A DNA stretch of 64,000 nucleotides from Solwaraspora sp. WMMA2065. Its GTDB lineage: Bacteria > Actinomycetota > Actinomycetes > Mycobacteriales > Micromonosporaceae. Where the stretch lies: positions 1,302,001-1,366,000 of the forward strand of contig NZ_CP128361.1 in the NCBI RefSeq assembly GCF_030345075.1, read 5' to 3'. Each line of letters begins with the position of its first letter. Positions within the stretch are counted from its first letter, which is position 1. Shown here in pieces: positions 1 to 64,000 of the stretch. A program made the position numbers and the translations under genes. Under the pieces are notes generated by a model. It was not told the DNA's origin. It saw only the letters and a list, made by a program, of their open reading frames with translations, and did no database searches.

Positions 1-1
1 C

Positions 2-598
2 TCCGGCCGCGGTCGCTACGCCGAGGAGGAGACTGGCCGGGGCCGGTACGCCGAGGACGACACCGGCCGGGGCCGGTACGCCGAGGACGACACCGGCGCA
101 CGCCGGCGCTACACCGAGGAGCCGGACCAGCGGCGCTACGCCGAGCCGGCCGGCGGCCGGCGGCGCCAGGTCGCCGACGACGGTGGTTACGAGCCTCGCG
201 AGTCACGGCGTTCGGTGGCGGAGACCATCGGCTCCCGGGGCCGCTACGCTGATGACCGTCCGGTCTCGGGCACCGGTGCCCGTAGCCGGTTCGCCGACGA
301 CCGTCCGGTTTCCGGGGCCGGCCCGCGCGGCCGGTTCGACGACCGTCCGGTCTCCGCCGAGCCGGCCCGCGGTCGGGCGTCGCGCTACCGGGCCGACCCC
401 GATCCGGCACCGGTGGACCGGGAGCTGGATGACTACCTGCCGGCCGACGACACCCCGACGCTGGTCGATCTGGCCTCCCGGCGGGCCCAGCGGGCGGCTG
501 CGGCGGAGTCCGCGGGCAGCCGGCGGTCCCGGCGACGTCGGGACGCGGAGGATTCCGACGACGAGTACTGGACGCAGCTTCGAGGAGAGGCGAATTGA
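2..598 (+). CDS. C-terminal part of a protein with a Tyr/Arg/Asp-rich repetitive tail (5' truncated)
   Basis: The frame is open from the left edge of the window and stops at 596-598, so only the C-terminal part is visible (about 198 residues). It is low-complexity and highly charged. A 10-residue unit of the type GRGRYAEDDT is repeated at least three times near the edge, two copies being identical over 30 bp, and a looser RYADDRPVSG-type repeat follows. The last 60 residues are less repetitive, with an acidic stretch and an Arg-rich stretch before the end. The stop overlaps the TTG start of the next gene (TTGA), so the two are translationally coupled. The partner is a NuoF-like/ferredoxin fusion, so the missing N-terminus could be a membrane redox protein such as a ferric-reductase-like protein; that is an inference from context only. 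Confidence 0.75.
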   Translation, partial: SGRGRYAEEETGRGRYAEDDTGRGRYAEDDTGARRRYTEEPDQRRYAEPAGGRRRQVADDGGYEPRESRRSVAETIGSRGRYADDRPVSGTGARSRFADDRPVSGAGPRGRFDDRPVSAEPARGRASRYRADPDPAPVDRELDDYLPADDTPTLVDLASRRAQRAAAAESAGSRRSRRRRDAEDSDDEYWTQLRGEAN

Positions 599-2073
599 GC
601 ACGGCATCGGTCCCGCCGGTCGCCACCGTCGGCCCGCCCCGGTTGACCGCCGGGTTCGAGGAGTTCGGTCGGCTCGATCTGCGGGCGCACGAACAGGTGC
701 ACGGCGGGGTCGGACCACTGTCGGTCGACGACCTGATGCGCTTGGCCGAAGCGATCGACCTGCGGGGACGGGGCGGCGCCGGGTTTCCGTTCCACCGCAA
801 GGTCAAGGCGGTCGTCGAGTCAGCCGACAAGCAGGACAAACCGGTTGTCGTCGTGGTCAACGCCACCGAGGGGGAGCCAGCCAGCTGGAAGGACAAGGTG
901 CTGCTCACCCGAGCCCCGCACCTGATCCTGGACGGCGCCGCGTTGGCGGCGTACGCGCTGGAGGCCGACGAGATCGTCATCGGTGTCGCCGACGACGGCG
1001 TCGGCGGCGCGTCGCTGTCGGCGGCGCTGGCCGAACGCCGGATGCCGGTGCCGGCCAGCATCGTCACCGTCCCGCACCGGTTCATCTCCGGCGAGGGCGG
1101 GGCGCTGGTCCGGGGCATCAACGGTCTCCCGCACATCCCACCCGGCGTCAAGGTCCGGGCCAGTGACTCCGGGGTGTCCGGCCTGCCGACGCTGCTGTCC
1201 AACGCGGAGACGTACTCCCAGCTCGCCATCGCCGCCCGGCTCGGCCCCTACGAGTACGGCGCGGTCGGCCTGGCCGACGAACCGGGGACGGTGCTGCTGA
1301 CCATCGGCGGGTCCGCCGCCCGTCCGGCCGTGGTGGAGTGCCCCACCGGGACCCCGCTGCGGGACATTCTGGAACTGTGCGAGGCACCGGTCGGACCGGG
1401 GCTGCTGATCGGTGGCTTCCACGGCAAGTGGATCACCCCTGAGGCGGTGTCCGTGGTCGACGTGTCCCGGAAAGGTTTCACCAAGGTCGGTGGCACGATT
1501 GGCGCCGGCATCACGATCCCGCTCGGCGACAGCACCTGTCCGATGGGCGAGGTCGCCCGGGTGGTGCACTATCTCGCCGGTGAGTCGGCCGGGCAGTGCG
1601 GGCCCTGTCGGCTCGGCCTGCCGGACCTGGCCCGCACCGTCGACTCCCTGGTCATCGGCAGCGCGGCGGTCGACATGGTCCGGGCTGCGGCGAGTGTGGT
1701 GAAGGGCCGGGGTGCCTGCAGCCATCCGGACGGTACGTCCCGGTTCGCCATCTCGGCGCTGGAGGTGTTCACCGAGGACCTGGCCGCCCACGCCCAGGGC
1801 GACGGCTGCGGCAAGCCGGTCAAGGGTGTCCTCCCGTTGCCGGCTGACGCGCCGTCCGGCGGCACCAAGCGGCTGAGTGTGGACTGGACCCGGTGCGACG
1901 GGCACGGCCTGTGCGCACACGTGGTTCCGGAGTTCATCCGTCTCGACGCGAACGGCTATCCGGCCTTCCCGCCGTCCCCGGTTCCGGTGTGGTTGGAACC
2001 GGGTGCCCGCAAGGCGGTCAACATGTGTCCGGCGCTGGCGTTGCGGTTCGGCGAGGGCAAGGGCGGCCACTGA
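595..2073 (+). CDS. NuoF-like flavin/iron-sulfur protein fused to a C-terminal ferredoxin domain
   Basis: A 492-residue soluble electron-transfer protein. Residues about 50-400 resemble the NADH-binding 51 kDa subunit (NuoF): a glycine-rich GRGGAGFPFHRK segment, NATEGEPASWKDK, and a cluster region ESAGQCGPCR (330-339) with a later Cys375. The canonical NuoF motif is ESCGxCxPC, so the first cysteine ligand is Ala332 here. The last 70 residues form a small ferredoxin with CDGHGLC and a distal CP pair, the C-x2-H-x2-C pattern of single-cluster ferredoxins found with P450s. The TTG start at 595 is supported by a GAGGAG ribosome site at 582-587 and by its TTGA overlap with the upstream gene. It probably passes electrons from NAD(P)H to or from the upstream partner; the substrate is not shown. 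Confidence 0.85.
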   Translation: MSTASVPPVATVGPPRLTAGFEEFGRLDLRAHEQVHGGVGPLSVDDLMRLAEAIDLRGRGGAGFPFHRKVKAVVESADKQDKPVVVVVNATEGEPASWKDKVLLTRAPHLILDGAALAAYALEADEIVIGVADDGVGGASLSAALAERRMPVPASIVTVPHRFISGEGGALVRGINGLPHIPPGVKVRASDSGVSGLPTLLSNAETYSQLAIAARLGPYEYGAVGLADEPGTVLLTIGGSAARPAVVECPTGTPLRDILELCEAPVGPGLLIGGFHGKWITPEAVSVVDVSRKGFTKVGGTIGAGITIPLGDSTCPMGEVARVVHYLAGESAGQCGPCRLGLPDLARTVDSLVIGSAAVDMVRAAASVVKGRGACSHPDGTSRFAISALEVFTEDLAAHAQGDGCGKPVKGVLPLPADAPSGGTKRLSVDWTRCDGHGLCAHVVPEFIRLDANGYPAFPPSPVPVWLEPGARKAVNMCPALALRFGEGKGGH

Positions 2074-2151
2074 CCGCAGCCGCCGGCCGTCCCGCTTCGC
2101 AAACCGGCACGTCGGCGGCTTCCCTTCCCGACCGGCTGCTGAGACACTGCT

Positions 2152-2727
2152 GTGGTGTTGAAATATGTCAATCTGCCTCGGGTGTCGCGCCGACGCGTCG
2201 CGGCGTGGTGGCTGGTACCGGAGCTGCTGGTGCTGATACTGCTCGCGGGTGGCTTGCACTACTCGACCGCGGCGACCGCGCCGGTGCTGACCGAGGCGCA
2301 ACTGCGCGACGACGCCGCGCTGCGGATCGCGACCACCATCGAGCAGTCCACTGCGGACGAGCACGCCGCGCACGGCCACGAGGTCAACCCGGACGAACGG
2401 ATGCTGTGCACTGCGGAGGTCTGGCGGCTGGACCCGGCCACCGTCCGATCCGACGACGTGGGCACGGCCTACGGCTACTACCTGTGCGCGACAGGTACGC
2501 CGGGCACGCCGTACCTGCTGTCCCGGATGAACGCCGGCCCGATCGTGGCCCGGCTCACCGATCCGCCTGAGTTGACCGTCGCCCAGCTCGACCAGGACTT
2601 TCGGACCCAGGTCGAGGCGATGATCCCGGCGGAGTTCGTCGATCAGGCGTTCAAGGGTTTCACCGACCCGCAACGGGCGGACGGTTTACGGCAGCGCTTC
2701 GAACGCCAGATCAGCGCGGCGGCGTAG
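2152..2727 (+). CDS. membrane-anchored hypothetical protein
   Basis: A 191-residue protein of unrecognised family. A basic N-terminus (RRR near residues 13-15) is followed by one hydrophobic segment at about 20-37 (WLVPELLVLILLAGGLHY), then an outward or periplasm-like hydrophilic domain with two cysteines. This reads as a type II single-pass membrane protein or an uncleaved signal anchor. The GTG start at 2152 is the first in the frame and no strong ribosome site lies before it. It converges on the P-type ATPase gene with only 17 bp between the stops. Function unknown. Confidence 0.7.
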   Translation: MVLKYVNLPRVSRRRVAAWWLVPELLVLILLAGGLHYSTAATAPVLTEAQLRDDAALRIATTIEQSTADEHAAHGHEVNPDERMLCTAEVWRLDPATVRSDDVGTAYGYYLCATGTPGTPYLLSRMNAGPIVARLTDPPELTVAQLDQDFRTQVEAMIPAEFVDQAFKGFTDPQRADGLRQRFERQISAAA

Positions 2728-2744
2728 GCCGCCGACTCCGGGTG

Positions 2745-5700
2745 TCAGACCGGGACCGGGGCGTCGGTGCCGGTAGGCCGCAGCCGGCGCACCGGGCGGA
2801 CGGCCCGGCGTACCCGGTGACCGGCGCCCCGGTGAGCGACATCCGTTGTCAACCGGCCCAGGCGGGTCCGGCGGAGCCGTTCGATCCGTTCCAGCGGCAG
2901 CAGCCCGAGCCCTGCCGCGGCGACCGCCGAACCGCCGACGATCGACCAGCCGACCGGTCCCAGTGGACGGCAGCCGAAGAACTGACTGACCACCGGCGTC
3001 TGCACCACCCCGAACAACGCCCCGAGCGACACCCCGGCGGCCGCCAGTACCGTCGGATCACCCTTCGCGGCGACCGCGGTCTGCGCCAACTGGGCGGCCA
3101 CCAGCGCGGCGAGCGCCACGCTGCCGGCACGGGCGGGGGTGCCGGTGAACCGGGCGGTCAGCCAACCTCCGGTGGTGGCCAGCGCGGTCGCCGCCGCCCG
3201 CCGGGCGACCTGCTGGTTGAGACTGGCGCCGAGCGACGACTCCGGTCCCTCGCGGGCGAGTTCGTCGGCGCTGATTCCCCGTGGTGGGCGGGACGCCACG
3301 GCGATCGCCGGCAGCAGGTCGGTCATCAGGTTGACGAACAGGATCTGCCGGGGGTTGAGTGCCTGCTGGCCGGCGATGAGCGAGCTGCCGACCGAGAAGA
3401 GGATCTCCCCCAGGTTGCCGCCGAGCAGCAGGGCGAGGGCCTCACGCACCGACACCCACATCGCCCGCCCTTCGGCCACACCCTCGGCGATGCTCTCGAT
3501 CCGGCCGTCGACCACGATCATGTCCGCCGCCTGGCGGGCGGCGCTGGTGCCGTGATCGCCGAGGGCGATTCCGACGTCGGCGAGTTGGATCGCCGGTGCG
3601 TCGTTGGCGCCGTCACCGGTCACCGCGACGACCCGGCCCGCCTGGCGCAGCGCCCGGACCACGGCGACCTTGTGGGCCGGACTGACCCGGGCGAAGACCG
3701 CTGTCCGGGACACCAGTTCGGGCAGCTGGTCCGGTCCGGCGGCGTCGAGGTCCGCCCCGGTGACTACCGCGCTGCCGTCGAGCAGGCCGAGTTGCGAGCC
3801 GATGGACTCGGCGGTGCTCGGATGGTCACCGGTCAGCATCACCACGGTGATCCCGGCGCGGCGCAGCCGCCGGACGGCGTCGGCGGCGGTGTCGCGTGGC
3901 GGGTCGGCCAGGCCGAGCAACCCGTGCAGCTCCAACCGGTCGATCCGGTCGTCGTCGAGGTCCCGGCGACCGGACGCGACCCGACCGGCGACGGCGAGTA
4001 CCCGCAAACCGTTGCGGGCCAGCCCGTCGATGGCCAGGTCGATCTCGCGGCGGCCGGCGTCGTCCAGCGGCACCACCCCGTCGGTGCGGCGCCAGGTCGC
4101 GCACCGCGGCAGCACCGTCTCCGGGGCGCCCTTGACGCTGATGACGGCACCACCCGGGCAGGTACCGAGCACCGCGTGGAAGCCCCGGCCCGGCTCGAAC
4201 GGCAGCTCGGCGAGGGGTTCCCAGCCTTCGGCGCCTTCGCGGATGCCCACCCCGGCCGAGTACCCGCCGTCGACCACCGCCTGGTCGGTCGGGTGAGGCA
4301 GTTTCTGATCGCCGTCCGGAACCGGGGTGGCCCGCAGCGCCGCCGACAGAATCCGTCGCAGGTCGGAGCCCAGCGCGTCGACCGGCTCGGTTCGGCGGCC
4401 GTCGCAGACACTCTGCAGCCGGATCGATCCCTGGGTTAGGGTGCCGGTCTTGTCGAAGCAGATCACGTCGACCCGGCCGAGCGCCTCCATCGCCCGGGGA
4501 TCCCGGATCAGCACGTTGTGCCGGGACAGCCGTCTGCTCGCACTGAGCTGGGCGGCGGTGGCGACGAACGGCAGCCCTTCGGGGATGGCGGCGACGGCGA
4601 GGGCCACCGAGGACCCGACCGATTCGGCCAGCCGGCCCCGCAACAGCCCGCTGCCGAGGGTCGCCGCGGCGGCGGCGAGCGCGGTCGGTACCGACGCCGA
4701 GGTGATCTGACGCAGCCTGGCCTGCACCCCGCCCCGGGGGGACTCGTCCTGCACCTGGTCGACGGAGCTGCCAGCCTCGGTCGATCGACCGGTCGCCACC
4801 ACGACGGCGGTTGCCGTGCCGGCGGCCACGGTACTGCCCGCGTACACCATGCTGGTGCGGTCGGCGACCGCGTCGGCTCCGGTGCCGTCGACGGTCTTCG
4901 CTACCGGCACCGACTCACCGGTGAGGCTGGACTCGTCCATCTCCAGCCCGTTCGCGGTGACCAGCCGGCAGTCGGCGGGCACCGAGTCGCCGGCTTCCAG
5001 GCAGATGAGGTCGCCGGCCACCAGGTCCTCCGCCGGTCGGACGTGCTGTTCCCCGTCGCGCTGCAGCCGTACCCGCAGGGCCCCGGCACTGAGCAGCCGG
5101 CGCAGCGCCCGCCCGGCCGCCATCTCCTGGGCACCGGCGAGCAGCGCGTTTGCCATGATCACCGAGAGCACCATGACGGCGTCGACGGTCGATCCGGTCA
5201 TCGCCGACACCCCGGCACCGGCGGCCAGTGGACCGGTCAGCGGGGTGTCCAACTCGGCTGCGGTGGCCTGCCACAGGCCCCGGGCCGGTCCGTCGTCGGA
5301 TTGACCACCGGACTGTTCAGCCTGTCGCTGTCGGGCCTGTACGTCGCTGAGCCCTTCGGTCGAGGAGCCGAGCCGGGTGAGTACCTCGTCGACCGGCATG
5401 GCGTGCCAGGGCGCCCGGCTTCGCGGCGCGGGTGTCGGCCGTCCACGCAGCCCTCGGGCCGCCCGGTGCCCGATCGCCAGGTTGACCAGGCCAGCCACGT
5501 TGTCGATCAGCAACGACCGCGAGCCGCCACGGGGGCTACCGTCGAGCACGCCGAGCGCGGCGGCGGCGACGGAGCCGAGCATGGCACGCCGGGCGCTGTC
5601 GGTGCTCACCGAACGGGCCAACGCCGTCGCCTCCAGTACCAGCCAGGCGGTCTCCAACCCGGGCGCGCAGATCAGGTGAGCACCCCAGGGCGGGCGCCGG

Positions 5701-7298
5701 GCGGCGGCCCGGATCACCCCGATTCCGCAGTCTGCGGCGGCCAGGGCGACGTCGTTACGGGCGGCGATCAGGGTGACCCCGTGACCGGCCTGCTGCAACG
5801 TCCGTACGGAGGCGGCCAGTTTCGATCCCCCGGCCACCGTCCCCGCCGCCTGGCAGCGGCTGGCGAGCATGCTGCCGGTCGGGCCGGTCGCCGGACTGCG
5901 GCCGGCCCGGCTGCGGCCCGCGATGAGCAGCTGGCCTACCCGGCGGGCTGCCGTGGTGAGCGCCTCCGCCAGCGGGTCCAGCTCGGCCTCGGCGCGTACC
6001 AGGGCCATCGGCTCTCCGTGGTGGGTGAGCACCAGCAGGTCGCCGCCAGGAGTCCCGGCCCGGGCGCCGTTCGGCGGAGCACTGCTGCCGAGCCGGTCCA
6101 GCAGGTCGGCTGGCAACGCATGGGTGAGCCGGTGCGGGGCAGTCAACGCCCAGCCGTCGGTGGCTTCGCCGGCGTCTGCTCTGCCGGGGGGCGGCTGGGG
6201 CTGGTCGCGGCCGTCCCCCGGGTCGGTGGCGGGATCGACCAGTCGGGCCGCGACCCGGCGGGCCTGCTCCTCTGTTGCGCTGATCGGGACCACCGCGGTG
6301 ACCAGGGTGCGGCCGGTGAGTAGAACCGAGGCGTCGACGATCACCGTGTCGACCCGGTCCAGCCGGCGCAGCGCGGCGGCTTCCCGCACCACCACGCCCC
6401 GCCGGGCGAGGATCCGGCCGAGCTCCCCGCAGTAGGCGTCGCGGCCGGTCCGGGCGCTGCGCGGGGACGCGACCGCGGTGACTCGGGCGGCACGCTGCCG
6501 GCCGCCCGGCAGCATGGTGAGCATTCCGGCGGCGACCAGGGTCAGCGTGCTCATCCGTTGGGCGTACCGCTCGATCGGGCCGTCCGGCAACGGTCGAGGG
6601 CGGTCCGGCGCCGGCAGCGCCGGTGCGCGACTGCTGTCCGGGTCGGGATGCAGTTCGTGGGCCCGGGCGGCCCACACCTTGTGGTAGGCGGAATCCTCGG
6701 CGATCAGCGCGACCCGCAGTACGGCGTCGGTGAGGCTGGTCAGCGGGCGTTGTGAGGCCGCTGCCACGGCGGTGCTGAACAACGCCTGACCGAGGTCGGC
6801 GCCGACCGGGCCGAGAGTACGGCGCAACCAGGAACGCAGCTGCGGCACGTGCTCGAAGGCGGCGGGCAGTGCGGCGAGTTCGTTGGGTAGTGCGGGCAGC
6901 CGGAGTACCTTGCCTACAGCTCCGACACCGGCGCCGATCAGATCACCGGCCAGTGACACGGCGTTACCGAGGCCGGCGTCGACGTGGGTGGTGCCGGTCG
7001 CTCGCGGGGCGAGGCGCCGCTCCGCGTCGGCGAGCGCGGCGACGAGCCGGGAGTTGCCGAGCACCTCCGGGTCGAACCGGATCACCATCCGGCCCAGCGC
7101 GCCGTTCCAGGCCGCCCAGTGCACCCCGTCGACCTCGTGCAGAGCCTGCTCCAGCCGCTGCACGTCGGCGATCGCCCGACCATGGTCGTCCGTGCTGACC
7201 TCGAGATGGGCGTGGCCGTCGTAGGCCCAGGCGTGCCGGGCGTGGGCCATCCGGCGGTGCCGTACCGAGCTGATAGTGGCTGCCGGACGCTCCAGCAC
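2745..7298 (-). CDS. large CtpH/CtpI-like cation-translocating P-type ATPase
   Basis: A 1517-residue membrane ion pump. The conserved core is complete: LTGES of the actuator domain near residues 792-796, the PEGLP turn of P2-type (Ca/Na-like) pumps, the phosphorylation site DKTGT with Asp949, and the hinge GDGANDAP near 1228. The N-terminal third, about 600 residues, is a long actinobacterial extension; its start resembles a degenerate heavy-metal-associated fold but lacks CxxC. Overall length and layout match mycobacterial CtpH/CtpI (1500-1650 residues). The frame stays open upstream, but GTG at 7298 has a GGGAGG ribosome site 9 bases before it (7308-7313) and begins MLERPAATISS, so I use it. 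The transported ion cannot be read from the sequence. Confidence 0.88.
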   Translation of the reverse strand: MLERPAATISSVRHRRMAHARHAWAYDGHAHLEVSTDDHGRAIADVQRLEQALHEVDGVHWAAWNGALGRMVIRFDPEVLGNSRLVAALADAERRLAPRATGTTHVDAGLGNAVSLAGDLIGAGVGAVGKVLRLPALPNELAALPAAFEHVPQLRSWLRRTLGPVGADLGQALFSTAVAAASQRPLTSLTDAVLRVALIAEDSAYHKVWAARAHELHPDPDSSRAPALPAPDRPRPLPDGPIERYAQRMSTLTLVAAGMLTMLPGGRQRAARVTAVASPRSARTGRDAYCGELGRILARRGVVVREAAALRRLDRVDTVIVDASVLLTGRTLVTAVVPISATEEQARRVAARLVDPATDPGDGRDQPQPPPGRADAGEATDGWALTAPHRLTHALPADLLDRLGSSAPPNGARAGTPGGDLLVLTHHGEPMALVRAEAELDPLAEALTTAARRVGQLLIAGRSRAGRSPATGPTGSMLASRCQAAGTVAGGSKLAASVRTLQQAGHGVTLIAARNDVALAAADCGIGVIRAAARRPPWGAHLICAPGLETAWLVLEATALARSVSTDSARRAMLGSVAAAALGVLDGSPRGGSRSLLIDNVAGLVNLAIGHRAARGLRGRPTPAPRSRAPWHAMPVDEVLTRLGSSTEGLSDVQARQRQAEQSGGQSDDGPARGLWQATAAELDTPLTGPLAAGAGVSAMTGSTVDAVMVLSVIMANALLAGAQEMAAGRALRRLLSAGALRVRLQRDGEQHVRPAEDLVAGDLICLEAGDSVPADCRLVTANGLEMDESSLTGESVPVAKTVDGTGADAVADRTSMVYAGSTVAAGTATAVVVATGRSTEAGSSVDQVQDESPRGGVQARLRQITSASVPTALAAAAATLGSGLLRGRLAESVGSSVALAVAAIPEGLPFVATAAQLSASRRLSRHNVLIRDPRAMEALGRVDVICFDKTGTLTQGSIRLQSVCDGRRTEPVDALGSDLRRILSAALRATPVPDGDQKLPHPTDQAVVDGGYSAGVGIREGAEGWEPLAELPFEPGRGFHAVLGTCPGGAVISVKGAPETVLPRCATWRRTDGVVPLDDAGRREIDLAIDGLARNGLRVLAVAGRVASGRRDLDDDRIDRLELHGLLGLADPPRDTAADAVRRLRRAGITVVMLTGDHPSTAESIGSQLGLLDGSAVVTGADLDAAGPDQLPELVSRTAVFARVSPAHKVAVVRALRQAGRVVAVTGDGANDAPAIQLADVGIALGDHGTSAARQAADMIVVDGRIESIAEGVAEGRAMWVSVREALALLLGGNLGEILFSVGSSLIAGQQALNPRQILFVNLMTDLLPAIAVASRPPRGISADELAREGPESSLGASLNQQVARRAAATALATTGGWLTARFTGTPARAGSVALAALVAAQLAQTAVAAKGDPTVLAAAGVSLGALFGVVQTPVVSQFFGCRPLGPVGWSIVGGSAVAAAGLGLLPLERIERLRRTRLGRLTTDVAHRGAGHRVRRAVRPVRRLRPTGTDAPVPV

Positions 7299-7427
7299 GG
7301 GCGTCACCTCCCTGGCGTCGGTCCGCCCCGGGGGATGACGGTCTGTGATGGCTCTCGTCTCCTCACCGTAGAGCCGGGCGATGCGTAGCTGAGCAGGTTT
7401 CCTGTTTTCGGGGCCGGTGGCGGTCCG

Positions 7428-7451
7428 GAAGTGAGGTCGATTGCTCACTTC
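7428..7451. promoter_or_regulatory. perfect inverted repeat in a divergent promoter region
   Basis: GAAGTGAG (7428-7435) and CTCACTTC (7444-7451) form perfect 8-bp arms with an 8-bp spacer. The site lies in the 238-bp gap between the divergent P-type ATPase and protease genes. CACTTCAAG in the right arm is repeated in near-inverse form as CTTGAGGTG about 25 bp further on, next to a TATGCT box. This is a plausible operator; no regulator is identified. Confidence 0.4.
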
Positions 7452-7536
7452 AAGTAGTTGTCTCGTCGCTCTATGCTTGAGGTGGCCGCTGCGGTCGTCG
7501 ATCGGCCGTTCGCGGCGCTGGTGGGAGGGGACCGCC

Positions 7537-9375
7537 GTGACGCAGCCGGATGACTGGGACAGCCGTACGCTGATCGCGCTCGCCGGCCGCCCCCGGGCCG
7601 CCCCCGGGCTCGCTGCGGTGCTGCGCGAGGTGGCCTTCCGGTACGGTGACCGGCTCGGCGACGCCGAGCGTGCCGACCGCGACGGCGAACCGCAGTGGCA
7701 CCACCGGGTCCGGCAGGCGTTGGACCGGCTGCGCGCCGCCAACCTGGTCACCGGTGGCCGGACCTGGTCGTTGACCGACGCCGGTCGGGCGCGGGCTACG
7801 CTGCTGGCCGGCCACCGGGCATCGGCTGTGCCGGCACCCGACGGGCCGCCCGCCACCGTCGGCAACGGCGCGCCCGGTCCGGACAGTCCAGCACCGCTCG
7901 CCGCGCCCGGGGTGATCACCGATCCGTTGCGGGCGGTAACCGGGCGGCAGCGCCTCGGCTTCCCACTCGGCCCGGACGAGCCGGTGCCGGTGCTGGTCGC
8001 GGTCAACCTGCACTTCGCTGGCGGACCGCAGCGCGCCACCGAGCAGTTGGCCGGACTCTGGTTCCGGGTCACCGCGGGTCGGCACCCCCGGCCACTGGCC
8101 GGCGAGTACGTCGTCGGTGAACTCAGCGTCAACCAGATGAAGCGGCTGGTAGCGGCGGACACCGTGATCGGCGATCCGCATCAGCGCAGCGTGCACCGGA
8201 TCTGGCCGGACTTCCCGGTCCGGCCTCAGATCGACGTCTCGGCGGCCACCATCAAGGCGGACGCGGCCCGGCGGACCTTCAACGCCACCGGCGAACGGAT
8301 CGTCTGGGCGGTGGTCGACTCGGGCATCGACGCGCGGCACCCGCACTTCGCCAGCTACGCGACGCTCAGCGCACCCGAGGTTCGCGACCTGCACCGCAGC
8401 TTCCCGCCCGGGGCGCGGCCCCGGTCACATGACGCGCTGACCGACGACAGCGGCCACGGTACCCACGTCGCGGGGATCATCGCCGGCGGCGTGGACGACT
8501 GGGTGCGTCGGCATCCGCAGCGGACGGTACGGGTGATCGAGCACCGCTACGACATCGACGATCCGGCCGTCCCGGTCCCGGTGTCACGCCCGGTGGTCGA
8601 TCCGGCCTCGATGGTGGGTGTCGCGCCGCTGGCCAGGTTGGTCAGCCTGAAGGTGCTGCACGGCGGGGGTGATCTCACCGAACGGGTGTCCCGGGTGATC
8701 GCCGCGCTGGCCTACGTGCGCGAGGTCAACGCGCGCAGCGACCGGGTGATGCGCATCCACGGGGTCAACCTCAGCGTCGGGTACGAGTTCGATCCGGAGT
8801 GGTTCGCATGTGGCCAGTCCCCACTCTGCCGCGAGGTGGACAAACTGGTCCGGTCCGGGGTGGTCGTGGTGACCGCCGCCGGGAACTCCGGGTACGGCGC
8901 GGTGGGCGCGCCGTTCGGCGTACCGTCGCAATTCACGCTGGGCGCGACGATCAACGATCCGGGCAACGCCGAACGCGCGATCACGGTCGGGTCGACGCAC
9001 CGCGACATGCCGCACACCTACGGGGTGTCCTACTTCTCCTCGAAGGGGCCGACCGGCGACGGCCGCCGTAAGCCCGACCTGGTCGCTCCCGGCGAGCGGA
9101 TCGTCTCCTGCGCGGCGGGTGCCCGGCTGGCCACCACCCAGGCCGGCGGCCCGGACCCGCGCACGGCGGTCTACCTGGAGGAGTCCGGTACGAGTGTGGC
9201 GGCACCACATGTTTCCGGTGCGGTCGCTGCGTTCCTGTCGGTGCGTCGTGAGTTCATCGGCCAGCCTGAGCGGATCAAGCAGATCCTGCTCGACACCGCC
9301 GTGCCGCTCGGCCGCGACCGGCGCTACCAGGGCCACGGGCTGGTGGACCTGATGCGGGCACTGCAGTCGGTGTGA
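7537..9375 (+). CDS. subtilisin-like (S8) serine protease with an N-terminal winged-helix domain
   Basis: A 612-residue protein. Residues about 1-85 look like an Mrr-N type winged helix: a W-x2-RV-x2-AL-x2-LR core followed by WSLTDAGRA. A middle region of about 150 residues is unassigned. The S8 peptidase domain follows with a full triad: Asp261 (VVDSGID), His307 (GHGTHVAG) and Ser553 (GTSVAAPH), plus the oxyanion Asn in TAAGNSG. There is no signal peptide or membrane segment, so it should act in the cytoplasm, unlike most secreted subtilisins. GTG at 7537 is chosen over the longer frame because GGGAGGGG lies 7 bases upstream (7523-7530). Its stop overlaps the possible GTG start of the hydrolase gene that follows, so the two form an operon. 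Confidence 0.85.
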   Translation: MTQPDDWDSRTLIALAGRPRAAPGLAAVLREVAFRYGDRLGDAERADRDGEPQWHHRVRQALDRLRAANLVTGGRTWSLTDAGRARATLLAGHRASAVPAPDGPPATVGNGAPGPDSPAPLAAPGVITDPLRAVTGRQRLGFPLGPDEPVPVLVAVNLHFAGGPQRATEQLAGLWFRVTAGRHPRPLAGEYVVGELSVNQMKRLVAADTVIGDPHQRSVHRIWPDFPVRPQIDVSAATIKADAARRTFNATGERIVWAVVDSGIDARHPHFASYATLSAPEVRDLHRSFPPGARPRSHDALTDDSGHGTHVAGIIAGGVDDWVRRHPQRTVRVIEHRYDIDDPAVPVPVSRPVVDPASMVGVAPLARLVSLKVLHGGGDLTERVSRVIAALAYVREVNARSDRVMRIHGVNLSVGYEFDPEWFACGQSPLCREVDKLVRSGVVVVTAAGNSGYGAVGAPFGVPSQFTLGATINDPGNAERAITVGSTHRDMPHTYGVSYFSSKGPTGDGRRKPDLVAPGERIVSCAAGARLATTQAGGPDPRTAVYLEESGTSVAAPHVSGAVAAFLSVRREFIGQPERIKQILLDTAVPLGRDRRYQGHGLVDLMRALQSV

Positions 9376-9404
9376 CCACCGGTTGCGGCGGGAGGGGCCC
9401 GATG

Positions 9405-10901
9405 ATGGACCGACGGATCGGCGGTCTTCCATGGTGGGAGCTGCGCTTCGACGCCGGAGGGGATCCGGACCCGGTGTCGGTGGCCGCGCTGCTGTCCGGT
9501 GCCCGCGCCCGTGGCGTCACCGATCTGGTGGTGCTCGCGCACGGCTGGAACAACGATCGGGATGTCGCTTACGCGCTCTACGCCGCCTTCTTCAACCTGC
9601 TCGCCGGCCAGGCCCGGCGGGCGGGACCGTGGGCCGAGAGTCTGGGGCTGGTCGGCGTGCACTGGCCGGCGCGCCGGTGGCCCGACGAGCCGGCACCGGA
9701 CTTCGAGCCGGTCGGCGCGACCTGGCCCGGTCCCGGCCCGGCCGGGCTCGCCGGTGCCCGTGCCGGGGCAGGTCCGGTCGGCCGTCGCGGCACGGGCCGT
9801 CCCCGATCGGCGGTTCTGGACGACGAGACGCTGAACGTGCTGCGGGCCACCTTCCCTGCTGGCGCGCCGGCCCTGGACCGGATGGCGCACCTGCTGCGCA
9901 CCTCGCCTACCCAGGCCCGGGTGCGGGCCTTCGCCAACGAACTCCGCCAGTTCGCGACGGTGACCGACGACGGTTGCGGCGACGACGGTTGCGGCGACGA
10001 CGGCGACGCGGTACCGACCAGCCCGGTCCGGGCGAGGGCCGGGAGACCTGTGGACGGTCCGGCTCCGGCCGGACCCGCATCGGCGCTGCCCGCGATGCTC
10101 GACGTGGACCCGGTCACCTTGTACGCCCGCTTCCTCGACGAGCTGCGGCGCTGCCACACCCCACTGGACGCGGCGGTCGGCGGCGCGGCCGGGCTGGTGG
10201 ACCCGCTGCGCGGAATCTGGTACGGGGCCAAGGAGGCGCTGCGGCAACTGACCTACTGGCAGATGAAGGGCCGGGCCGGCCGGATCGGGCGGGCCGGCCT
10301 GGGGCCGGTGCTGACCCGGCTCGCCACGATGGCGCCGTCCGTGCGGATCCACCTGGTCGGGCACAGCTTCGGGGCTCGGCTGGTCAGCTTCGCCGCCGAC
10401 GCGGCGCAGCCGGCAGCCGGCGGAGCGGTTCGCCCGGTACGGTCGTTGACCCTGCTGCAAGGGGCGTTCTCCAGGTTCGCCTTCGCCCCGGCGCTGCCGT
10501 TCGATCCGGTCCGGTCCGGTGCTCTGGCCGGGCTGCCGGCCCGGATCGACGGGCCGGTCTCGGTCTGCTTCTCGACCAACGACTCGGCCCTGGGCGTGTT
10601 CTATCCGCTCGCCTCGCTGGCCGCTGGGGACGACGCCGCAGCGACCCCGGCGCTCGCCGAGCGGTGGGGGGCACTCGGCTTCCACGGTGCCACCGCCGTC
10701 GGTGCCCGGTCGTTGCCACTGGCGGCAACAGGCCACGGCGGTTACCGACTGGAGCATCGCCGGGTCCACAACGTGAACGCCACCGCCGTCGTGCGCCGCG
10801 GAGGGCCACCGGCCGGCGCGCACAGCGACATCGTCCATCCGGAACTCACCTGGCTGGTCCTGGTGGCCGGCGGACTGGTGCCGCCGCCGGCCGGGGCCTG
10901 A
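9405..10901 (+). CDS. alpha/beta-hydrolase-fold protein coupled to the S8 protease
   Basis: About 498 residues. An LAHGWNND segment near the N-terminus fits the oxyanion strand of alpha/beta hydrolases, and LVGHSFGARL carries the nucleophile elbow with Ser321. A late His-rich stretch (GHGGYRLEHRRVHN) may supply the catalytic His. No signal peptide is seen. A low-complexity insert with repeated DDGCG lies at about residues 186-200. The frame opens at GTG 9372 overlapping the protease stop, but GGAGGGG at 9391-9397 favours ATG 9402 or 9405. It could be an esterase, lipase or amidase; the substrate is unknown. The tight link to a winged-helix protease suggests a joint intracellular role. Confidence 0.8.
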   Translation: MDRRIGGLPWWELRFDAGGDPDPVSVAALLSGARARGVTDLVVLAHGWNNDRDVAYALYAAFFNLLAGQARRAGPWAESLGLVGVHWPARRWPDEPAPDFEPVGATWPGPGPAGLAGARAGAGPVGRRGTGRPRSAVLDDETLNVLRATFPAGAPALDRMAHLLRTSPTQARVRAFANELRQFATVTDDGCGDDGCGDDGDAVPTSPVRARAGRPVDGPAPAGPASALPAMLDVDPVTLYARFLDELRRCHTPLDAAVGGAAGLVDPLRGIWYGAKEALRQLTYWQMKGRAGRIGRAGLGPVLTRLATMAPSVRIHLVGHSFGARLVSFAADAAQPAAGGAVRPVRSLTLLQGAFSRFAFAPALPFDPVRSGALAGLPARIDGPVSVCFSTNDSALGVFYPLASLAAGDDAAATPALAERWGALGFHGATAVGARSLPLAATGHGGYRLEHRRVHNVNATAVVRRGGPPAGAHSDIVHPELTWLVLVAGGLVPPPAGA

Positions 10902-10913
10902 CCCGGCCGGCGA

Positions 10914-11627
10914 CTAGTCGAAGAACCGGGCGAGGTGGCCGGGTGACGGCTCGGGATCGTTCGGACGGGCGGCGACCAGGTCGGCGAAGACTGTGGCCCC
11001 GTCGCAGGAGGCGTGCTGGGGATACCAGCGTCCGGCGGCCCCGGGCTGCTGACAGATGCCCTTGATCGTCTGCAGGTCGAAGAACCGCAGGTGGGTCGGG
11101 TCCGCGACCGCGTTGACATGCCGCCACCACGGGGAGAGCACATGCAGCACACCGCCGGGCCGCAGCACCCGGTGGCACTCGTCTATCAGGCGCAGGTAGT
11201 CGGTCAGGTGCTCCAGCACGTGCACCGCGAAGATCTGATCCGCCGCGTCGTCGCGCATCGGCAGGCCGTCACGCAGATCGGCGACGACCGCCACCGCCTT
11301 GCCCGGTCGCTGGTCCAGGCCGATGTTGCCGGGGTACTGCGGGCCGTCGCCGCAGCCGATGTCGAGGATCACCGGCTCGGCGCCGGCGATCCGGACGCGG
11401 TCCCAGACCCCGTGCACCCCCGCCAACCGTCCGATCGCCTCGCGGACCCGCCGCAGTGCCGCCTCGTCGGCGACGTCGCCCGTCACATGCGCGACGCCGC
11501 CGTCGAACCGGACCTCGACGTCGAGGTCGCGCAGTCGGGGATCGGCGGCCAGCAGATCGCTGGCGGTGGTGGTCAGGTAACCGTCGTGCAACCGGTGCCG
11601 GGTACTGGAGAACTCCGCGTAGAACAC
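10914..11627 (-). CDS. BON domain fused to a class I SAM-dependent methyltransferase
   Basis: About 237 residues. The N-terminal part (about 20-80) is a BON-type module: DPRLRDLDVEV, then GGVAHVTGDV, ending in GVHGVWDRVRI. The rest is a methyltransferase with SAM motif I ILDIGCGDG, a HVLEHL motif and LRPGGVLHVLSPWW, as in the Methyltransf_11/UbiE-like group. The start is uncertain: GTG 11627 is the only good candidate between the upstream DUF2795 stop and the BON core, and it lacks a clear ribosome site. It lies 70 bp behind the DUF2795 gene on the same strand and converges on the hydrolase gene with a 12-bp gap. Fusion of BON to a methyltransferase is unusual. Confidence 0.75.
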   Translation of the reverse strand: MFYAEFSSTRHRLHDGYLTTTASDLLAADPRLRDLDVEVRFDGGVAHVTGDVADEAALRRVREAIGRLAGVHGVWDRVRIAGAEPVILDIGCGDGPQYPGNIGLDQRPGKAVAVVADLRDGLPMRDDAADQIFAVHVLEHLTDYLRLIDECHRVLRPGGVLHVLSPWWRHVNAVADPTHLRFFDLQTIKGICQQPGAAGRWYPQHASCDGATVFADLVAARPNDPEPSPGHLARFFD

Positions 11628-11697
11628 CCGACGCCGGTACCCGGCGTCAACCGGACGAAACGCGGTACGTGCACACCGTCCGTCGTGGGTCGGGGGT

Positions 11698-11886
11698 TCA
11701 GCCGGGTGGGCCGATCTCGGCCAGCAACTGCTCGGCGTTGACGAACCGTTCGGCGGGCAGCGCCCGTAGCGCCTGCAGCAACGCGGTGTCCGCGCCGAGT
11801 TCCTGTGCCCGCCGGACCAAGTCCTCACGGGAGAGCGGGAAGTCCAGGCCGTCGACGTAGTCGGGGAGCCGCGGTGCGTCGGTCAT
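11698..11886 (-). CDS. DUF2795 family small protein
   Basis: A 62-residue acidic protein matching the DUF2795 pattern: PDYVDGLDFPLSREDLVRRA, then LLQALRALPAERF and a helical end. The family is common in actinobacteria and has no fixed function. ATG at 11886 is the only sensible start, without a clear ribosome site. It is followed by the BON-methyltransferase gene and is divergent from the Hsp70 gene. Confidence 0.8.
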   Translation of the reverse strand: MTDAPRLPDYVDGLDFPLSREDLVRRAQELGADTALLQALRALPAERFVNAEQLLAEIGPPG

Positions 11887-12081
11887 GGCGGCAGCGGTAC
11901 CCGGCCCCGGGCCGGTCTACGCCTTCCCGGCGGGCGTCAGATGACCCACGTCCGGTCGCACGCCCGGCCGTCACCCACCCGAGCTCACTCCGCCCGGGTG
12001 ACGCGGCGTCATCCGGGCGGCTGCCACGATCACGACAGCTCAACCGGCCCGCGCCGGACGCCGGTACGAGGGGGGACGGTC

Positions 12082-13866
12082 ATGCCGCGCGCAGTGGGAA
12101 TCGACCTGGGCACCACCAACTCGGTCATCGCCGCGGTCTCGGGGGGCCGGCCCACGGTCGTACCGAACCTGACCGGGTCGCGGACCACTCCCTCCGTGGT
12201 GGCGTTCACCGAGGCCGGCGCCCTGCTGGTGGGCGACGCCGCCTGCCGGCAGGCGGTGCTCAACCCGCAGGGGACCGTCCACTCCGCCAAACGTTTCGCC
12301 GGACGGCGTTACGACGAGGTCGGTCGGGAAGCGGCCGAAGTGGCCTTTGGCGTGGTCGGTGACGGCGGTCTGGCCCGGTTCGACGTCAACGGCCGCCGGT
12401 ACGCTCCGGAGGAGATCAGCGCGCTGGTGCTACGCAACCTCGTCGACGAGGCGGCCAGGACGCTCGGTGAACGGATCGACCGGGCGGTGGTCACCGTACC
12501 GGCGCACTTCGACGACGCCCAGCGCACCGCGACCCGCGAGGCCGGCCGACTCGTCGGCCTGGAGATCCTGCGGCTGATCAACGAACCGACGGCTGCCGCG
12601 CTGGCCTACGGGCTGCACCTGCGCCAGCGACAGACGATCCTGGTGGTCGATCTCGGCGGCGGGACCTTCGACGTCAGCGTACTGACCGCCGGTGACGGCA
12701 CCGTCGAGGTCCGCGCCGCGGCCGGCGACACGCACCTGGGCGGTGACGACTTCGACCACCGCCTGGTGGAGCACCTGGTCGCCGAGTTCCACCGGGACCA
12801 CGGCATCGACCTGGCGGCGGACCCGCAGACCCGGCGGCGGGTCGTTGAGGCGGCTCGGCGGGCCAAGGAGGAACTGTCCGCGGTCACCGAGGCGGAGGTC
12901 AACCTGCCGTTCGTCGCGTCGGACGCCGCAGGTCCCAAACACCTGCGGACCCTGATCGACCGGCCGTCGTTCGACGAACTCACCGGTGACCTGGTGGAAC
13001 GCTGTCGCAATCCGGTGGAGCAGGCGATGCGGGACGCGCGGGTCACCCCGGCGGACCTCGACCGGGTGCTGATGGTCGGTGGCGCGACCCGGATCCCCGC
13101 GGTGCGTGACCTGCTGCGCCGGCTGGCCGACGGTCAGGAGCCGCAGTTGCTGATCAACGCCGACGAGGTGGTGGCGCTCGGCGCCGCAGTGCAGGCCGGG
13201 CTGCTCATCGGTACGGGTGGACCGGCCCGGTTGCGGGACGTCACCCCGCTCGCCCTCGGACTGCAGGTACACGACGGGACGATGGCGGCGATCATCGAGC
13301 GCAACACCGCCATCCCGGTCCGTCGGACCCAGGTCTTCTCCACCGCGGAGGACGGCCAGACCAGCGTCGACGTCGTCGTCCGGCAGGGCCAGCGCCGACA
13401 GGCTGCGGACAACCGGGTCCTCGGGCGGTTCCGGTTGTCCGGAATCCGACCGGCGCCGCGTGGGGTGCCCCGGATCGAGGTCACCATAGACACGGACGCC
13501 GACGGAATGGTGACGATCTCGGCGCGCGACGCCGACGGCGGCAGCCGTCAGTCGATCGTGGTGACCGAGATCGTCGAGCCACGGTCGTCGGTGGGTCACG
13601 CCGGGCCGGTGGCCGCCGCCACCGACCCTGCCGGGGATCTGGAGTCACTGATCGAGCTGGTCGAGCGGGAGCTGTCCGGACCGGCCACCGGAGCACCCGC
13701 CCACGAGCGCGCCCGGGCCCGGATGCTTCTCGACGACGCCGGGGGCGCGTTGCGTGAGCACGCCCCGGTGGAGCGGCTGCGGACGCTCGCCGCGGAGCTG
13801 CGACAAGTCGCCGCCGTGTTCGTCCCGGCGATTCCCGGTGCAGTTGGTCGCACCGAGCGCGACTAA
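12082..13866 (+). CDS. DnaK-family (Hsp70) chaperone, stand-alone paralogue
   Basis: A 594-residue Hsp70 with all ATPase signatures: IDLGTTNSVIA at the N-terminus, DLGGGTFDVSVL near residue 190, and VLMVGGATRIPAVRDLL near 330. The substrate-binding beta domain follows (TPLALGLQVHDGTM) and a shortened helical lid ends the protein without the usual EEVD-like or disordered tail. No grpE, dnaJ or hspR lies nearby, so this is likely a secondary DnaK. ATG 12082 is preceded by AGGGGGGA and begins MPRAVGIDLG; the frame is open further upstream but that part is not Hsp70-like. Confidence 0.9.
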   Translation: MPRAVGIDLGTTNSVIAAVSGGRPTVVPNLTGSRTTPSVVAFTEAGALLVGDAACRQAVLNPQGTVHSAKRFAGRRYDEVGREAAEVAFGVVGDGGLARFDVNGRRYAPEEISALVLRNLVDEAARTLGERIDRAVVTVPAHFDDAQRTATREAGRLVGLEILRLINEPTAAALAYGLHLRQRQTILVVDLGGGTFDVSVLTAGDGTVEVRAAAGDTHLGGDDFDHRLVEHLVAEFHRDHGIDLAADPQTRRRVVEAARRAKEELSAVTEAEVNLPFVASDAAGPKHLRTLIDRPSFDELTGDLVERCRNPVEQAMRDARVTPADLDRVLMVGGATRIPAVRDLLRRLADGQEPQLLINADEVVALGAAVQAGLLIGTGGPARLRDVTPLALGLQVHDGTMAAIIERNTAIPVRRTQVFSTAEDGQTSVDVVVRQGQRRQAADNRVLGRFRLSGIRPAPRGVPRIEVTIDTDADGMVTISARDADGGSRQSIVVTEIVEPRSSVGHAGPVAAATDPAGDLESLIELVERELSGPATGAPAHERARARMLLDDAGGALREHAPVERLRTLAAELRQVAAVFVPAIPGAVGRTERD

Positions 13867-13903
13867 CTGACGTCCGGCCCGGCGTCGGTTGCCGGCCCGG
13901 CGT

Positions 13904-15184
13904 CTAGTCGCCGGGGCGCGGCGAATCAGCCGCGGCCGAATCGATCGTCCGTTGCCGGCGGTTCGCCGCAGCACTGCCGAACTGCCGGGTGCCGGCGGCG
14001 CGGGCCGCTCTTCCGCGCGGTCCGGTGCCGCGGCTGCTTCCCGGATCCGGTCCGCCGGCACCGGGTCGTCCCAACCGGGTCGTGCCCGTGCGGCCGGTCG
14101 GCGGGCCGGCGGCTGTGTGCCGGGCCGGCGGCAGTGCTTCCTCTTCGACCGGAGCGGCCAGCTCGCTGCGGGCCCTGGGCAGCCAGTCGGGATGGTGCCG
14201 GCGGAGGAACGCGAAGATGCCCTCGCGTAGCTCGCACCGCAGGTCCCACGAGCTTGGCGCGTCGGCGGCCGAGGCGAGCAGCCGTATGCAGATGGTCGTC
14301 TCGGTCGCGTCCACCACCTGCATCACCCATTCCCGACGGTCCCACAGCGCGGAGGCGTCGACGATGCGGTGCGCCTCGGCCCGCAGCACGTCGATGTCGG
14401 CGGTGAAGTCCAGGTGCAGGATCACGCTGCCCAGCACCTGCGCCTCGTTGCGGGTCCAGTTCTGGAACGGGGTGGTGGTGAAGTAGGACGTCGGCAGAAT
14501 CAGCCGGCGCTGGTCCCAGACCCGTACCACGACATAGGTGAGCCGGATCTCCTCGACCCGGCCCCACTCCTCGTCGACCACCACGACGTCGTCGAGGCGC
14601 AGTTCGTCGCTGAAGGCGAGCTGCAGCCCGGCGAACACGTGGCCGAGCACCGACTGGGCGGCCAGGCCGGCCACCACCCCGGCCACGCCGGCCGAGGCGA
14701 GCAGAGACGCCCCCAACGCCCGGAGCTGCGAGAACGTCATCAGCGTCGCAGCCAGCGCGACGATACTGATGATGACCGCGGTGAGCCGGCGGAGCAGACC
14801 GATCTGGGTACGGGCGCGTCGCCGCCGTCGGTTGTCCGCCATGTCCACTGGCAGCCGGCGGAACGCGGTGTCCTCGAAGACGAACAGGATCCGGATCACC
14901 AGCCAGGCGCCGGCGTAGATCAGCGCGAGCAGCAGGGTGTGCAGTGCCTCGTCTCGGACCTCGCCGGTGATGCCGCTGAACGGCACCGCGAGCAGCAATC
15001 CGGTGACCAGCAGCGTCGCGCTCCATGGCCGGTGGCATTCGCGGTGCAGGGTGCTGAGGAACGGTGCGACCCGGCCGCGTGCCGCCTGCCGGACCACCTT
15101 GCCGGAGAGCCAGGCCAGGGCCAGCGAGCCACCGACCGCGACGACCACCGTCGCCACCGCCCGGCCCAACTGCTCGTCCCACAC
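13904..15184 (-). CDS. MscS-family mechanosensitive channel
   Basis: A 426-residue inner-membrane protein. Hydrophobic segments occur at about 8-28, 50-70, 80-100 and 135-160, followed by the MscS pore helix and beta domain: SAGVAGVVAGLAAQSVLGHVF, then DDVVVVDEEWGRVEEI and PFQNWTR. The last 80 residues are Pro/Arg/Gly-rich and disordered. The GTG start at 15184 has GGAGG 10 bases upstream (15195-15199) and lies 28 bp after the stop of the triple-BON gene, so it is probably the last gene of that operon. Expected role: release of solutes on hypo-osmotic shock. The loose C-terminus is not part of the fold. Confidence 0.85.
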   Translation of the reverse strand: MWDEQLGRAVATVVVAVGGSLALAWLSGKVVRQAARGRVAPFLSTLHRECHRPWSATLLVTGLLLAVPFSGITGEVRDEALHTLLLALIYAGAWLVIRILFVFEDTAFRRLPVDMADNRRRRRARTQIGLLRRLTAVIISIVALAATLMTFSQLRALGASLLASAGVAGVVAGLAAQSVLGHVFAGLQLAFSDELRLDDVVVVDEEWGRVEEIRLTYVVVRVWDQRRLILPTSYFTTTPFQNWTRNEAQVLGSVILHLDFTADIDVLRAEAHRIVDASALWDRREWVMQVVDATETTICIRLLASAADAPSSWDLRCELREGIFAFLRRHHPDWLPRARSELAAPVEEEALPPARHTAAGPPTGRTGTTRLGRPGAGGPDPGSSRGTGPRGRAARAAGTRQFGSAAANRRQRTIDSAAADSPRPGD

Positions 15185-15212
15185 CGCCCGGTGACCTCCG
15201 CCCGCCGCCCGG

Positions 15213-15893
15213 TCAGCTACCGGGTTCCACGGTGATCCGGTTCTCCACCGCGGTGACTCCTGGCGCCGACCAGGCGATCCGCTCCGCCTCCTCGCGCTCC
15301 AGCCAGGAGCGGACCATCCCCTTGACGATGACCCGGCCACCGTCGGTGTCGACGGTGACCTGCCGGGCGTCGGTGGCGGCGCTGCGCACCAGCGCGTCCT
15401 CGATGCTGCGTCGCAGCTCCGGTGCCGAAGGGTTGATCCGGGGGCGGACGGCGATCAGATTGGTCACCCCGCGTACCCCGGACAGCCGACGTACCGCCCG
15501 CTCCGCCGCTCGTCGCTGAAACTCCCATTCGACCTCACCCTTGAGCGTGACCCACCCGTGGGCGACGGTCACCTCGAGCCGTTCGATCGGAACGAAAGCG
15601 TCCCACTCCAACGCCCGGGTGGCGGCGCCGGCGACATCGGCGTCGGTCCGCTCCGCCGAACTGGGCAGTCGTACCTCGATGTCGTTGGCGACCGCGGTCA
15701 CCCCGCGTACCCGGTGGGTGGTGCGTTCCGCCGCCCACTTCTTGCCGTAGTTGTCGACCCAGCCCAGCAGCGTCACCACGCCCTCCAGGACGGTCACGCC
15801 GATCTCGTTGGGCTGGACCCGGGCGTCCCATTTGAGCTCCTCGAGGACGTCACGCTGGATCTCCTCGTCCGTACGCACGGTCGCGGCGGTCAA
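15213..15893 (-). CDS. triple BON-domain protein
   Basis: About 226 residues made almost wholly of three BON repeats at roughly 5-75, 80-150 and 155-226. Each carries the hallmark of a short V-x-G-V/W-V-x-L-x-G strand pair followed by a GV-x-x-V-x-N end. The third repeat has [16 protein letters not shown]. No signal peptide is seen with the TTG start at 15893, which follows GGAGGA closely; the longer frame back to 15992 would overlap the LuxR gene. BON modules bind membranes or support osmotic-shock proteins such as OsmY, consistent with the MscS gene just downstream. Confidence 0.82.
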
Positions 15894-15936
15894 TGTTCCT
15901 CCAACGAATGTCGTCGTGCCGGGGCTGCCGGTGGGC

Positions 15937-18672
15937 TCAGAGCAGACGCAGTTCACGTGCCCGGCGTACGGCTTCCCGGCGGCGGGGGGCACCGAGCTTC
16001 TGGTAGATGTTGCGGACGTGGGTCTTGACTGTGTTCACCGACAGGAACAGCTCGGCGGCGATCTCCCCGTTGGACAGCGTGCCCTGCAGGTACCGCAGTA
16101 CGGTCAGTTCCCGGTCGGTGAGCGGTTCGGTCAGCGCTGGCGCCGGACGGTGCCGGTCGGCGTGCCGCCGACCGGCACCGTCGACGAGATCATTGACCAG
16201 GTTCCGGTGCCGGGTCGGTGAGTCGAGGTGCTCGACCAGCAGCTCCCGCGCGGGAGATCCGGCGTGGTTGAACACCAGCCGGTGACCGTCCGGGGCGGCC
16301 AGGTCAAGCACCTGTTCGAGCAGCTCGCGGGCTTGACGCCGGTCGCCCATCCGGTGGGTGGCGACGGCCGCGACCAGCCCGGCGTTCAACCGTTCGAGCA
16401 GGGTCATCGGCTGGCGTTGCGTCTGGATCACCAGCGGGTCCGCCGGTGGTTCACCGTCCGGTGCCGACCACTGGGGGAGCACCGCCAGAGCATCGGCCGG
16501 TCCGTCGGCGAGCAGATGCAGCCGGGCCAGTGCGATCGTCACCGCCGGTGAGCGGTCGTCGTGGATCTCGTTCGACAGCAGTTCCCGGGCCCCGTCGAGG
16601 TCGCCGCAGGCCATTCGGGCCTCAGCGAGAGCCAGCCGGCGCAGCCGGCTGTGCTGACCGTCGGGCGGGTCCCGGTCCACCGGTGCCGTCGCGAGCAGAT
16701 CGGCGACTGCGGCGAAGTCCCCCTCCGCCTGTCGAAGCGCGGCCCGGACCACCGGGAGCAGCCCGGTGACCGTCCCCGGTGTCCCGGGCACGACCAGCGC
16801 TGCGGCCAGATCCAGCTGCCGGGTCGCGGCGGGCAGTTCGTCGCGGCACAGGGCGACCATGGCGAGCGCAAGATGAGCGGCGGCGGCGTGGCCGGCACAC
16901 CGACGTCCCGGGCAGGCCGCAGTGACCAGGGTCTGCTGGGCGATGCGGTGAGCGGCCGTCAGCTCGCCCCGCCGGGCATGCAACAGCGCCAGTTGACCGG
17001 CGGCGTACCGGGTCGGGCAACCGTACCCGTCGGTTGACGGAGCGGTGACCAGGCCATTCAGCATCGCCTCGGCGCCGACCAGGTCGCCGTGCGCGAACCG
17101 GACGGTTCCGAGCATCGCCGTCGCCACCGCGCGTGCCCGCTCACCCAGGGTCTCCGTGCCCCCGGCCGGTGCACCTGCGGTCGTCGTGGCCAGGCCGCTG
17201 GTGGCGAACAACTCGTCGGCGTAGCTCAGCGTCTCGTCGTGATATCTCCCGTCGATCGCGTCCACGAGCCGGGTGGCGATGCTGGTCGGTTCCTGGCCGA
17301 AGGTGTCCGGCGGCGGCCCGGCCGGCGCCTGGCCGGCGGTCTCCAACCGGTCGACGGCGGCAGCCAGCGCCAGGCCCGAATGGCCAAGGTCCCGGCCGGT
17401 GGGCACCGGGGTGTGTCGGGCGTCCTCGTGACCGCAGAGCAGCAGTTCGGGCCAGTGCTCGTCAACCAGTTGGCCGGCACCGAGCAGGTCACCGCAGGCC
17501 AGTCCGTGCCGGACCGCCGCCAGTGGCCGGCCGTGAGCGCGATGCCACCGGTACGCCCGCTCGTGCAACTGCGGGATCTCGTCAGGGAACCGGCTGGTCA
17601 ACTCGGCGTACAGCACGTCGCTGAGCATCCGGTGACAGCGGTACCAGGCCGGGTCGCCGCCCGCAGCGACGATGAAGCCGCCGGCGTCGCGGGCGGCCGC
17701 GGCCAGTTGCTCCTCGCCGTCGTCGCGCCCGGTCAGTTCGTCGGCCAGCGGCCCGCAGACCCGGTCCAGCACCGAGGTGCGGACGAGTGTCTGGTGTGTC
17801 AGCGCAGCCTGCCCGGCGAGCACTTCAGCGGACAGGTAGTCGGCGGCCGGGTCAGGATCGGCACCGACGTACTCCCGTACCGTTGCGGGTCTCTCGCCAG
17901 CCTGCAACGCCAGGCCAGCCAGCCGCACCCCGGCCGGCCACCCCTCGGCCCGGTGGTGCAGCTCGCGGATCTGGTCGTTGGCCGGGCCGAGACCCTGCGC
18001 GCCGACCAGACGGGCGCTCTCGGTCAAGGTCAGCGCGAGCTCGGCGGCCCGGATCTCGGTCAGCTCACCGGTCAGCCGGTACCGGTGCAGTGCGAGTGCC
18101 GGTTCGGCGCGGCCGGCCGCCACCAGACGCAGCCGCCCACGGCAGTGCCGCAGCAGGAACTCGATTCCCCGGACCACCTCGGGATCGGTGATGGTGTGCG
18201 CGTCGTCCAGCACCAGCAGGACCGGCTCCGGCTGGGCGGCGATCACCGACGCGAACCGGGGCAGGAAAAGCTCGGGATCGGCACGGCCGGGAGCGGGCGG
18301 CGCGGGCCGGTCCGGGTGCCGGCGGGCCGTCTCGGCGGCGAGCGCTGCGTGCAGGTACGACCAGAACCGGTCGCCGCGGTCGGCGGGCTCGAGAGTCAGC
18401 CAGATCGCACTGCCCCTGGCCCGTCGGTCGACGAACCAGCCGGCCAGCAGCGCGGTCTTGCCCCATCCGGCCGGTGCGACCAGCAGTGTCAACGGGCCAC
18501 GCGTACCGATCTCCAACCGGGCGGTCAGCCGTGGCCGGTCGAGCAGGCCGGCCGGTGGAGCAGGCGGGGCGGTTTTCGATCCGAGCAGCGGCACCGGATC
18601 GAGGTTCGTCGGGGCGGTCGGCCGGAGCGCGCGATGGTGTCCCGCCACGGTTTCCTGTCCGGCTGTGCGCAT
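15937..18672 (-). CDS. LAL/MalT-type LuxR-family transcriptional regulator
   Basis: A 911-residue regulator. The N-terminal P-loop ATPase has [12 protein letters not shown] with Lys72 and a Walker [10 protein letters not shown] near residue 175. A long helical, TPR-like sensor region follows. The C-terminus is a LuxR/GerE helix-turn-helix: [14 protein letters not shown], then [20 protein letters not shown]. Architecture and length match MalT/LAL activators, which bind an inducer with the TPR part. ATG 18672 is chosen because a GGGAG site lies just upstream; the open frame before it is Arg/Pro-rich. The triple-BON and MscS genes follow with gaps of 43 and 28 bp, suggesting an operon or its direct targets. 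Confidence 0.88.
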
Positions 18673-18849
18673 CCGCCACTCCCGTCGCCGTGCCGGCGGT
18701 GCTGGCTGCGCGCCTGCCGGCCCTGACTGTGTGTCGCGGGTGGCGTTCCCCGACCTGTCCGGTTCTAACGCGCCATCGTCGCAGCGGACCATTCCGGTTG
18801 AGTTACCTTGGCCCGTCCGGCGCTGACATATCAGTTTTTATCCCTCCCT

Positions 18850-18863
18850 ACCGGGTACCCGGT
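18850..18863. promoter_or_regulatory. 14-bp palindrome upstream of a glycosyltransferase gene
   Basis: ACCGGGTACCCGGT is a perfect palindrome 42 bp before the GTG of the glycosyltransferase gene, in the 233-bp region shared with the divergent LuxR-type regulator. An AT-richer stretch just upstream (about 18825-18848) may hold a promoter. Operator role is a guess from symmetry and position. Confidence 0.35.
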
Positions 18864-18905
18864 GAACATCCGGCCGTGGTGTCGGCTCAGCGCAGGGGGT
18901 GCGCC

Positions 18906-20054
18906 GTGAACGACGTTCCGTCCACGCACACCGAGCAGCACAAGCCGCTGCGGATTGCCATGATCGTGCCGCCTTACTACGAGCTACCTCCGCCCGGCTA
19001 CGGCGGCGTCGAACAGGTCTGCGCCGCTCTGGTCGACGCGTTGGTCGCCCGGGGCAACGAAGTGACGCTTTTTGGAGCCGGCAGTCGGACCGGGACCGCC
19101 GCGAACTTCGTCAGTACCGTCCGGGAGTTGCAGTCCGACCGGCTCGGTCACTCACTGCCGGAACTCGTGCACCTGGCTCGGGTGGACCGGCTGATCGAGG
19201 ACGACACCTTCGACGTCGTGCACGACCACACCACAGTCGGTCCGCTCGCCGCCGCCCGCCGACGGGTACCGACGGTGGTCACCGTGCACAATTCGCCGGA
19301 CGGCGAGCTAGGTGAGTATCTGCGTGGTATAGATCGATCCGTCGCATTGGTGGCGATTTCCTACGCGCAGCGTCGAGTGGGTAGCGGCCTGCCGTGGGCA
19401 GCGACTGTGCACAACGGATTGGCCGCCGAGGTTCGGCCCAAGCCGGTGCCGGCCGACGGCCCGGTGCTGTGGCTCGGACGTTTCGCCGCGGACAAGGGCC
19501 CGGACCTGGCGATCGAAGCCTGCCGCAAGGCCGGAGTGCCGCTCGTTCTCGCCGGCAAGGCGACTGAGCCGTCCGAGCGGCGCTATCTCGAGGACGTCGT
19601 CCAGCCGATGCTCGGCCCCGACGTCGAACTGCTGGTCAACCCCGACCGACAGCGGTGTTGGCAGCTACTCACCGAGGCCCGGTGCCTGCTCATGCCGATC
19701 CGCTGGGAGGAACCGTTCGGGATGGTGATGCTGGAGGCGATGGCCTGCGGCACCCCGGTCGTCGCCCTCAACCGGGGTGCGGTGCCGGAGGTGGTGCGAC
19801 ACGGCGAGACGGGGATGGTCTGCACCGACCCGGCCGAGCTACCGGAGGCCATCGAGCAGGCCGGGGAACTGGACCCGCAGGTGTGCGCGGAGCACGTACG
19901 GCTGTCGTTCTCGCCGGATCTGATGGCGTCCCGGTACGAGCGGATCTACCACCGGTGGAAGTACGCAATGTCGCTCGCGGTGCCGTCCGACGGCGAACCG
20001 GAGCTGGCGCGGCGACCGGAGCGCGACCTGTTGCCGCTGGTGGTCGACGGTTGA
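18906..20054 (+). CDS. GT4-family glycosyltransferase
   Basis: A 382-residue cytoplasmic glycosyltransferase of the GT-B fold. N-terminal GYGGVEQVCAALVDALVARG fits the glycine-rich acceptor loop of GT4 enzymes; the C-terminal half holds WLGRFAADKGPDLAIEA and the nucleotide-sugar E-x7-E region (EEPFGMVMLEAMACGTPVV). It resembles enzymes annotated as acting on small sugars or lipids, but donor and acceptor are not deducible. GTG 18906 follows AGGGGG by 6 bases; the frame remains open upstream only in promoter DNA. It is followed immediately by a strong stem-loop. Confidence 0.85.
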   Translation: MNDVPSTHTEQHKPLRIAMIVPPYYELPPPGYGGVEQVCAALVDALVARGNEVTLFGAGSRTGTAANFVSTVRELQSDRLGHSLPELVHLARVDRLIEDDTFDVVHDHTTVGPLAAARRRVPTVVTVHNSPDGELGEYLRGIDRSVALVAISYAQRRVGSGLPWAATVHNGLAAEVRPKPVPADGPVLWLGRFAADKGPDLAIEACRKAGVPLVLAGKATEPSERRYLEDVVQPMLGPDVELLVNPDRQRCWQLLTEARCLLMPIRWEEPFGMVMLEAMACGTPVVALNRGAVPEVVRHGETGMVCTDPAELPEAIEQAGELDPQVCAEHVRLSFSPDLMASRYERIYHRWKYAMSLAVPSDGEPELARRPERDLLPLVVDG

Positions 20055-20056
20055 GC

Positions 20057-20122
20057 CAGTTGGTGCGGGCGGCTGGCCGTCGCCCGCACCAACTGCGGAG
20101 GCGGGCGGCCCACGGCCAGCCG
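20057..20122 (+). terminator. 15-bp stem-loop with a downstream strand complementary to its loop
   Basis: Two bases after the glycosyltransferase stop, 20057-20071 and 20081-20095 form a perfect 15-bp stem with a 9-base loop (GCTGGCCGT). The loop plus the two adjoining stem bases (20070-20080) is perfectly complementary over 11 bases to 20112-20122. The first hairpin alone could terminate transcription, without a U-tract. The second pairing would compete with it or form a pseudoknot. It sits 117-182 bp before the phosphatase gene. Confidence 0.55.
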
Positions 20123-20238
20123 ACTGCGCAACTACCGGGTGGCGATTCGCGACCAGCCGCGTAGGGTGGAGCACGAGCAACGGTCCCGGTGCGCCTGTCC
20201 GGGCCGGTCGACCGGGACAAGGGAGTGAGGCCTGGCTG

Positions 20239-22017
20239 GTGAGCACCGCCGAAGTCACGGACCGGGAACCGGGCGATGGGCGGGTCTGTACACCCGAGTC
20301 GACGGCGACGGCGCCTTCCGGAGCTGTCCCGTTCGGTGCCACGGCTGACCCGCGACTGCGGCACGGGGAGCCGTCCACCGCGACCCCCGGTGGACCGCCC
20401 GGTCAGGCCACCGTCGACAACTTCCGCGAAGGGCTGCTGATCTGCGACGGTGCCGGGGTGGTCCGGCAGCTGGACGCCACCGCCCGACGGCTGCTGCCGG
20501 AGCTGGTTCTTGGGCAGGCGGCCTCCGCCAGCGGCATCGCCGGGCTGGACCTGGCTACCTTCGACACCTCCTCTACCGCTGAGCTGACTCACCACGGGCA
20601 TCGGCTGCGGTTGCGCCGGGTTCCCCTGGCGCACGACCGGATCGCCTGGTATGTCGATGATACGACCGAGCGCACCGCGCGCGCCGACGCTTTGCTCGCC
20701 GAGCGGGCCCGCTGGATGTTCCTGGCCAACGCGAGCCAGCAACTCGGCAACCCACTGCATGAGGACCGGGCGGCTCGGGCCGCCGTGCGGCTCGCGGTGC
20801 CAACGCTCGGACAGTTCGCGGTGCTGGTGGTCGCACCTCACCGTGGTCGCGCCAGTTGGTGGCGGGCCAGCGACCCGGGTACCGGTGGGAAACCACCGGT
20901 CGACGGCGGCACGATCGCGGTGGACGAGTTGCCACCGGCGTTCACCGAGGCGTTGCGTGGCGTCGAGGTGACGTCCCTGGACTGGCTTGCCGAGCAACTC
21001 GTCGACCTGGGTTGGCTGTTCCCGCCGCCGGGCCGGGATTTCGCCGTACGGGTCGCCGCCCTGCCGGGCAGCACGCATCCGACCGGTGTGCTGCTGGTCG
21101 CCCGACCTGGTCCGGTCGGGTTCGACGACGCCGACCTGCACCTGTTGCGGGGGTTTGCCGCCCGCGCCGGCTCCGCCCTCGACGCCGCGGTGCTCTACCG
21201 CCACCAGTCGGAAGTCGCGGAGACCCTGCAGGCTAGCCTGTTGCCGGCGGTGCCCCGACGGGTGCCGGGTGTGCAGTGGGGCACCGCGTACCGGCCGGCC
21301 CCGTCGTCGCTGCGTATCGGCGGCGACTTCTACGGCGCATTCGACCTGCCCGAGCGCGGGGTGCTGTTCTTTCTCGGCGACGTCTCCGGGAAGGGCGTTG
21401 AAGCGGCGGTGTTCACCGGCCAGGTACGCCAGGCGCTGCAGGCGCTGCGTAGTGTCGAGACCGATCCGAGACGACTGCTCCGGCTGCTCAACGAGTCGGT
21501 CCTGGAGACGACTCAGGCCCAGGGGCAGGGCCGGTTCGCGACGATGGTGCTCGGGTCGGCCCGTCCGGCCCGCGACGGTGGTCTGACGCTCACCCTGGCC
21601 GGCGGTGGTCACCTTCCGCCGTTGGTGCTGCGCGGCGACGCGACGGTGCAGACGGTGCCGCTCAGCGGCATGCTGATCGGCGTGGTCCCGCAGCCGAGGA
21701 TCGGCCAGTTGACCGTCGACCTCGCGCCCGGTGAGACGTGCCTGCTCTACAGCGACGGGGTCACCGAGGCCCGTGGCGGGCGGTACGGTACCGAGCAGTA
21801 CGGTCTCGACCGGCTCACGCAGGCGCTGCAGGGGTGTCATCAGATGCCGGCGCCGGCACTCGCCGAACGGGTGGAGCAGTTGGCGGGGGACTGGCTGGCC
21901 GGCCGCGAGCACGACGACATCGCCGTGCTCGCGGTGCGTGCCGATCCGCCTGGCCACCGGCAGCGGGACCGGCATGTGCCCGTGGCGCCCGACCCACGGC
22001 GGGAGAACCGACGGTAG
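20239..22017 (+). CDS. PP2C/SpoIIE-type serine phosphatase with PAS- and GAF-like sensor domains
   Basis: A 592-residue soluble signalling protein. The first 55 residues are disordered. A PAS-like segment (about 60-150), a GAF-like domain (about 155-330) and a C-terminal SpoIIE/RsbU phosphatase (about 345-580) follow. Metal-binding aspartates are all present: GGDFYGAF, FLGDVSGKG, YSDGVTEARGG and HDDIAVLAV. Such enzymes usually dephosphorylate STAS anti-sigma antagonists. The GTG start at 20239 has GTGAGG 8 bases upstream. Its TAG stop overlaps the GTG of the cobalamin-binding protein gene by one base, so output and B12-type input are co-translated. Confidence 0.87.
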   Translation: MSTAEVTDREPGDGRVCTPESTATAPSGAVPFGATADPRLRHGEPSTATPGGPPGQATVDNFREGLLICDGAGVVRQLDATARRLLPELVLGQAASASGIAGLDLATFDTSSTAELTHHGHRLRLRRVPLAHDRIAWYVDDTTERTARADALLAERARWMFLANASQQLGNPLHEDRAARAAVRLAVPTLGQFAVLVVAPHRGRASWWRASDPGTGGKPPVDGGTIAVDELPPAFTEALRGVEVTSLDWLAEQLVDLGWLFPPPGRDFAVRVAALPGSTHPTGVLLVARPGPVGFDDADLHLLRGFAARAGSALDAAVLYRHQSEVAETLQASLLPAVPRRVPGVQWGTAYRPAPSSLRIGGDFYGAFDLPERGVLFFLGDVSGKGVEAAVFTGQVRQALQALRSVETDPRRLLRLLNESVLETTQAQGQGRFATMVLGSARPARDGGLTLTLAGGGHLPPLVLRGDATVQTVPLSGMLIGVVPQPRIGQLTVDLAPGETCLLYSDGVTEARGGRYGTEQYGLDRLTQALQGCHQMPAPALAERVEQLAGDWLAGREHDDIAVLAVRADPPGHRQRDRHVPVAPDPRRENRR

Positions 22018-23054
22018 TGGCCGAACCGACACCTGTCGAGGTAGGTGGCGCGTACCGGGCACTGCTGGCCTGTCTGGCGGCCGCGGACGAGGTCGCTGCG
22101 CTGGCGTTGGCCGACGAATTGCTGGCGGCCGGGGTACCGGCCGAATCGGTGCTGCTGGATCTGATCGCGCCGGCTCAGGTCCAGGTCGGCCGATGGTGGC
22201 AGCGCAACGAGTGGTCGGTGGCCCAGGAGCATGCAGCGACGCACATCAGTGAGTTGATGGTCGCCGCGGTCACTACCCGGGCCGCGCCCCGGCCACACCG
22301 GGGCAGGGTGATCGTGGCCTGCATGGACGGGGAGTGGCACGCGTTGCCTCCCCGACTGGTCGCCGAGGTCCTGCGGCTGCGTGGCTGGCAGGTCACCTTC
22401 CTGGGCGCAAGTGTGCCGGCCGTGCACCTGATGACCTATCTGCACCGGCACGACCCGGTGGCGGTGGCACTGGCCTGCGCGTTGCCGATGCGTCTACCGC
22501 AGGCGCATCGCACCGTCCAGGCCTGCCAGCGGGCCGACGTGCCGGTCCTGGTCGGCGGCCGGGGCTTCGGACCCGACGGCCGGTGGGCCCGGGCAATGGG
22601 GGTTGCGTGGGCTCCGGACGCCCGTGCCGCGGCGGACCTGCTCGCCGACTCCGACGGTGACCTGGCCCGGACCGTCCGGGCGACCAGCCGGCTCGGCGGT
22701 GAGGAGTACGCCGGGCTGGTGAGCCGGCGCGCCGAGATCATCGACGTCGCGCTGGACGATCTGCGGCACCGGGAACCGTCGACGGCCGGCTACACCACCG
22801 GGCAGTGGGACGCGACGATCGTCGATCTCGGTCACCTGGTGGACTTCCTCTCCGCCGCGGTCTACATGGACGACTCCACGCTGTTCGTCGATGCCGTCGA
22901 CTGGACGGCCGAGATACTCGGGTCCCGCGGCGTCCCGGTGATCGGGGTACGACGTACTCTGAGTGCATTCGCGAGTACATTGCGCGACTTTCCTCGGGCC
23001 TATCAATTTCTGCTCGACGGCCGGCGAGCCCTTGACCCCTGCGATCCAAGCTGA
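22017..23054 (+). CDS. B12-binding domain protein resembling CarH/LitR light sensors, without DNA-binding domain
   Basis: About 345 residues. Residues 25-95 match the helical cap of cobalamin photoreceptors, with the W-x9-EH motif (Trp61, Glu71, His72) used to pack the upper ligand of adenosylcobalamin. Residues about 97-220 are a Rossmann B12-binding domain. The usual D/E-x-H-x-x-G cobalt-ligand motif is present as EWHALP: Glu106 and His108 are kept, Gly becomes Pro111. There is no MerR helix-turn-helix; instead a further 120-residue helical region follows. It is coupled to the upstream phosphatase gene by a TAGTG overlap, suggesting light- or B12-controlled phosphatase signalling. Confidence 0.82.
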   Translation: MAEPTPVEVGGAYRALLACLAAADEVAALALADELLAAGVPAESVLLDLIAPAQVQVGRWWQRNEWSVAQEHAATHISELMVAAVTTRAAPRPHRGRVIVACMDGEWHALPPRLVAEVLRLRGWQVTFLGASVPAVHLMTYLHRHDPVAVALACALPMRLPQAHRTVQACQRADVPVLVGGRGFGPDGRWARAMGVAWAPDARAAADLLADSDGDLARTVRATSRLGGEEYAGLVSRRAEIIDVALDDLRHREPSTAGYTTGQWDATIVDLGHLVDFLSAAVYMDDSTLFVDAVDWTAEILGSRGVPVIGVRRTLSAFASTLRDFPRAYQFLLDGRRALDPCDPS

Positions 23055-23355
23055 TTTCACTGGCGGGGTCGGCGGATTCGGTGGCTGGCAGTTGATCGGT
23101 CTGTCCCCTTTGCGGGGCACTAGTCGCGAACGTGTTCACCGACTGTTCCCAAAAACGGGCGCAAAGTAATTAACGCAATAATAATCGCGTACTGGCGCAA
23201 AAGACATTTAGCTATACCAAGCGCAACTTATCTTCCCTATCCTTCGGGTGTATCCCAGGGGACTGAGGGGGTGGCGACATGCGTGACAACGATTGGCTGT
23301 GATCCCGGACCTGTTCGATGGACGGTGAGTTATGAGACGCTGACGCGAGGCTCAT
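23055..23355. promoter_or_regulatory. AT-richer intergenic region before the GGDEF-EAL gene
   Basis: This 301-bp gap contains an unusually AT-rich island for this genome at about 23160-23240 (AATTAACGCAATAATAATCG and nearby), probably the promoter of the GGDEF-EAL gene. I looked for a GEMM-type c-di-GMP riboswitch and for a B12 box and saw neither. No convincing ORF is present. Confidence 0.4.
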
Positions 23356-25890
23356 GTGGATGAAGCTGTCCAGGCGGGAAGTGAGGCGACGGCAACGGTG
23401 CGTGGCGACGGGGTGGATCGGCGGCTGACGCCGCTCGTCGGGCTCATCGTCTGCTGTGGTCTGGTGGCGATGGCATGGGCGGTGTCCGGGATCGGCGCAC
23501 CGCCCAGCCTCCCCGCCCTCTACTACCCCCTGGTGCTCACCAGCCTCGTCGCTGTCGCGAGTGGCTGCACCGTACCGATCCGGATCCGAACCCCGCAGGG
23601 CATCTCGCCGACCAGCGCCGCGGTGCTGGTGTCGGTCGCGGTGCTGCCGGCGCACTGGGTCGTCGTGTGCACGGCCGTAGGCGTGGCCGTCGGGCGTTCC
23701 GTCGCCCGGTCCACGCCGGTCAAGGTGGCGTTTGCCACGGCTAAGGAATCGATCGGCGCGCTGGCCGCGGCGGCAGCCGCGATGTGGGCCGGTCTCGTGC
23801 CGGTGCTGGGCGGCACCAGCCACCTCACCCGCTCCTGGACGGTCACCGTCGTCTCGCTCTGCGTCGCGGCGCTGGCCTACGCGGTGGTCGACGAGACGCT
23901 GCCGGTGCCGGTGGTCGCGCTTGCCGACCGGACGTCCTGGCGGCGGGTGGTGCGCCGGGGCGCTCGGATGCGGGCCGGTGTGAAGGTCGCCACGTTGCTG
24001 CTCGCCCTGGCCACGGTGGTGGTGGTGGCGGTCGACGCACGCCTGCTGGTGGCCACCCCGTTGGCGGTCCTGCTGCTGCACTCGAGCTTTCGACGGCGGC
24101 TGCATCTGGCTGAGGAACGGTCTGCCTGGCGGCAGTTGGCCGAGACCACCGACGCCCTCAACAGTGTGGACCTCGACGCGGTACTGCGCACCGCGTCGTC
24201 CGGAGCCGCGCGGCTCTTCTCGGCCCGAACCGTCGAGATCGAGTTCCAGCACGGCCCGCAGCGACGCCTGGTGCGGGGCGATGAGCACGGCCTACGGTAC
24301 GACGGTCCGGCCGATCATGCGGTGCCCGGTGTCGGTGGTGACCTGGTGACGGTGCCGCTCGGCGCCACCGGTGGCACCGAGTGGGCCGCCGGTGCGCTGC
24401 GGCTCGCCCTCGCCGGCGCGGGTCTGTCCGACCGCGAGCGCTACACGTTGCGTACCTTCGGCGCGGCGCTGACCACCGCGATCCGCAACGCCATCGCCTA
24501 CGCACAGGTGATCGACCTTGCGGCCCGGCACGAGCACGACGCCACCCATGATCCGCTGACCGGCCTGGCCAACCGTCGACACCTGCGGGAACGACTCACC
24601 GCCACCTTGGCCGACCGGCACAGCCTGCCGCGTACCGCCCTGACGCTGATCGATCTCGATCATTTCAAAGAGGTCAACGACACGCTCGGGCACTCCGCTG
24701 GCGACCAGGTTCTGGTGGAGGTCGCCCGACGACTGGACCGGGCGGCCGCCGGTAACCTTGTGGCCCGGCTGGGTGGCGACGAGTTCGCCATTCTGCTCAC
24801 CGGACACGCGGCACCGGCCCGCGCCGAGCACCAAGCGGCACGGATCCTGCAGGTGCTGCATGACCCGATGGATCTCAACGGGATCCGGATCAGCCTTCGG
24901 GCCAGCGCCGGACTGGCCACGGCGGACGGCAACGCCAGCACCGAGGAACTGTTGCGGCGGGCGGACGTCGCGATGTACCAGGCCAAGGAGAGCGGCCGCG
25001 GGCTGACCAGGTACGACCGTAGTCGGGACACCGCTGACCCGGACCGGCTGGCCCTGCGCGGGGAGCTCCCCGCCGCGCTGGCCGGTCACCACTACGCGGT
25101 CGGCTTCGACCCGATCGTCGATCTCGGCAGCGGGTCGGCGGTCGCCGCCGAGGCGGTGGTGCGGTGGGGCAACGCCGACCTCGGTGACCAGCCGGCGGCC
25201 GGGATACTCGCGCTGGTCGAGCGCTCCGGCTGGCTCGCCGAGTTCACCCGGGGGATGTTCGACCGGACGCTCGCCGCCACCCGGCTGCTACGGGACGCCG
25301 GCTTCGAGCTCCCCGTGTCCATCGGCATCTCCGCGCGGAGCCTGCTGGATACCGGGTTCCCCGCCGACGTGCGGCACCAGTTGGATGCGCACCGCGTGCC
25401 AGCCGACCAGCTGATCGTCGAACTCACCGAGACGACCGGGATCAGCTGCCCGGACATGGCGCTGAGTGCCCTGCACCAGTTGCATGACGACGGGGTGCGG
25501 ATCGCGTTCGCCGGATTCGGCACCTCCGACGCGCCGCTCTCCGCGCTGCTCCGCATTCCAGTGCACCTGGTGAAGGTCGACCACCGGCTGCTCGCCGTAC
25601 CGGAGAACTCGCCTGCCGCGCTGCGGTCACTGGTCGGCCTGGGCCGCGACCTCGCACACACCGTGGTCGCCAACGGGGTGTCCACCACGGGACAGCGACG
25701 GACGCTGTGGGAGCTGGGCTGCGCCGCAGGTCAGGGCAGTCTGTTCGGTCCGGCCGCCGCCAACGTCGACGAACTGGTCGCGATGCTGCGCCTTGGCCGA
25801 GACGGGGTCGTTGGCGCGCTCGCCCCGAGCCTGCATCCGGGAGCGAACATCGTCCGGATGCCGCGGCTGCGTCGGGCCGGATCAGGGTGA
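23356..25890 (+). CDS. membrane GGDEF-EAL protein with intact GGDEF and degenerate EAL domain
   Basis: An 844-residue c-di-GMP-type protein. Five to six membrane segments fill residues about 20-235, a GAF-like part follows (about 260-385), then a GGDEF domain with DPLTGLANRR and an intact RLGGDEF (472-477), so diguanylate cyclase activity is expected. The EAL half keeps the fold but lacks catalytic residues: EAL is EAV, the N of the NLS motif is G (VSIGISARS), DDFG is AGFG, and AEGVE is ANGVS. It is therefore unlikely to hydrolyse c-di-GMP and may only bind it. GTG 23356 follows GCGAGG closely. The gene lies 301 bp behind the B12/phosphatase pair. Confidence 0.87.
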   Translation: MDEAVQAGSEATATVRGDGVDRRLTPLVGLIVCCGLVAMAWAVSGIGAPPSLPALYYPLVLTSLVAVASGCTVPIRIRTPQGISPTSAAVLVSVAVLPAHWVVVCTAVGVAVGRSVARSTPVKVAFATAKESIGALAAAAAAMWAGLVPVLGGTSHLTRSWTVTVVSLCVAALAYAVVDETLPVPVVALADRTSWRRVVRRGARMRAGVKVATLLLALATVVVVAVDARLLVATPLAVLLLHSSFRRRLHLAEERSAWRQLAETTDALNSVDLDAVLRTASSGAARLFSARTVEIEFQHGPQRRLVRGDEHGLRYDGPADHAVPGVGGDLVTVPLGATGGTEWAAGALRLALAGAGLSDRERYTLRTFGAALTTAIRNAIAYAQVIDLAARHEHDATHDPLTGLANRRHLRERLTATLADRHSLPRTALTLIDLDHFKEVNDTLGHSAGDQVLVEVARRLDRAAAGNLVARLGGDEFAILLTGHAAPARAEHQAARILQVLHDPMDLNGIRISLRASAGLATADGNASTEELLRRADVAMYQAKESGRGLTRYDRSRDTADPDRLALRGELPAALAGHHYAVGFDPIVDLGSGSAVAAEAVVRWGNADLGDQPAAGILALVERSGWLAEFTRGMFDRTLAATRLLRDAGFELPVSIGISARSLLDTGFPADVRHQLDAHRVPADQLIVELTETTGISCPDMALSALHQLHDDGVRIAFAGFGTSDAPLSALLRIPVHLVKVDHRLLAVPENSPAALRSLVGLGRDLAHTVVANGVSTTGQRRTLWELGCAAGQGSLFGPAAANVDELVAMLRLGRDGVVGALAPSLHPGANIVRMPRLRRAGSG

Positions 25891-25907
25891 CGGTGAGTCG
25901 GATCTGG

Positions 25908-26399
25908 TCAACGCGGCGGCGTCCGGACCGGGTTGCCGCCACTGCCGACTGGATGGTGGTGCTCTGCTGCGGCGCGGTCGTCGTCCGCTCTGGCGGCGAC
26001 GACGTCGACGGTGTGCCGCGCGCCGTCCTGTCCGGAGAACGGCCAGAGTAGGTCGGCCCGTCGGGCCAGGGCGGAAAGCTGCTCGACGGTCAGCCCGCAG
26101 GAGGCGACGCTGGCCCGCACGTCGGCGCGGTACCGGCCGTCGGGGTCGCGTCGTAGCCGGGTCTCGGCGTGCACCTCGACGGTGTGCGACTCGTCGGTGA
26201 TCTCGGAGGCCGCCTCGACCGCCGCGTGGTGCAGGCAGGACGCGAACGCTGCAGCCAGCAACTGCTCCGGGGTGAGGCCGCCGCCGTGCGGCGCCAAAGG
26301 GGAGGCGAGCCGGCTGGAGAACTCGCCGTCGTCGGTGCGGACCCGACCCGCCTCGGCGGTTGCCGAAGCCTGGTGAACCCAGGGTTCCGAAGCACCCAT
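25908..26399 (-). CDS. OsmC/Ohr-family peroxiredoxin-like protein
   Basis: A 163-residue cytoplasmic protein. The first family cysteine is in EQLLAAAFASCLHHA and the second in SVASCGLTVEQL, the spacing expected for the OsmC thiol pair that reduces organic hydroperoxides. Residues 135-163 are a non-conserved tail. Of GTG 26402 and ATG 26399 I use the ATG, which GGAGGAGG precedes at a better distance. It converges on the GGDEF-EAL gene with a 17-bp gap and is divergent from the helicase gene. Confidence 0.88.
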   Translation of the reverse strand: MGASEPWVHQASATAEAGRVRTDDGEFSSRLASPLAPHGGGLTPEQLLAAAFASCLHHAAVEAASEITDESHTVEVHAETRLRRDPDGRYRADVRASVASCGLTVEQLSALARRADLLWPFSGQDGARHTVDVVAARADDDRAAAEHHHPVGSGGNPVRTPPR

Positions 26400-26553
26400 C
26401 ACGCCTCCTCCGCGTCCTGCCCGGCGGGTGCGTACCCGTGGGTGAACCGGCGAAACACGGGCGGTCGCCTGGCGAACCGGTCGGCAGCACCGAGATCGGG
26501 CCGGCGGCGAGGCCAGGCAAGCGAGGAAGACGGTGGCGACGACCAGCGGCTAT

Positions 26554-26657
26554 CGTTGACGTTCCGCCAACGAAGGTGCTCTCGTCAGCGAGATGTCTTC
26601 GTCAGCGACGTGGTTCCGTCAGCGATGCGTCCTCGTCGGCGATGTGCTTCGTCAACG
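26554..26657 (+). repeat. six tandem ~17-bp repeats in the HelR-like leader
   Basis: Units beginning CGCCAACG (26565), CGTCAGCG (26583, 26600, 26617), CGTCGGCG (26634) and CGTCAACG (26650) follow each other at 18, 17, 17, 17 and 16 bp. The first unit is also inverted against CGTTGACG at 26554-26561. The array lies 68-171 bp before the helicase start. It is near-helical-turn spaced only for every third unit, so either a multi-site operator or a transcribed leader is possible. Confidence 0.6.
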
Positions 26658-26674
26658 CATCCTCACAAGAAAGA

Positions 26675-26693
26675 AGACGCCTCTGCGGCGTCT
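26675..26693 (+). promoter_or_regulatory. leader hairpin upstream of the HelR-like gene
   Basis: AGACGCC and GGCGTCT form a perfect 7-bp stem around TCTGC, ending 31 bases before the TTG start. A 27-codon ORF (26625-26708, Arg-rich, no clear ribosome site) runs through it and ends 16 bases before the start. An attenuator-like leader is possible. Confidence 0.4.
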
Positions 26694-26724
26694 GACAATC
26701 GCGGCTAACAACAAGGGGGCACAC

Positions 26725-29154
26725 TTGTCAAGTGCGGTGCAGGCACCCGGGCGTGACAACATCAACGGTGTGGATCAGACCGTCACCGACACCGACCGGC
26801 CCGAGGAACTGGACCGGGCCGCCGATCTCGCCGCGGAGCAGCAGTACGTCACCATGCTGCATGAACAGCTGGACTCTCTGCGGGGGATGGCGCAACGGCG
26901 GCTCGCGACCGCGCTCCGGCAGACCGGTGGCACGCCGCAGGCGCGCTCCGAACGCGAGGCCACGGTAGCACTGCACACCGAACGGATAGCGCAGTACAGC
27001 GCAGTGGAGAACGGACTGTGTTTCGGTCGGCTCGATCTGACCGACGAGGGACACCGCTACATCGGCCGGATCGGGCTCTTCGACGAACAGGGCGATTATG
27101 AGCCGTTGTTGATCGACTGGCGGGCCCCGGCCGCCCGACCCTTCTACCTGGCGACCGCCGCGGCGCCGGACGGTGTCCGCCGCCGGAGGCACATCCGCAG
27201 CCGGCTGCGGACCGTCACCGCGATCGACGACGAGCTGCTCGATCTGGAACTCGCCCGGGACCACCGGACGAGCACGCTGACCGGTGAGGCGGCGCTGTTC
27301 GCCGCGATCACCGCGGGTCGGACCGGGCGGATGAAGGACATCGTCCAGACCATCCAGGCCGAACAGGATGAGATCATTCGGGCACCGGTGGACGGGGCGC
27401 TGGTGGTCCAGGGAGGCCCGGGTACCGGTAAGACCGCCGTCGCGCTGCACCGCGCCGCGTACCTGCTCTACACCCACCGCCGAGAGCTGTCCAGCCGGGG
27501 TGTGCTGGTGGTCGGGCCGAACGCGACCTTCCTGCGGTACATCGCTCAGGTCCTGCCGTCGTTGGCCGAGACCGGGGTGCTGTTGCGTACCCTCGGAGAG
27601 CTGTATCCCGGGGTGCGTGCGACCCGGACCGAACCGGACCGGGTCGCGGAGATCAAGGGTCGGGCGGCGATGGCGGAAGTGGTGGCGGCCGCGATCCGGG
27701 ACCGGCAGGAGGTGCCGGACGAGCCGGTGCTGGTCGACGTGGACGGCCACCAGCTGCGGATCACCGCGCAGATCTGCGCCGACGCGCGCGAACGTACCCG
27801 CCGGTCGGGACGGCTGCACAACCTGGCCCGCCCACTGTTCGACACCGAGATCGTGCACGCGTTGGCTGACCAGATCGCCGACCAGATCGGCATCGACCCG
27901 TACGCGGACGATCCGCTCGGTGGCGACGACGCTCCCGGTGATCCGCAGGTGCTGGCCGAGGCGGACCTCGCGGAGATCCGACGGGAACTGCGCGCCGACC
28001 CGGCGCTGCGGTCGGTCCTGGACCGGTTCTGGCCGGTGCTGACCCCGCAGCGACTGCTCACCGACCTCTTCGCCTCGCCCGAGCGGCTCGCGGCCGCCGC
28101 CCCCGACCTCGGTTCCGCCGAACGCGACGCGCTCCGGCGCGCCCCCGGCGGTGGCTGGTCGCCGGCGGACGTACCGCTGCTCGACGAGGCAGCCGAGTTG
28201 CTCGGTGTCGACGACAGCGCCCAGCAGGCGCTCGCCGAGGCTCAGCGCCGCCAGCGGCTCGAGTACGCCGAGGGAGCGTTGGACGTGCTGCGCGGGTCGG
28301 AGTCCATCGACGTGGAGGACGAGGCGGAGCCGGAGATCCTCGGCGCGACCGACCTGCTCGACGCCGAGGCGCTGGCGACCCGGCAGGTGGCTGGTGACCA
28401 CCGGACGGCTGCCGAACGGGCGGCGGCGGACCGTACCTGGACCTTCGGCCACGTCGTCGTCGACGAGGCCCAGGAACTGTCCGCCATGGCGTGGCGCCTG
28501 CTGATGCGCCGCTGCCCGAACCGGTCGATGACAATCGTCGGGGATGTGGCCCAGACCGGGGCGTTGGCCGGCGCGGAGTCCTGGGCGCAGCTGCTGCGGC
28601 CGTACGTGGCGGACCGCTGGAGGCTGGCCGAGCTGACGGTGAGCTACCGCACTCCGGCCGAGATCCTGGCGGTGGCTGGTCGGGTGCTCGGCGCCATCGA
28701 TCCCGCCGCCTCGGTGCCCCGGGCGGTCCGCGAGTCGGGCGTGCCGGTTCGGTGGGAGCGGGTGCCCCGGGCCGGCCAGCTCGTCGACGGGCTGGTCGAG
28801 CTGATCCGGGCGGAACTGTCCACAGTCGGCGACGGGCGGCTCGGGGTGATCGTGCCGGCCGGCCGGCACGACGGGTTGGTGGAGCAGGTACGGGGGGCAG
28901 TTGACCGGGTCGCGTCCGGTGAGCAGCCCGACCTCGAGTCGCCCGTGGTGGTGTTGACCGTCGCGCAGGTCAAAGGGTTGGAGTTCGACTCGGTCGTGGT
29001 GGTGGATCCCGCCGCGATCGTCGCTGACTCGCCACGGGGCCGCAACGATCTGTACGTGGCGCTGACCCGGGCTACCGCGCGGCTGGCGGTGCTGTACCCC
29101 GGGGAGCTCCCGTCGATTCTCGGCGCGGTCGGCTCCGGCGGCGCTGGCGAGTAG
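26725..29154 (+). CDS. helR: HelR/HelD-like superfamily 1 helicase (RNA polymerase-associated ATPase)
   Basis: An 809-residue UvrD/Rep-like ATPase. An N-terminal helical arm (about 20-70, RPEELDRAADLAAEQQYV) precedes the 1A domain with Walker A GGPGTGKTAVALHR near residue 230, VVVDEAQEL near 575 and a C-terminal YVALTRATARL motif VI. This layout fits actinobacterial HelR/HelD, which bind and recycle stalled RNA polymerase; in Streptomyces HelR gives tolerance to rifamycins. The TTG start at 26725 follows AGGGGG by 5 bases; GTG 26770 is an alternative. The frame upstream runs through the tandem repeats and is not conserved-looking. I do not see a typical rifamycin-associated element here. Confidence 0.85.
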   Translation: MSSAVQAPGRDNINGVDQTVTDTDRPEELDRAADLAAEQQYVTMLHEQLDSLRGMAQRRLATALRQTGGTPQARSEREATVALHTERIAQYSAVENGLCFGRLDLTDEGHRYIGRIGLFDEQGDYEPLLIDWRAPAARPFYLATAAAPDGVRRRRHIRSRLRTVTAIDDELLDLELARDHRTSTLTGEAALFAAITAGRTGRMKDIVQTIQAEQDEIIRAPVDGALVVQGGPGTGKTAVALHRAAYLLYTHRRELSSRGVLVVGPNATFLRYIAQVLPSLAETGVLLRTLGELYPGVRATRTEPDRVAEIKGRAAMAEVVAAAIRDRQEVPDEPVLVDVDGHQLRITAQICADARERTRRSGRLHNLARPLFDTEIVHALADQIADQIGIDPYADDPLGGDDAPGDPQVLAEADLAEIRRELRADPALRSVLDRFWPVLTPQRLLTDLFASPERLAAAAPDLGSAERDALRRAPGGGWSPADVPLLDEAAELLGVDDSAQQALAEAQRRQRLEYAEGALDVLRGSESIDVEDEAEPEILGATDLLDAEALATRQVAGDHRTAAERAAADRTWTFGHVVVDEAQELSAMAWRLLMRRCPNRSMTIVGDVAQTGALAGAESWAQLLRPYVADRWRLAELTVSYRTPAEILAVAGRVLGAIDPAASVPRAVRESGVPVRWERVPRAGQLVDGLVELIRAELSTVGDGRLGVIVPAGRHDGLVEQVRGAVDRVASGEQPDLESPVVVLTVAQVKGLEFDSVVVVDPAAIVADSPRGRNDLYVALTRATARLAVLYPGELPSILGAVGSGGAGE

Positions 29155-29253
29155 ATCGGCTAGCAGGCCGGCTGTGGCGCGGTCCCGGGCGCTGTCCGGT
29201 GGAGGGGGAGAGCGACCGCGGCCGTTGCTGAACCGTTATCTGACCCGGGCGGT

Positions 29254-29292
29254 GCGTCCGGCTTGTCCACCAGCTGTGGACGAGCCGGACGC
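29254..29292. terminator. 17-bp stem-loop between the helicase and methyltransferase cassettes
   Basis: 29254-29270 and 29276-29292 form a 17-bp stem with one G-U pair and a CAGCT loop. It lies 100 bp behind the helicase stop in a 377-bp gap and may end its transcript. The stem halves contain TTGTCCACC and, inverted, TCGTCCACA, each one base from the DnaA box TTGTCCACA. The rest of the gap shows no ORF; a promoter for the next cassette probably lies at about 29400-29500. Confidence 0.5.
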
Positions 29293-29531
29293 GCCGTTGG
29301 TCATAGGAGCGACAAATATCGCCAAAACCAGACAACCTCGGGTCCGTTTCCGATCGTCGGGGGGCGGGGTGCCGGTGGGGCTGGCGGTGTCCACGGGGTC
29401 GGCCGCGTAGGGTGTACGGCAGCTGTCCGTAAGATGGCGTGTCAGACAACCTTCGGTGACGTCGGCCCCTGTCCGGGCCGCAGTTGACAGACGCACCGCA
29501 CGAAACTCGACACAGTTGGGAGGTGGCCGGC

Positions 29532-29681
29532 GTGGATTACCTGGCCTACCTGGATGCCGGTTCTGGCAGCCTGATCGTTCAAGCGGTGGTGGCTGGCGCC
29601 GCCGGCATGGTCGTCGCGACCAAGCTCTACTGGCGCCGGCTGGTCAGCCGGTTCCGTAAGCAGCCCACCAAGAAGGACTGA
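29532..29681 (+). CDS. 49-residue single-pass membrane protein (DPGSGS-like motif)
   Basis: MDYLAYLDAGSGSLIVQ opens the protein, followed by one membrane helix (VVAGAAGMVVATKLYW) and a basic tail with RRLVSRFRKQ. Short proteins with a YLDPGSGS-type start are recurrent next to methyltransferase and sulfatase-like genes in other bacteria, from memory; function is unknown. GTG 29532 is supported by GGGAGG 8 bases upstream (29518-29523). The stop is 14 bp before the methyltransferase start, so the genes are one operon. Confidence 0.75.
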   Translation: MDYLAYLDAGSGSLIVQAVVAGAAGMVVATKLYWRRLVSRFRKQPTKKD

Positions 29682-29695
29682 GCGGCCCGGCACCG

Positions 29696-31138
29696 ATGAT
29701 CTCCGAATCGACCACCTCGACCCTCCGTGACGAGCCCGGCTCGTTCCGGGACCCGGACAACCAAGTCTTCTACGCCGACGGCGCGGTGCTCCGCGGCCTG
29801 GGACCCCAGGCTGCGAGTGACTGGGCGGCAGTCCGGGACAGCGCCTTCCTGGCGCCGCTGATGGCTGCCGGCAAGGTCGTCGCCACCAAGGCCGTCGAGC
29901 CGGGAGACCTGCCCGCAACGGTCGCCGACCGGTGGACGACGGTGCTGCGACACGAGCGGGTGCCGTTCGTGTCCTACCCCTACGAGTGGTCCTTCGCCCA
30001 ACTGCGCGACGCCGCCCGGCTGCATCTGGAAGTGCTGGAGGCGGCGCTCGCCGACGGGGTCACCATGACCGACGGCTCGGCGTACAACCTGCAGTGGCGC
30101 GGCGCCGACCCGGTCTTCATCGACGTGGGCTCGTTCCAGCCGGCCGCCACTGGCGAACCCTGGGCCGGCTACCGGCAGTTCTGCCAGACCATGCTCTACC
30201 CGTTGATGCTGCAGGCGCATCTGGGCCTGGACTTCCAACCGTTGCTGCGGTCGCGCATCGACGGCATCGAGTCGGGTCAGATGCGGCGGCTGTTCCGCGG
30301 TGCCCGGCGGTGGCGGGCCGGTGTTCTCAAGCACGTCCACCTGCACGACGCGATGCAGACCCGGCACGCCTCGGCCAGTACCGGATCGGTGCGGGCGGAG
30401 ATCCGCGACGCCGGCTTCTCCACCGAGCTCGTCCGGGCCACGGTCCGGGCCGTCGCCAAGCTGGTGGACCGCCTGGACTGGGCGCCGCCGGGCAGTCACT
30501 GGGTCGACTACCAGCAGACCTGTACCTACTCCGACGCCGACCGCACGGCGAAGACCACCTTCGTCGACGCCGAACTCGCCGCACACCGCCCGGGGACAGT
30601 GTTCGACCTCGGTGCCAACGACGGCACGTACTCCCGGATCGCCGCCGCCCACGCCGAGCAGGTGGTGGCCGTGGAAAGCGACCCGGCGGTCGTCGACCAC
30701 CTGTACCGGCGGCTGCGCGCCGACGGGCAGCGGCGGATCCTGCCGATCCTGATGGACCTCGCCGACCCGTCGCCCGGCGGTGGCTGGGCCGGCAACGAGC
30801 GTACGTCGTTTACCGCCCGGGCCCGGGCGGACACGGTGCTTGCCCTGGCGGTCATCCACCACCTGGCGATCGGGCGCAACGTGCCGCTGCCAAGGGTCTT
30901 GGACTGGCTGACCGGTCTGCTGCCGGCCGGCGGCGGCACCGGCCAGATGATCATCGAGTTCGTCCACCCGGACGACCCGATGGCCCGGCAACTGCTTGCC
31001 AACAAGCCCGCCGGGCTCTTCCCCGACTACCACCGGGCGGAGTTCGAGCGGCTGCTCGCCGAACGGTACGAGATCACCCGGCGGGAGGAACTCCCGTCCG
31101 GCACCCGGACGTTGTACGCCGGGATCCAGCGTGGCTGA
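29696..31138 (+). CDS. class I SAM-dependent methyltransferase (NoeA-like two-part protein)
   Basis: A 480-residue cytoplasmic protein. The first ~270 residues (FRDPDNQVFYADGAVLRGL, then GSAYNLQWRGADPVFIDVGSF) match the N-terminal region of large nodulation-type (NoeA-like) methyltransferases. The SAM site is VFDLGANDGTYSRIA near residue 304, followed by AVESDP and LALAVIHHLAIGR. Substrate is likely a cell-surface glycan or lipid-linked sugar, by analogy only. ATG 29696 is 14 bp after the small membrane protein stop; the 3' end overlaps the sulfatase-like gene by 8 bases. Confidence 0.82.
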   Translation: MISESTTSTLRDEPGSFRDPDNQVFYADGAVLRGLGPQAASDWAAVRDSAFLAPLMAAGKVVATKAVEPGDLPATVADRWTTVLRHERVPFVSYPYEWSFAQLRDAARLHLEVLEAALADGVTMTDGSAYNLQWRGADPVFIDVGSFQPAATGEPWAGYRQFCQTMLYPLMLQAHLGLDFQPLLRSRIDGIESGQMRRLFRGARRWRAGVLKHVHLHDAMQTRHASASTGSVRAEIRDAGFSTELVRATVRAVAKLVDRLDWAPPGSHWVDYQQTCTYSDADRTAKTTFVDAELAAHRPGTVFDLGANDGTYSRIAAAHAEQVVAVESDPAVVDHLYRRLRADGQRRILPILMDLADPSPGGGWAGNERTSFTARARADTVLALAVIHHLAIGRNVPLPRVLDWLTGLLPAGGGTGQMIIEFVHPDDPMARQLLANKPAGLFPDYHRAEFERLLAERYEITRREELPSGTRTLYAGIQRG

Positions 31139-33266
31139 CTCGGAGCCCGGTACCGCTGCGGCGGTACCGGCCCCGGCCGGCCCGCCGTCCGCCGATTCCC
31201 GTCCGTTGTCAGCCGACCCGGCCCCGCCTACCCGCAGGTCGACGGAGCTGCGTCGGCTGCTCGAGATCGTCGCACTGTGCGGCCTGGTCGTTGCGCAGCC
31301 GTTGCTGGATGTCGTCGGGCGCAGCCCGGACTTTTTCCTCTTCCACGGTGCCGGGACGGCCGAGATCCTGCTGCTGGTGGCGTTCTACGTGGTCGTACCG
31401 CCGCTGGTGTGCTGGTTGCCCGGCGCGCTGATCGGGCTGGCCGGTCCGTCGGTCCGCCGGACCGTTCACCTGGTGACGGTCGGGCTGCTGCTGGTAGCCC
31501 TGGCGGTACAGGTCGGCAAGCACCTGTTGCCGGTCCGAGGCCTGCCGCTGCTGGCCGCCGCGCTGCTGACCGGCGTGGCCGTGACCTGGGCCTACCGGCG
31601 CTGGCTTGGGCTGGGACAGCTGCTGCGGCTGGCTGCTGTCGGACCAGCGGTCTTCGTGGTGCTGTTCGTGTTCACCTCGCCGGCCTCGGCGGTAGTGCTC
31701 GGCAGCGAGCAGACCAGCGCCGGGCCTGGCACGGCCACCGGCGACGGCAGACACCCGCCGGTGGTGGTGCTGATCCTCGACGAGCTGCCGCTGTTGTCGC
31801 TGCTCGGCCCAGACGGGCGGATCGACGCCGAACGCTACCCGCACTTCGCCGAGCTGGCCGCCGGTTCGACCTGGTACCGCAACGCCACCGCGGTCAGTGG
31901 CTGGACCCCGTACGCGCTGCCGGCGATGCTGTCCGGCCGGTACCCCGAACGCGAAGTGGCACCGCACTACTCCCAGCATCCGGACAACCTGTTCAGCGCG
32001 CTCGGCGGTACCTACCAGATACGGGCGCAGGAGAGCATTACCGAGCTCTGCGCGCCGAGTCGCTGCGAGGCGGAGCCCACCACGGCGGCCCTGCCGGTGC
32101 TGTTCCAGGAGACCGCCGCCCTGCTCGGCCAGATCCTGTCGCCGGTGGAGAGCCATGACGACCCGACGGCGAGTTTCCGCGAGCCGACCCGCCGCGACGC
32201 CGGGCTCACCGGCGCGGCCCTGGTCGGCGCCGACGCCCCGACCGACCCCAGATTCCGGTTCGACGCCCTCGACGACAACCAACCAGCCCGGTTCACCACG
32301 TTCCTCGACGGCCTGGCCACCCCGGACCAGGGGCCAACGCTGCATTTTCTCCACCTGCTGATGCCGCACGCACCGTGGAGCTACCTGCCGTCCGGTGTCC
32401 GCTACGAGGCTCCCGAGGACTTCCCGAACGAAGGCGCCGGCTGGGTGGAGCTGGCCCGTCAGCGGCACCTGGCCCAGCTCGGCTACACCGACGGCCTGAT
32501 CGGGCAGACCCTGGCGGCGTTGCGGTCGAGCGGCCGCTACGACGACGCGCTGCTGGTCGTCACCGCCGACCACGGGGTGAGCTTCACCCTTGGGGAGCAG
32601 GGGCGGGGCATGGGTGCGGTGCGGGCCGCACCGGCCGAGGTGCTGTGGGTGCCGACCTTCGTCAAGGAGCCGGGCCAGCAGACGGGTCGGGTCGACGACC
32701 GCAACTGGGAGCACGTCGACCTGCTGCCGACCATCGCGGCGCACGCGGGCATCGACCTGCCGTTCGAGGTCGACGGCCGATGCGGCACCTGCCCGCCCCG
32801 GGAACGGGTGGACAAGCAGTTCCGGGACGTTCCGGGTGAGCCGGTGACGGTGCCGGGCCCGGCGACGTACACCGCCCTGACCACCGGCCAGGCCGGTCCG
32901 CCGTTACCCGCGCCGCTGGTGCCGGAGCTGGTCGGTCGCCCGGTCGTCGAGCTGCCGGTCACCGACGACGGCATTCGCGCCACCGTCAGCAACGCGAGCA
33001 GTTACACCGACGTCGACCCGGCAAGCGGCAACCTGCCTGCGCTGGCGTACGGCGAGCTGCCCGACCAGGTGGCGACCGGCGCTCCGCTCGCGGTGGCGGT
33101 GAACGGGCGGATCGCCACTGTGGTGCCGGCACTGGCCCCCGACGCCGAGGGGCGGCGGTTCGCCGCACTGATCACCGACGAGTCGCTGTGGCGCTCCGGC
33201 GACAACCGGGTGGAGATCTTCGAGGTGGTCGATGCCGGTACCGAGCTGCGGCGGCGCACTGACTGA
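31131..33266 (+). CDS. membrane sulfatase/LtaS-like alkaline-phosphatase-superfamily protein
   Basis: A 711-residue protein with a disordered N-terminus (1-35), about five membrane helices (residues 40-190) and an extracytoplasmic catalytic domain. The metal site begins at VVVLILDELPLLSLLG, the likely nucleophile is Thr or Ser in SGWTPYALPAMLSGRYPE, and VVTADHGVSF plus LLPTIAAHAGI close the active site. No Cys-x-Pro-x-Arg sulfatase signature is present, so phospho- or glycerophospho-transfer like LtaS is as likely as sulfate hydrolysis. GTG 31131 overlaps the methyltransferase stop. Confidence 0.82.
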   Translation: MADSEPGTAAAVPAPAGPPSADSRPLSADPAPPTRRSTELRRLLEIVALCGLVVAQPLLDVVGRSPDFFLFHGAGTAEILLLVAFYVVVPPLVCWLPGALIGLAGPSVRRTVHLVTVGLLLVALAVQVGKHLLPVRGLPLLAAALLTGVAVTWAYRRWLGLGQLLRLAAVGPAVFVVLFVFTSPASAVVLGSEQTSAGPGTATGDGRHPPVVVLILDELPLLSLLGPDGRIDAERYPHFAELAAGSTWYRNATAVSGWTPYALPAMLSGRYPEREVAPHYSQHPDNLFSALGGTYQIRAQESITELCAPSRCEAEPTTAALPVLFQETAALLGQILSPVESHDDPTASFREPTRRDAGLTGAALVGADAPTDPRFRFDALDDNQPARFTTFLDGLATPDQGPTLHFLHLLMPHAPWSYLPSGVRYEAPEDFPNEGAGWVELARQRHLAQLGYTDGLIGQTLAALRSSGRYDDALLVVTADHGVSFTLGEQGRGMGAVRAAPAEVLWVPTFVKEPGQQTGRVDDRNWEHVDLLPTIAAHAGIDLPFEVDGRCGTCPPRERVDKQFRDVPGEPVTVPGPATYTALTTGQAGPPLPAPLVPELVGRPVVELPVTDDGIRATVSNASSYTDVDPASGNLPALAYGELPDQVATGAPLAVAVNGRIATVVPALAPDAEGRRFAALITDESLWRSGDNRVEIFEVVDAGTELRRRTD

Positions 33267-33428
33267 CTGGTGCTTTCATCCGTTTCTGGAGTATTTCGTG
33301 GTGTCCGACCACCGGATCGGGTGACGCATCCCTCACCCTCACCTGCTCGCTGCGGCAGCGCACCACCGCAGGATTACGGTAAGAAATGAGGCACTCGACG
33401 AAGATCTGCCGGCGAAGTGAGGGACCAT

Positions 33429-34712
33429 ATGACGGATGTGAAGCTGGACCATCCCGGTGGCCAACTGTCGATGCCGGTGCAGCCGGCCATCGAAGGTCCG
33501 CCCGGGATCGAGGTCGGGGCGCTGCTGAAGGAGACCGGTCACGTCACGTTCGACCCGGGCTACGTCAACACCGCCTCCTGTGCGTCGGCGATCACCTACA
33601 TCGACGGCGATGCCGGGATTCTGCGCTACCGGGGCTACCCCATCGACCAACTGGCCGGCAAGGCGTCCTTCCTTGAGGTCAGCTACCTGCTCATCTACGG
33701 TGAGTTGCCGACCAGTGATGAGCTGGCTGCTTTCAGTGAGCAGATTCGGCTGCACACGCTGCTGCACGAGGAGATGCGTCGGTTCTTCGACGGCTTTCCC
33801 CGCGACGCGCACCCGATGGCGGTGCTCTCCTCTGCGGTGAGCGCCCTGTCAACCTTCTACCAGGACAGCCTGGACCCGTTCGACACCGACCACGTCGAAA
33901 TTTCCACGGTGCGGTTGATGGCCAAGGTGCCGACCATCGCCTCGTACGCGTACAAGAAGTCGATCGGCCAGCCGCTGCTCTACCCGGACAACGCGCTCGG
34001 CTACGTGGAGAACTTCCTGCGGATGACGTTCGGTGTGCCGGCCACCGAGTACCAGGCCGACCCGGTCATCGCGCAGGTGCTGGACATGTTGTTCGTGCTG
34101 CACGCCGATCACGAGCAGAACTGCTCGACGTCAACGGTGCGGCTGGTCGGCTCCAGCAACGCCAACCTGTTCGCCTCGGTCTCGGCCGGGGTCAACGCGT
34201 TGTTCGGCCCGCTGCATGGCGGTGCGAACCAGGCGGTGCTGGAGATGCTGCAGGAGATCCACGCCTCCGGCGGCGACGTGCAGGACTTCGTCCGGCGGGT
34301 CAAGAACAAGGAGGCCGGCGTCAAGCTGATGGGCTTCGGCCATCGGGTCTACAAGAACTACGACCCGCGGGCGGCCATCGTCAAGCAGGCGGCGCAGGAC
34401 GTGCTGGGCCGGCTGGACAAACCGGACCCGTTGCTGGACATCGCGATGCGGCTGGAGGAGATCGCGCTCGCCGACGACTTCTTTGTCTCCCGCAGGCTCT
34501 ACCCGAACGTGGACTTCTACACCGGGCTGATCTACAAGGCGATGGGTTTCCCACCGAAGATGTTCACCGTGCTGTTCGCCCTGGGCCGACTGCCCGGTTG
34601 GATCGCACAGTGGCGGGAGATGATCGCCGACCCGACCAACAAGATCGGCCGGCCCCGACAGCTCTACGTCGGTCCGCAGGAGCGTCAGTTCGTCCCGGTC
34701 GGCCAGCGCTGA
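33429..34712 (+). CDS. gltA: citrate synthase
   Basis: A 427-residue type II citrate synthase of the TCA cycle, condensing acetyl-CoA with oxaloacetate. Conserved features: FDPGYVNTASCASAITYIDG, the RYRGYPI loop, LHADHEQNCSTSTVR, FGPLHGGANQ with the catalytic His, and GFGHRVYKNYDPR; the distal Asp is in YPNVDFYTG. ATG 33429 follows GAGGG by 5 bases. The gene stands alone, with 162 bp before it and a strong hairpin behind. Confidence 0.97.
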   Translation: MTDVKLDHPGGQLSMPVQPAIEGPPGIEVGALLKETGHVTFDPGYVNTASCASAITYIDGDAGILRYRGYPIDQLAGKASFLEVSYLLIYGELPTSDELAAFSEQIRLHTLLHEEMRRFFDGFPRDAHPMAVLSSAVSALSTFYQDSLDPFDTDHVEISTVRLMAKVPTIASYAYKKSIGQPLLYPDNALGYVENFLRMTFGVPATEYQADPVIAQVLDMLFVLHADHEQNCSTSTVRLVGSSNANLFASVSAGVNALFGPLHGGANQAVLEMLQEIHASGGDVQDFVRRVKNKEAGVKLMGFGHRVYKNYDPRAAIVKQAAQDVLGRLDKPDPLLDIAMRLEEIALADDFFVSRRLYPNVDFYTGLIYKAMGFPPKMFTVLFALGRLPGWIAQWREMIADPTNKIGRPRQLYVGPQERQFVPVGQR

Positions 34713-34717
34713 ACCTC

Positions 34718-34757
34718 GTCGGCGGGGGCGCCTGCGCTCGCAGGCGCCCCCGCCGAC
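34718..34757. terminator. bidirectional 18-bp terminator hairpin between gltA and glgB
   Basis: 34718-34735 and 34740-34757 form a perfect 18-bp GC-rich stem with a GCTC loop, five bases after the gltA stop and 12 bases before the convergent glgB stop. The symmetry would serve both genes. Confidence 0.8.
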
Positions 34758-34769
34758 GGCGTCGGACTG

Positions 34770-36713
34770 TCAGCCGGCGCGCGTCTCGGCCGTCTCGGTC
34801 GCTGGTCGGCCGCCACCGCCGTCGGTCCGCGCCACCGGGTCCGGGCGCAGCCAGACCGTGGCGAACGGCCCGACCTGCAGCCCAGCGGACACCGGCTGAC
34901 CGTGCAGTGGCGCACCGTCAGCCACGACGGCCCCGAGGTTGCCGACGTTCGATCCGCCATACCACTCGGCATCGGTGTTGATCGTCTCCTGCCAGCGGCC
35001 GGGCTGCGGCAGTCCGATCCGGTATCCGTGCCGGGGCACCCCGGAGAAATTGACCACGCAGGCCAGGACGCTACCGTCGCGGGCGCGCCGGAGGAACGAG
35101 ACGACGTTGGCCTGCCGGTCGGTGTGGTCGATCCACCCGAATCCGCCCGGTGTCACGTCCAGCTCCCACAACGCCGGGCACTGCCGGTAGACCGCGTTCA
35201 GGTCCCGGAGCAGATTGAGAACCCCGCCGGCCGCCGGGTCTGCGGCCAGTGACCAGTCGAGCCCGCGCTGCTCGCTCCACTCCTGCTCGTCGGCCAGTTC
35301 ACTGCCCATGAACAGCAGTTGCTTGCCGGGGAACGCCCACATGTAGGCAAGCAGCCCGCGTAGCCCGGCCAGCCGCTGCCACCGGTCGCCGGGCAGCTTC
35401 GCGGTCAGTGAGCCCTTGCCATGCACCACCTCGTCGTGACTGATCGGCAGCAGGAACTGCTCGGTGTGTGCGTACGCCGCCGGCCAGGTCATCTCGTCGT
35501 GGTGGTGGCTGCGGTGCACCGGATCGCGGGCGAGGTAGCTCAGCGTGTCGTGCATCCAGCCCATGTTCCACTTGAGCCCGAAGCCGAGCCCGCCCCAGTC
35601 GGTGGGTCTGGTGACCCCCGGCCAGGCGGTGGACTCCTCCGCGATCATCACGACGCCCGGATTGAGCCGGTACGCGGTCGCGTTGAGCTCCTTGAGCAAC
35701 TCGATCGCCTCGGTGTGGGCGTTGCCGCCGGAGTCGTTGGGCAGCCACTGGCCCGGCCCCCGCGAATAGTCCAGGTACAGCATCGAGGCGACCGCGTCGA
35801 CCCGCAGCCCGTCAACGTGGAACTCCTCCAGCCAGTACAGGGCGTTGGCGACGAGGAAGTTGCGTACCTCCCGCCGGCCATAGTCGAAGATCAGGCTGCC
35901 CCAGTCAGGGTGCTCGCCACGGCGCGGATCCGGATGTTCGTACAGCGCGGTGCCGTCGAACCGGGCCAGGGCCCAGGCATCGCGGGGGAAGTGCGCCGGC
36001 ACCCAGTCCAGCAGGACTCCGATACCCGCGCCGTGCAGCCGGTCGACCAGATGCCGGAAGTCATCCGGGGTGCCGAACCGGGAGGTCGGCGCGTAGTAGC
36101 CGGTCACCTGGTACCCCCAGGAGCCGCCGAACGGATGCTCCATCACCGGCATCAACTCGACGTGGGTGAAGCCCAGGTCCGACACGTAGGAGACCAGTTG
36201 GTCGGCCAGTTCCCGGTAGCTGAGCCCGGGGCGCCACGAGCCGAGGTGCACCTCGTAGACGGACATCGGCCGGGCGTGGTGGTCACCCCGCCGGTTGCGC
36301 AACCAGTCCGCGTCCTGCCAGACGTACCCGGACTGGTACACCACCGAGGCCGTCCGGGGCGGCACCTCGGTGGCCTGCGCCATCGGGTCGGCCCGGTCCG
36401 CCCAGGAGCCGTCGCACCCCTGGACGCGGTACTTGTAGCGCTGTCCGGCGACGACGCCCGGCACGAAACCGGCCCACACGCCACCGGATTCGAGCCGGTC
36501 CAACTCCTGGCCGTCGTACGGGCCCCAGCCGGGACCGTCGCCGATCACCCGGACCCGGCGGGCGTTCGGCGCCCACACCGCGAACCGGCATCCGCCGGGC
36601 TGCGGGTGGGCGCCGAGCATCCGCCACAGTTGTTCGTGGCGTCCTTCGGCGAACAGGTGCAGGTCGATGTCGCCGATCGTCTCGGTCAGGGCAGCCTCCC
36701 GGGTAGCGGTCAT
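34770..36713 (-). CDS. glgB: 1,4-alpha-glucan branching enzyme
   Basis: A 647-residue GH13 enzyme forming alpha-1,6 branches in glycogen. A CBM48-like N-terminal domain ([19 protein letters not shown]) is followed by the barrel: [29 protein letters not shown] with the nucleophile Asp, MIAEESTAW with the acid Glu, and [13 protein letters not shown]. The first ~30 residues are short, so it lacks the extra N1 module of long GlgBs. ATG 36713 overlaps the stop of the GT4 gene (ATGA), which decides the start. Confidence 0.95.
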
Positions 36714-38119
36714 CTGCTCCCCGCGCCGGCGAGGAGGTTTCCGTCCGGGATGACGATAGTGGCCTGTCCCTGCGCCATTCGGGCGGCTGCCCGTTCGGTG
36801 GCGAACGCCGAGGACTGGACGATCGCGGCGGAGTAGGTCACCGCGGTGCGGTGCGCGATCGCAGCCCAGCCGTACTGGTCGTGGACCATCCGGCGGGCCC
36901 GCCGGGCAACCTGCCGGGCCAGCGTCGTGTCGGCCAGCAGGGCGCCGACGGCGTCGGCCAGTCCGTCCGGGTCCTTCGGCTGGAAGGTCATTCCGGTGAC
37001 CCCGGGTTCGACGATCTCGGCGAGCCCGCCGGTGGCCGACACAGCCAGCGGCGCGCCGGCTGCAGCGCCCTCCAACGCCACCATGCCGAATGGCTCGTAG
37101 ACGCTGGGCACCGCGAAGCAGTCCGACGCCGCCATCAGGGCCGGCAGGTCGGTGCCGCCGAGGAAGCCGGGCAGCGTGACGGCGTCGCATAGCCCGAGCC
37201 GGTCGATGTCGGCCTCCAGTTCGGAGCGGTACGGTCCGTCGCCAGCGATCACCAGCCGCAGGTTGGGGTGCTGACGGCGCAGCCGGGGCAGCGCGGCGAT
37301 CAGGTGCTGGACGCCCTTCTCGTAGACCAGCCGGCCGACGAACGACACCAGCGGCCCGTCGCCGGCGAACCGTGCCCGGGCGGCGGTGACCGCGTCCGTC
37401 GGCACCTGCCAGCGGCGGGCGTCCACTCCGTTGGCGACCACGTCGACCCGGTCCGGGCGCACCCCGAACAGGCTCAGCACCTCGTCGCGCATGTACGCCG
37501 AGCAGGTGATCACCCGGCACGACTCGTGGCCGAGCCAGTGTTCGATGGAGTGGATGGACTTGTTCATCTCGTCGGGGAGCCAGCCCTGGTGGCGGCCGGC
37601 CTCGGTGGCGTGGATGGTGGCGACGAGGGGGATGTCGAGGTGTTCCTTGAGGGTGACGGCGGTGTGGGTGACGAGCCAGTCGTGGGCGTGGATGACGTCG
37701 TATTCGGCGGTCTGGGTGGCGCGGAGTGCGGCGCGGGTGAGGGTGTGGTTGAAGGCCATGGTCCAGGCGAGGAGGCTGGGGGTGGCCAGGGGGAACAGGG
37801 GTGGGTCCTCGGTGGCGCGGATGATGCGGACGCCGTCGGCGTATTCCTCGAGGGGGGCGCCGGTGGCGTGGCGGGTGACGACGGTGACCTCGTGGCCGGC
37901 GTTGGCCAGGGCGACGGAGAGGGCGTGCACGTGCCGGCCCAGTCCGCCCACCAGCACCGGCGGGTACTCCCAGGACAGCATCAGGATCCGTCGGCGTCCG
38001 TCGGCGGCGTCACCGCCGGCCGGCAGCGGGGGGTGCGGTCGGGACGTCGGGACCGGACGGCACAGGCCGTCCTGAGTGACCAGTGCGTTGGCGAACTGGT
38101 CGCCGACCCGCAGGGGCAT
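36710..38119 (-). CDS. GT4 glycogen-synthase-like glycosyltransferase
   Basis: About 469 residues, GT-B fold. [18 protein letters not shown] is the acceptor loop of glycogen/glucan synthases; [13 protein letters not shown] and [16 protein letters not shown] form the nucleotide-sugar site. Coupling to glgB suggests that it elongates alpha-1,4-glucan, like mycobacterial Rv3032 or GlgM. ATG 38119 has GGAGAAG 6 bases upstream; ATG 38134 is the alternative. A block at about 37525-37925 uses almost only C-ending codons, unlike both flanks. Confidence 0.88.
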
Positions 38120-38134
38120 CGCGATCTTCTCCAT

Positions 38135-38431
38135 TCATTCGAACAGGTGCGGGTGCGCCGGCGCCGGTGACGGCAGGACAGGCGGTGAGAGGGTGTTGCG
38201 GCGGTGATCTGGTGCTGCGCGACGAGGTCGAGCGGTGGCCGATGGCCGTGGCGCGGTTGAGAAGAGGTGGCCGACGGCCGGTGGCGGGTGGGCTGCCACG
38301 CTGCGGTGCGTGGTGCCGCCATACTCAAGGAAACGACATCCCGACCGGATTCGCATCCTGTAGGTACCGGAGGTGACCGAAGACACTCGACCTCGGGTCG
38401 CCGGTGCCCCTGATGCCCGGCCGGCCGGCGG
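38135..38431. other. intergenic region with no supported gene
   Basis: About 300 bp between the minus-strand DMT transporter and the glucan synthase gene. It should carry the synthase promoter; I see no conserved ORF, strong hairpin or recognisable operator. Confidence 0.4.
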
Positions 38432-39361
38432 TCAGCGGCGGCAGAGCGCCAGCGGACGCGGCCGGTCGGAGACCGGGTCCATCGGGTCGGCGATGTCGGT
38501 CGCTGCGGTCGGCGGTGCCAGCAGCAGGATCCCGACACCGGCGGTGCCGCAGGCGCTCACCAGCAGCACCATAGCGAGCGGCCCGTCAGCGAAGCGTTCC
38601 CCGAACAGCGCCACCCCGATCACCGCTGACGCGACCGGGTTGGCCAGGGTGACCGTGGCCAGCGGCGCGCCAAGGCCGCCGCCGCGGTAGGCGAGCTGTG
38701 ACAGCAGCACCCCGGCGATGGCCATCGCGGCGATGGCCGGCACGGTCGGGCCGATCAGGGCGGCCACTGAGTGCTCGGCGTACTCGCGGGTCACCGCGTG
38801 GGTCAGCGCGGATGCGACGGCGAACGCGACGCCGGCGCCGGTGGCGTAGAGCAGGCTGCGGGGCACCGGGCGCCGCAGCGCCGCAGTGCCGGCGATCATC
38901 GCGGTGAGCACGACGGCGCTGGCCACGATCAGGACGGTGCCGTCCGCTGCGGTCATCCCGTCGCCGCTGCCCGGCACTGTCAGGGTGAGTAGCAGGAGCA
39001 GACCGAGCACGGTCGCCGCAGCCCCCACCCACTGCCGGGCGGCGACCCGCCGGGCGGTGAACGCGGCGCCGATCGGCAGGGCCAGCACGAGGGTCAGGAC
39101 ACCGAGCGGCTGTACCACCGACAGCGGGCCGTACGCGAGCGCCGCAACGTGCAGCAGCGCGCCGGCAGCGTTCAGCGCCACCGACAGCCACCAGCGCCGG
39201 GCCCGGAGTAGCGCCCGGACGATCGCCCGCCAGGGGGTCTGGGCCCCGAGCCGGACGGCGAGCCGTTCCTGGACCACGGCGCCGAGGGCGTACGCGCCGG
39301 CGGAGGCGACAGCGAAGGCCACGGAGATCAGTAAGTCGGTCACGACCGGGCCCGTCGGCAC
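38432..39361 (-). CDS. DMT/EamA-type membrane transporter
   Basis: A 309-residue integral membrane protein with about nine to ten hydrophobic helices and two internally similar halves; GPLSVVQPLGVLTLVLALPIGA and GAPLATVTLANPVASAVIGV mark equivalent positions of the EamA repeats. The C-terminal 25 residues are hydrophilic. Related proteins are annotated as drug/metabolite exporters, but no substrate can be given. The start is uncertain: GTG 39361 or GTG 39343, neither with a good ribosome site. Confidence 0.8.
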   Translation of the reverse strand: MPTGPVVTDLLISVAFAVASAGAYALGAVVQERLAVRLGAQTPWRAIVRALLRARRWWLSVALNAAGALLHVAALAYGPLSVVQPLGVLTLVLALPIGAAFTARRVAARQWVGAAATVLGLLLLLTLTVPGSGDGMTAADGTVLIVASAVVLTAMIAGTAALRRPVPRSLLYATGAGVAFAVASALTHAVTREYAEHSVAALIGPTVPAIAAMAIAGVLLSQLAYRGGGLGAPLATVTLANPVASAVIGVALFGERFADGPLAMVLLVSACGTAGVGILLLAPPTAATDIADPMDPVSDRPRPLALCRR

Positions 39362-39522
39362 CCTTGGCGCGTCATCGTCCCATGATCCCTCACCCGACGC
39401 CCGTCACCCTCACCCCGTCGGGGGGCAGTTGTCTCCGTCTCACGAAGTACCCCGGTGCCGGGGTTCCTCCGTCAGGCGGAGGACGGAACCGGAGTGGATC
39501 TCCGGGTGGTGGCCACAAACGG

Positions 39523-40071
39523 TCAGGCCAGTATGACGACCAGCCCGGCGAGTGCGACCAGGAAGAGGAGCCCGAGGACCGCCTGGAACAGCAGCGCCGG
39601 ACCGAGGTGCGACCAGACGGTCGGGGTCCGTGGGGTGAGGAACTGGCCGGTGGTGAGGTTGACGATGCGTTCCACCCTGGGTGGCAGCTCGGGGTCCTTC
39701 TGTCGGCGTACCGTCACCTGCACGTGGTCGGCCGGGTCAAGGGCGCTCTGCGGCACATGTCCGTGGATCTCCATCTCGCACAGCACCCCGGTGGTGTCCC
39801 GGATGTGCAGGGGGGTCACCAGGAACTCCGGCCCGTTGCGCAGTTCCTTCCACTTGCGGCGAGCGGCGGTGGAGCCGCTTCCGGCCAGGCGGACCGAGGC
39901 GAGCGCCGCCCCGAGTGCTCGGATCACCCCGGCCGCCGCGAGTACTCCGATCAGGACGGGCTGACCGATTTTGATCGGCCGGGAGTAGCCGCCGACCAGA
40001 CGGACCACGTGTCCGGTGATGATCGGCCCGGGCCGGTGGACGGCTCGCTCAGGGAACAGTTCGGGATCCAT
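39523..40071 (-). CDS. hypothetical membrane protein
   Basis: A 182-residue protein of unrecognised family. Two hydrophobic regions are seen, at about 38-62 and at the extreme C-terminus (ALLFQAVLGLLFLVALAGLVVILA), with a beta-rich soluble part between them (EFLVTPLHIRD, EMEIHGHVP). ATG 40071 is the first start. It is divergent from the baeRF-like gene across a 153-bp AT-richer promoter region. Confidence 0.7.
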   Translation of the reverse strand: MDPELFPERAVHRPGPIITGHVVRLVGGYSRPIKIGQPVLIGVLAAAGVIRALGAALASVRLAGSGSTAARRKWKELRNGPEFLVTPLHIRDTTGVLCEMEIHGHVPQSALDPADHVQVTVRRQKDPELPPRVERIVNLTTGQFLTPRTPTVWSHLGPALLFQAVLGLLFLVALAGLVVILA

Positions 40072-40193
40072 CCATCACCACCCAATGTTTGTGTTTGTTC
40101 ACGCATTGTATCGAGATAGTCGAGTGAATGCCGTGAATGAATGGGTTCATGGGGGAGGTGGTGGTTGATTTGAGGTGATTAGTCGAGCTGTCC

Positions 40194-40199
40194 GGGTAT
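40194..40199 (+). promoter_or_regulatory. possible SigB/F-type -10 element (GGGTAT)
   Basis: GGGTAT, the -10 hexamer of actinobacterial SigB/SigF promoters, lies 25 bases before the ATG of the baeRF-like gene, whose neighbour is a SigB/F-type sigma factor. A matching GTTT -35 at 14-17 bp is not clear, so support is partial. Confidence 0.3.
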
Positions 40200-40224
40200 G
40201 CCGGTGGAGAGAGGGGGGTACGTC

Positions 40225-41331
40225 ATGGATCTGTCCTTCCTGCGGCCGCTCTACGCCCGGCCCGGACCGTGGGCGTCGGTATACCTGGACGCCTCACACG
40301 ACACCGAGGACGCGGTGGACGCGCTCGAACTGCGCTGGCGGGCGCTGCGTGATCAGTTGGACCAGCAGGGCGCCGATCCGGCGTCGGTCGCGGCGCTCGG
40401 CGCGGCGGTGACCCGGCATGTGCCCCGCACCGGTGAGTACGGTCTCGCGCTCAGCGCCGCCAGCGGCGAGGTGGTGCTGCACAACTATCTGCCGGCACCG
40501 CCCCAGCGTGACCTCGCCACGGTCGGCCCGCTGCCGCACGCGATGCCGCTGGTCGCTCAGCGGGGCGAGGAGATCAGTTGGCTGCGGGTACTGGTTAGTC
40601 GCACCGGGGCCGAAATCGACGCGGTCAGCGCCGGCGGGCTGCCCCGGCAGGCCGGCGTCGACGGCCCGGCCGCCCACCCGATCCGCAAGGTGAAACCAGG
40701 GGCCTGGTCCCAGGCCCGGTTCCAGCGGGCGGCCGAGGTGTCGTGGCGGCGCAACGCCGGTGCCAGCGCCGCGGCGACGGCAGCGCTGGCCGACCAGATC
40801 GGGGCCGAGGCGCTGGTGGTCGCCGGCGACCCGGACGCACGCCAACTTCTGGTCGGCCAACTACCGAGACGCTGGCAGTCGCGTACGGTGCAGACCGATG
40901 CCGGGTCGCGCGCGGTGGGTGCCGATCCCGAGCCGTTGACCGAGGCCACCATCCAGGCCATCGCCGCGGTGGCCGCCGAGCACACCGACCGGGCACTGGA
41001 CCGCTACGGCGCGCAACAGGGCCGGGGCGATGGTCTGCCCGCCGTGGTCGACGCGCTGCAGCGGGCTCAGGTCGACACGCTGCTGCTGGTCGATGACCCC
41101 TCCTCGACCCAGCGGGTCTGGATCGGTCCGGAGCCGACCCAGATCGCCCTGGATCCGGCCGACCTGGCCGTCATGGCGGTGGACGAGCCCTGCGAGGTCC
41201 GCGCCGACGCGGCGCTGCTGCGCGCACTGGCGGCCACCGACGCCGATCTGGTGCTGGTCGGGCCCGGTGACGCTGATCTGGATGGCGGGGTCGGCGCCGT
41301 GCTGCGGTATTCCGATCCGGTCACCAGTTGA
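40225..41331 (+). CDS. baeRF/Vms1-like (eRF1-fold) family protein, Rv2629-like
   Basis: A 368-residue cytoplasmic protein of the bacterial-archaeal eRF1-like group (Rv2629-like; Vms1/ANKZF1 peptidyl-tRNA hydrolase superfamily by fold). It has SVYLDASHDTEDAVDALELRW near the N-terminus, HPIRKVKPGAWSQARFQR in the middle and a C-terminal L30e-like part (VDTLLLVDDPSSTQRVWIG). A role in clearing stalled ribosomes or in dormancy is suggested by family only. ATG 40225 follows GAGGGGGG by 6 bases. The sigma-STAS gene lies 188 bp downstream. Confidence 0.82.
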   Translation: MDLSFLRPLYARPGPWASVYLDASHDTEDAVDALELRWRALRDQLDQQGADPASVAALGAAVTRHVPRTGEYGLALSAASGEVVLHNYLPAPPQRDLATVGPLPHAMPLVAQRGEEISWLRVLVSRTGAEIDAVSAGGLPRQAGVDGPAAHPIRKVKPGAWSQARFQRAAEVSWRRNAGASAAATAALADQIGAEALVVAGDPDARQLLVGQLPRRWQSRTVQTDAGSRAVGADPEPLTEATIQAIAAVAAEHTDRALDRYGAQQGRGDGLPAVVDALQRAQVDTLLLVDDPSSTQRVWIGPEPTQIALDPADLAVMAVDEPCEVRADAALLRALAATDADLVLVGPGDADLDGGVGAVLRYSDPVTS

Positions 41332-41519
41332 ACGCACGGCCGGTGCGTCGGACGCCGTCCTCGGCGTGGAATTTTCATGGCATTCGGATCGGGTGGCGTC
41401 GTCACTGCCAGTAGGGTCCGGCTTAGTGAGGGCGTCGAGTCCGGTGCCGCACCGGACTCGCGACCCGATCAATGTGCCGGAATGCGGAGCTCAGGGCCGG
41501 ATCACCGGGGAGGGGCGAA

Positions 41520-42668
41520 ATGTCCGGACAAAGGCGTACGGTAACTCGTTCGGAACACGCGCTGGAGGACCTCGACGGAGCAGCTCTGTCCTACGCGGCC
41601 CGGTTCGCCGACCAGGCTGAGAGCCGGCGCCGGGACCTGCGGGAGGAGCTCGTCCAACTGGCCCTGCCGTTCGCCGGTCGGCTGGCCCGACGCTACCGCG
41701 GCCGCGGCGAGCCGCTGGAGGATCTCGAGCAGGTCGCCCGGCTCGGGCTGGTCAAGGCGGTGGACCGCTACGACCCGGACCGCGGCTCGTTCACCGCCTA
41801 CGCGGCGGTGACCATCACCGGAGAGATCAAACGCCACTTCCGGGACCGGACCTGGGGTGTGCACGTGCCCCGCCGGCTGCAGGACCTCACCATCGAGGTG
41901 AGCCAGGCGACCGCGGTGCTGACCAGCGAGCTGTCCCGGTCGCCGACCGTCGCCGAACTCGCCGAGCGGCTGGACACCTCCGAAGAGGACATCCTCGCGG
42001 CCCTGGAATCCGCCGCCGGCTACACGCCCGCGTCGCTGAACGGGCCGGTCGGCGACGACGGACCCGCCGAGCTGGGCGACATGTTCGGCGCCCTCGACGC
42101 CGACCTGGAGTCCGTCGACGACCGGCTCACGGTCAGCGGGCTGCTCTACCGGCTGCCGGCTCGGGAACGCCGGATCCTCGCCATGCGCTTCTACGGCAAC
42201 TACACCCAGTCGGACATCGCCGCCGAGTTCGGCATCTCCCAGATGCATGTCTCCCGGCTGCTGTCCCGGACCTTGACCTGGCTGCGCCAGGCGATGCTGA
42301 CCGACGCCCCGCCCCGGTGGGAGTCCGGGATCGCCCAGCCGGAGCCGACCGACGCCGCGCTCACCATCTCCGTGCACCGCGTTGACGGCCGAACCGAGAT
42401 CGGCCTGACCGGCGAACTCGACCGGGAGGCAGCCGAACGGGTCCGCGCCGGACTGGTCGACGCGGTGCGGGCCGCCGGCAGCGACGCCGAGGTCCTGGTC
42501 GACCTGGACGGCGTCGGCTTTGTCGACGCCGCCGGCATCGCCGCGTTGCTGGCCAGCCACGAGGCCGCCCGCCGCGCGGCGGTACGGCTACGGTTCGTCC
42601 GGCCGCAGCCCTACGTGCGACGCAGCCTGACCGTGGCCGGCCTGGCACCGCTGTTCGCCGTGGCCTGA
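41520..42668 (+). CDS. SigB/SigF/SigG-type sigma factor fused to a C-terminal STAS domain
   Basis: A 382-residue fusion. Residues about 40-265 are a group 3 sigma factor: region 2 (ARRYRGRGEPLEDLEQVA, GSFTAYAAVTITGEIKRHFRD), region 3 and region 4 with RERRILAMRFYGNYTQSDIA. Residues about 280-382 form a STAS anti-sigma-antagonist domain (ISVHRVDGRTEIGLTGELD). Its phosphorylation loop reads VDAAGI (335-340): the Ser of the usual D-S-S/A-G motif is Ala337/338. ATG 41520 follows GGGGAGGGG by 4 bases. A fixed, non-phosphorylatable antagonist joined to its sigma factor could free the sigma factor from its anti-sigma factor. Confidence 0.88.
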   Translation: MSGQRRTVTRSEHALEDLDGAALSYAARFADQAESRRRDLREELVQLALPFAGRLARRYRGRGEPLEDLEQVARLGLVKAVDRYDPDRGSFTAYAAVTITGEIKRHFRDRTWGVHVPRRLQDLTIEVSQATAVLTSELSRSPTVAELAERLDTSEEDILAALESAAGYTPASLNGPVGDDGPAELGDMFGALDADLESVDDRLTVSGLLYRLPARERRILAMRFYGNYTQSDIAAEFGISQMHVSRLLSRTLTWLRQAMLTDAPPRWESGIAQPEPTDAALTISVHRVDGRTEIGLTGELDREAAERVRAGLVDAVRAAGSDAEVLVDLDGVGFVDAAGIAALLASHEAARRAAVRLRFVRPQPYVRRSLTVAGLAPLFAVA

Positions 42669-42704
42669 GCCGCGTCCCGCTGGTCACCTCGATCGGGGGA
42701 ACCC

Positions 42705-42929
42705 GTGCCGGCCGGTGCCGGCGGCGTCACCGGCGCCGATAGCGTGCCGACCGTGAAGCAACGTGGAAACCGCCTGGTCGCAGCGATCGTCGCAGGCGCG
42801 GGAACGTTCGCCTTCGGCCTCTCCGGAGCCGGGGACGACACATCGAACTCCGGTGCCATCGCACTGGTCGGGTTGGTGGTCGGTCTGATCGTGTTCCACG
42901 CCACCAAGCCGAGCGCGGGAAGCAAATAG
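42705..42929 (+). CDS. small two-helix membrane protein
   Basis: Up to 74 residues with two hydrophobic helices (LVAAIVAGAGTFAFGL and AIALVGLVVGLIVFHA) and a short basic end. It follows the sigma-STAS gene by 36 bp. The GTG at 42705 has GGGGGA nearby; GTG 42744 or 42753 would give a shorter form starting just before the first helix. Family not recognised. Confidence 0.6.
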   Translation: MPAGAGGVTGADSVPTVKQRGNRLVAAIVAGAGTFAFGLSGAGDDTSNSGAIALVGLVVGLIVFHATKPSAGSK

Positions 42930-42957
42930 CCGGTCGGCGGTCCGGCCGGGCTCGGCG

Positions 42958-43974
42958 TCAGCCGGCAGCCGCGGTTGCCAGCGCCCGCCGGTGCTGGCCC
43001 AGCGGGGGCCGTTCCTGGACCGACACGTCGCTGACGACGACCTCGCGTTCCAGATTGCTCAGTGCCTCGGCCTCGCCGCGGCGGAACTGGGTGAGTAGAC
43101 CGCCGGGCGGACGTTCCGAGATCACCCAGCCCTTGCGGTAGAGCCGCGACCAGGCGGTCAACAGGATCTGGGCGGACATCCGTCCCAACGCCTCGGTGCT
43201 CTGGTGCCGGTGCCGCCGCTCGCCGAGGTCGACCTGGGCCAGGGAGTCCAGCCCACAGACGTCGAGCAGGTCGATCAGCATCGCGGTCTCCACCCCGTAG
43301 CCGGAGACGAACGGGATCTGCTCCAGCACGTCGCGTCGGCCGGCGTATTCGCCGGCCAACGGCTGGACGAATCCCGACAGGTCCGGCCAGAAGAGATTGA
43401 ACAGCGGTCGGGCCATGATCTCCGTGACCCGGCCACCGGCATCCGCCTCGACGTCGCTCGACCGGACCAGCGGCCGGTGGTAGAAACCCTTGACGAAGCT
43501 GACCGACTCGTCGGTGAGCAGCGGGCCGAGCAGCCCGGTCACGAAGGCAGGCTGAAACTCCCGCAGGTCGGCGTCGACGAAGGCGATCAGATCCCCGTCG
43601 GCGGCGGCCAGCCCGGCCCAGAGCGCGTCGCCCTTGCCCTCCAGCCGCGGCAGGCCCCGGGTCATCTCGTCCTGGCCGACGACTCGGGCGCCGGCGGCCG
43701 CGGCCACGGCCGCCGTACTGTCGTCGGACCGGGAGTCGACCACCAACACGTCGTCGACCAGCGGCACCCGGTCCACCAGGTTCCCGACGATCGACTCGAC
43801 GATGGCGCCGACGGTGGCCTCCTCGTTGCGGGCCGGCAGTACGACGCTCACCCGTCGGCCGGACCTGGCCTTGGCCATGGCCAGTTCCCAGGGCGTCCAC
43901 CGGCCCGCCGACCCGGTGCGACGGGCGGTCCAGTCCGCAACCGTGGGAGCGACGGCCGTTCGCGCGTACCCCAT
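42958..43974 (-). CDS. gpgS: glucosyl-3-phosphoglycerate synthase
   Basis: A 338-residue GT81 enzyme that transfers glucose to 3-phosphoglycerate, the first step of glucosylglycerate and methylglucose lipopolysaccharide synthesis. GT-A features: VSVVLPARNEEATVG, VDSRSDDST, and DADLREFQP as the metal-binding motif; GKGDALWAGL and SGYGVETAMLIDL are typical of GpgS. ATG 43974 follows GGGGGTGG closely. The nearby glgB/GT4 pair fits a shared glucan theme. Confidence 0.92.
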   Translation of the reverse strand: MGYARTAVAPTVADWTARRTGSAGRWTPWELAMAKARSGRRVSVVLPARNEEATVGAIVESIVGNLVDRVPLVDDVLVVDSRSDDSTAAVAAAAGARVVGQDEMTRGLPRLEGKGDALWAGLAAADGDLIAFVDADLREFQPAFVTGLLGPLLTDESVSFVKGFYHRPLVRSSDVEADAGGRVTEIMARPLFNLFWPDLSGFVQPLAGEYAGRRDVLEQIPFVSGYGVETAMLIDLLDVCGLDSLAQVDLGERRHRHQSTEALGRMSAQILLTAWSRLYRKGWVISERPPGGLLTQFRRGEAEALSNLEREVVVSDVSVQERPPLGQHRRALATAAAG

Positions 43975-44125
43975 GATCCACCCCCGTGACGACACTCGAT
44001 CAGCTGCTGGCTACCCCACCCGGCGGGCGGTATGCGTCGTCCGATCGGGGTTCGGCCGCCACGGCTGAGCGTCCTGGGGCGGGTGGGGCACCGCGAGCCG
44101 GACGCGTCGCGTAGCGTTGACGGTC

Positions 44126-46423
44126 ATGGGTGTGTCGCAGCGTCTGAAGAGTCGGTTCCGGCGTTTCCTCCAGCGGCCGGGCAGCACGGTCGACCTCGCT
44201 CCGTTGGCGAAACTGCTCCCCGACATCGCCGGCCGGGAGGACGACCTGCGGGCGCTCGACGACGCCGAGTTGACCGCCGAGGCCGGCCGGGCCAGCGAGT
44301 TCGTCGACCTCTGCGCAGTCGGCCGGGAGGCTGCCCGGCGGGCCATCGGCGAGCGGCCGTTCGACGAGCAACTGCTCGGCGCGATGTCCCTGCTGGCCGG
44401 CAAGGTCGCGGAGATGGCCACCGGTGAGGGCAAGACCCTGACCGCCACGATCGCCGCCTACGGGCACGTGCGGCGGGGCAACGGCCCGGTGCACGTGCTG
44501 ACGGTCAACGACTACCTCGCCCGCCGCGACGCCGAGTGGATGGCGCCGGTCTACCAGTTGCTCGGGCTGACCGTCGGCTGGGTCACCGAGGCCAGCAGCC
44601 CCGAGCAGCGGCGCACCGCGTACCAGCGGGACGTCACCTACGTCTCGGTGAGCGAGGCCGGCTTCGACTTCCTGCGTGACCAGCTGGTCACCGACATCGC
44701 CGACCGGGTCCAGCCGCCGCTGTCCACGGCGATCGTCGACGAGGCCGACTCGATCCTCATCGACGAGGCCCGGGTGCCGATGGTGCTGGCCGGGGCGGTC
44801 GTCGGTGAACAGGACCCGGTGCACACCGCCGCCGCGCTGGTACGCGGGCTGCGCGCCGGCCGGGACTACGAGGTCGCCGACGACGGCCGCAGCGTCGCGT
44901 TCACCTCCGCCGGGCTGGCCGCGGTCGAGGCCAAGCTGGACGGCGTCGACCTGTACGCCGACGACAACGTCGGGCAGCTGTCCGCGATCCACGTCGCCCT
45001 GCACGCCCACGCGTTGCTGCACCGCGACGTCGACTACATCGTCCGCGACGGCGCCGTGGAGCTGGTGGACGAGATGCGCGGTCGGGTGGCGCAGCGCCGC
45101 CGGTGGCCGGACGGGCTGCAGGCGGCGGTCGAGGCCAAGGAGGGTCTCAACGCCACGGCCGAGGGTGAGGTGCTCGGCACCATCACCGTGCAGGCGTTCG
45201 TCGCGGCGTACCGCACCCTGTGCGGGATGACCGCGACGGCGGTCCTCGTCGGCGACCAGCTCCGCGAGTTCTTCAAGCTGGAGGTGGCGGTGATCCCGCC
45301 ACACACCCCGTGCGTACGGACCGACGAGTCGGACCGGATCTACGCCACCCGCGCGGAGAAGGACGAGGCGCTGGTCGCCGAGATCAGCTCGGCCCACGCC
45401 ACCGGGCGTCCGGTGCTGATCGGCACCCTCGACGTCAAGGAGTCGGAGAGCCTGGCTGCGTCGCTGGGGGAGGCCGGTGTGCCCTGCGTGGTACTCAACG
45501 CCAAGAACGACGACGAGGAAGCCGCGATCATCGCCGAGGCCGGCGCGCTGGGTGCGGTGACGGTGTCCACCCAGATGGCCGGGCGCGGCGTGGACATCCG
45601 CCTCGGCGGCAGCGACCAGTCCGACCGGGACCAGGTCGCGGAGCTGGGTGGGCTGTACGTGATCGGCAGCGGTCGGCACGACAGCCGGCGGGTGGACAAC
45701 CAGTTGCGCGGCCGGGCCGGTCGCCAGGGCGACCCGGGTGGTTCGGTGTTCTTCGTCAGCCTGGAGGACGACCTGGTCGTCCGGCACGCCCCGGACGCGA
45801 TCCCACCCTCGCCCCGGATGACGCCCGACGGCATCGTCCAGGACGAGCAGGTGGATTTCGCCATCGAACACGCCCAGCGGATCGCCGAGGGTGTCGACTA
45901 CGAGATCCACCGGAACACCTGGCGCTACAGCGTGGTGATCGAACAGCAGCGCAAGGCGCTCGCTGAGCGGCGGGAGCGGCTGCTGACCACCGAAGTCGCC
46001 GCGCTGATGCTGATGGACCGGTTCCCGCAGCGGTGCGCCGAGATGGACGAGGACCTGCTGTCGCGGGCGGCCCGTTCGATCGCCCTCTACCACCTGGACC
46101 GGCTCTGGACCGAACACCTCGCCGAACTGTCCGAGGTGCGCGAGGGTGTGCATCTGCGGGCGCTCGGCCGGCTCGATCCACTCGACGAGTTCCACCGGGC
46201 TGCCGTGCCCGCGTTCAACCAGCTGATCCCGGAGATCGAGGCCCGCACCGTCGCGACGTTCGAGCAGACCGAGTTCGACGAGGACTGGCAGCCTGACGAG
46301 GCCCAGCTGGTACGGCCCAGTGCGACCTGGACCTACCTGGTACACGACAACCCGTTCGGCTCCGAACTGGACCGGCTGATCTCCTCCGTTGGCCGCCGGC
46401 TCAGTGGCAGCGGCCGCCGCTGA
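44126..46423 (+). CDS. secA2: accessory SecA2 preprotein translocase ATPase
   Basis: A 765-residue SecA-type motor, shorter than housekeeping SecA (~900). It has MATGEGKTLTATI (Walker A), VDEADSILIDEAR (DEAD-like Walker B), STQMAGRGVDIRLGGS and NQLRGRAGRQGDPG (motif VI), but no C-terminal Cys-rich SecB/zinc tail. These traits match actinobacterial SecA2, which exports a subset of proteins. ATG 44126 is used; TTG 44117 is possible. No SecY2 or typical SecA2 substrate gene lies beside it. Confidence 0.93.
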   Translation: MGVSQRLKSRFRRFLQRPGSTVDLAPLAKLLPDIAGREDDLRALDDAELTAEAGRASEFVDLCAVGREAARRAIGERPFDEQLLGAMSLLAGKVAEMATGEGKTLTATIAAYGHVRRGNGPVHVLTVNDYLARRDAEWMAPVYQLLGLTVGWVTEASSPEQRRTAYQRDVTYVSVSEAGFDFLRDQLVTDIADRVQPPLSTAIVDEADSILIDEARVPMVLAGAVVGEQDPVHTAAALVRGLRAGRDYEVADDGRSVAFTSAGLAAVEAKLDGVDLYADDNVGQLSAIHVALHAHALLHRDVDYIVRDGAVELVDEMRGRVAQRRRWPDGLQAAVEAKEGLNATAEGEVLGTITVQAFVAAYRTLCGMTATAVLVGDQLREFFKLEVAVIPPHTPCVRTDESDRIYATRAEKDEALVAEISSAHATGRPVLIGTLDVKESESLAASLGEAGVPCVVLNAKNDDEEAAIIAEAGALGAVTVSTQMAGRGVDIRLGGSDQSDRDQVAELGGLYVIGSGRHDSRRVDNQLRGRAGRQGDPGGSVFFVSLEDDLVVRHAPDAIPPSPRMTPDGIVQDEQVDFAIEHAQRIAEGVDYEIHRNTWRYSVVIEQQRKALAERRERLLTTEVAALMLMDRFPQRCAEMDEDLLSRAARSIALYHLDRLWTEHLAELSEVREGVHLRALGRLDPLDEFHRAAVPAFNQLIPEIEARTVATFEQTEFDEDWQPDEAQLVRPSATWTYLVHDNPFGSELDRLISSVGRRLSGSGRR

Positions 46424-47186
46424 GCGCGGCCAGGGCGCGATCACGTTGACCCAGGCCGACTCGGCGGACAGCAGGCTGGCCGTACTGGAGACCGCCGCCC
46501 TGCTGCGGGAGCTGACCGCCGGCATGATCCGGTGCACCGATTTCGACCAGGCGGTGGAGCATCTCGCCCGCACCACCCGATCCGCGCTGCCCGGGGTGAC
46601 GTATGCGAGCGTCTGCTTTCTCCGGGCCGGCCGGCCCGCTTCGGTGGCGGCGTCCGATCCACTGGTCAAGGATCTGGATGAGCTTCAGTACGCCTCCGAC
46701 GGACCGGCGATGACCGCGATCCGGGACCGCGAGATCGTGCTGGCCGATCCGGGTGCCGACTCGCCGCGCTGGCCGCAGTGGAGCCGGGCGGCGGTCGACC
46801 GGGGGATCCGTTCCGTGCTCTGCGCGCCGGTGGACGTCGACGACGAGGCGATCGGTGCGATCAACCTGTACGCGGAGCGGGTCGGGGCGCTCGGTGTCGG
46901 CGAGCAGTTGACCGCCCTGCTCCTCGCCGAGCACGCCGGACTGCTCCTCGCAGCGGTGCGGGACCGGCGTCGCGGCGGGGCGGCGGGCGGGGCCGACGCC
47001 GACCGTCCGGAGTACGGCGACGTGATCGGCCCGGCGATCGGCATCGTGATGACCCAGCGGCGGTGCCCGGCCGCGGAGGCGCTCGCGGTGCTGCGCGAGG
47101 CGGCCGAGGCGACCGCGATGCCGTTGCCGGAGGTCGCCGAGCGGCTGGTGGCGTCGGTGCTGCGGGCCGACAGCCAGCAGCGGTGA
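46404..47186 (+). CDS. GAF-ANTAR antiterminator regulator
   Basis: About 260 residues. A GAF domain (about 35-170) senses an unknown ligand; the C-terminal ANTAR domain (about 195-255; GPAIGIVMTQRRCPAAEALAVLREAAEAT) binds paired hairpins in RNA to suppress termination. The 5' end overlaps the secA2 3' end. The start could be TTG 46389, GTG 46404 or TTG 46446; none has a clear ribosome site, so the first 15 residues are doubtful. Confidence 0.85.
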   Translation: MAAAAAERGQGAITLTQADSADSRLAVLETAALLRELTAGMIRCTDFDQAVEHLARTTRSALPGVTYASVCFLRAGRPASVAASDPLVKDLDELQYASDGPAMTAIRDREIVLADPGADSPRWPQWSRAAVDRGIRSVLCAPVDVDDEAIGAINLYAERVGALGVGEQLTALLLAEHAGLLLAAVRDRRRGGAAGGADADRPEYGDVIGPAIGIVMTQRRCPAAEALAVLREAAEATAMPLPEVAERLVASVLRADSQQR

Positions 47187-47269
47187 ATGGCGGGTGGGTT
47201 CGCGGCGGGAGATACTCGGGTAGCACCGGCGGTGTGACCGGTGCGACCAGTGGGAAGGGCGTGAGGGCG

Positions 47270-47752
47270 ATGCAGGCGCAATTCCGCGTGCCCGGCCAGC
47301 CGATCCAGCCGATGCTGGTGACCCTGCCGTTCGGACTGTTCGTCTGTGCGGCCCTGTTCGACATCTCGGTGGTGGCCGGGGCACCCGACCTGTTCGGTGA
47401 GGTCGGCTACTGGACGTTGGTCGCCGGGCTGGCCGCCATGGCGCTGACCGTGGCGGTGGGTCTGGTCGATCTCTGGGACGAGCCGTCCGGTCCGGTCCGC
47501 TCCTCGCTGGTCCGGTTCAACCTGATCAGTACGGCGATGGGTGGGCTGTTCCTGCTCGCCGGCTTGATCCGTACCTCCGGTCCGACGTCGTTGGCCGGCG
47601 TCCCGTTGTTGATCGTGGAGCTGGTCGGCCTCGGCGTGGGGGTGGCGGGCCTGCGTCACGGCACGGCTCTGCTGCGCCACGTCGGGGAGGTGGCGGCCGC
47701 CGATGAGGGCATTCGCCGGTCGGACGGGTTGGACGCGCTGGCCCGCCGCTAG
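47270..47752 (+). CDS. DUF2231 membrane protein
   Basis: A 160-residue protein with four membrane helices. PIQPMLVTLPFGLFVCAALFD matches the DUF2231 pattern (H/Q-P-M-L-V-x-P), followed by the expected second helix and an exchange of a glycine-rich fourth helix (ELVGLGVGVAGLRHG). Function unknown. ATG 47270 is preceded by GGAAGGG. Confidence 0.8.
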   Translation: MQAQFRVPGQPIQPMLVTLPFGLFVCAALFDISVVAGAPDLFGEVGYWTLVAGLAAMALTVAVGLVDLWDEPSGPVRSSLVRFNLISTAMGGLFLLAGLIRTSGPTSLAGVPLLIVELVGLGVGVAGLRHGTALLRHVGEVAAADEGIRRSDGLDALARR

Positions 47753-47812
47753 CTCGCCGCACAGCGGCCGGTCCCGCGTGACCCGGTCCCGCGCGATGCG
47801 GTGGGTGCCGGT

Positions 47813-48502
47813 TCAGCTGTCCAGCAGGTCCCGCATCCGGTTGATCTCGACGGCCTGTTCGGCCGCGATCGAGGTGGCGAGTTCCTCGACGGTCACGTCG
47901 CTGCCGCCGGTGAGCACCCGGTCGGACATTTCGACGGCACCTTGGTGGTGGTCGGTCATCATCGCCACGAAGAGCCGGTCGAACTCGGCTCCCCGGGCGG
48001 CCGCCAGTTCCCGGACGGCCTGCTCGGTCTGCATCCCGGGCATCGTGTCGTGGTCGTGTTCACCGGCGGGTAGCCGCCGGTCCTGCAGCCATTGCCGGAG
48101 TACGGCGATCTCGGCGGCCTGCCCAGCCCGGATGCGGTCGGCGAACGCCCGTACCCCTGGGTCGGCACTGCGGTCGGCGGCGAGCGCTGCCATCTGCACG
48201 GCCTGGGTGTGGTGCGGGATCATCATCTGGACGTACCAGGTGTCCAGCGCGTTGTACTGCGGTGGATCGATGGTCACGTCCGCACCGGGGCGCAGCTCGG
48301 CCGGCTCGCCGGGCCGGCCGGGAAGGATCACCGGCGGTGCGTCCGTGCCGGTGGACGTTCCCGCCGACCCGGTCGCTGCGTCGTTGGTGGTGGCCGAGGT
48401 CGTTGCGGTGGTCCGTAGCACGACCACCGCGACGACGACCACGGCCGGGATCAGGGCGAGTGCCAGTAGCCGCCGGTGCCGGCCGAGTGACAGTCGGGAC
48501 AT
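47813..48502 (-). CDS. DUF305 (ferritin-like) exported protein
   Basis: A 229-residue protein with an N-terminal membrane anchor or signal peptide (about 12-30, LALALIPAVVVVAVVVL), a Thr/Ala-rich linker and two DUF305 half-repeats with MMIPHHTQAVQMA and MMTDHHQGAVEM. The HH and Met/Glu pairs suggest metal binding; DUF305 proteins often accompany copper genes. ATG 48502 has GGGAGG 4 bases before it. It is divergent from the secreted propeller gene over a CRP-like site. Confidence 0.88.
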   Translation of the reverse strand: MSRLSLGRHRRLLALALIPAVVVVAVVVLRTTATTSATTNDAATGSAGTSTGTDAPPVILPGRPGEPAELRPGADVTIDPPQYNALDTWYVQMMIPHHTQAVQMAALAADRSADPGVRAFADRIRAGQAAEIAVLRQWLQDRRLPAGEHDHDTMPGMQTEQAVRELAAARGAEFDRLFVAMMTDHHQGAVEMSDRVLTGGSDVTVEELATSIAAEQAVEINRMRDLLDS

Positions 48503-48551
48503 CGGACCTCCCGAGGTGGACGGTCGCGATGCTATCCGGCTAACTCCATGT

Positions 48552-48577
48552 ATCGATGTGATTACTGTCACATCGAT
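48552..48577. promoter_or_regulatory. CRP/FNR-family (GlxR-like) binding site
   Basis: ATCGATGTGA (48552-48561) and TCACATCGAT (48568-48577) form perfect 10-bp arms. The core is TGTGA-N6-TCACA, the full consensus of cAMP-receptor-type regulators. It sits 49 bp from the DUF305 start and 58 bp from the LVIVD gene start, so it can regulate both divergent genes. Confidence 0.7.
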
Positions 48578-48635
48578 GTCGGGAACTCGGCGGTATCGTC
48601 GCAGCATCATCAATCCCTTTCGAAGGGTGCCGCAC

Positions 48636-50141
48636 ATGATCAGACGTTCCCCACGAGGGCCGCGGCAGCTCCGGACGGTGGCAGTGGCGGCGATCGCCGT
48701 CCTGTTCGGCAGCACCGCGTTGGCGACACCGAGTCATGCAGGGACCCCGTTCGACGTCGAGTGCGCCGACGCCACCGACGCGCTGGCGGTCGAGTTGTGC
48801 CTGGCCCAGGCGTCGGCGGCGGGCACCGACGACCCCGGACTCGGCGTCGACGAGATCGACAGCAGTCGGAACCTGCGCCAGATCGCCAGCCTGCCCAAGC
48901 CCGCGCCGTTCGACACCGAGTCCTCGTTGAACTCGGACCTCGCCTTCCAGGGCAGGTACGCCTTCGTCGGCAACTACAACGGTTTCGTGATCTACGACAT
49001 CGCCAACCCGCGGCGGCCGCGGCTGGTGTCGCAGGTGGTCTGCCCGGGTGGGCAGAACGACGTGTCGGTCCACGGTGACCTGTTGTTCCTGTCCACAGAC
49101 TCGTCGCGCAGTGACGACTCCTGCGCCAGCACCTCCCAGTCCGCGTCGGTGAAGGAGTCCTGGGAGGGCATCAAGATCTTCGATATCCGGGACAAGAAGA
49201 ACCCCCGGTACGTCAAGTCCGTCGAGACGAACTGCGGCTCACACACCCACACCCTGGTGCCGGCGAAGAGCCGTGCGTTCGTGTACCTCTACGTGTCGTC
49301 GTACAGTCCGTCGACGAATTTCCCGGACTGCCAGCCACCGCACGACCTGATCTCGATCGTCAAGGTGCCGTTGAAGAAGCCGACCGACGCGGCCGTGGTG
49401 GCCACCCCGGCGATCTTCCCGGACGGCGGCAACCCGGGTGGCAACGGCAGTTCCACCACCACCGGCTGCCACGACATCACCGCGTACCCGCAGAAGGACC
49501 TCGCGGCGGGCGCCTGCATGGGCGACGGCGTGCTGCTGGACATCTCCGACCGGGAGGCGCCCCGGGTCATCCACCAGGTCCGGGACACCACCAACTTCGC
49601 CTTCTGGCACTCGGCGACGTTCAACAACTCGGGCACCAAGGTGGTCTTCACCGACGAACTCGGCGGCGGCGGGGCGGCGACCTGCAACCCGACCATCGGT
49701 CCGGACCGGGGAGCCAACGCCATCTACGACATCACCGGTACGGGTGACGCGCGGACGCTGGTCTTCCGCAGCTACTTCAAGATCCCCCGGACCAACGGGT
49801 CGACCGAGAACTGTGTGGCCCACAACGGTTCGCTGATCCCGGTCCTGGGCCGCGACATCATGGTCCAGGCCTGGTACCAGGGCGGCATCTCGGTCTGGGA
49901 CTTCACCAACTCGGCCAGGCCGCAGGAGATCGCCTACTGGGAGCGGGGACCGGTCTCGGACACCCGGATGGTCACCGGCGGACCATGGTCGACGTACTAC
50001 TACAACGGCTACATCTACTCCAGTGACATCCAGAAGGGCCTGGATGTGCTGGACCTCAAGGACTGGCGGACGGCGAGCGCCAAGCTGGTCCGGTTCCCGG
50101 AGCTGAACGTGCAGACCCAGCCCTGGTACCTCAGCTGGTGA
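48636..50141 (+). CDS. secreted LVIVD-repeat beta-propeller protein
   Basis: A 501-residue exported protein. The signal peptide (1-36) has RR near the start, VAVAAIAVLFGSTALA and a PSHAG cleavage region. The mature part has repeated propeller strands of the LVIVD type: FVGNYNGFVIYDIANPRRPRL, IKIFDIRDKKNPRYV, GVLLDISDREAPRVI and ISVWDFTNSARPQEI. Six cysteines suggest disulfides. Function is probably surface binding or enzymatic scaffold; unknown. ATG 48636 follows GAAGGG by 8 bases. Confidence 0.85.
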   Translation: MIRRSPRGPRQLRTVAVAAIAVLFGSTALATPSHAGTPFDVECADATDALAVELCLAQASAAGTDDPGLGVDEIDSSRNLRQIASLPKPAPFDTESSLNSDLAFQGRYAFVGNYNGFVIYDIANPRRPRLVSQVVCPGGQNDVSVHGDLLFLSTDSSRSDDSCASTSQSASVKESWEGIKIFDIRDKKNPRYVKSVETNCGSHTHTLVPAKSRAFVYLYVSSYSPSTNFPDCQPPHDLISIVKVPLKKPTDAAVVATPAIFPDGGNPGGNGSSTTTGCHDITAYPQKDLAAGACMGDGVLLDISDREAPRVIHQVRDTTNFAFWHSATFNNSGTKVVFTDELGGGGAATCNPTIGPDRGANAIYDITGTGDARTLVFRSYFKIPRTNGSTENCVAHNGSLIPVLGRDIMVQAWYQGGISVWDFTNSARPQEIAYWERGPVSDTRMVTGGPWSTYYYNGYIYSSDIQKGLDVLDLKDWRTASAKLVRFPELNVQTQPWYLSW

Positions 50142-50165
50142 CACCGCCCTTTTGAGACCGAGCGG

Positions 50166-50203
50166 GCGGTGGGTGGTCGGACTGCGGTCCGACCACCCAC
50201 CGC
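50166..50203 (+). terminator. 17-bp terminator hairpin after the propeller gene
   Basis: 50166-50182 and 50187-50203 form a perfect 17-bp stem with a TGCG loop, 25 bp after the stop of the LVIVD gene. No U-tract follows, as is usual in this GC-rich DNA. Confidence 0.75.
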
Positions 50204-50358
50204 GCCTGACCGACCTGGCTGGTTGTCCGGATGTTCATCCATAGGTAGCCGGGCGTTCGGCTTCGGCGCGTTGCGCTCGGTGGCGGTGCCGCCGGCAGGG
50301 CTGGAGTGGTTGGACGGACGGCGGTCCCGTCGTCGAGGTCGACGCGTCGGAGGTGGCG

Positions 50359-51339
50359 GTGACGGGACGAGCTGTGGTGTTCGGCGCTGGCGGGGACGGC
50401 TGGGCCGGCTGGCAGTTGGGGATGCTCGTCGGACTCGATCGGGCTGGCGCCGGACTGCGCACGCCGGACCTGGTGGTAGGGACGTCGACCGGCGCCCTGG
50501 TGGCGGCGCTGGTCTACGGCGACGCTGGTCCTGCCGCGGCCGTGCGGACCGTACGGCGGGTCGGGACCTGGCCGGTGACAGCCCGGCAGACCGACTACGA
50601 ACTGGTCGACGAGACCCGCCGGAGCCTGCGTGCCGGCGGTGCCACGTCGTCGCAGGCCCGGGCGCAGCTTGGGCGGCTGGCACTCGCCGCCGACCCGTCG
50701 GACGCCGCCGTGGGTGCCGTTGCGGACCTGCTGCGGGACCACCGCTGGCCCAGCGCGCCCCGGCTGCTGGTCACCGCGGTCGACGCGGACAGCGGTCAGC
50801 TGGTGGCGTGGGACTCGACGTCCGGCATCGCCCTGCCACGGGCAGTCGCGGCCAGTTGCGCGCTGCCGGGGGTGACCGGGCCGGTGGTGGTGGACGGCCG
50901 CCGCTACATCAGCGGCGCAGTCCGTTCGACGAGCAACCCGGACCTGGCGGCCGGCGCGGCGACGGTGCTGGTTCTGGCCGACGGCGGGCCGGCGGAGGCC
51001 GAGGCGGCGGCCGAGGCGGCGGCCTGGCGAGATCGTCCCGCCGAGGGTTGTCCCGCCACGCCCATGTTCCTGACGCCGGATGCGACAGCACGGGCGGCGC
51101 TCACCGGTGACCCGGATGATGCTGTCGTGTTCGCGGCGGCGCTCGCCGCCGGTGAGCGTCAGTCGTCGGGGTACGCCGGCCAGGTTCGCGCCCACTGGGG
51201 GACGTCAGCCGAGCACGGCGGCGATCAGCATCAGGGTGACGGCGGTGGCGACCGTGGAGAGCACCACCGAGTCCCGGGCGAGGCGTTGACCGCGCTGGTA
51301 CCGGGTGGCGAAGATGAAGACGTTCTGCGCCGTCGGTAG
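50359..51339 (+). CDS. patatin-like phospholipase
   Basis: A 326-residue protein with the patatin core: glycine-rich GAGGDGWAGWQLG, the nucleophile elbow VGTSTGA, and a VVDGRRYISG Asp-Gly dyad partner. It should hydrolyse acyl esters of lipids; it lacks a signal peptide. GTG 50359 follows GGAGG by 5 bases. Its last ~45 residues (Gly/Asp/His-rich) are encoded over the antisense 3' end of the AEC transporter gene (51205-51339), an odd extension that may have arisen by loss of an earlier stop. Confidence 0.85.
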   Translation: MTGRAVVFGAGGDGWAGWQLGMLVGLDRAGAGLRTPDLVVGTSTGALVAALVYGDAGPAAAVRTVRRVGTWPVTARQTDYELVDETRRSLRAGGATSSQARAQLGRLALAADPSDAAVGAVADLLRDHRWPSAPRLLVTAVDADSGQLVAWDSTSGIALPRAVAASCALPGVTGPVVVDGRRYISGAVRSTSNPDLAAGAATVLVLADGGPAEAEAAAEAAAWRDRPAEGCPATPMFLTPDATARAALTGDPDDAVVFAAALAAGERQSSGYAGQVRAHWGTSAEHGGDQHQGDGGGDRGEHHRVPGEALTALVPGGEDEDVLRRR

Positions 51340-52128
51340 CGCGGCGGTGACCACTGCGGCGAGCAACGCGGTGCCGCTGAGGCCGAGACCGTGTCGGGCG
51401 ATCAGGTAGGCCGCCGCCGGCTGGCCGAGCACCTTGAGGGCGACGGCGGTGTAGCGTTCCCGGGCCTGCGGGTCGGCCGCCAGCGGCCGGCTTCCGGGCA
51501 GGGACATTCCGAGGGCCAGCAGAGCCAGCGGTACGGCGGCCGCACCAAGCAGTTCGGCGGGGCGCAGCAGCTCGGCGGGTGGCTGCCACCGGCTGATCGC
51601 CAGTGCCAGGCCCGCCGCCGAGGCGATCATGATCGGGTTGCGGGCCGGCAGGGACAGCAGCCGACGGACGGACGGGCGGCGGTCGCCGGCGGTGAAGTCC
51701 AGGACGGCGAAGGCCACCGGTGCCGCGACGAGCACCTGGAACAGCAGCACCGGCGCGACGACCGAAACGTCGTCGAGCACGTACGCCGCTACCGGGATGC
51801 CGAGGTTGGCTGCGTTCACATAGGAGGCGCCGAGCGCGCCGATGGTGACATCGCCGGCCGGCCGCTGCCACAGCCAACCGGCGAGCGCCAGGTAGGCGGC
51901 CGCCACCACCACGGTGCTCGCCAGGTAGGCGAGGAACGCGGGGGTGAACACCTCGGTCGGGGACGTGCCCGCCAAGGTGGTGAACAACAGCGCCGGCGTC
52001 GCGATGAAGAAGGCCAGCCGGGCCAGGACGGCGGTGCCATCCGGGCCGAGCAGCTCGAAACGGCCGATCAGGTACCCGATCAGGGTCACCGACCAGATCG
52101 CGGCGAACCCGGCGACGATGGCGCGCAT
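51205..52128 (-). CDS. AEC-family permease (auxin efflux carrier-like)
   Basis: A 307-residue integral membrane protein with about ten helices in two halves. Family features: GYLIGRFELLG, FFIATPALLF, NAANLGIPVAAYVLDD with the conserved Asn-x-Gly-x-Pro break, and PTAQNVFIFATRYQ. Substrates of this group are organic acids or similar; not predictable here. ATG 52128 is favoured by CAGGAT upstream. The 3' end overlaps the convergent patatin gene by 135 bp. Confidence 0.88.
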   Translation of the reverse strand: MRAIVAGFAAIWSVTLIGYLIGRFELLGPDGTAVLARLAFFIATPALLFTTLAGTSPTEVFTPAFLAYLASTVVVAAAYLALAGWLWQRPAGDVTIGALGASYVNAANLGIPVAAYVLDDVSVVAPVLLFQVLVAAPVAFAVLDFTAGDRRPSVRRLLSLPARNPIMIASAAGLALAISRWQPPAELLRPAELLGAAAVPLALLALGMSLPGSRPLAADPQARERYTAVALKVLGQPAAAYLIARHGLGLSGTALLAAVVTAALPTAQNVFIFATRYQRGQRLARDSVVLSTVATAVTLMLIAAVLG

Positions 52129-52405
52129 GTGATCATCCTGCCGGTTCGGCAATAGCACCGAGGTCGGGTATCCAGAGCGAGCAATCGATTACGGTGCGCT
52201 TGTCAATCATCACATTCCTGCAACGCCGTCCGGTATTGACCCGGGAGCGTGGGAGCGGCAGCATCGGTTCGTGCGCAGCCGCCGGCGCACCGGGTCGTCC
52301 CCTGTGTCCGGTGCTGGCTGCCGCGTCCCAGCCGGCTGCCGTTGCGTACGGACACCAGCCGGCGGCCGGGATACACGCTTCCGGCCGGAACTGTCTAGGA
52401 GGACC

Positions 52406-53083
52406 ATGTCGGTCAGCCCTGCCTCGCCGCGCGCCGGCTGGTCCGGTTTGCCACCGTCTGGTGCGGCCCGTCCGCCCGCCGCGCCGCGGCGGGGGACCGG
52501 CCCGGCGATGGCGACCGTGACCGTCACCGTGTCGATTCCGCTCACCGCCGGCGAGGAGGCGCTCTCGTCGTCCGCCCGCCGGTTGTTGGAGGCCGCCCGG
52601 GAGCTGGTGGAACGGGGTGAGGCGACGGTGGAGATGCCGACGGTCGACGCGACCCGGGCGCAGCCCGGCGCGGCGCTCGACCAGATCGGCGCCGGCCGCG
52701 ACGCGCCGGGTCCGACGTCGGCGGCCGGTGGGGTGTTCACCGACCCCGCCACCCGGTCACGGCGGACCACCACGGTCGCCGTGCCGGCACTGCACGTCAT
52801 GGTCGCGTCGCGGACCGTTCTGTTGGACGGCGAGCCGCTGCTGCTGACCCGACTCGAGTTCGATCTCCTGCTGCACCTGGTGGAGAACCCTCGCCGGGTC
52901 TTCACCCGGTTGCAGTTGCTCGCCGCGGTATGGGGCTACGAGCACACCGGGGTGCGTACCGTGGACGTGCACATCCGCCGGCTCCGCGGCAAGGTGGGCA
53001 ACTCGCCCCTGATCACCACCGTGTACGGCGTCGGCTACCGGCTCGCCGACGACGTCCGGATCAGCATCGACACCGCCGGCTGA
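52406..53083 (+). CDS. orphan OmpR/PhoB-type winged-helix regulator without receiver domain
   Basis: A 225-residue protein. The C-terminal ~95 residues are a clear OmpR-type DNA-binding domain (LTRLEFDLLLHLVENPRRVFTR, AVWGYEHTGVRTVDVHIRRLRGKV, VYGVGYRL). In place of a receiver there is a short domain (ATVTVTVSIPLTAGEEALSS, then a helix) and a disordered linker, so no phospho-acceptor Asp. ATG 52406 follows AGGAGG by 3 bases. It is divergent from the AEC transporter gene. Confidence 0.85.
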   Translation: MSVSPASPRAGWSGLPPSGAARPPAAPRRGTGPAMATVTVTVSIPLTAGEEALSSSARRLLEAARELVERGEATVEMPTVDATRAQPGAALDQIGAGRDAPGPTSAAGGVFTDPATRSRRTTTVAVPALHVMVASRTVLLDGEPLLLTRLEFDLLLHLVENPRRVFTRLQLLAAVWGYEHTGVRTVDVHIRRLRGKVGNSPLITTVYGVGYRLADDVRISIDTAG

Positions 53084-53277
53084 CCGCACTGCCGGGACCG
53101 CACTGCCGGCGGCCCCGATCGACGTCGGCGAGGCCCGGAGGCCGCGTGGCTGGCCAGGGGTTGGACGGGGTTTGCCGGCCGTCGGCGACGGGTAAGTGGC
53201 GGATCTTCGCGGCGACCCGGTGCCGGAGTCCGAGCCGGTCATGGCTCGCCGTAACCGATCTGAAGGGGGATGGGCGC

Positions 53278-53688
53278 ATGCTGACGCATGACGTGAACCG
53301 GCGACCGGGACTCGGCGTACCGGGAACCATCGACAGTGATCGTATCCGCACCGCGCTGACCAGCCGGTACCAGGAGTTGACGGCTGAGTACGAGCAGGCG
53401 ATGACGCAGAGCCAGGTGCTGCGGCTGGTCGAAGGGGGCGACACCGCCGGCGACGACCAGGCCGACAGCGGCACGAAGACCGCCGAGCGGGACGCGGCCC
53501 AGTCTTTGATCCGTACCATCCTGGAGCGTCGCACCCAGTTCGAGCATGCCCTGGCCCGTCTCGCCGCCGGCGACTACGGGCGTTGCGAGGGCTGCGCCGT
53601 AGCCATTCCGGTGGAGCGGCTGGAGATCTACCCCTCGGCCACCACCTGCGTCACCTGCAAGCAGTCCCGGGAACGGCGGGCGGCCTGA
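53278..53688 (+). CDS. DksA/TraR-family zinc-finger protein
   Basis: A 136-residue protein: N-terminal helices (about 25-95) then a C4 zinc finger CEGC-x17-CVTC near residues 104-127. Actinobacterial members of this family bind RNA polymerase or remain uncharacterised. ATG 53278 follows GGGGGA by 7 bases. Neighbouring DUF2267 gene 68 bp downstream suggests one transcript. Confidence 0.88.
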   Translation: MLTHDVNRRPGLGVPGTIDSDRIRTALTSRYQELTAEYEQAMTQSQVLRLVEGGDTAGDDQADSGTKTAERDAAQSLIRTILERRTQFEHALARLAAGDYGRCEGCAVAIPVERLEIYPSATTCVTCKQSRERRAA

Positions 53689-53756
53689 CCGGGACCGTGC
53701 GGATCACGAGCGCCCCCCGGATCACCGGCACCACGAACCGACGAGGGAGCACGAAG

Positions 53757-54188
53757 ATGACGACTGCCCAGCTGACTGCCATTGACGCCACCGTGGACAA
53801 GACCAACCGGTTGCTCAGCGAGATCGAGCACGAACTCGGCTGGCCGGCGCAGCGCCGCCAACAGTCCTATTCGGCGCTCGCCGCCGTGCTGCACACGTTG
53901 CGCGACCGGCTACCACTGGCCGAGGTGGTGCAGCTCGCGGCGCAACTGCCGCTGCTGGTCCGCGGGCTGTACTACGAGGGCTGGGACGCCACCTCGGCTC
54001 CGACGAAGCTGGACCGTGCCGAGTTCGTCGCCCGGGTGCGCCGGGACTTCCCGTTCGACGTCGAGGGCGGCGCCGAGCAGGTGATCCGGACGGTCAGCCG
54101 GGTGCTTCGACGGCACGTCAGCTCCGGCGAGTGGGACGACGTGCTGGCCACCGTACCGGTCGAACTGCGTGACCTGCTGAGCGACTGA
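53757..54188 (+). CDS. DUF2267 protein
   Basis: A 143-residue helical cytoplasmic protein matching DUF2267: repeated pairs of helices with SYSALAAVLHTLRDRLPLAEVVQLAAQLPLLVRGLYYEGWD and a second copy beginning FVARVRRDF. Function unknown; such proteins are often stress-linked. ATG 53757 has an AGGGAG site within 15 bases. A stem-loop follows the stop. Confidence 0.85.
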   Translation: MTTAQLTAIDATVDKTNRLLSEIEHELGWPAQRRQQSYSALAAVLHTLRDRLPLAEVVQLAAQLPLLVRGLYYEGWDATSAPTKLDRAEFVARVRRDFPFDVEGGAEQVIRTVSRVLRRHVSSGEWDDVLATVPVELRDLLSD

Positions 54189-54189
54189 C

Positions 54190-54219
54190 GCCGCTGCCCG
54201 CACCGCAGCGGGCAGCGGC
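54190..54219. terminator. bidirectional terminator hairpin
   Basis: 54190-54201 and 54208-54219 form a perfect 12-bp GC-rich stem with an ACCGCA loop, one base after the DUF2267 stop and seven before the convergent GH3 stop. Confidence 0.7.
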
Positions 54220-54226
54220 ACCCCCG

Positions 54227-56638
54227 TCACCGTACGGTCACCTCGGTGGCCAGCCGGCGTCGGTGGTCGACCTGCCGCTGGGCGCCGACCAGCCGGACCG
54301 CGACCCGGTGGCGGACGTCGGTGCTCGACGCGGCCAGCCGCAGCTCCAGATCGCCGGGCTCGACGACCCGGCGCCCGTCCCGCCCGGTGAAACACGACAG
54401 GTCGGCGGAGAAGTCGAACTCGACCCAGCGCGCCTGGCCAGCCTGCAACAGCACCCGGGCGTACCCGACCAGCCGGATCACCGGTCGGGTGACCTGCGCC
54501 ACCGGGTCGTGCAGGTACAGCTGGACGATCTCGCTGCCCGCGCGGTCACCGGTGTTGCGTACCCGCAGTCGGATCCGCAGCGTGCCGTCGGTGCCGATCT
54601 GCGCCGGAGCCGCACCCCGGTCGTGCTCGACCCCGTCGACCAGCGGCGTCGACCACTCGAACGAGGTGTACGACAGGCCATGACCGAACGGGTACAGCGG
54701 ACCGGGATCGACATTGCTCACCTCGGTCCGGTGTCCCAGCAGCGGGCTGAGATAGCTGGTCGGCTGGCCGCCGGCCTGCCGAGGAACCCCGATCGGCAAC
54801 CTGCCGGACGGGCAGACCCGGCCGCTGAGCACACCGGCGACCGCGCGGCCCCCCTCGGCACCGGGGAAGAACGCCTGCACCACCCCGGCCAGCCGGTCGG
54901 CGTACCGGCCGAGCGCGTACGGGCGTCCGGTCAGCAGCACCAGTACCACCGGGGTGCCGGTGGCGACCAACGCCTCGATCAACTCACCCTGCCGTCCGGG
55001 CAGTTCCAGGTCGGTGGCGTCGCAGCCCTCGCCGGAGGTTCCGGCGCCGAACAGCCCGGCCCGGTCCCCAACCACCGCGACACAGACGTCGGCCCGCGCC
55101 GCAGCGTCTGCGGCCACCACGATGCCCGGAGTGTCCTGCCCGTCCACCGGGCCGGTGGTGACGTGCTCGATGGCCGCTGCAGGCAGCTCGGCCCGCAGCG
55201 CGGCCAGGACGGTCCCCATCGGGAGTTGGTCACCGGCGTCGGCCGGGACGGTACCGACGTGGCTGGGGAACGTGTAGCAGCCCAGCAGCCCGTTGACTGA
55301 GTCGGCCAGCGGTCCGACCACCGCTACCCGCCCCTGCTCGGGCAGCGGGAGGACGGTGTCGTTGGCCAGCAGGACCACCGATTCCTCGGCCAGCCGCCGG
55401 GCCAGGTCCCGATTCACCGGCGGGTCCAGGTCGATACCCGGCCCAGCGGACGGCCCGCCCGCCTCGCTCGGGTGGTCCGCCCCGGCCAGTGCCGGTGGCA
55501 CCGGATCCCAGTCCGGGTCGAGCAACCCCAGCTCACATTTCTGCCGCAGGACGCGGGTGACGGCCCGATCGACCACCGACTCCGGCACGGCACCCTGCCG
55601 GACTGCCTCGACAAGCGGGGCTCCGTAGCACCGTACCGCCGGCAGTTCGACGTCGACCCCGGCGCTGAGCGCCAGAGCGGCGGCGGTGGTGGGACCGTCG
55701 GCCACCCGGTGCAGCAGCTCCAGGAACGACACACCGAAGTAGTCCGCGACCACGGTGCCGGTGAACCCCCAGCGGCCACGGAGCAGATCGGTGAGCAGAC
55801 CGCCGTCTGCCGCCGCCGGTACGCCGTCCACCTCCGCGTACGAGTGCATCACCGATCGAGCGCCACCGTCGCGGACGGCCATCTCGAACGGTGGGAGCAG
55901 GACGTCGGCGAACTCTCGCGGGCCGACCGACACCGGCGCGAAGTTGCGCCCGGCCCGGGAGGCCGAGTAACCGGCGAAGTGCTTGAGGGTGGCCACCACC
56001 CCGGCCGATTCGAGCCCACGCACGTATGCGGTGCCGATCGTGGCGACCAGGTACGGATCCTCGCCGATAGTCTCCTCGGTACGACCCCAACGGGGGTCCC
56101 TGACCACGTCGAGCACCGGGGCGAGTCCCTGGTGCACCCCGACCGACCGCATGTCCTGCCCGATCCGACGCGCCATCTGTGTCACCAGGTCAGGGTCGAA
56201 GCTGGCACCCCAGGCCAGTGGGGTCGGGTACACGGTGGCGCCCCAGGTCATGAACCCGGTCAGGCACTCTTCGTGGATCAGCGCGGGAATACCGAAGCGG
56301 TTGCCGGCGACGATCTCGGCCTGCAGCCGGTGCAGCGCCCGGGCACCGTCGGCCGGAGTCACCGCCGTGGTGCCGAACGGGCGGGTCAACTGCCCCAAGC
56401 CGGTGTGCAGCAGGTCGGCCCAGTCAACTGACTCGTCGACCAGATCATGCTGCAGCGGGGCCATGTCGTCGATCGAGGCATTGGCGCCCCGCCAGTAGCT
56501 GTACAGCTGTGCGATCTTCTCCGTCAGCGACATCCGACTAAGCAGGTCGAACACCCGTTCCTCCACCGGTAGGGTGAGATCGCGCCACGGCGCTGACCGA
56601 TCGAGGGCCTCGTCCAGGGCATGGTTCGTGCCGCTCAC
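54227..56638 (-). CDS. GH3-family beta-glycosidase (beta-glucosidase-like)
   Basis: An 803-residue enzyme without signal peptide, so intracellular. The N-terminal barrel has EECLTGFMTWGATVYPTPL, DVVRDPRWGRTEETIGEDP, KHFAGYSASRAGRNFAP and the nucleophile Asp299 in VVADYFGVSF. An alpha/beta sandwich and a fibronectin-III-like C-terminus (YPFGHGLSYTSFEWS) follow. Such enzymes cleave beta-glucosides or xylosides taken up by the cell. GTG 56638 is chosen because AGGAGG lies 6 bases upstream and because the longer frame runs through operator DNA. It is divergent from the LacI-type regulator gene. Confidence 0.93.
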   Translation of the reverse strand: MSGTNHALDEALDRSAPWRDLTLPVEERVFDLLSRMSLTEKIAQLYSYWRGANASIDDMAPLQHDLVDESVDWADLLHTGLGQLTRPFGTTAVTPADGARALHRLQAEIVAGNRFGIPALIHEECLTGFMTWGATVYPTPLAWGASFDPDLVTQMARRIGQDMRSVGVHQGLAPVLDVVRDPRWGRTEETIGEDPYLVATIGTAYVRGLESAGVVATLKHFAGYSASRAGRNFAPVSVGPREFADVLLPPFEMAVRDGGARSVMHSYAEVDGVPAAADGGLLTDLLRGRWGFTGTVVADYFGVSFLELLHRVADGPTTAAALALSAGVDVELPAVRCYGAPLVEAVRQGAVPESVVDRAVTRVLRQKCELGLLDPDWDPVPPALAGADHPSEAGGPSAGPGIDLDPPVNRDLARRLAEESVVLLANDTVLPLPEQGRVAVVGPLADSVNGLLGCYTFPSHVGTVPADAGDQLPMGTVLAALRAELPAAAIEHVTTGPVDGQDTPGIVVAADAAARADVCVAVVGDRAGLFGAGTSGEGCDATDLELPGRQGELIEALVATGTPVVLVLLTGRPYALGRYADRLAGVVQAFFPGAEGGRAVAGVLSGRVCPSGRLPIGVPRQAGGQPTSYLSPLLGHRTEVSNVDPGPLYPFGHGLSYTSFEWSTPLVDGVEHDRGAAPAQIGTDGTLRIRLRVRNTGDRAGSEIVQLYLHDPVAQVTRPVIRLVGYARVLLQAGQARWVEFDFSADLSCFTGRDGRRVVEPGDLELRLAASSTDVRHRVAVRLVGAQRQVDHRRRLATEVTVR

Positions 56639-56713
56639 CGGCAGCCTCCTGTCGATCGCGCCGCGCCAGTCCAGTACCGGCGTCGCCGGACCGTCGCGCC
56701 TGTTCTCCGACAT

Positions 56714-56725
56714 GTTTCCGGAAAC
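56714..56725. promoter_or_regulatory. LacI-type operator palindrome O1
   Basis: GTTTCCGGAAAC is a perfect 12-bp palindrome 76 bp upstream of the GH3 start, in the gap shared with the divergent LacI-family gene. Form and position fit LacI-family operators. Confidence 0.6.
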
Positions 56726-56844
56726 TTGCGGCTTCGTCGAGATCTGGCAGTCCACAGTTTGCTGGCAGTGTCCGGGTATGCTCCCGCATCGTGGCAGCCG
56801 GATGTGTCCCGTCCGGCCGCCGTTCAGGCAACCGCCGCCCGGGC

Positions 56845-56856
56845 GGTTCCGGAAAG
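56845..56856. promoter_or_regulatory. LacI-type operator-like site O2
   Basis: GGTTCCGGAAAG matches O1 at 10 of 12 positions and repeats TTCC again immediately after it. It lies 131 bp from O1 and 177 bp before the regulator start, a spacing open to looping. The rest of the 394-bp gap (to 57032) has no ORF. Confidence 0.45.
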
Positions 56857-57032
56857 TTCCGGTCGGTGGCGCGGCCGACTCGGTCGCCGGCATGTGCGAC
56901 ACACTGCCGGCCGGGTCGATGCCAAGCGTTTTCCAACTGCGGCAAGATGGGGCCCGGACTCGGCGTTCGGAGCCGGACCGACTGGCGGAAGGTTCGGCCG
57001 TACGCTGAAGCCTCGACGAAGGAGTTGCTGCC

Positions 57033-58055
57033 GTGACGGTCGATGAAGGACGCAGGATCACGATCACCGCGATCGCCCAGGAAGCCGGTGTCTCCGTGCC
57101 GACCGTGTCACGGGTGCTCAACGGGCGCAACGACGTCGCCCCGCAGACCCGTGAACGGGTCGAGGAGCTCCTGCGTCGGCACGGCTACCGACGGCGGGCG
57201 ACCCGGTCCCGCGCCGGTGCCAGCCTGATCGACCTGGTCTTCAACGATCTGGACAGCCCGTGGGCCGTGGAGATAATCCGCGGCGTGGAGGATGTCGCGC
57301 ACGCCGCCGGGGTCGGAACCGTCGTCTCCGCCATCCACCGTCGGTCCGCGGCGACCCGGCAGTGGCTGCAGAACCTGCGGACCCGGGCCACTGACGGTGT
57401 AATCCTGGTCACCAGTGAACTCGCTCCGCCATTACACACCGAGCTGCGACGGCTGAACGTACCGATGGTACTGGTCGACCCGGCCGGCGTGCCGAGCCTG
57501 GACATCCCCACTATCGGGGCGACCAACTGGGCCGGCGGACTGCGAGCGACGGAACACCTCATCTCCCTGGGACACCGCAGGATCGGCTTCATCGCCGGTC
57601 CGCCCCGGCTGCTGTGCAGCCGGGCCCGGCTCGACGGCTACCGGGCCGCGTTGGAGGCGGCTGAGATCCCGCTGCGCCCCGAGTACGTCGTCCCCGGCGA
57701 CTTCTACCACGAGTCGGGCTTCGCTGGCGCGGCCGCGTTGTTCGACCTCGACGAACCACCGAGTGCGATCTTCGCGTCCAGCGACCAGATGGCCCTCGGC
57801 GCATTCGAAGCCCTGCGGCAACGCGGCCTGCGGGTTCCGGACGACGTCAGCGTGGTCGGCTTCGACGACCTGCCCGAGGTGCAGTGGTCGTCGCCACCGC
57901 TGACCACGGTGCGCCAGCCGCTGGCCGAGATGGGGCTGCTGGCGGCGCGGACAGTACTGCGTCTGGCGCAAGGGGAAGCGCTGGAGACGCCGCGGGTGGA
58001 GCTCGCCACCGAGCTGGTCGTGCGGGACAGCTGCGCGCCGTACCAGGAGCTGTAA
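57033..58055 (+). CDS. LacI-family transcriptional repressor
   Basis: A 340-residue regulator. The N-terminal helix-turn-helix with hinge (ITITAIAQEAGVSVPTVSRVLNGR, then REVEELLRRHGY-like) precedes a periplasmic-binding-protein-like sugar sensor (HRRIGFIAGP, SDQMALGAFEALRQRGLRVPDDVSVVGFDD). GTG 57033 follows AAGGAG by 8 bases. Divergent from the GH3 gene, which it most likely controls through the two TTCCGGAA palindromes, releasing DNA when its sugar is present. Confidence 0.93.
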   Translation: MTVDEGRRITITAIAQEAGVSVPTVSRVLNGRNDVAPQTRERVEELLRRHGYRRRATRSRAGASLIDLVFNDLDSPWAVEIIRGVEDVAHAAGVGTVVSAIHRRSAATRQWLQNLRTRATDGVILVTSELAPPLHTELRRLNVPMVLVDPAGVPSLDIPTIGATNWAGGLRATEHLISLGHRRIGFIAGPPRLLCSRARLDGYRAALEAAEIPLRPEYVVPGDFYHESGFAGAAALFDLDEPPSAIFASSDQMALGAFEALRQRGLRVPDDVSVVGFDDLPEVQWSSPPLTTVRQPLAEMGLLAARTVLRLAQGEALETPRVELATELVVRDSCAPYQEL

Positions 58056-58169
58056 CCCGGCCGGCCCCGCGTTTACCCGAGGTTAGTGACGATCCGCCTC
58101 GGGTACCACCCGCAGGCAGGAGCGCGCCGGCGCCGCCGGCGCGTGCCGACCGACCCGCAGGGGGCAGTC

Positions 58170-58448
58170 ATGACACTTGACGACGACGACATCCGCAGCA
58201 CCGGGCCCGCGACGGGTCACGGCCCGGCTGATGGTGGGGCGAATCCGGCTGGGCGCGACGGTGGTGCCGACGGCGGCGCTGGTCCGAAGGCGCAGGAGGG
58301 CCCGGCTGATGGTGGGGCGAATCCGGCTGGGCGCGACGGTGGTGCCGACGGCGGCGCTGGTCCGAAGGCGCAGGAGGGCCCGGCTGATGGTGGGGCGAAT
58401 CCGGCTGGGCGCGACGGTGGTGCCGACGGCGGGGCGAACCGGCGTTGA
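58170..58448 (+). CDS. 92-residue tandem-repeat peptide, candidate modified-peptide (RiPP-like) precursor
   Basis: A short leader (MTLDDDDIRSTGPATGH, 1-17) is followed by two identical 26-residue repeats (18-43, 44-69) and a third partial copy ending in NRR. Each unit runs GPADGGANPAGRDGG then ADGGAGPKAQE. There is no cysteine, no aromatic residue in the repeats and no hydrophobic core; Asp, Asn, Arg, Lys and Pro are the only reactive side chains. ATG 58170 follows GGGGG by 5 bases; a longer frame starts at 58086. The stop overlaps the TTG of the JmjC-type oxygenase gene (TTGA), so the peptide may be its substrate. No relative recognised. Confidence 0.7.
   Translation: MTLDDDDIRSTGPATGHGPADGGANPAGRDGGADGGAGPKAQEGPADGGANPAGRDGGADGGAGPKAQEGPADGGANPAGRDGGADGGANRR
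58221..58430 (+). repeat. perfect 78-bp tandem repeat (2.7 copies)
   Basis: Two 78-bp units (58221-58298, 58299-58376) are identical at every base, and a third is identical for its first 54-55 bases before diverging into the gene end. Perfect identity including silent positions points to recent duplication or ongoing homogenisation. Confidence 0.92.
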
Positions 58449-59779
58449 CTCGGCTGCCCACCGCGACACGTGGTGCCGGCTGCACCGGCGGGCACGGACT
58501 TACCGACCCGCCGCAGATCGCCGCGTCACCGGGCTCGCCGGGCGGTGCGGGCGCGTCCCGCCGCCCGGCGGCGCTGACCCGGTGCGTTGCGGTGGATCCG
58601 ACGACGTTCGCCGATGTCTACTGGGGGCGTAGACCGCTGCTGTCGCGCGCTGTCGACCTGGCCGGCCCCGCCGGCTTCACCGATCTGCTCGACGGCCCCG
58701 CAGCCGACCAGCTGCTGAGCCAGCACGGCCTGCGTACGCCGTTCCTCCGGGTGGCCCGGGACGGTGAGGTCTTCGCGGAACGGACCTACACCGGCAGCGC
58801 CGGCGCCGGCGCCGAGATCGACGACCAGGTGCTCGACGAGCGGGTGTTGGATCTGTATGCGGACGGTGCCACCCTGGTCCTGCAGGGCCTGCACCGGCTC
58901 TGGCCACCGATCATCTCGTTCATCGGCGAGCTGTCCACCACACTGGGCCAGCCGTTGCAGACGAACGCCTACCTCACACCGGCTGGCAGCCGTGGATTCG
59001 CCACCCACTACGACACCCACGACGTGTTCGTGCTGCAGACCGAGGGTCGCAAGCGGTGGCGGGTGCACGAACCGGTACTGACCGATCCGCTGCCCCAGCA
59101 GACCTGGTCGGGTCGGGCCGATGAGGTGGTTGCCCGGTCCGAGGCCGCACCTGCGCTGGACGTCGTGCTCGGCCCCGGCGATGCCCTCTACCTGCCTCGA
59201 GGCTGGCTGCACAGTGCCACCGCGCAGCAGGAGAGCTCGATCCACCTCACCGTCGGGATTCGCGCGTTCACCCGGTACTCGCTGGTCGAGGCGCTGCTCG
59301 AGCTCGCCGTCACCGAGCCGCAGCTGCGCACGTCGCTGCCGTTCGGCGCCGACCCGTGCGAACCCGCCGGGATCACCTCGGAGCTGACCGCGACGGTGGC
59401 GGTACTGCGTGACTGGTTGGCCTCTGTCGAGCCGGACCAGGTCGCGGCGCCTATGCGCCGCCGGGCCTGGTCGGCGGTGCGCCCGGCCCCATTGCCACCA
59501 CTGCAGCAGGCGGACCGGATCCGGACGCTGACCGTCGACGACGTCATCCGCCGCCGACCCGGATTGCGCTGGCGGCTCACCTCGCAGTCGGACGAGCGGG
59601 TCACCCTGCAGATCTTCGACCGTACGGTGAACTTTCCGGGCAGGTGCGTCCCCGCCCTGCGGGCGGTGCTGGACACCGCCGGTGTCCGGGTCGGCGACCT
59701 GCCAGGACTGGACACCACCGCCGACCAACTGGTGCTGGCCCGCCGTCTGCTGCGCGAAGCGGTCGCGGTCGTCGGCTGA
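58445..59779 (+). CDS. JmjC/cupin 2-oxoglutarate oxygenase of the ribosomal-oxygenase (ROX) type
   Basis: A 444-residue enzyme. The iron triad is complete: His188 and Asp190 in HYDTHDVF and His256 in LPRGWLHSA. The NAYLTPAGSRGFATHYDTHDVFV and QTEGRKRWRVH stretches match NO66/MINA53/YcfD-type hydroxylases, which act on His or Arg of ribosomal proteins. The last ~170 residues fit the dimerisation and winged-helix region of ROX proteins. The first ~45 residues are Gly/Pro-rich. TTG 58445 overlaps the repeat-peptide stop; a later start near 58560 is possible. Coupling suggests the repeat peptide as substrate, an inference. Confidence 0.87.
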   Translation: MTRLPTATRGAGCTGGHGLTDPPQIAASPGSPGGAGASRRPAALTRCVAVDPTTFADVYWGRRPLLSRAVDLAGPAGFTDLLDGPAADQLLSQHGLRTPFLRVARDGEVFAERTYTGSAGAGAEIDDQVLDERVLDLYADGATLVLQGLHRLWPPIISFIGELSTTLGQPLQTNAYLTPAGSRGFATHYDTHDVFVLQTEGRKRWRVHEPVLTDPLPQQTWSGRADEVVARSEAAPALDVVLGPGDALYLPRGWLHSATAQQESSIHLTVGIRAFTRYSLVEALLELAVTEPQLRTSLPFGADPCEPAGITSELTATVAVLRDWLASVEPDQVAAPMRRRAWSAVRPAPLPPLQQADRIRTLTVDDVIRRRPGLRWRLTSQSDERVTLQIFDRTVNFPGRCVPALRAVLDTAGVRVGDLPGLDTTADQLVLARRLLREAVAVVG

Positions 59780-59800
59780 TCCACCATCGGCCCGGTCGGG

Positions 59801-60466
59801 TCAGCCCAGCCCCGTCAGCAGGACGGCGGTCGCCGCCAGGCCGGCGACCAGGACGATCGACACGGTACGCAGGTCGAGCTCGGCATGCCGGCGGTCGGCC
59901 AGCGCCTTCGCCGGAACCAGCCCGAGTAGCGGACCGACCAGGGTGACGACGAGCGCGATCACCGGCATCCCGACCGCCAGGTCGCCGCCGTAGCGCTGCC
60001 CGGCCCACCGCGCGGCAGTGGACAACCCGAACGCGGCGACGGCTCCGGCGGCGCCGAACAGCGCCAGCACCGGATATGCCGCTCGGGACAGGGGACCCAC
60101 GTCGTTGGACCGCTCGACCAGGGCGCGGGCGGCCGCCAGCCAGTGCTCCGGATCGTCGTCAACGGCGGTACCAGGGGGCGGCGGCAGTGGTGCCGGAAGG
60201 CCACCAAGCCGTCCGGCCAACGGCCCGAACCGGTGACCGACCTCGGTCCAGATGTCGGCGGCCGCCCGGTCGACGTCCGCCAGCTCCCGGCTTGCCTGCT
60301 CGTGGAGTTGGTGCAGCTCCGCCAGGTCGGTCTCCACCTCGGCCACCGCGGCCTGCGCGCCGTCGCACCGTTGCGCGTACCACTGCTGCGCTTCGTTCCG
60401 GCGGTTCTGCAGCGCGGCGGCGAGTTCGGCGAGCCGGCGCATCAGCTCGGGGTAGGAGGCATCCAT
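59801..60466 (-). CDS. coiled-coil membrane protein, third gene of the FtsK-like operon
   Basis: A 221-residue protein: helical coiled coil (about 5-75, Glu/Gln/Arg-rich), a short Pro-rich linker, then three C-terminal membrane helices (AYPVLALFGAAGAVAAFGL, VGMPVIALVVTLVGPLLGL, VSIVLVAGLAATAVLLTGL). ATG 60466 shares one base with the stop of the ATPase gene (TGATG). No family recognised; it could anchor the ATPase at the membrane. Confidence 0.78.
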   Translation of the reverse strand: MDASYPELMRRLAELAAALQNRRNEAQQWYAQRCDGAQAAVAEVETDLAELHQLHEQASRELADVDRAAADIWTEVGHRFGPLAGRLGGLPAPLPPPPGTAVDDDPEHWLAAARALVERSNDVGPLSRAAYPVLALFGAAGAVAAFGLSTAARWAGQRYGGDLAVGMPVIALVVTLVGPLLGLVPAKALADRRHAELDLRTVSIVLVAGLAATAVLLTGLG

Positions 60467-63156
60467 CAGGTCAGCCCGTACGGGATGATGACCTCGGCGC
60501 TGCGGTGCACGGCCCGGTCGAAGAACAGCGCCCGCCACGGCCGGGGATACCACGCCGGGCCGCCGGCCCGGGGGTACAGCGGCGGTCCGAGGTCGGAGCC
60601 GTGCACGTCCAACGCCACCCAGGCGCCGATCTGGTCGGTCCGTGAGCCAATCCCGCCGAGGTCGTCACGCATCCGCGCCACACCGCGCCACCAGCCCAGC
60701 ACATGGGTGTGTCGCTCGGGCCCGAGGTGCAGCACCCGGCGGAGCCGGTCCAGGCCGGAGCGGCCGGCGAACTTCGCCGCCAGCCGTCCGGCGGCGGCGT
60801 CGACCGCGTACAGCACCAGGAAGTGTGGGCGGACCGGACCGTCCAGCACGTCACCGGAGAGCCGGTCAGCGGTGTCCGCGAGCAGCCCGCCGACGGTATC
60901 CAAGTCGTACAGTCCGGTGCCGGCCGGTAACGCCGCGTGTAGCCGGCGGGCGGCGGCTTCCGCGTCCGGGTCCAGACAGGCGATGTCGAACCGCGCCGCG
61001 CCGGGCGGGTACTGCCGGGCCAGGGACCGGGCACCCGCGTCGAGCAGGGCGCACGCCTCGTCCACCCGGGTGCCCAGTACCGCGAGATTGCGTCCGGGCG
61101 CCCGGGCCAGGCCGAGCCGGGCGGAGCGGGCCAGCACGTCGATCGTCTCGCCGAGCAACGCCACCGGTACCCGCGGTCCGTCGCTGTCGGCGATGAGCGC
61201 CTGGTAGTCCGGCGCCTCGGCCAGCCGGGGTACCACGTCGCCGTCGAACAGCCGCGGCGGGGGCAGGTCGGCGGACCGTCGTCGCCACAGTCGGTGTTGC
61301 AGTTCCTGCCAGGTGTCCCGGTCGCTGGCGGGCGGAACCCGGACGACCTGGTTGGCCTCCATCGCCCCGGACTCGGCGTTGACCACGGCGTGGTGGCGGG
61401 GCAGTGACTCCGCCGCGGTGTTGGTCTCCGGCAGGACGCGGCGCGCCTTCGGTAGCGCGATCCGTAGTGCGAACTGGGCGATCAGCGCGGTACGCCCCCA
61501 TAACGCCTGGATACCGGAGACGTCCTGGGACGCCAGGATCAGGTGGATGCCCTGTGACCGGCCACGCCGGGCCAGGTCCTCCAGCAACGTCGCGGCCTCG
61601 GTGGCCAGTGCGTCGTTGCCGGCGAGCAGCACCTGGAACTCGTCGATCACCGCCACGATGCGCGGCCACCGGCCCTGTGGGTCCTCGGCGCGCAACTCCG
61701 CCAGCTTCGTCACCTCGTGGCGTTTGGCGGCGTCGGCCCGCTGCCGCAGTTGCGCACCCAGGAAGTGCAGCATCGCCAGGCCGAACTCCCGGTCGGTGTT
61801 GACGTTCACCCCGACCAGCCGGACATGTGGCAGGAAGCTCGGATCCCGCCGGCCCGGCGCGAACCGGGCGAAGGACACCCCCTCCTTGAAATCCAGCAGG
61901 TAGAACTCCAGCTCGGTCGGGGAGTAGCGGGCGGCCAGGGCACCGATCCAGGCGTAGATCAGGTTGGTCTTGCCGGTGCCGGATGGCCCACCGATCAGCG
62001 CGTGCGGCGGATAGTCGCTCAGCGTCACCGTCACCGGCCGACCCTGTGGGCTGTCGCCGACCGGCGCGGTCAGCCCGGCGGTGGCGTCCTCGGTCCATTC
62101 CTGTTCGGGCAGCAGATCGCTGAACACCGCCGGGACCGGGCCGGCGGCGACCGCGGCGGCGATCTCCCGGCAGGTACGGGTGACCAACTCAGCCGGCGGT
62201 GGCGGGTCGATCCGTACCGGCAACTGCGGATAGCCGCTGACCCGGGCCGTGCCGCCGGAGACCGACACGGTGGTCACGGTGGGCGCGGCGCTGAGCCCGA
62301 CACCGCGGACGATCAGATGGACGCCGCAGGCGGCACCGGCGCGGGTGATCCGGTCCAGCTGAGCCCGTTCGTGCCGGGACAGCTCCTCCCCGGGCCCGCC
62401 CAGCAGGACGGCGATCCGCCACGGCTCGGGCCGTCGGCCGGTGGCTGTCGCCAGTTCGCTCAGCGTCCGGAACTCTCCGGCCAGCACCGTCTCGTTGATC
62501 CGGCGGATGTGGTCGACCAGGTCGTCCAGGTGCCGGCTCAGCCCACCGGGGCCGGCGAAGGTGAGCAGGCCGGGTCCGGCCAGCGGGGCGAAACCGGCGA
62601 GGCCGCCACCGAGCTGTTCCGGGTCGTAGCCGGTCAGTCGGACGGCGCCGGGCGCGGTACGGCCGAGGATCCGCAGCAGTAGCGCGGACAGCACGGCGTC
62701 ACACCCCGCTCGGTCGGCGCCGTCCAGCGCCACGTGGCCGTGGTCCAGGACCGCGACGAGCGCGGGTACGGCGGCACCCCCGGCCAGCCCGGCCAGCCCG
62801 GTCAGGCCGATCCGGCACGATCCCGGTGATTCCGTGCGTGCCGCCGGGGCGGGATGCCACCGGGCCCAGTCGGCGGCGGCGGCTCCCGGTGCCGCCCGGT
62901 CCACTGCCGCGACGGCTCCCCGGGTGACGACCGTTATCTGGTCGCGGTACTGCTCGGCGAGGTCGGCGAGCCGGCGGTCGCGGTGCACTGCGGCTCGGTG
63001 CGGCACCTGCTCGGCTGCCAGTCGTACCCGGTTGAGCTGTTGTTGCGCCGCGGCGATGTCCTGTTCGACGTCGTCAAGTCGGTTGCGGGCCGCCGCCCGG
63101 GCATGCCCGAGCGCCCGGCGGACCGCGGCTACCAGATCGGCCCGCGCGTCAGGCAT
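60466..63156 (-). CDS. multi-domain FtsK/SpoIIIE (EccC-like) ATPase
   Basis: An 896-residue protein. Residues 1-95 are coiled coil. A degenerate ATPase-like region (about 100-370) precedes the active FtsK domain with LIGGPSGTGKTNLIYAW (Lys near 396) and VAVIDEFQVLLAG (near 505), then RRGRSQGIHLILASQDVSG. A third, P-loop-less ATPase-like domain fills the C-terminus (about 640-880). Three tandem domains with one active resemble EccC/EssC of type VII secretion more than DNA pumps. No transmembrane helix is seen. It overlaps the upstream gene by 8 bases and the downstream one by 1. Confidence 0.82.
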   Translation of the reverse strand: MPDARADLVAAVRRALGHARAAARNRLDDVEQDIAAAQQQLNRVRLAAEQVPHRAAVHRDRRLADLAEQYRDQITVVTRGAVAAVDRAAPGAAAADWARWHPAPAARTESPGSCRIGLTGLAGLAGGAAVPALVAVLDHGHVALDGADRAGCDAVLSALLLRILGRTAPGAVRLTGYDPEQLGGGLAGFAPLAGPGLLTFAGPGGLSRHLDDLVDHIRRINETVLAGEFRTLSELATATGRRPEPWRIAVLLGGPGEELSRHERAQLDRITRAGAACGVHLIVRGVGLSAAPTVTTVSVSGGTARVSGYPQLPVRIDPPPPAELVTRTCREIAAAVAAGPVPAVFSDLLPEQEWTEDATAGLTAPVGDSPQGRPVTVTLSDYPPHALIGGPSGTGKTNLIYAWIGALAARYSPTELEFYLLDFKEGVSFARFAPGRRDPSFLPHVRLVGVNVNTDREFGLAMLHFLGAQLRQRADAAKRHEVTKLAELRAEDPQGRWPRIVAVIDEFQVLLAGNDALATEAATLLEDLARRGRSQGIHLILASQDVSGIQALWGRTALIAQFALRIALPKARRVLPETNTAAESLPRHHAVVNAESGAMEANQVVRVPPASDRDTWQELQHRLWRRRSADLPPPRLFDGDVVPRLAEAPDYQALIADSDGPRVPVALLGETIDVLARSARLGLARAPGRNLAVLGTRVDEACALLDAGARSLARQYPPGAARFDIACLDPDAEAAARRLHAALPAGTGLYDLDTVGGLLADTADRLSGDVLDGPVRPHFLVLYAVDAAAGRLAAKFAGRSGLDRLRRVLHLGPERHTHVLGWWRGVARMRDDLGGIGSRTDQIGAWVALDVHGSDLGPPLYPRAGGPAWYPRPWRALFFDRAVHRSAEVIIPYGLT

Positions 63157-64000
63157 CGCGCCCCCGCAGCGGTCGGGGCTGCTCCGGGCGCAGCGTCTGC
63201 GGCTCGCGGTCGAGCAGCCGCAGCAGTACGCCGGTGAGTACCGCGCCGGCGACGGCCGAGTCGGCCGGATGCGGCGGATCCGGGGGCTGCCCGGCCTGGT
63301 CACCGTCGGCCCGGCGACCGTCGTCGCGCCGCTCGTCGGCCGGCACCCGGCAGATCCGGGCGAGCAGGGTCTGCAGCACCGGATCCGGCATGCCGGGGAG
63401 CAGCTCGCGTACCCGTCGGGTGGTGGCGGAGGCGAGCTGACGCAGGTCCTCGGCCTGCGGCTCGTGGTCCAGCAGGTCTCCGGCGAGGCGGTGCAGCAGC
63501 GGTGGGGTGATCGCGGCGAGATTCAGCCCGGTCGGCGCGGCCACTGCGGCGAGGTCGCGGTGCAGTCCGGCCCGGTCCTCCCGACGGACCGCCGTCGCGA
63601 CCCTGCGCAGCAGTTCGGGGGTGTCGGTGGCGGCGGCCGGCCGGGTCGTGTCGGTGGCGGCGTCCGGCCCTGGCCAGACCCCGGCGGACTCCCGGTCGGT
63701 CAGCTCCGCGACCCGGGCGGCCCACCAGTTGCCGAGCTCGGGCGCGGCGGGCGCACCCGCCCGCCCGCCCGGTGCCGCCGTCGGTTCCTGGTCGCCGTCC
63801 AGTGCCGCCCGCCACCCGCTGTCGCCCCCCGCCGCCGGGCCGGCGCCGAAGCCGATCGCAGCCAGGTAGTCGTCCACCGACTGCGCAGCCACCCGCATCG
63901 CGTGGCCGGCCTGCTCCGCGTGTTCGGTCGCGCCGGTGAGCTGCGGCACCGCCAGCGGGTCCGCCGACTCCTGGCGGACCCAGATGAGCAACTCGGTCGC
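63149..64000 (-). CDS. hypothetical protein, first visible gene of the FtsK-like operon (5' truncated)
   Basis: At least 283 residues; the frame is open to the right window edge, so the true start lies outside. The visible N-part (LTGATEHAEQAGHAMRVAAQSVDDYLAAIG) is helical and could be a WXG100-like hairpin, though no WxG is seen in the visible part. A Gly/Ala-rich linker and a helical C-terminal domain with LLPGMPDPVLQTLLARI follow. No family recognised. It overlaps the ATPase gene by 8 bases, so expression is coupled. Confidence 0.65.
   Translation of the reverse strand, partial: ATELLIWVRQESADPLAVPQLTGATEHAEQAGHAMRVAAQSVDDYLAAIGFGAGPAAGGDSGWRAALDGDQEPTAAPGGRAGAPAAPELGNWWAARVAELTDRESAGVWPGPDAATDTTRPAAATDTPELLRRVATAVRREDRAGLHRDLAAVAAPTGLNLAAITPPLLHRLAGDLLDHEPQAEDLRQLASATTRRVRELLPGMPDPVLQTLLARICRVPADERRDDGRRADGDQAGQPPDPPHPADSAVAGAVLTGVLLRLLDREPQTLRPEQPRPLRGRDA

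Follow-up and report, generated by a model that had tools for sequence, protein, structure and literature searches.

A conserved Asp/Gly-rich repeat peptide encoded directly upstream of a JmjC oxygenase: a candidate enzyme-substrate pair in Solwaraspora and its actinobacterial relatives

The window analysed here, a stretch of 64,000 nucleotides from Solwaraspora sp. WMMA2065 (contig NZ_CP128361.1), contains two overlapping genes on the forward strand. The upstream gene (58170..58448, +) encodes an Asp/Gly-rich repeat peptide of 92 amino acids, a putative multicore substrate recognised from its ORF, its relatives and its dN/dS. The 92 codons run from an ATG at 58170 to a TGA at 58446-58448. The peptide opens with the acidic leader MTLDDDDIR, residues 1-17 being counted as leader, and is laid out as MTLDDDDIRSTGPATGH, then 2.7 copies of GPADGGANPAGRDGGADGGAGPKAQE and a short tail. 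Tandem Repeats Finder detected a perfect tandem repeat (58221..58432, +; 100% match) with a period of 78 bp, or 26 residues, in which conserved blocks of the form GPADGGANPAGRDGGADGGA, defined by block positions and between-copy DNA identity, start at 58221, 58299 and 58377 (+). The first-pass annotation had described a 92-residue peptide with 2.7 identical 26-residue repeats, the stop of which overlaps the TTG start of a JmjC gene; both points were borne out, the TTG lying at 58445-58447. No known family was found for the peptide in Pfam, NCBIfam, PHROGs or PADLOC.

The downstream gene (58445..59779, +) starts with this TTG and encodes a JmjC_2 (PF08007) Fe(II)/2-oxoglutarate oxygenase of 444 amino acids, identified by Pfam (E 1.6e-29, scoring 102 bits where the cut-off is 22), PDB sequence match and Foldseek. 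Its catalytic JmjC domain (residues 171-277; 58955..59275, +), taken from the Pfam stretch, carries His188, Asp190, Lys203 and His256, all of which are invariant in 51 aligned rows, and the intact His188/Asp190/His256 iron triad read from the sequence at first pass therefore stands. With a PF08007 domain, the HxD...H motif and the 2-oxoglutarate lysine, the protein has the marks of a ROX-type JmjC enzyme. The metal and co-substrate roles of JmjC active-site residues, including that of the 2-oxoglutarate lysine, are familiar from the family. Bacterial ROX-like JmjC proteins are often annotated merely as cupin proteins, as was the case in the plasmid records matched here.

The best PDB sequence match of the enzyme is NO66 (E 3.9e-23), and further matches are MINA53, the 'cupin 4 family protein' 4csw (titled elsewhere as Rhodothermus YcfD-like), YcfD and YxbC. 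The AlphaFold2 model (mean pLDDT 76, pTM 0.64) was likewise ranked closest to NO66 by Foldseek (E 1.9e-26), aligning over nearly its full length with a whole-chain TM of only ~0.55. By both searches, the nearest solved folds are protein side-chain hydroxylases. A C-terminal small domain (residues 366-443; 59540..59773, +) was delimited in the model, where block pLDDT is 81-96; it is predicted to consist of strands followed by two helices, in a winged-helix/RRE-like order. The overlap and the N-terminus of the enzyme are kept in two relatives of the genus (L242 and L243, enzymes 92 and 91% identical). In more distant relatives the match mostly begins ~5-50 residues in, so the exact start is uncertain. 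The gene gave the single JmjC_2 match in the 6.74-Mb genome of the window.

A search with the enzyme over named species contigs returned 334 relatives, the best 80 of which were taken; their genera all belong to the Micromonosporaceae. At 79 of these 80 loci an ORF upstream contains two or more ADGGA/DGGAD motifs, and at the remaining one (L031) the contig begins at the enzyme and so lacks upstream DNA. When 394 class genomes were searched with one peptide, 51 matched. In each of the 38 genomes where the peptide matched at E<=1e-5, the match lies immediately before a JmjC gene, and among the 13 with weaker matches, compared by hand, eight are also JmjC-adjoining and five (G166, G189, G215, G247 and G330) are without this adjacency. 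The search for homologous peptide-JmjC pairs, proposed at first pass as a check, was thus clearly positive (79/80 fetched loci; 38/38 class genomes), and a short precursor gene conserved as a pair with a candidate modifying enzyme is what a RiPP system would have. Of 121 Micromonosporaceae genomes, 70 gave a match to the enzyme at E<=0.001 and 65 of these reached E<=1e-80, so that the system is common, not universal, in this family; enzyme matches were found in 130/394 class genomes and 58/396 phylum genomes. At one locus (L248, genome G806) the enzyme frame is split into three pieces and the adjoining peptide ORF is intact.

The location of such peptides was controlled with stop-to-stop frames of at least 35 residues. 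A single frame of the window reaches four Asp-repeat motifs, and it is the peptide. The same control over 40 relatives' loci (524,339 bases), picked because they bear the enzyme and drawn from both peptide-bearing groups, gave 38 such frames directly upstream of the JmjC gene and eight further frames elsewhere, none of which scored above the minimum. Purifying selection on the peptide is strong: against its two nearest relatives dS is 0.35 and 0.29 and dN 0.010 (dN/dS ~0.03), dN is below dS in 15/15 pairs of six equal-length genus peptides (dN <=0.114, dS 0.29-1.41; L244, two codons shorter, was left out), and 21 family peptides of 101 residues (210 pairs) have a mean pS of 0.366 and pN of 0.049. 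The 19-residue blocks of the window array show 98-100% DNA identity between copies, and those of six genus relatives 88-93, 96-98, 84-89, 84-93, 82-91 and 96-100%, indicating that the array has been homogenised in the window and two relatives. The number of units varies, with 4, 3, 2 and 6 units in 36, 32, 4 and 1 of the 73 complete peptides (six of 79 were left out because of contig ends or masked letters).

Enzyme loci were gathered down to ~26% identity and placed in a midpoint-rooted FastTree tree of 140 enzymes, or 140 of 142 labelled rows (L138 and L193 have no upstream DNA). The tree took in only 15 of the 80 Micromonosporaceae loci; repeat fetches (L112-L118, L202-L241, L261) were left out, as were L119 and L120, non-duplicate loci carrying DGGA peptides, and L248 is absent too. 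All 81 DGGA-type rows fall in one clade of 84 rows (support 99), the other members of which are L256, L124 and L164. L256 (genome G864; enzyme 54% identical) has one isolated motif and no repeat peptide in the 1.2 kb upstream, and L252 (genome G794), under the same genus label, has the peptide; L124 and L164 have Asp-rich, non-repeated ORFs. The next to join are L158 and L159, which carry Asp-rich repeats of other kinds (86 rows, support 87). In a second clade of 32 rows (support 72), 29 carry DADGTD/DADA-like repeat peptides (DADGTDGDATD type) in the same upstream position as the DGGA-type peptide, the exceptions being L134 with ADGTDQGV-GGTYGPRDA repeats, L191 with a short DGTD-rich peptide and L169 with nothing visible. 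Core type accordingly differs between the enzyme clades, and the upstream position and often an acidic leader recur. A loose acidic leader pattern, counted without a background control, was seen in 57/81 DGGA-type and 30/33 DxD-labelled rows, and is missing from many DGGA-type peptides of other families. An automatic rule found a repeat peptide in 112 of the 140 tree rows, the figure being 112 and not 114 because the ORF of L260, although labelled DxD, is Glu-rich and that of L164 is Asp-rich without repeats.

The remaining 22 tree rows, mostly ~30% identical, lie outside both repeat-bearing clades. Twelve of them have a short Asp-containing ORF before the enzyme, picked by eye and without a background control, and one of these is repeated (L195, with two copies of the acidic unit TEDDENLDAPGEHSQDTGDEP behind ITDNDI). 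Such short peptides end in DGTDSSSDF(I) in L179, L181 and L183 and in ADPDGSDG in L186 and L187, or contain DSDGSDG internally (L189), GRSDGND (L175, L184), GRSDMNDS (L185) or DPSD motifs (L168, L258). The label 'none' was given to 26 rows. Three of them (L134, L191 and L195) carry Asp-containing peptides of another kind, clearly repeated in L134 and L195, and 11 gave no candidate by eye (L169, L174, L176-L178, L180, L182, L188, L200, L256 and L259). A Streptomyces clavuligerus plasmid encodes a JmjC protein (34% identical) together with a 48-aa peptide bearing DNDPSDP and DPDPFDP motifs, and genes for an S9 peptidase and an ABC transporter lie nearby. The first pass had named homologues that occur widely without any repeat peptide as a finding that would refute its reading. 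This applies mainly to distant paralogues of ~30% identity, such as the 22 rows outside the two repeat-bearing clades.

The scanned neighbours in the window (53583-63303) comprise a LacI-type regulator, a GH3 glycosidase, a DUF2267 protein, a 250-aa protein without Pfam match (59801-60553, -) and, on the opposite strand and convergent to the JmjC gene, an FtsK/EccC-like ATPase (60466-63303, -). The Pfam scan agrees with the earlier observation that no protease or exporter gene is adjacent, and no ATP-grasp gene, the hallmark of graspetides, was found among these neighbours. The ATPase is in the neighbourhood at 65 of the 81 loci from Micromonosporaceae; for the 250-aa protein beside it, the family was called at 20 of 81. 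PADLOC matches to mad8/SspH models probably reflect a shared ATPase domain; none of the three system proteins submitted to PADLOC (peptide, enzyme and one ferredoxin-like protein) had a match. The LacI gene was dropped as a system member, recurring in only 6/81 loci. The recurrent neighbour clusters of the family, with one representative examined each by Pfam, comprise the FtsK/EccC-like ATPase, two DUF72 proteins, a DksA-type zinc finger, a response regulator, an aminotransferase, GH43, GH10, LacI and three without Pfam match, and include no protease or exporter. The linkage to such genes that is usual, though not obligatory, in RiPPs was likewise not seen at 40 loci outside the family (~6 kb flanks), where an ABC ATPase family at 4/40, at scattered distances and on both strands, was the only one of this kind.

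Outside the family, a Suc_Fer-like gene is the only neighbour in more than four of these 40 loci, the neighbour families having been built by BLAST with coverage limits that rarer links could escape. It follows the enzyme on the same strand in 33 of the 40, with both core types, as counted with 20 query proteins from the same loci; six proteins examined by Pfam match PF06999 with E 1.2e-15 to 6.7e-20. Suc_Fer-like proteins are iron-sulfur proteins with a [2Fe-2S] cluster. No such match was found in the 80 Micromonosporaceae loci, some of which are cut short, and the genome of the window has no PF06999 match. Because the gene is present in 33/40 outside loci and absent from the family, the ancestral unit seems to have been peptide-JmjC-Suc_Fer, from which the family of the window would have lost the third gene; less probably, the gene was gained elsewhere. 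Conjecturally, the Suc_Fer-like protein may keep the oxygenase iron reduced or handle product-bound iron. At three loci (L207, L209 and L239) a small conserved protein replaces it, 1.2-1.3 kb after the start of the enzyme match; it is of the ATELCM/ASDLCMGLLAAG-PL-LICDLTD type with a conserved part of ~60 aa, and the one tested had no Pfam match.

Upstream of the peptide lies a promoter-like element, GGTTA-N(13-17)-GGGTA[C/T] (58081..58106, +), which ends 63 bp before the ATG and may resemble stress-sigma (SigB/SigF-type) promoters. Of the 68 Micromonosporaceae loci with an assignable start, 51 have it at most 120 bp away, where 100 first-order Markov shuffles gave 0.14 on average, and common descent explains part of this conservation. 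A looser pattern outside the family returned only L150 and L197, both with GGGAA and not GGGTA. Other kinds of element were considered for the locus and rejected: a mobile or phage element (only three viral matches, 26-33% identity, and 139 plasmid records, all below 60% identity) and a structured RNA (no Rfam match at the gathering threshold in 56500-60000).

Which residue could be modified was approached through conservation of the unit, using 73 distinct 21-residue family windows anchored on DGGADG, whereby residues 14-19 are fixed. Glu1 is kept in 71, Asp5 in 72, Pro10 in 66 and Ala21 in all 73; position 9 is Asn, Thr or Asp (Asn or Thr in 61/73) and position 13 mostly His, Arg or Gln. Asp is present in every core, both DGGA-type (81/81) and DxD-type (31/31, leaving out L164 and L260), although the peptides were recognised through Asp motifs, so that this is partly built in and the absence of other residues is the informative part. 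In the DGGA-type and DxD-type cores, respectively, Asn occurs in 43/81 and 6/31, Pro in 72/81 and 8/31, Arg in 36/81 and 11/31, Lys in 16/81 and 4/31, and His in 61/81 and 3/31; Thr is missing from 25/81 DGGA-type cores. Gly and Ala equal Asp in universality, yet a side-chain hydroxylase is less likely to act on them. The first-pass annotation had listed Asp, Asn, Arg, Lys or Pro as targets; Asp keeps its place on that list, being in all cores, whereas each of the others is missing from some. Since the other candidates are missing from some or most cores, Asp is the most economical target. Because many cores lack His, Arg or Lys, hydroxylation of these residues in the manner of ROX enzymes is disfavoured.

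The enzyme resembles the ROX/JmjC hydroxylases (NO66/RIOX1, MINA53/RIOX2, YcfD/RoxA and YxbC; PF08007) in its JmjC fold, HxD...H triad, 2-oxoglutarate lysine and C-terminal small domain, with NO66 as best match in sequence and fold. Nevertheless, NO66, MINA53 and YcfD act on ribosomal proteins, according to their PDB titles, whereas here a repeat peptide, apparently dedicated, is encoded next door, an arrangement common to enzymes from ~34% identity up in two clades. Judged from sequence, this linkage to the peptide would argue against a ribosomal protein as substrate.

JmjC or cupin-like enzymes hydroxylating ribosomal peptides have been described for biphenomycin-type RiPP clusters: PMC12257519 reports that PbsQ hydroxylates ornithine (+15.99 Da), and presents the role of BpmG as a proposal. 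The Solwaraspora enzyme may be similar in this respect. BpmG and PbsQ are, however, tailoring enzymes of multi-gene clusters with aromatic-rich cores, whereas in the window no candidate modifier other than the JmjC protein is linked to the peptide, the core of which consists of Asp-Gly repeats. That Asp in a ribosomal peptide can be beta-hydroxylated is established for nitrilobacillin (PMC13060819), although there the enzyme is an MNIO and a single residue (Asp21) is concerned. In addition, the closest bacterial JmjC homologues (~30%) of eukaryotic RRE-JmjC fusions sit in RiPP-like contexts, as stated in a passage of PMC12710340 which, for these PF08007 contexts, gives no precursor family, repeat or Asp motif. 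DGGADGG had no text match in the open-access papers searched, and a description of the peptide-JmjC pair was not among the matches listed in open-access papers, subscription papers lying outside the scope. The pair seems to represent a type of protein-modification system that has not been described.

The data show that the pair is conserved and linked, that the peptide is under purifying selection and that the active-site residues of the enzyme are kept; from this we infer that the peptide is a substrate, that Asp is the site and hydroxylation the reaction, and what the cellular role may be. One gene would supply the enzyme and the other a substrate dedicated to it. The peptide gene would make an acidic leader followed by repeated DGGA-D units, and the coupled JmjC enzyme would bind the peptide and hydroxylate its side chains with O2 and 2-oxoglutarate. 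The likeliest site would be the Asp beta-carbon in the DGGAD motifs (DGTD/DADG in relatives), many times per chain, and the Suc_Fer-like protein would complete the operon in most sampled relatives outside the family. The product may be a soluble, disordered poly-hydroxyaspartyl peptide, probably kept in the cell, that would act through its anionic, possibly metal-binding surface. An intracellular role is favoured because no protease or exporter recurs. That the locus is a genuine and ancient enzyme-substrate cassette is highly probable. The fuller proposal, a multicore RiPP-like substrate with Asp residues hydroxylated by the JmjC enzyme and an intracellular product, can be put forward with modest confidence, and if a single reaction had to be named, hydroxylation of Asp would be the first choice. 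Far more tentatively, and perhaps improbably, a phylum-wide actinobacterial JmjC system might make intracellular poly-(beta-hydroxyaspartyl) chains for metal (iron or calcium) binding or stress protection, with a Suc_Fer-like partner in most lineages and with the DGGA and DADGTD repeats, as well as the short DGTD/DPSD peptides encoded next to distant paralogues, being variants of a single modification clan.

Several observations weigh against parts of this proposal. The known ROX-type relatives hydroxylate His or Arg, as their PDB titles state, and not Asp; the universality of Asp in the cores is partly built into their detection; L256 lacks a repeat peptide, and the ORFs of L124 and L164 are non-repeated; only 70 of 121 Micromonosporaceae genomes have the enzyme; the Suc_Fer-like gene is absent from the genome of the window and from the 80 family loci; and there is no recurrent protease or transporter to account for release or export. 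The competing explanations are partly compatible with one another, and their probabilities need not sum to one. The peptide could be the substrate of another chemistry, such as desaturation, cyclisation, cleavage or hydroxylation of, for instance, Asn or Pro, which we consider unlikely. The 2-oxoglutarate enzymes of RiPP pathways do carry out other reactions, a title cited in PMC12710340 reporting dioxygenase-catalysed macrocyclisation, and the unit of the window's family does keep Pro10 (66/73 windows) and Asn or Thr at position 9 (61/73). Nevertheless, Asn and Pro are found in only 6 and 8 of 31 DxD-type cores, Thr is missing from 25/81 DGGA-type ones, and the nearest folds are hydroxylases. 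About equally doubtful is a peptide that, in the manner of ordinary multicore RiPPs, is cut into short pieces and exported as a signal or antibiotic by a protease and exporter encoded elsewhere, an explanation compatible with Asp hydroxylation. The repetition of units that nearly always begin with Glu (71/73 windows) would suit it, as would the S9 peptidase and ABC transporter near the Asp-motif peptide of the S. clavuligerus plasmid, but in the 40 outside loci only the Suc_Fer-like family exceeds four occurrences, the ABC ATPase (4/40) is scattered, and nine neighbour-cluster representatives of the family include no protease or exporter by Pfam.

It is quite improbable that the peptide is a translationally coupled leader ORF controlling the oxygenase, the true substrate of which would lie elsewhere, for example in the ribosome. 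The stop-start overlap and a fold closest to ribosomal oxygenases point in this direction; a control ORF, however, need not keep its residues, as this one does (dN/dS ~0.03 against the nearest relatives), the repeat number varies (2, 3, 4 or 6 units in 73 complete peptides) and the core is swapped for another Asp repeat across a whole enzyme clade. A GC-rich simple-sequence accident without product can practically be dismissed: the region is indeed GC-rich, and Gly, Ala and Asp codons are common there, but the peptide occupies the same place in 38/40 loci against eight threshold frames elsewhere in 524 kb and is strongly constrained. A chance or low-complexity ORF is ruled out by conservation, dN/dS and the location control.

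The dedicated-substrate reading has practical weight, because a tiny conserved adjacent partner provides a directly testable substrate for whole enzyme clades in many families of the phylum. If Asp were hydroxylated many times per chain, the modification would be unusual for a protein in its polymer-like character, and the product might serve as a metal-binding material encoded in the genome.

Other repeats were noted in the window. At its left edge, which truncates the gene, 2-598 (+) encodes the C-terminal portion of a protein bearing tandem repeats of the GRGRYAEDDT type, and the ORF directly following (595-2073) is NuoF/ferredoxin-like by eye. A short imperfect 34-bp tandem repeat (26576-26654) lies at the start of ORF 26593-29154, which by eye is UvrD/HelD-type helicase-like; since its first codons fall inside this repeat, the start of that ORF may be wrong.
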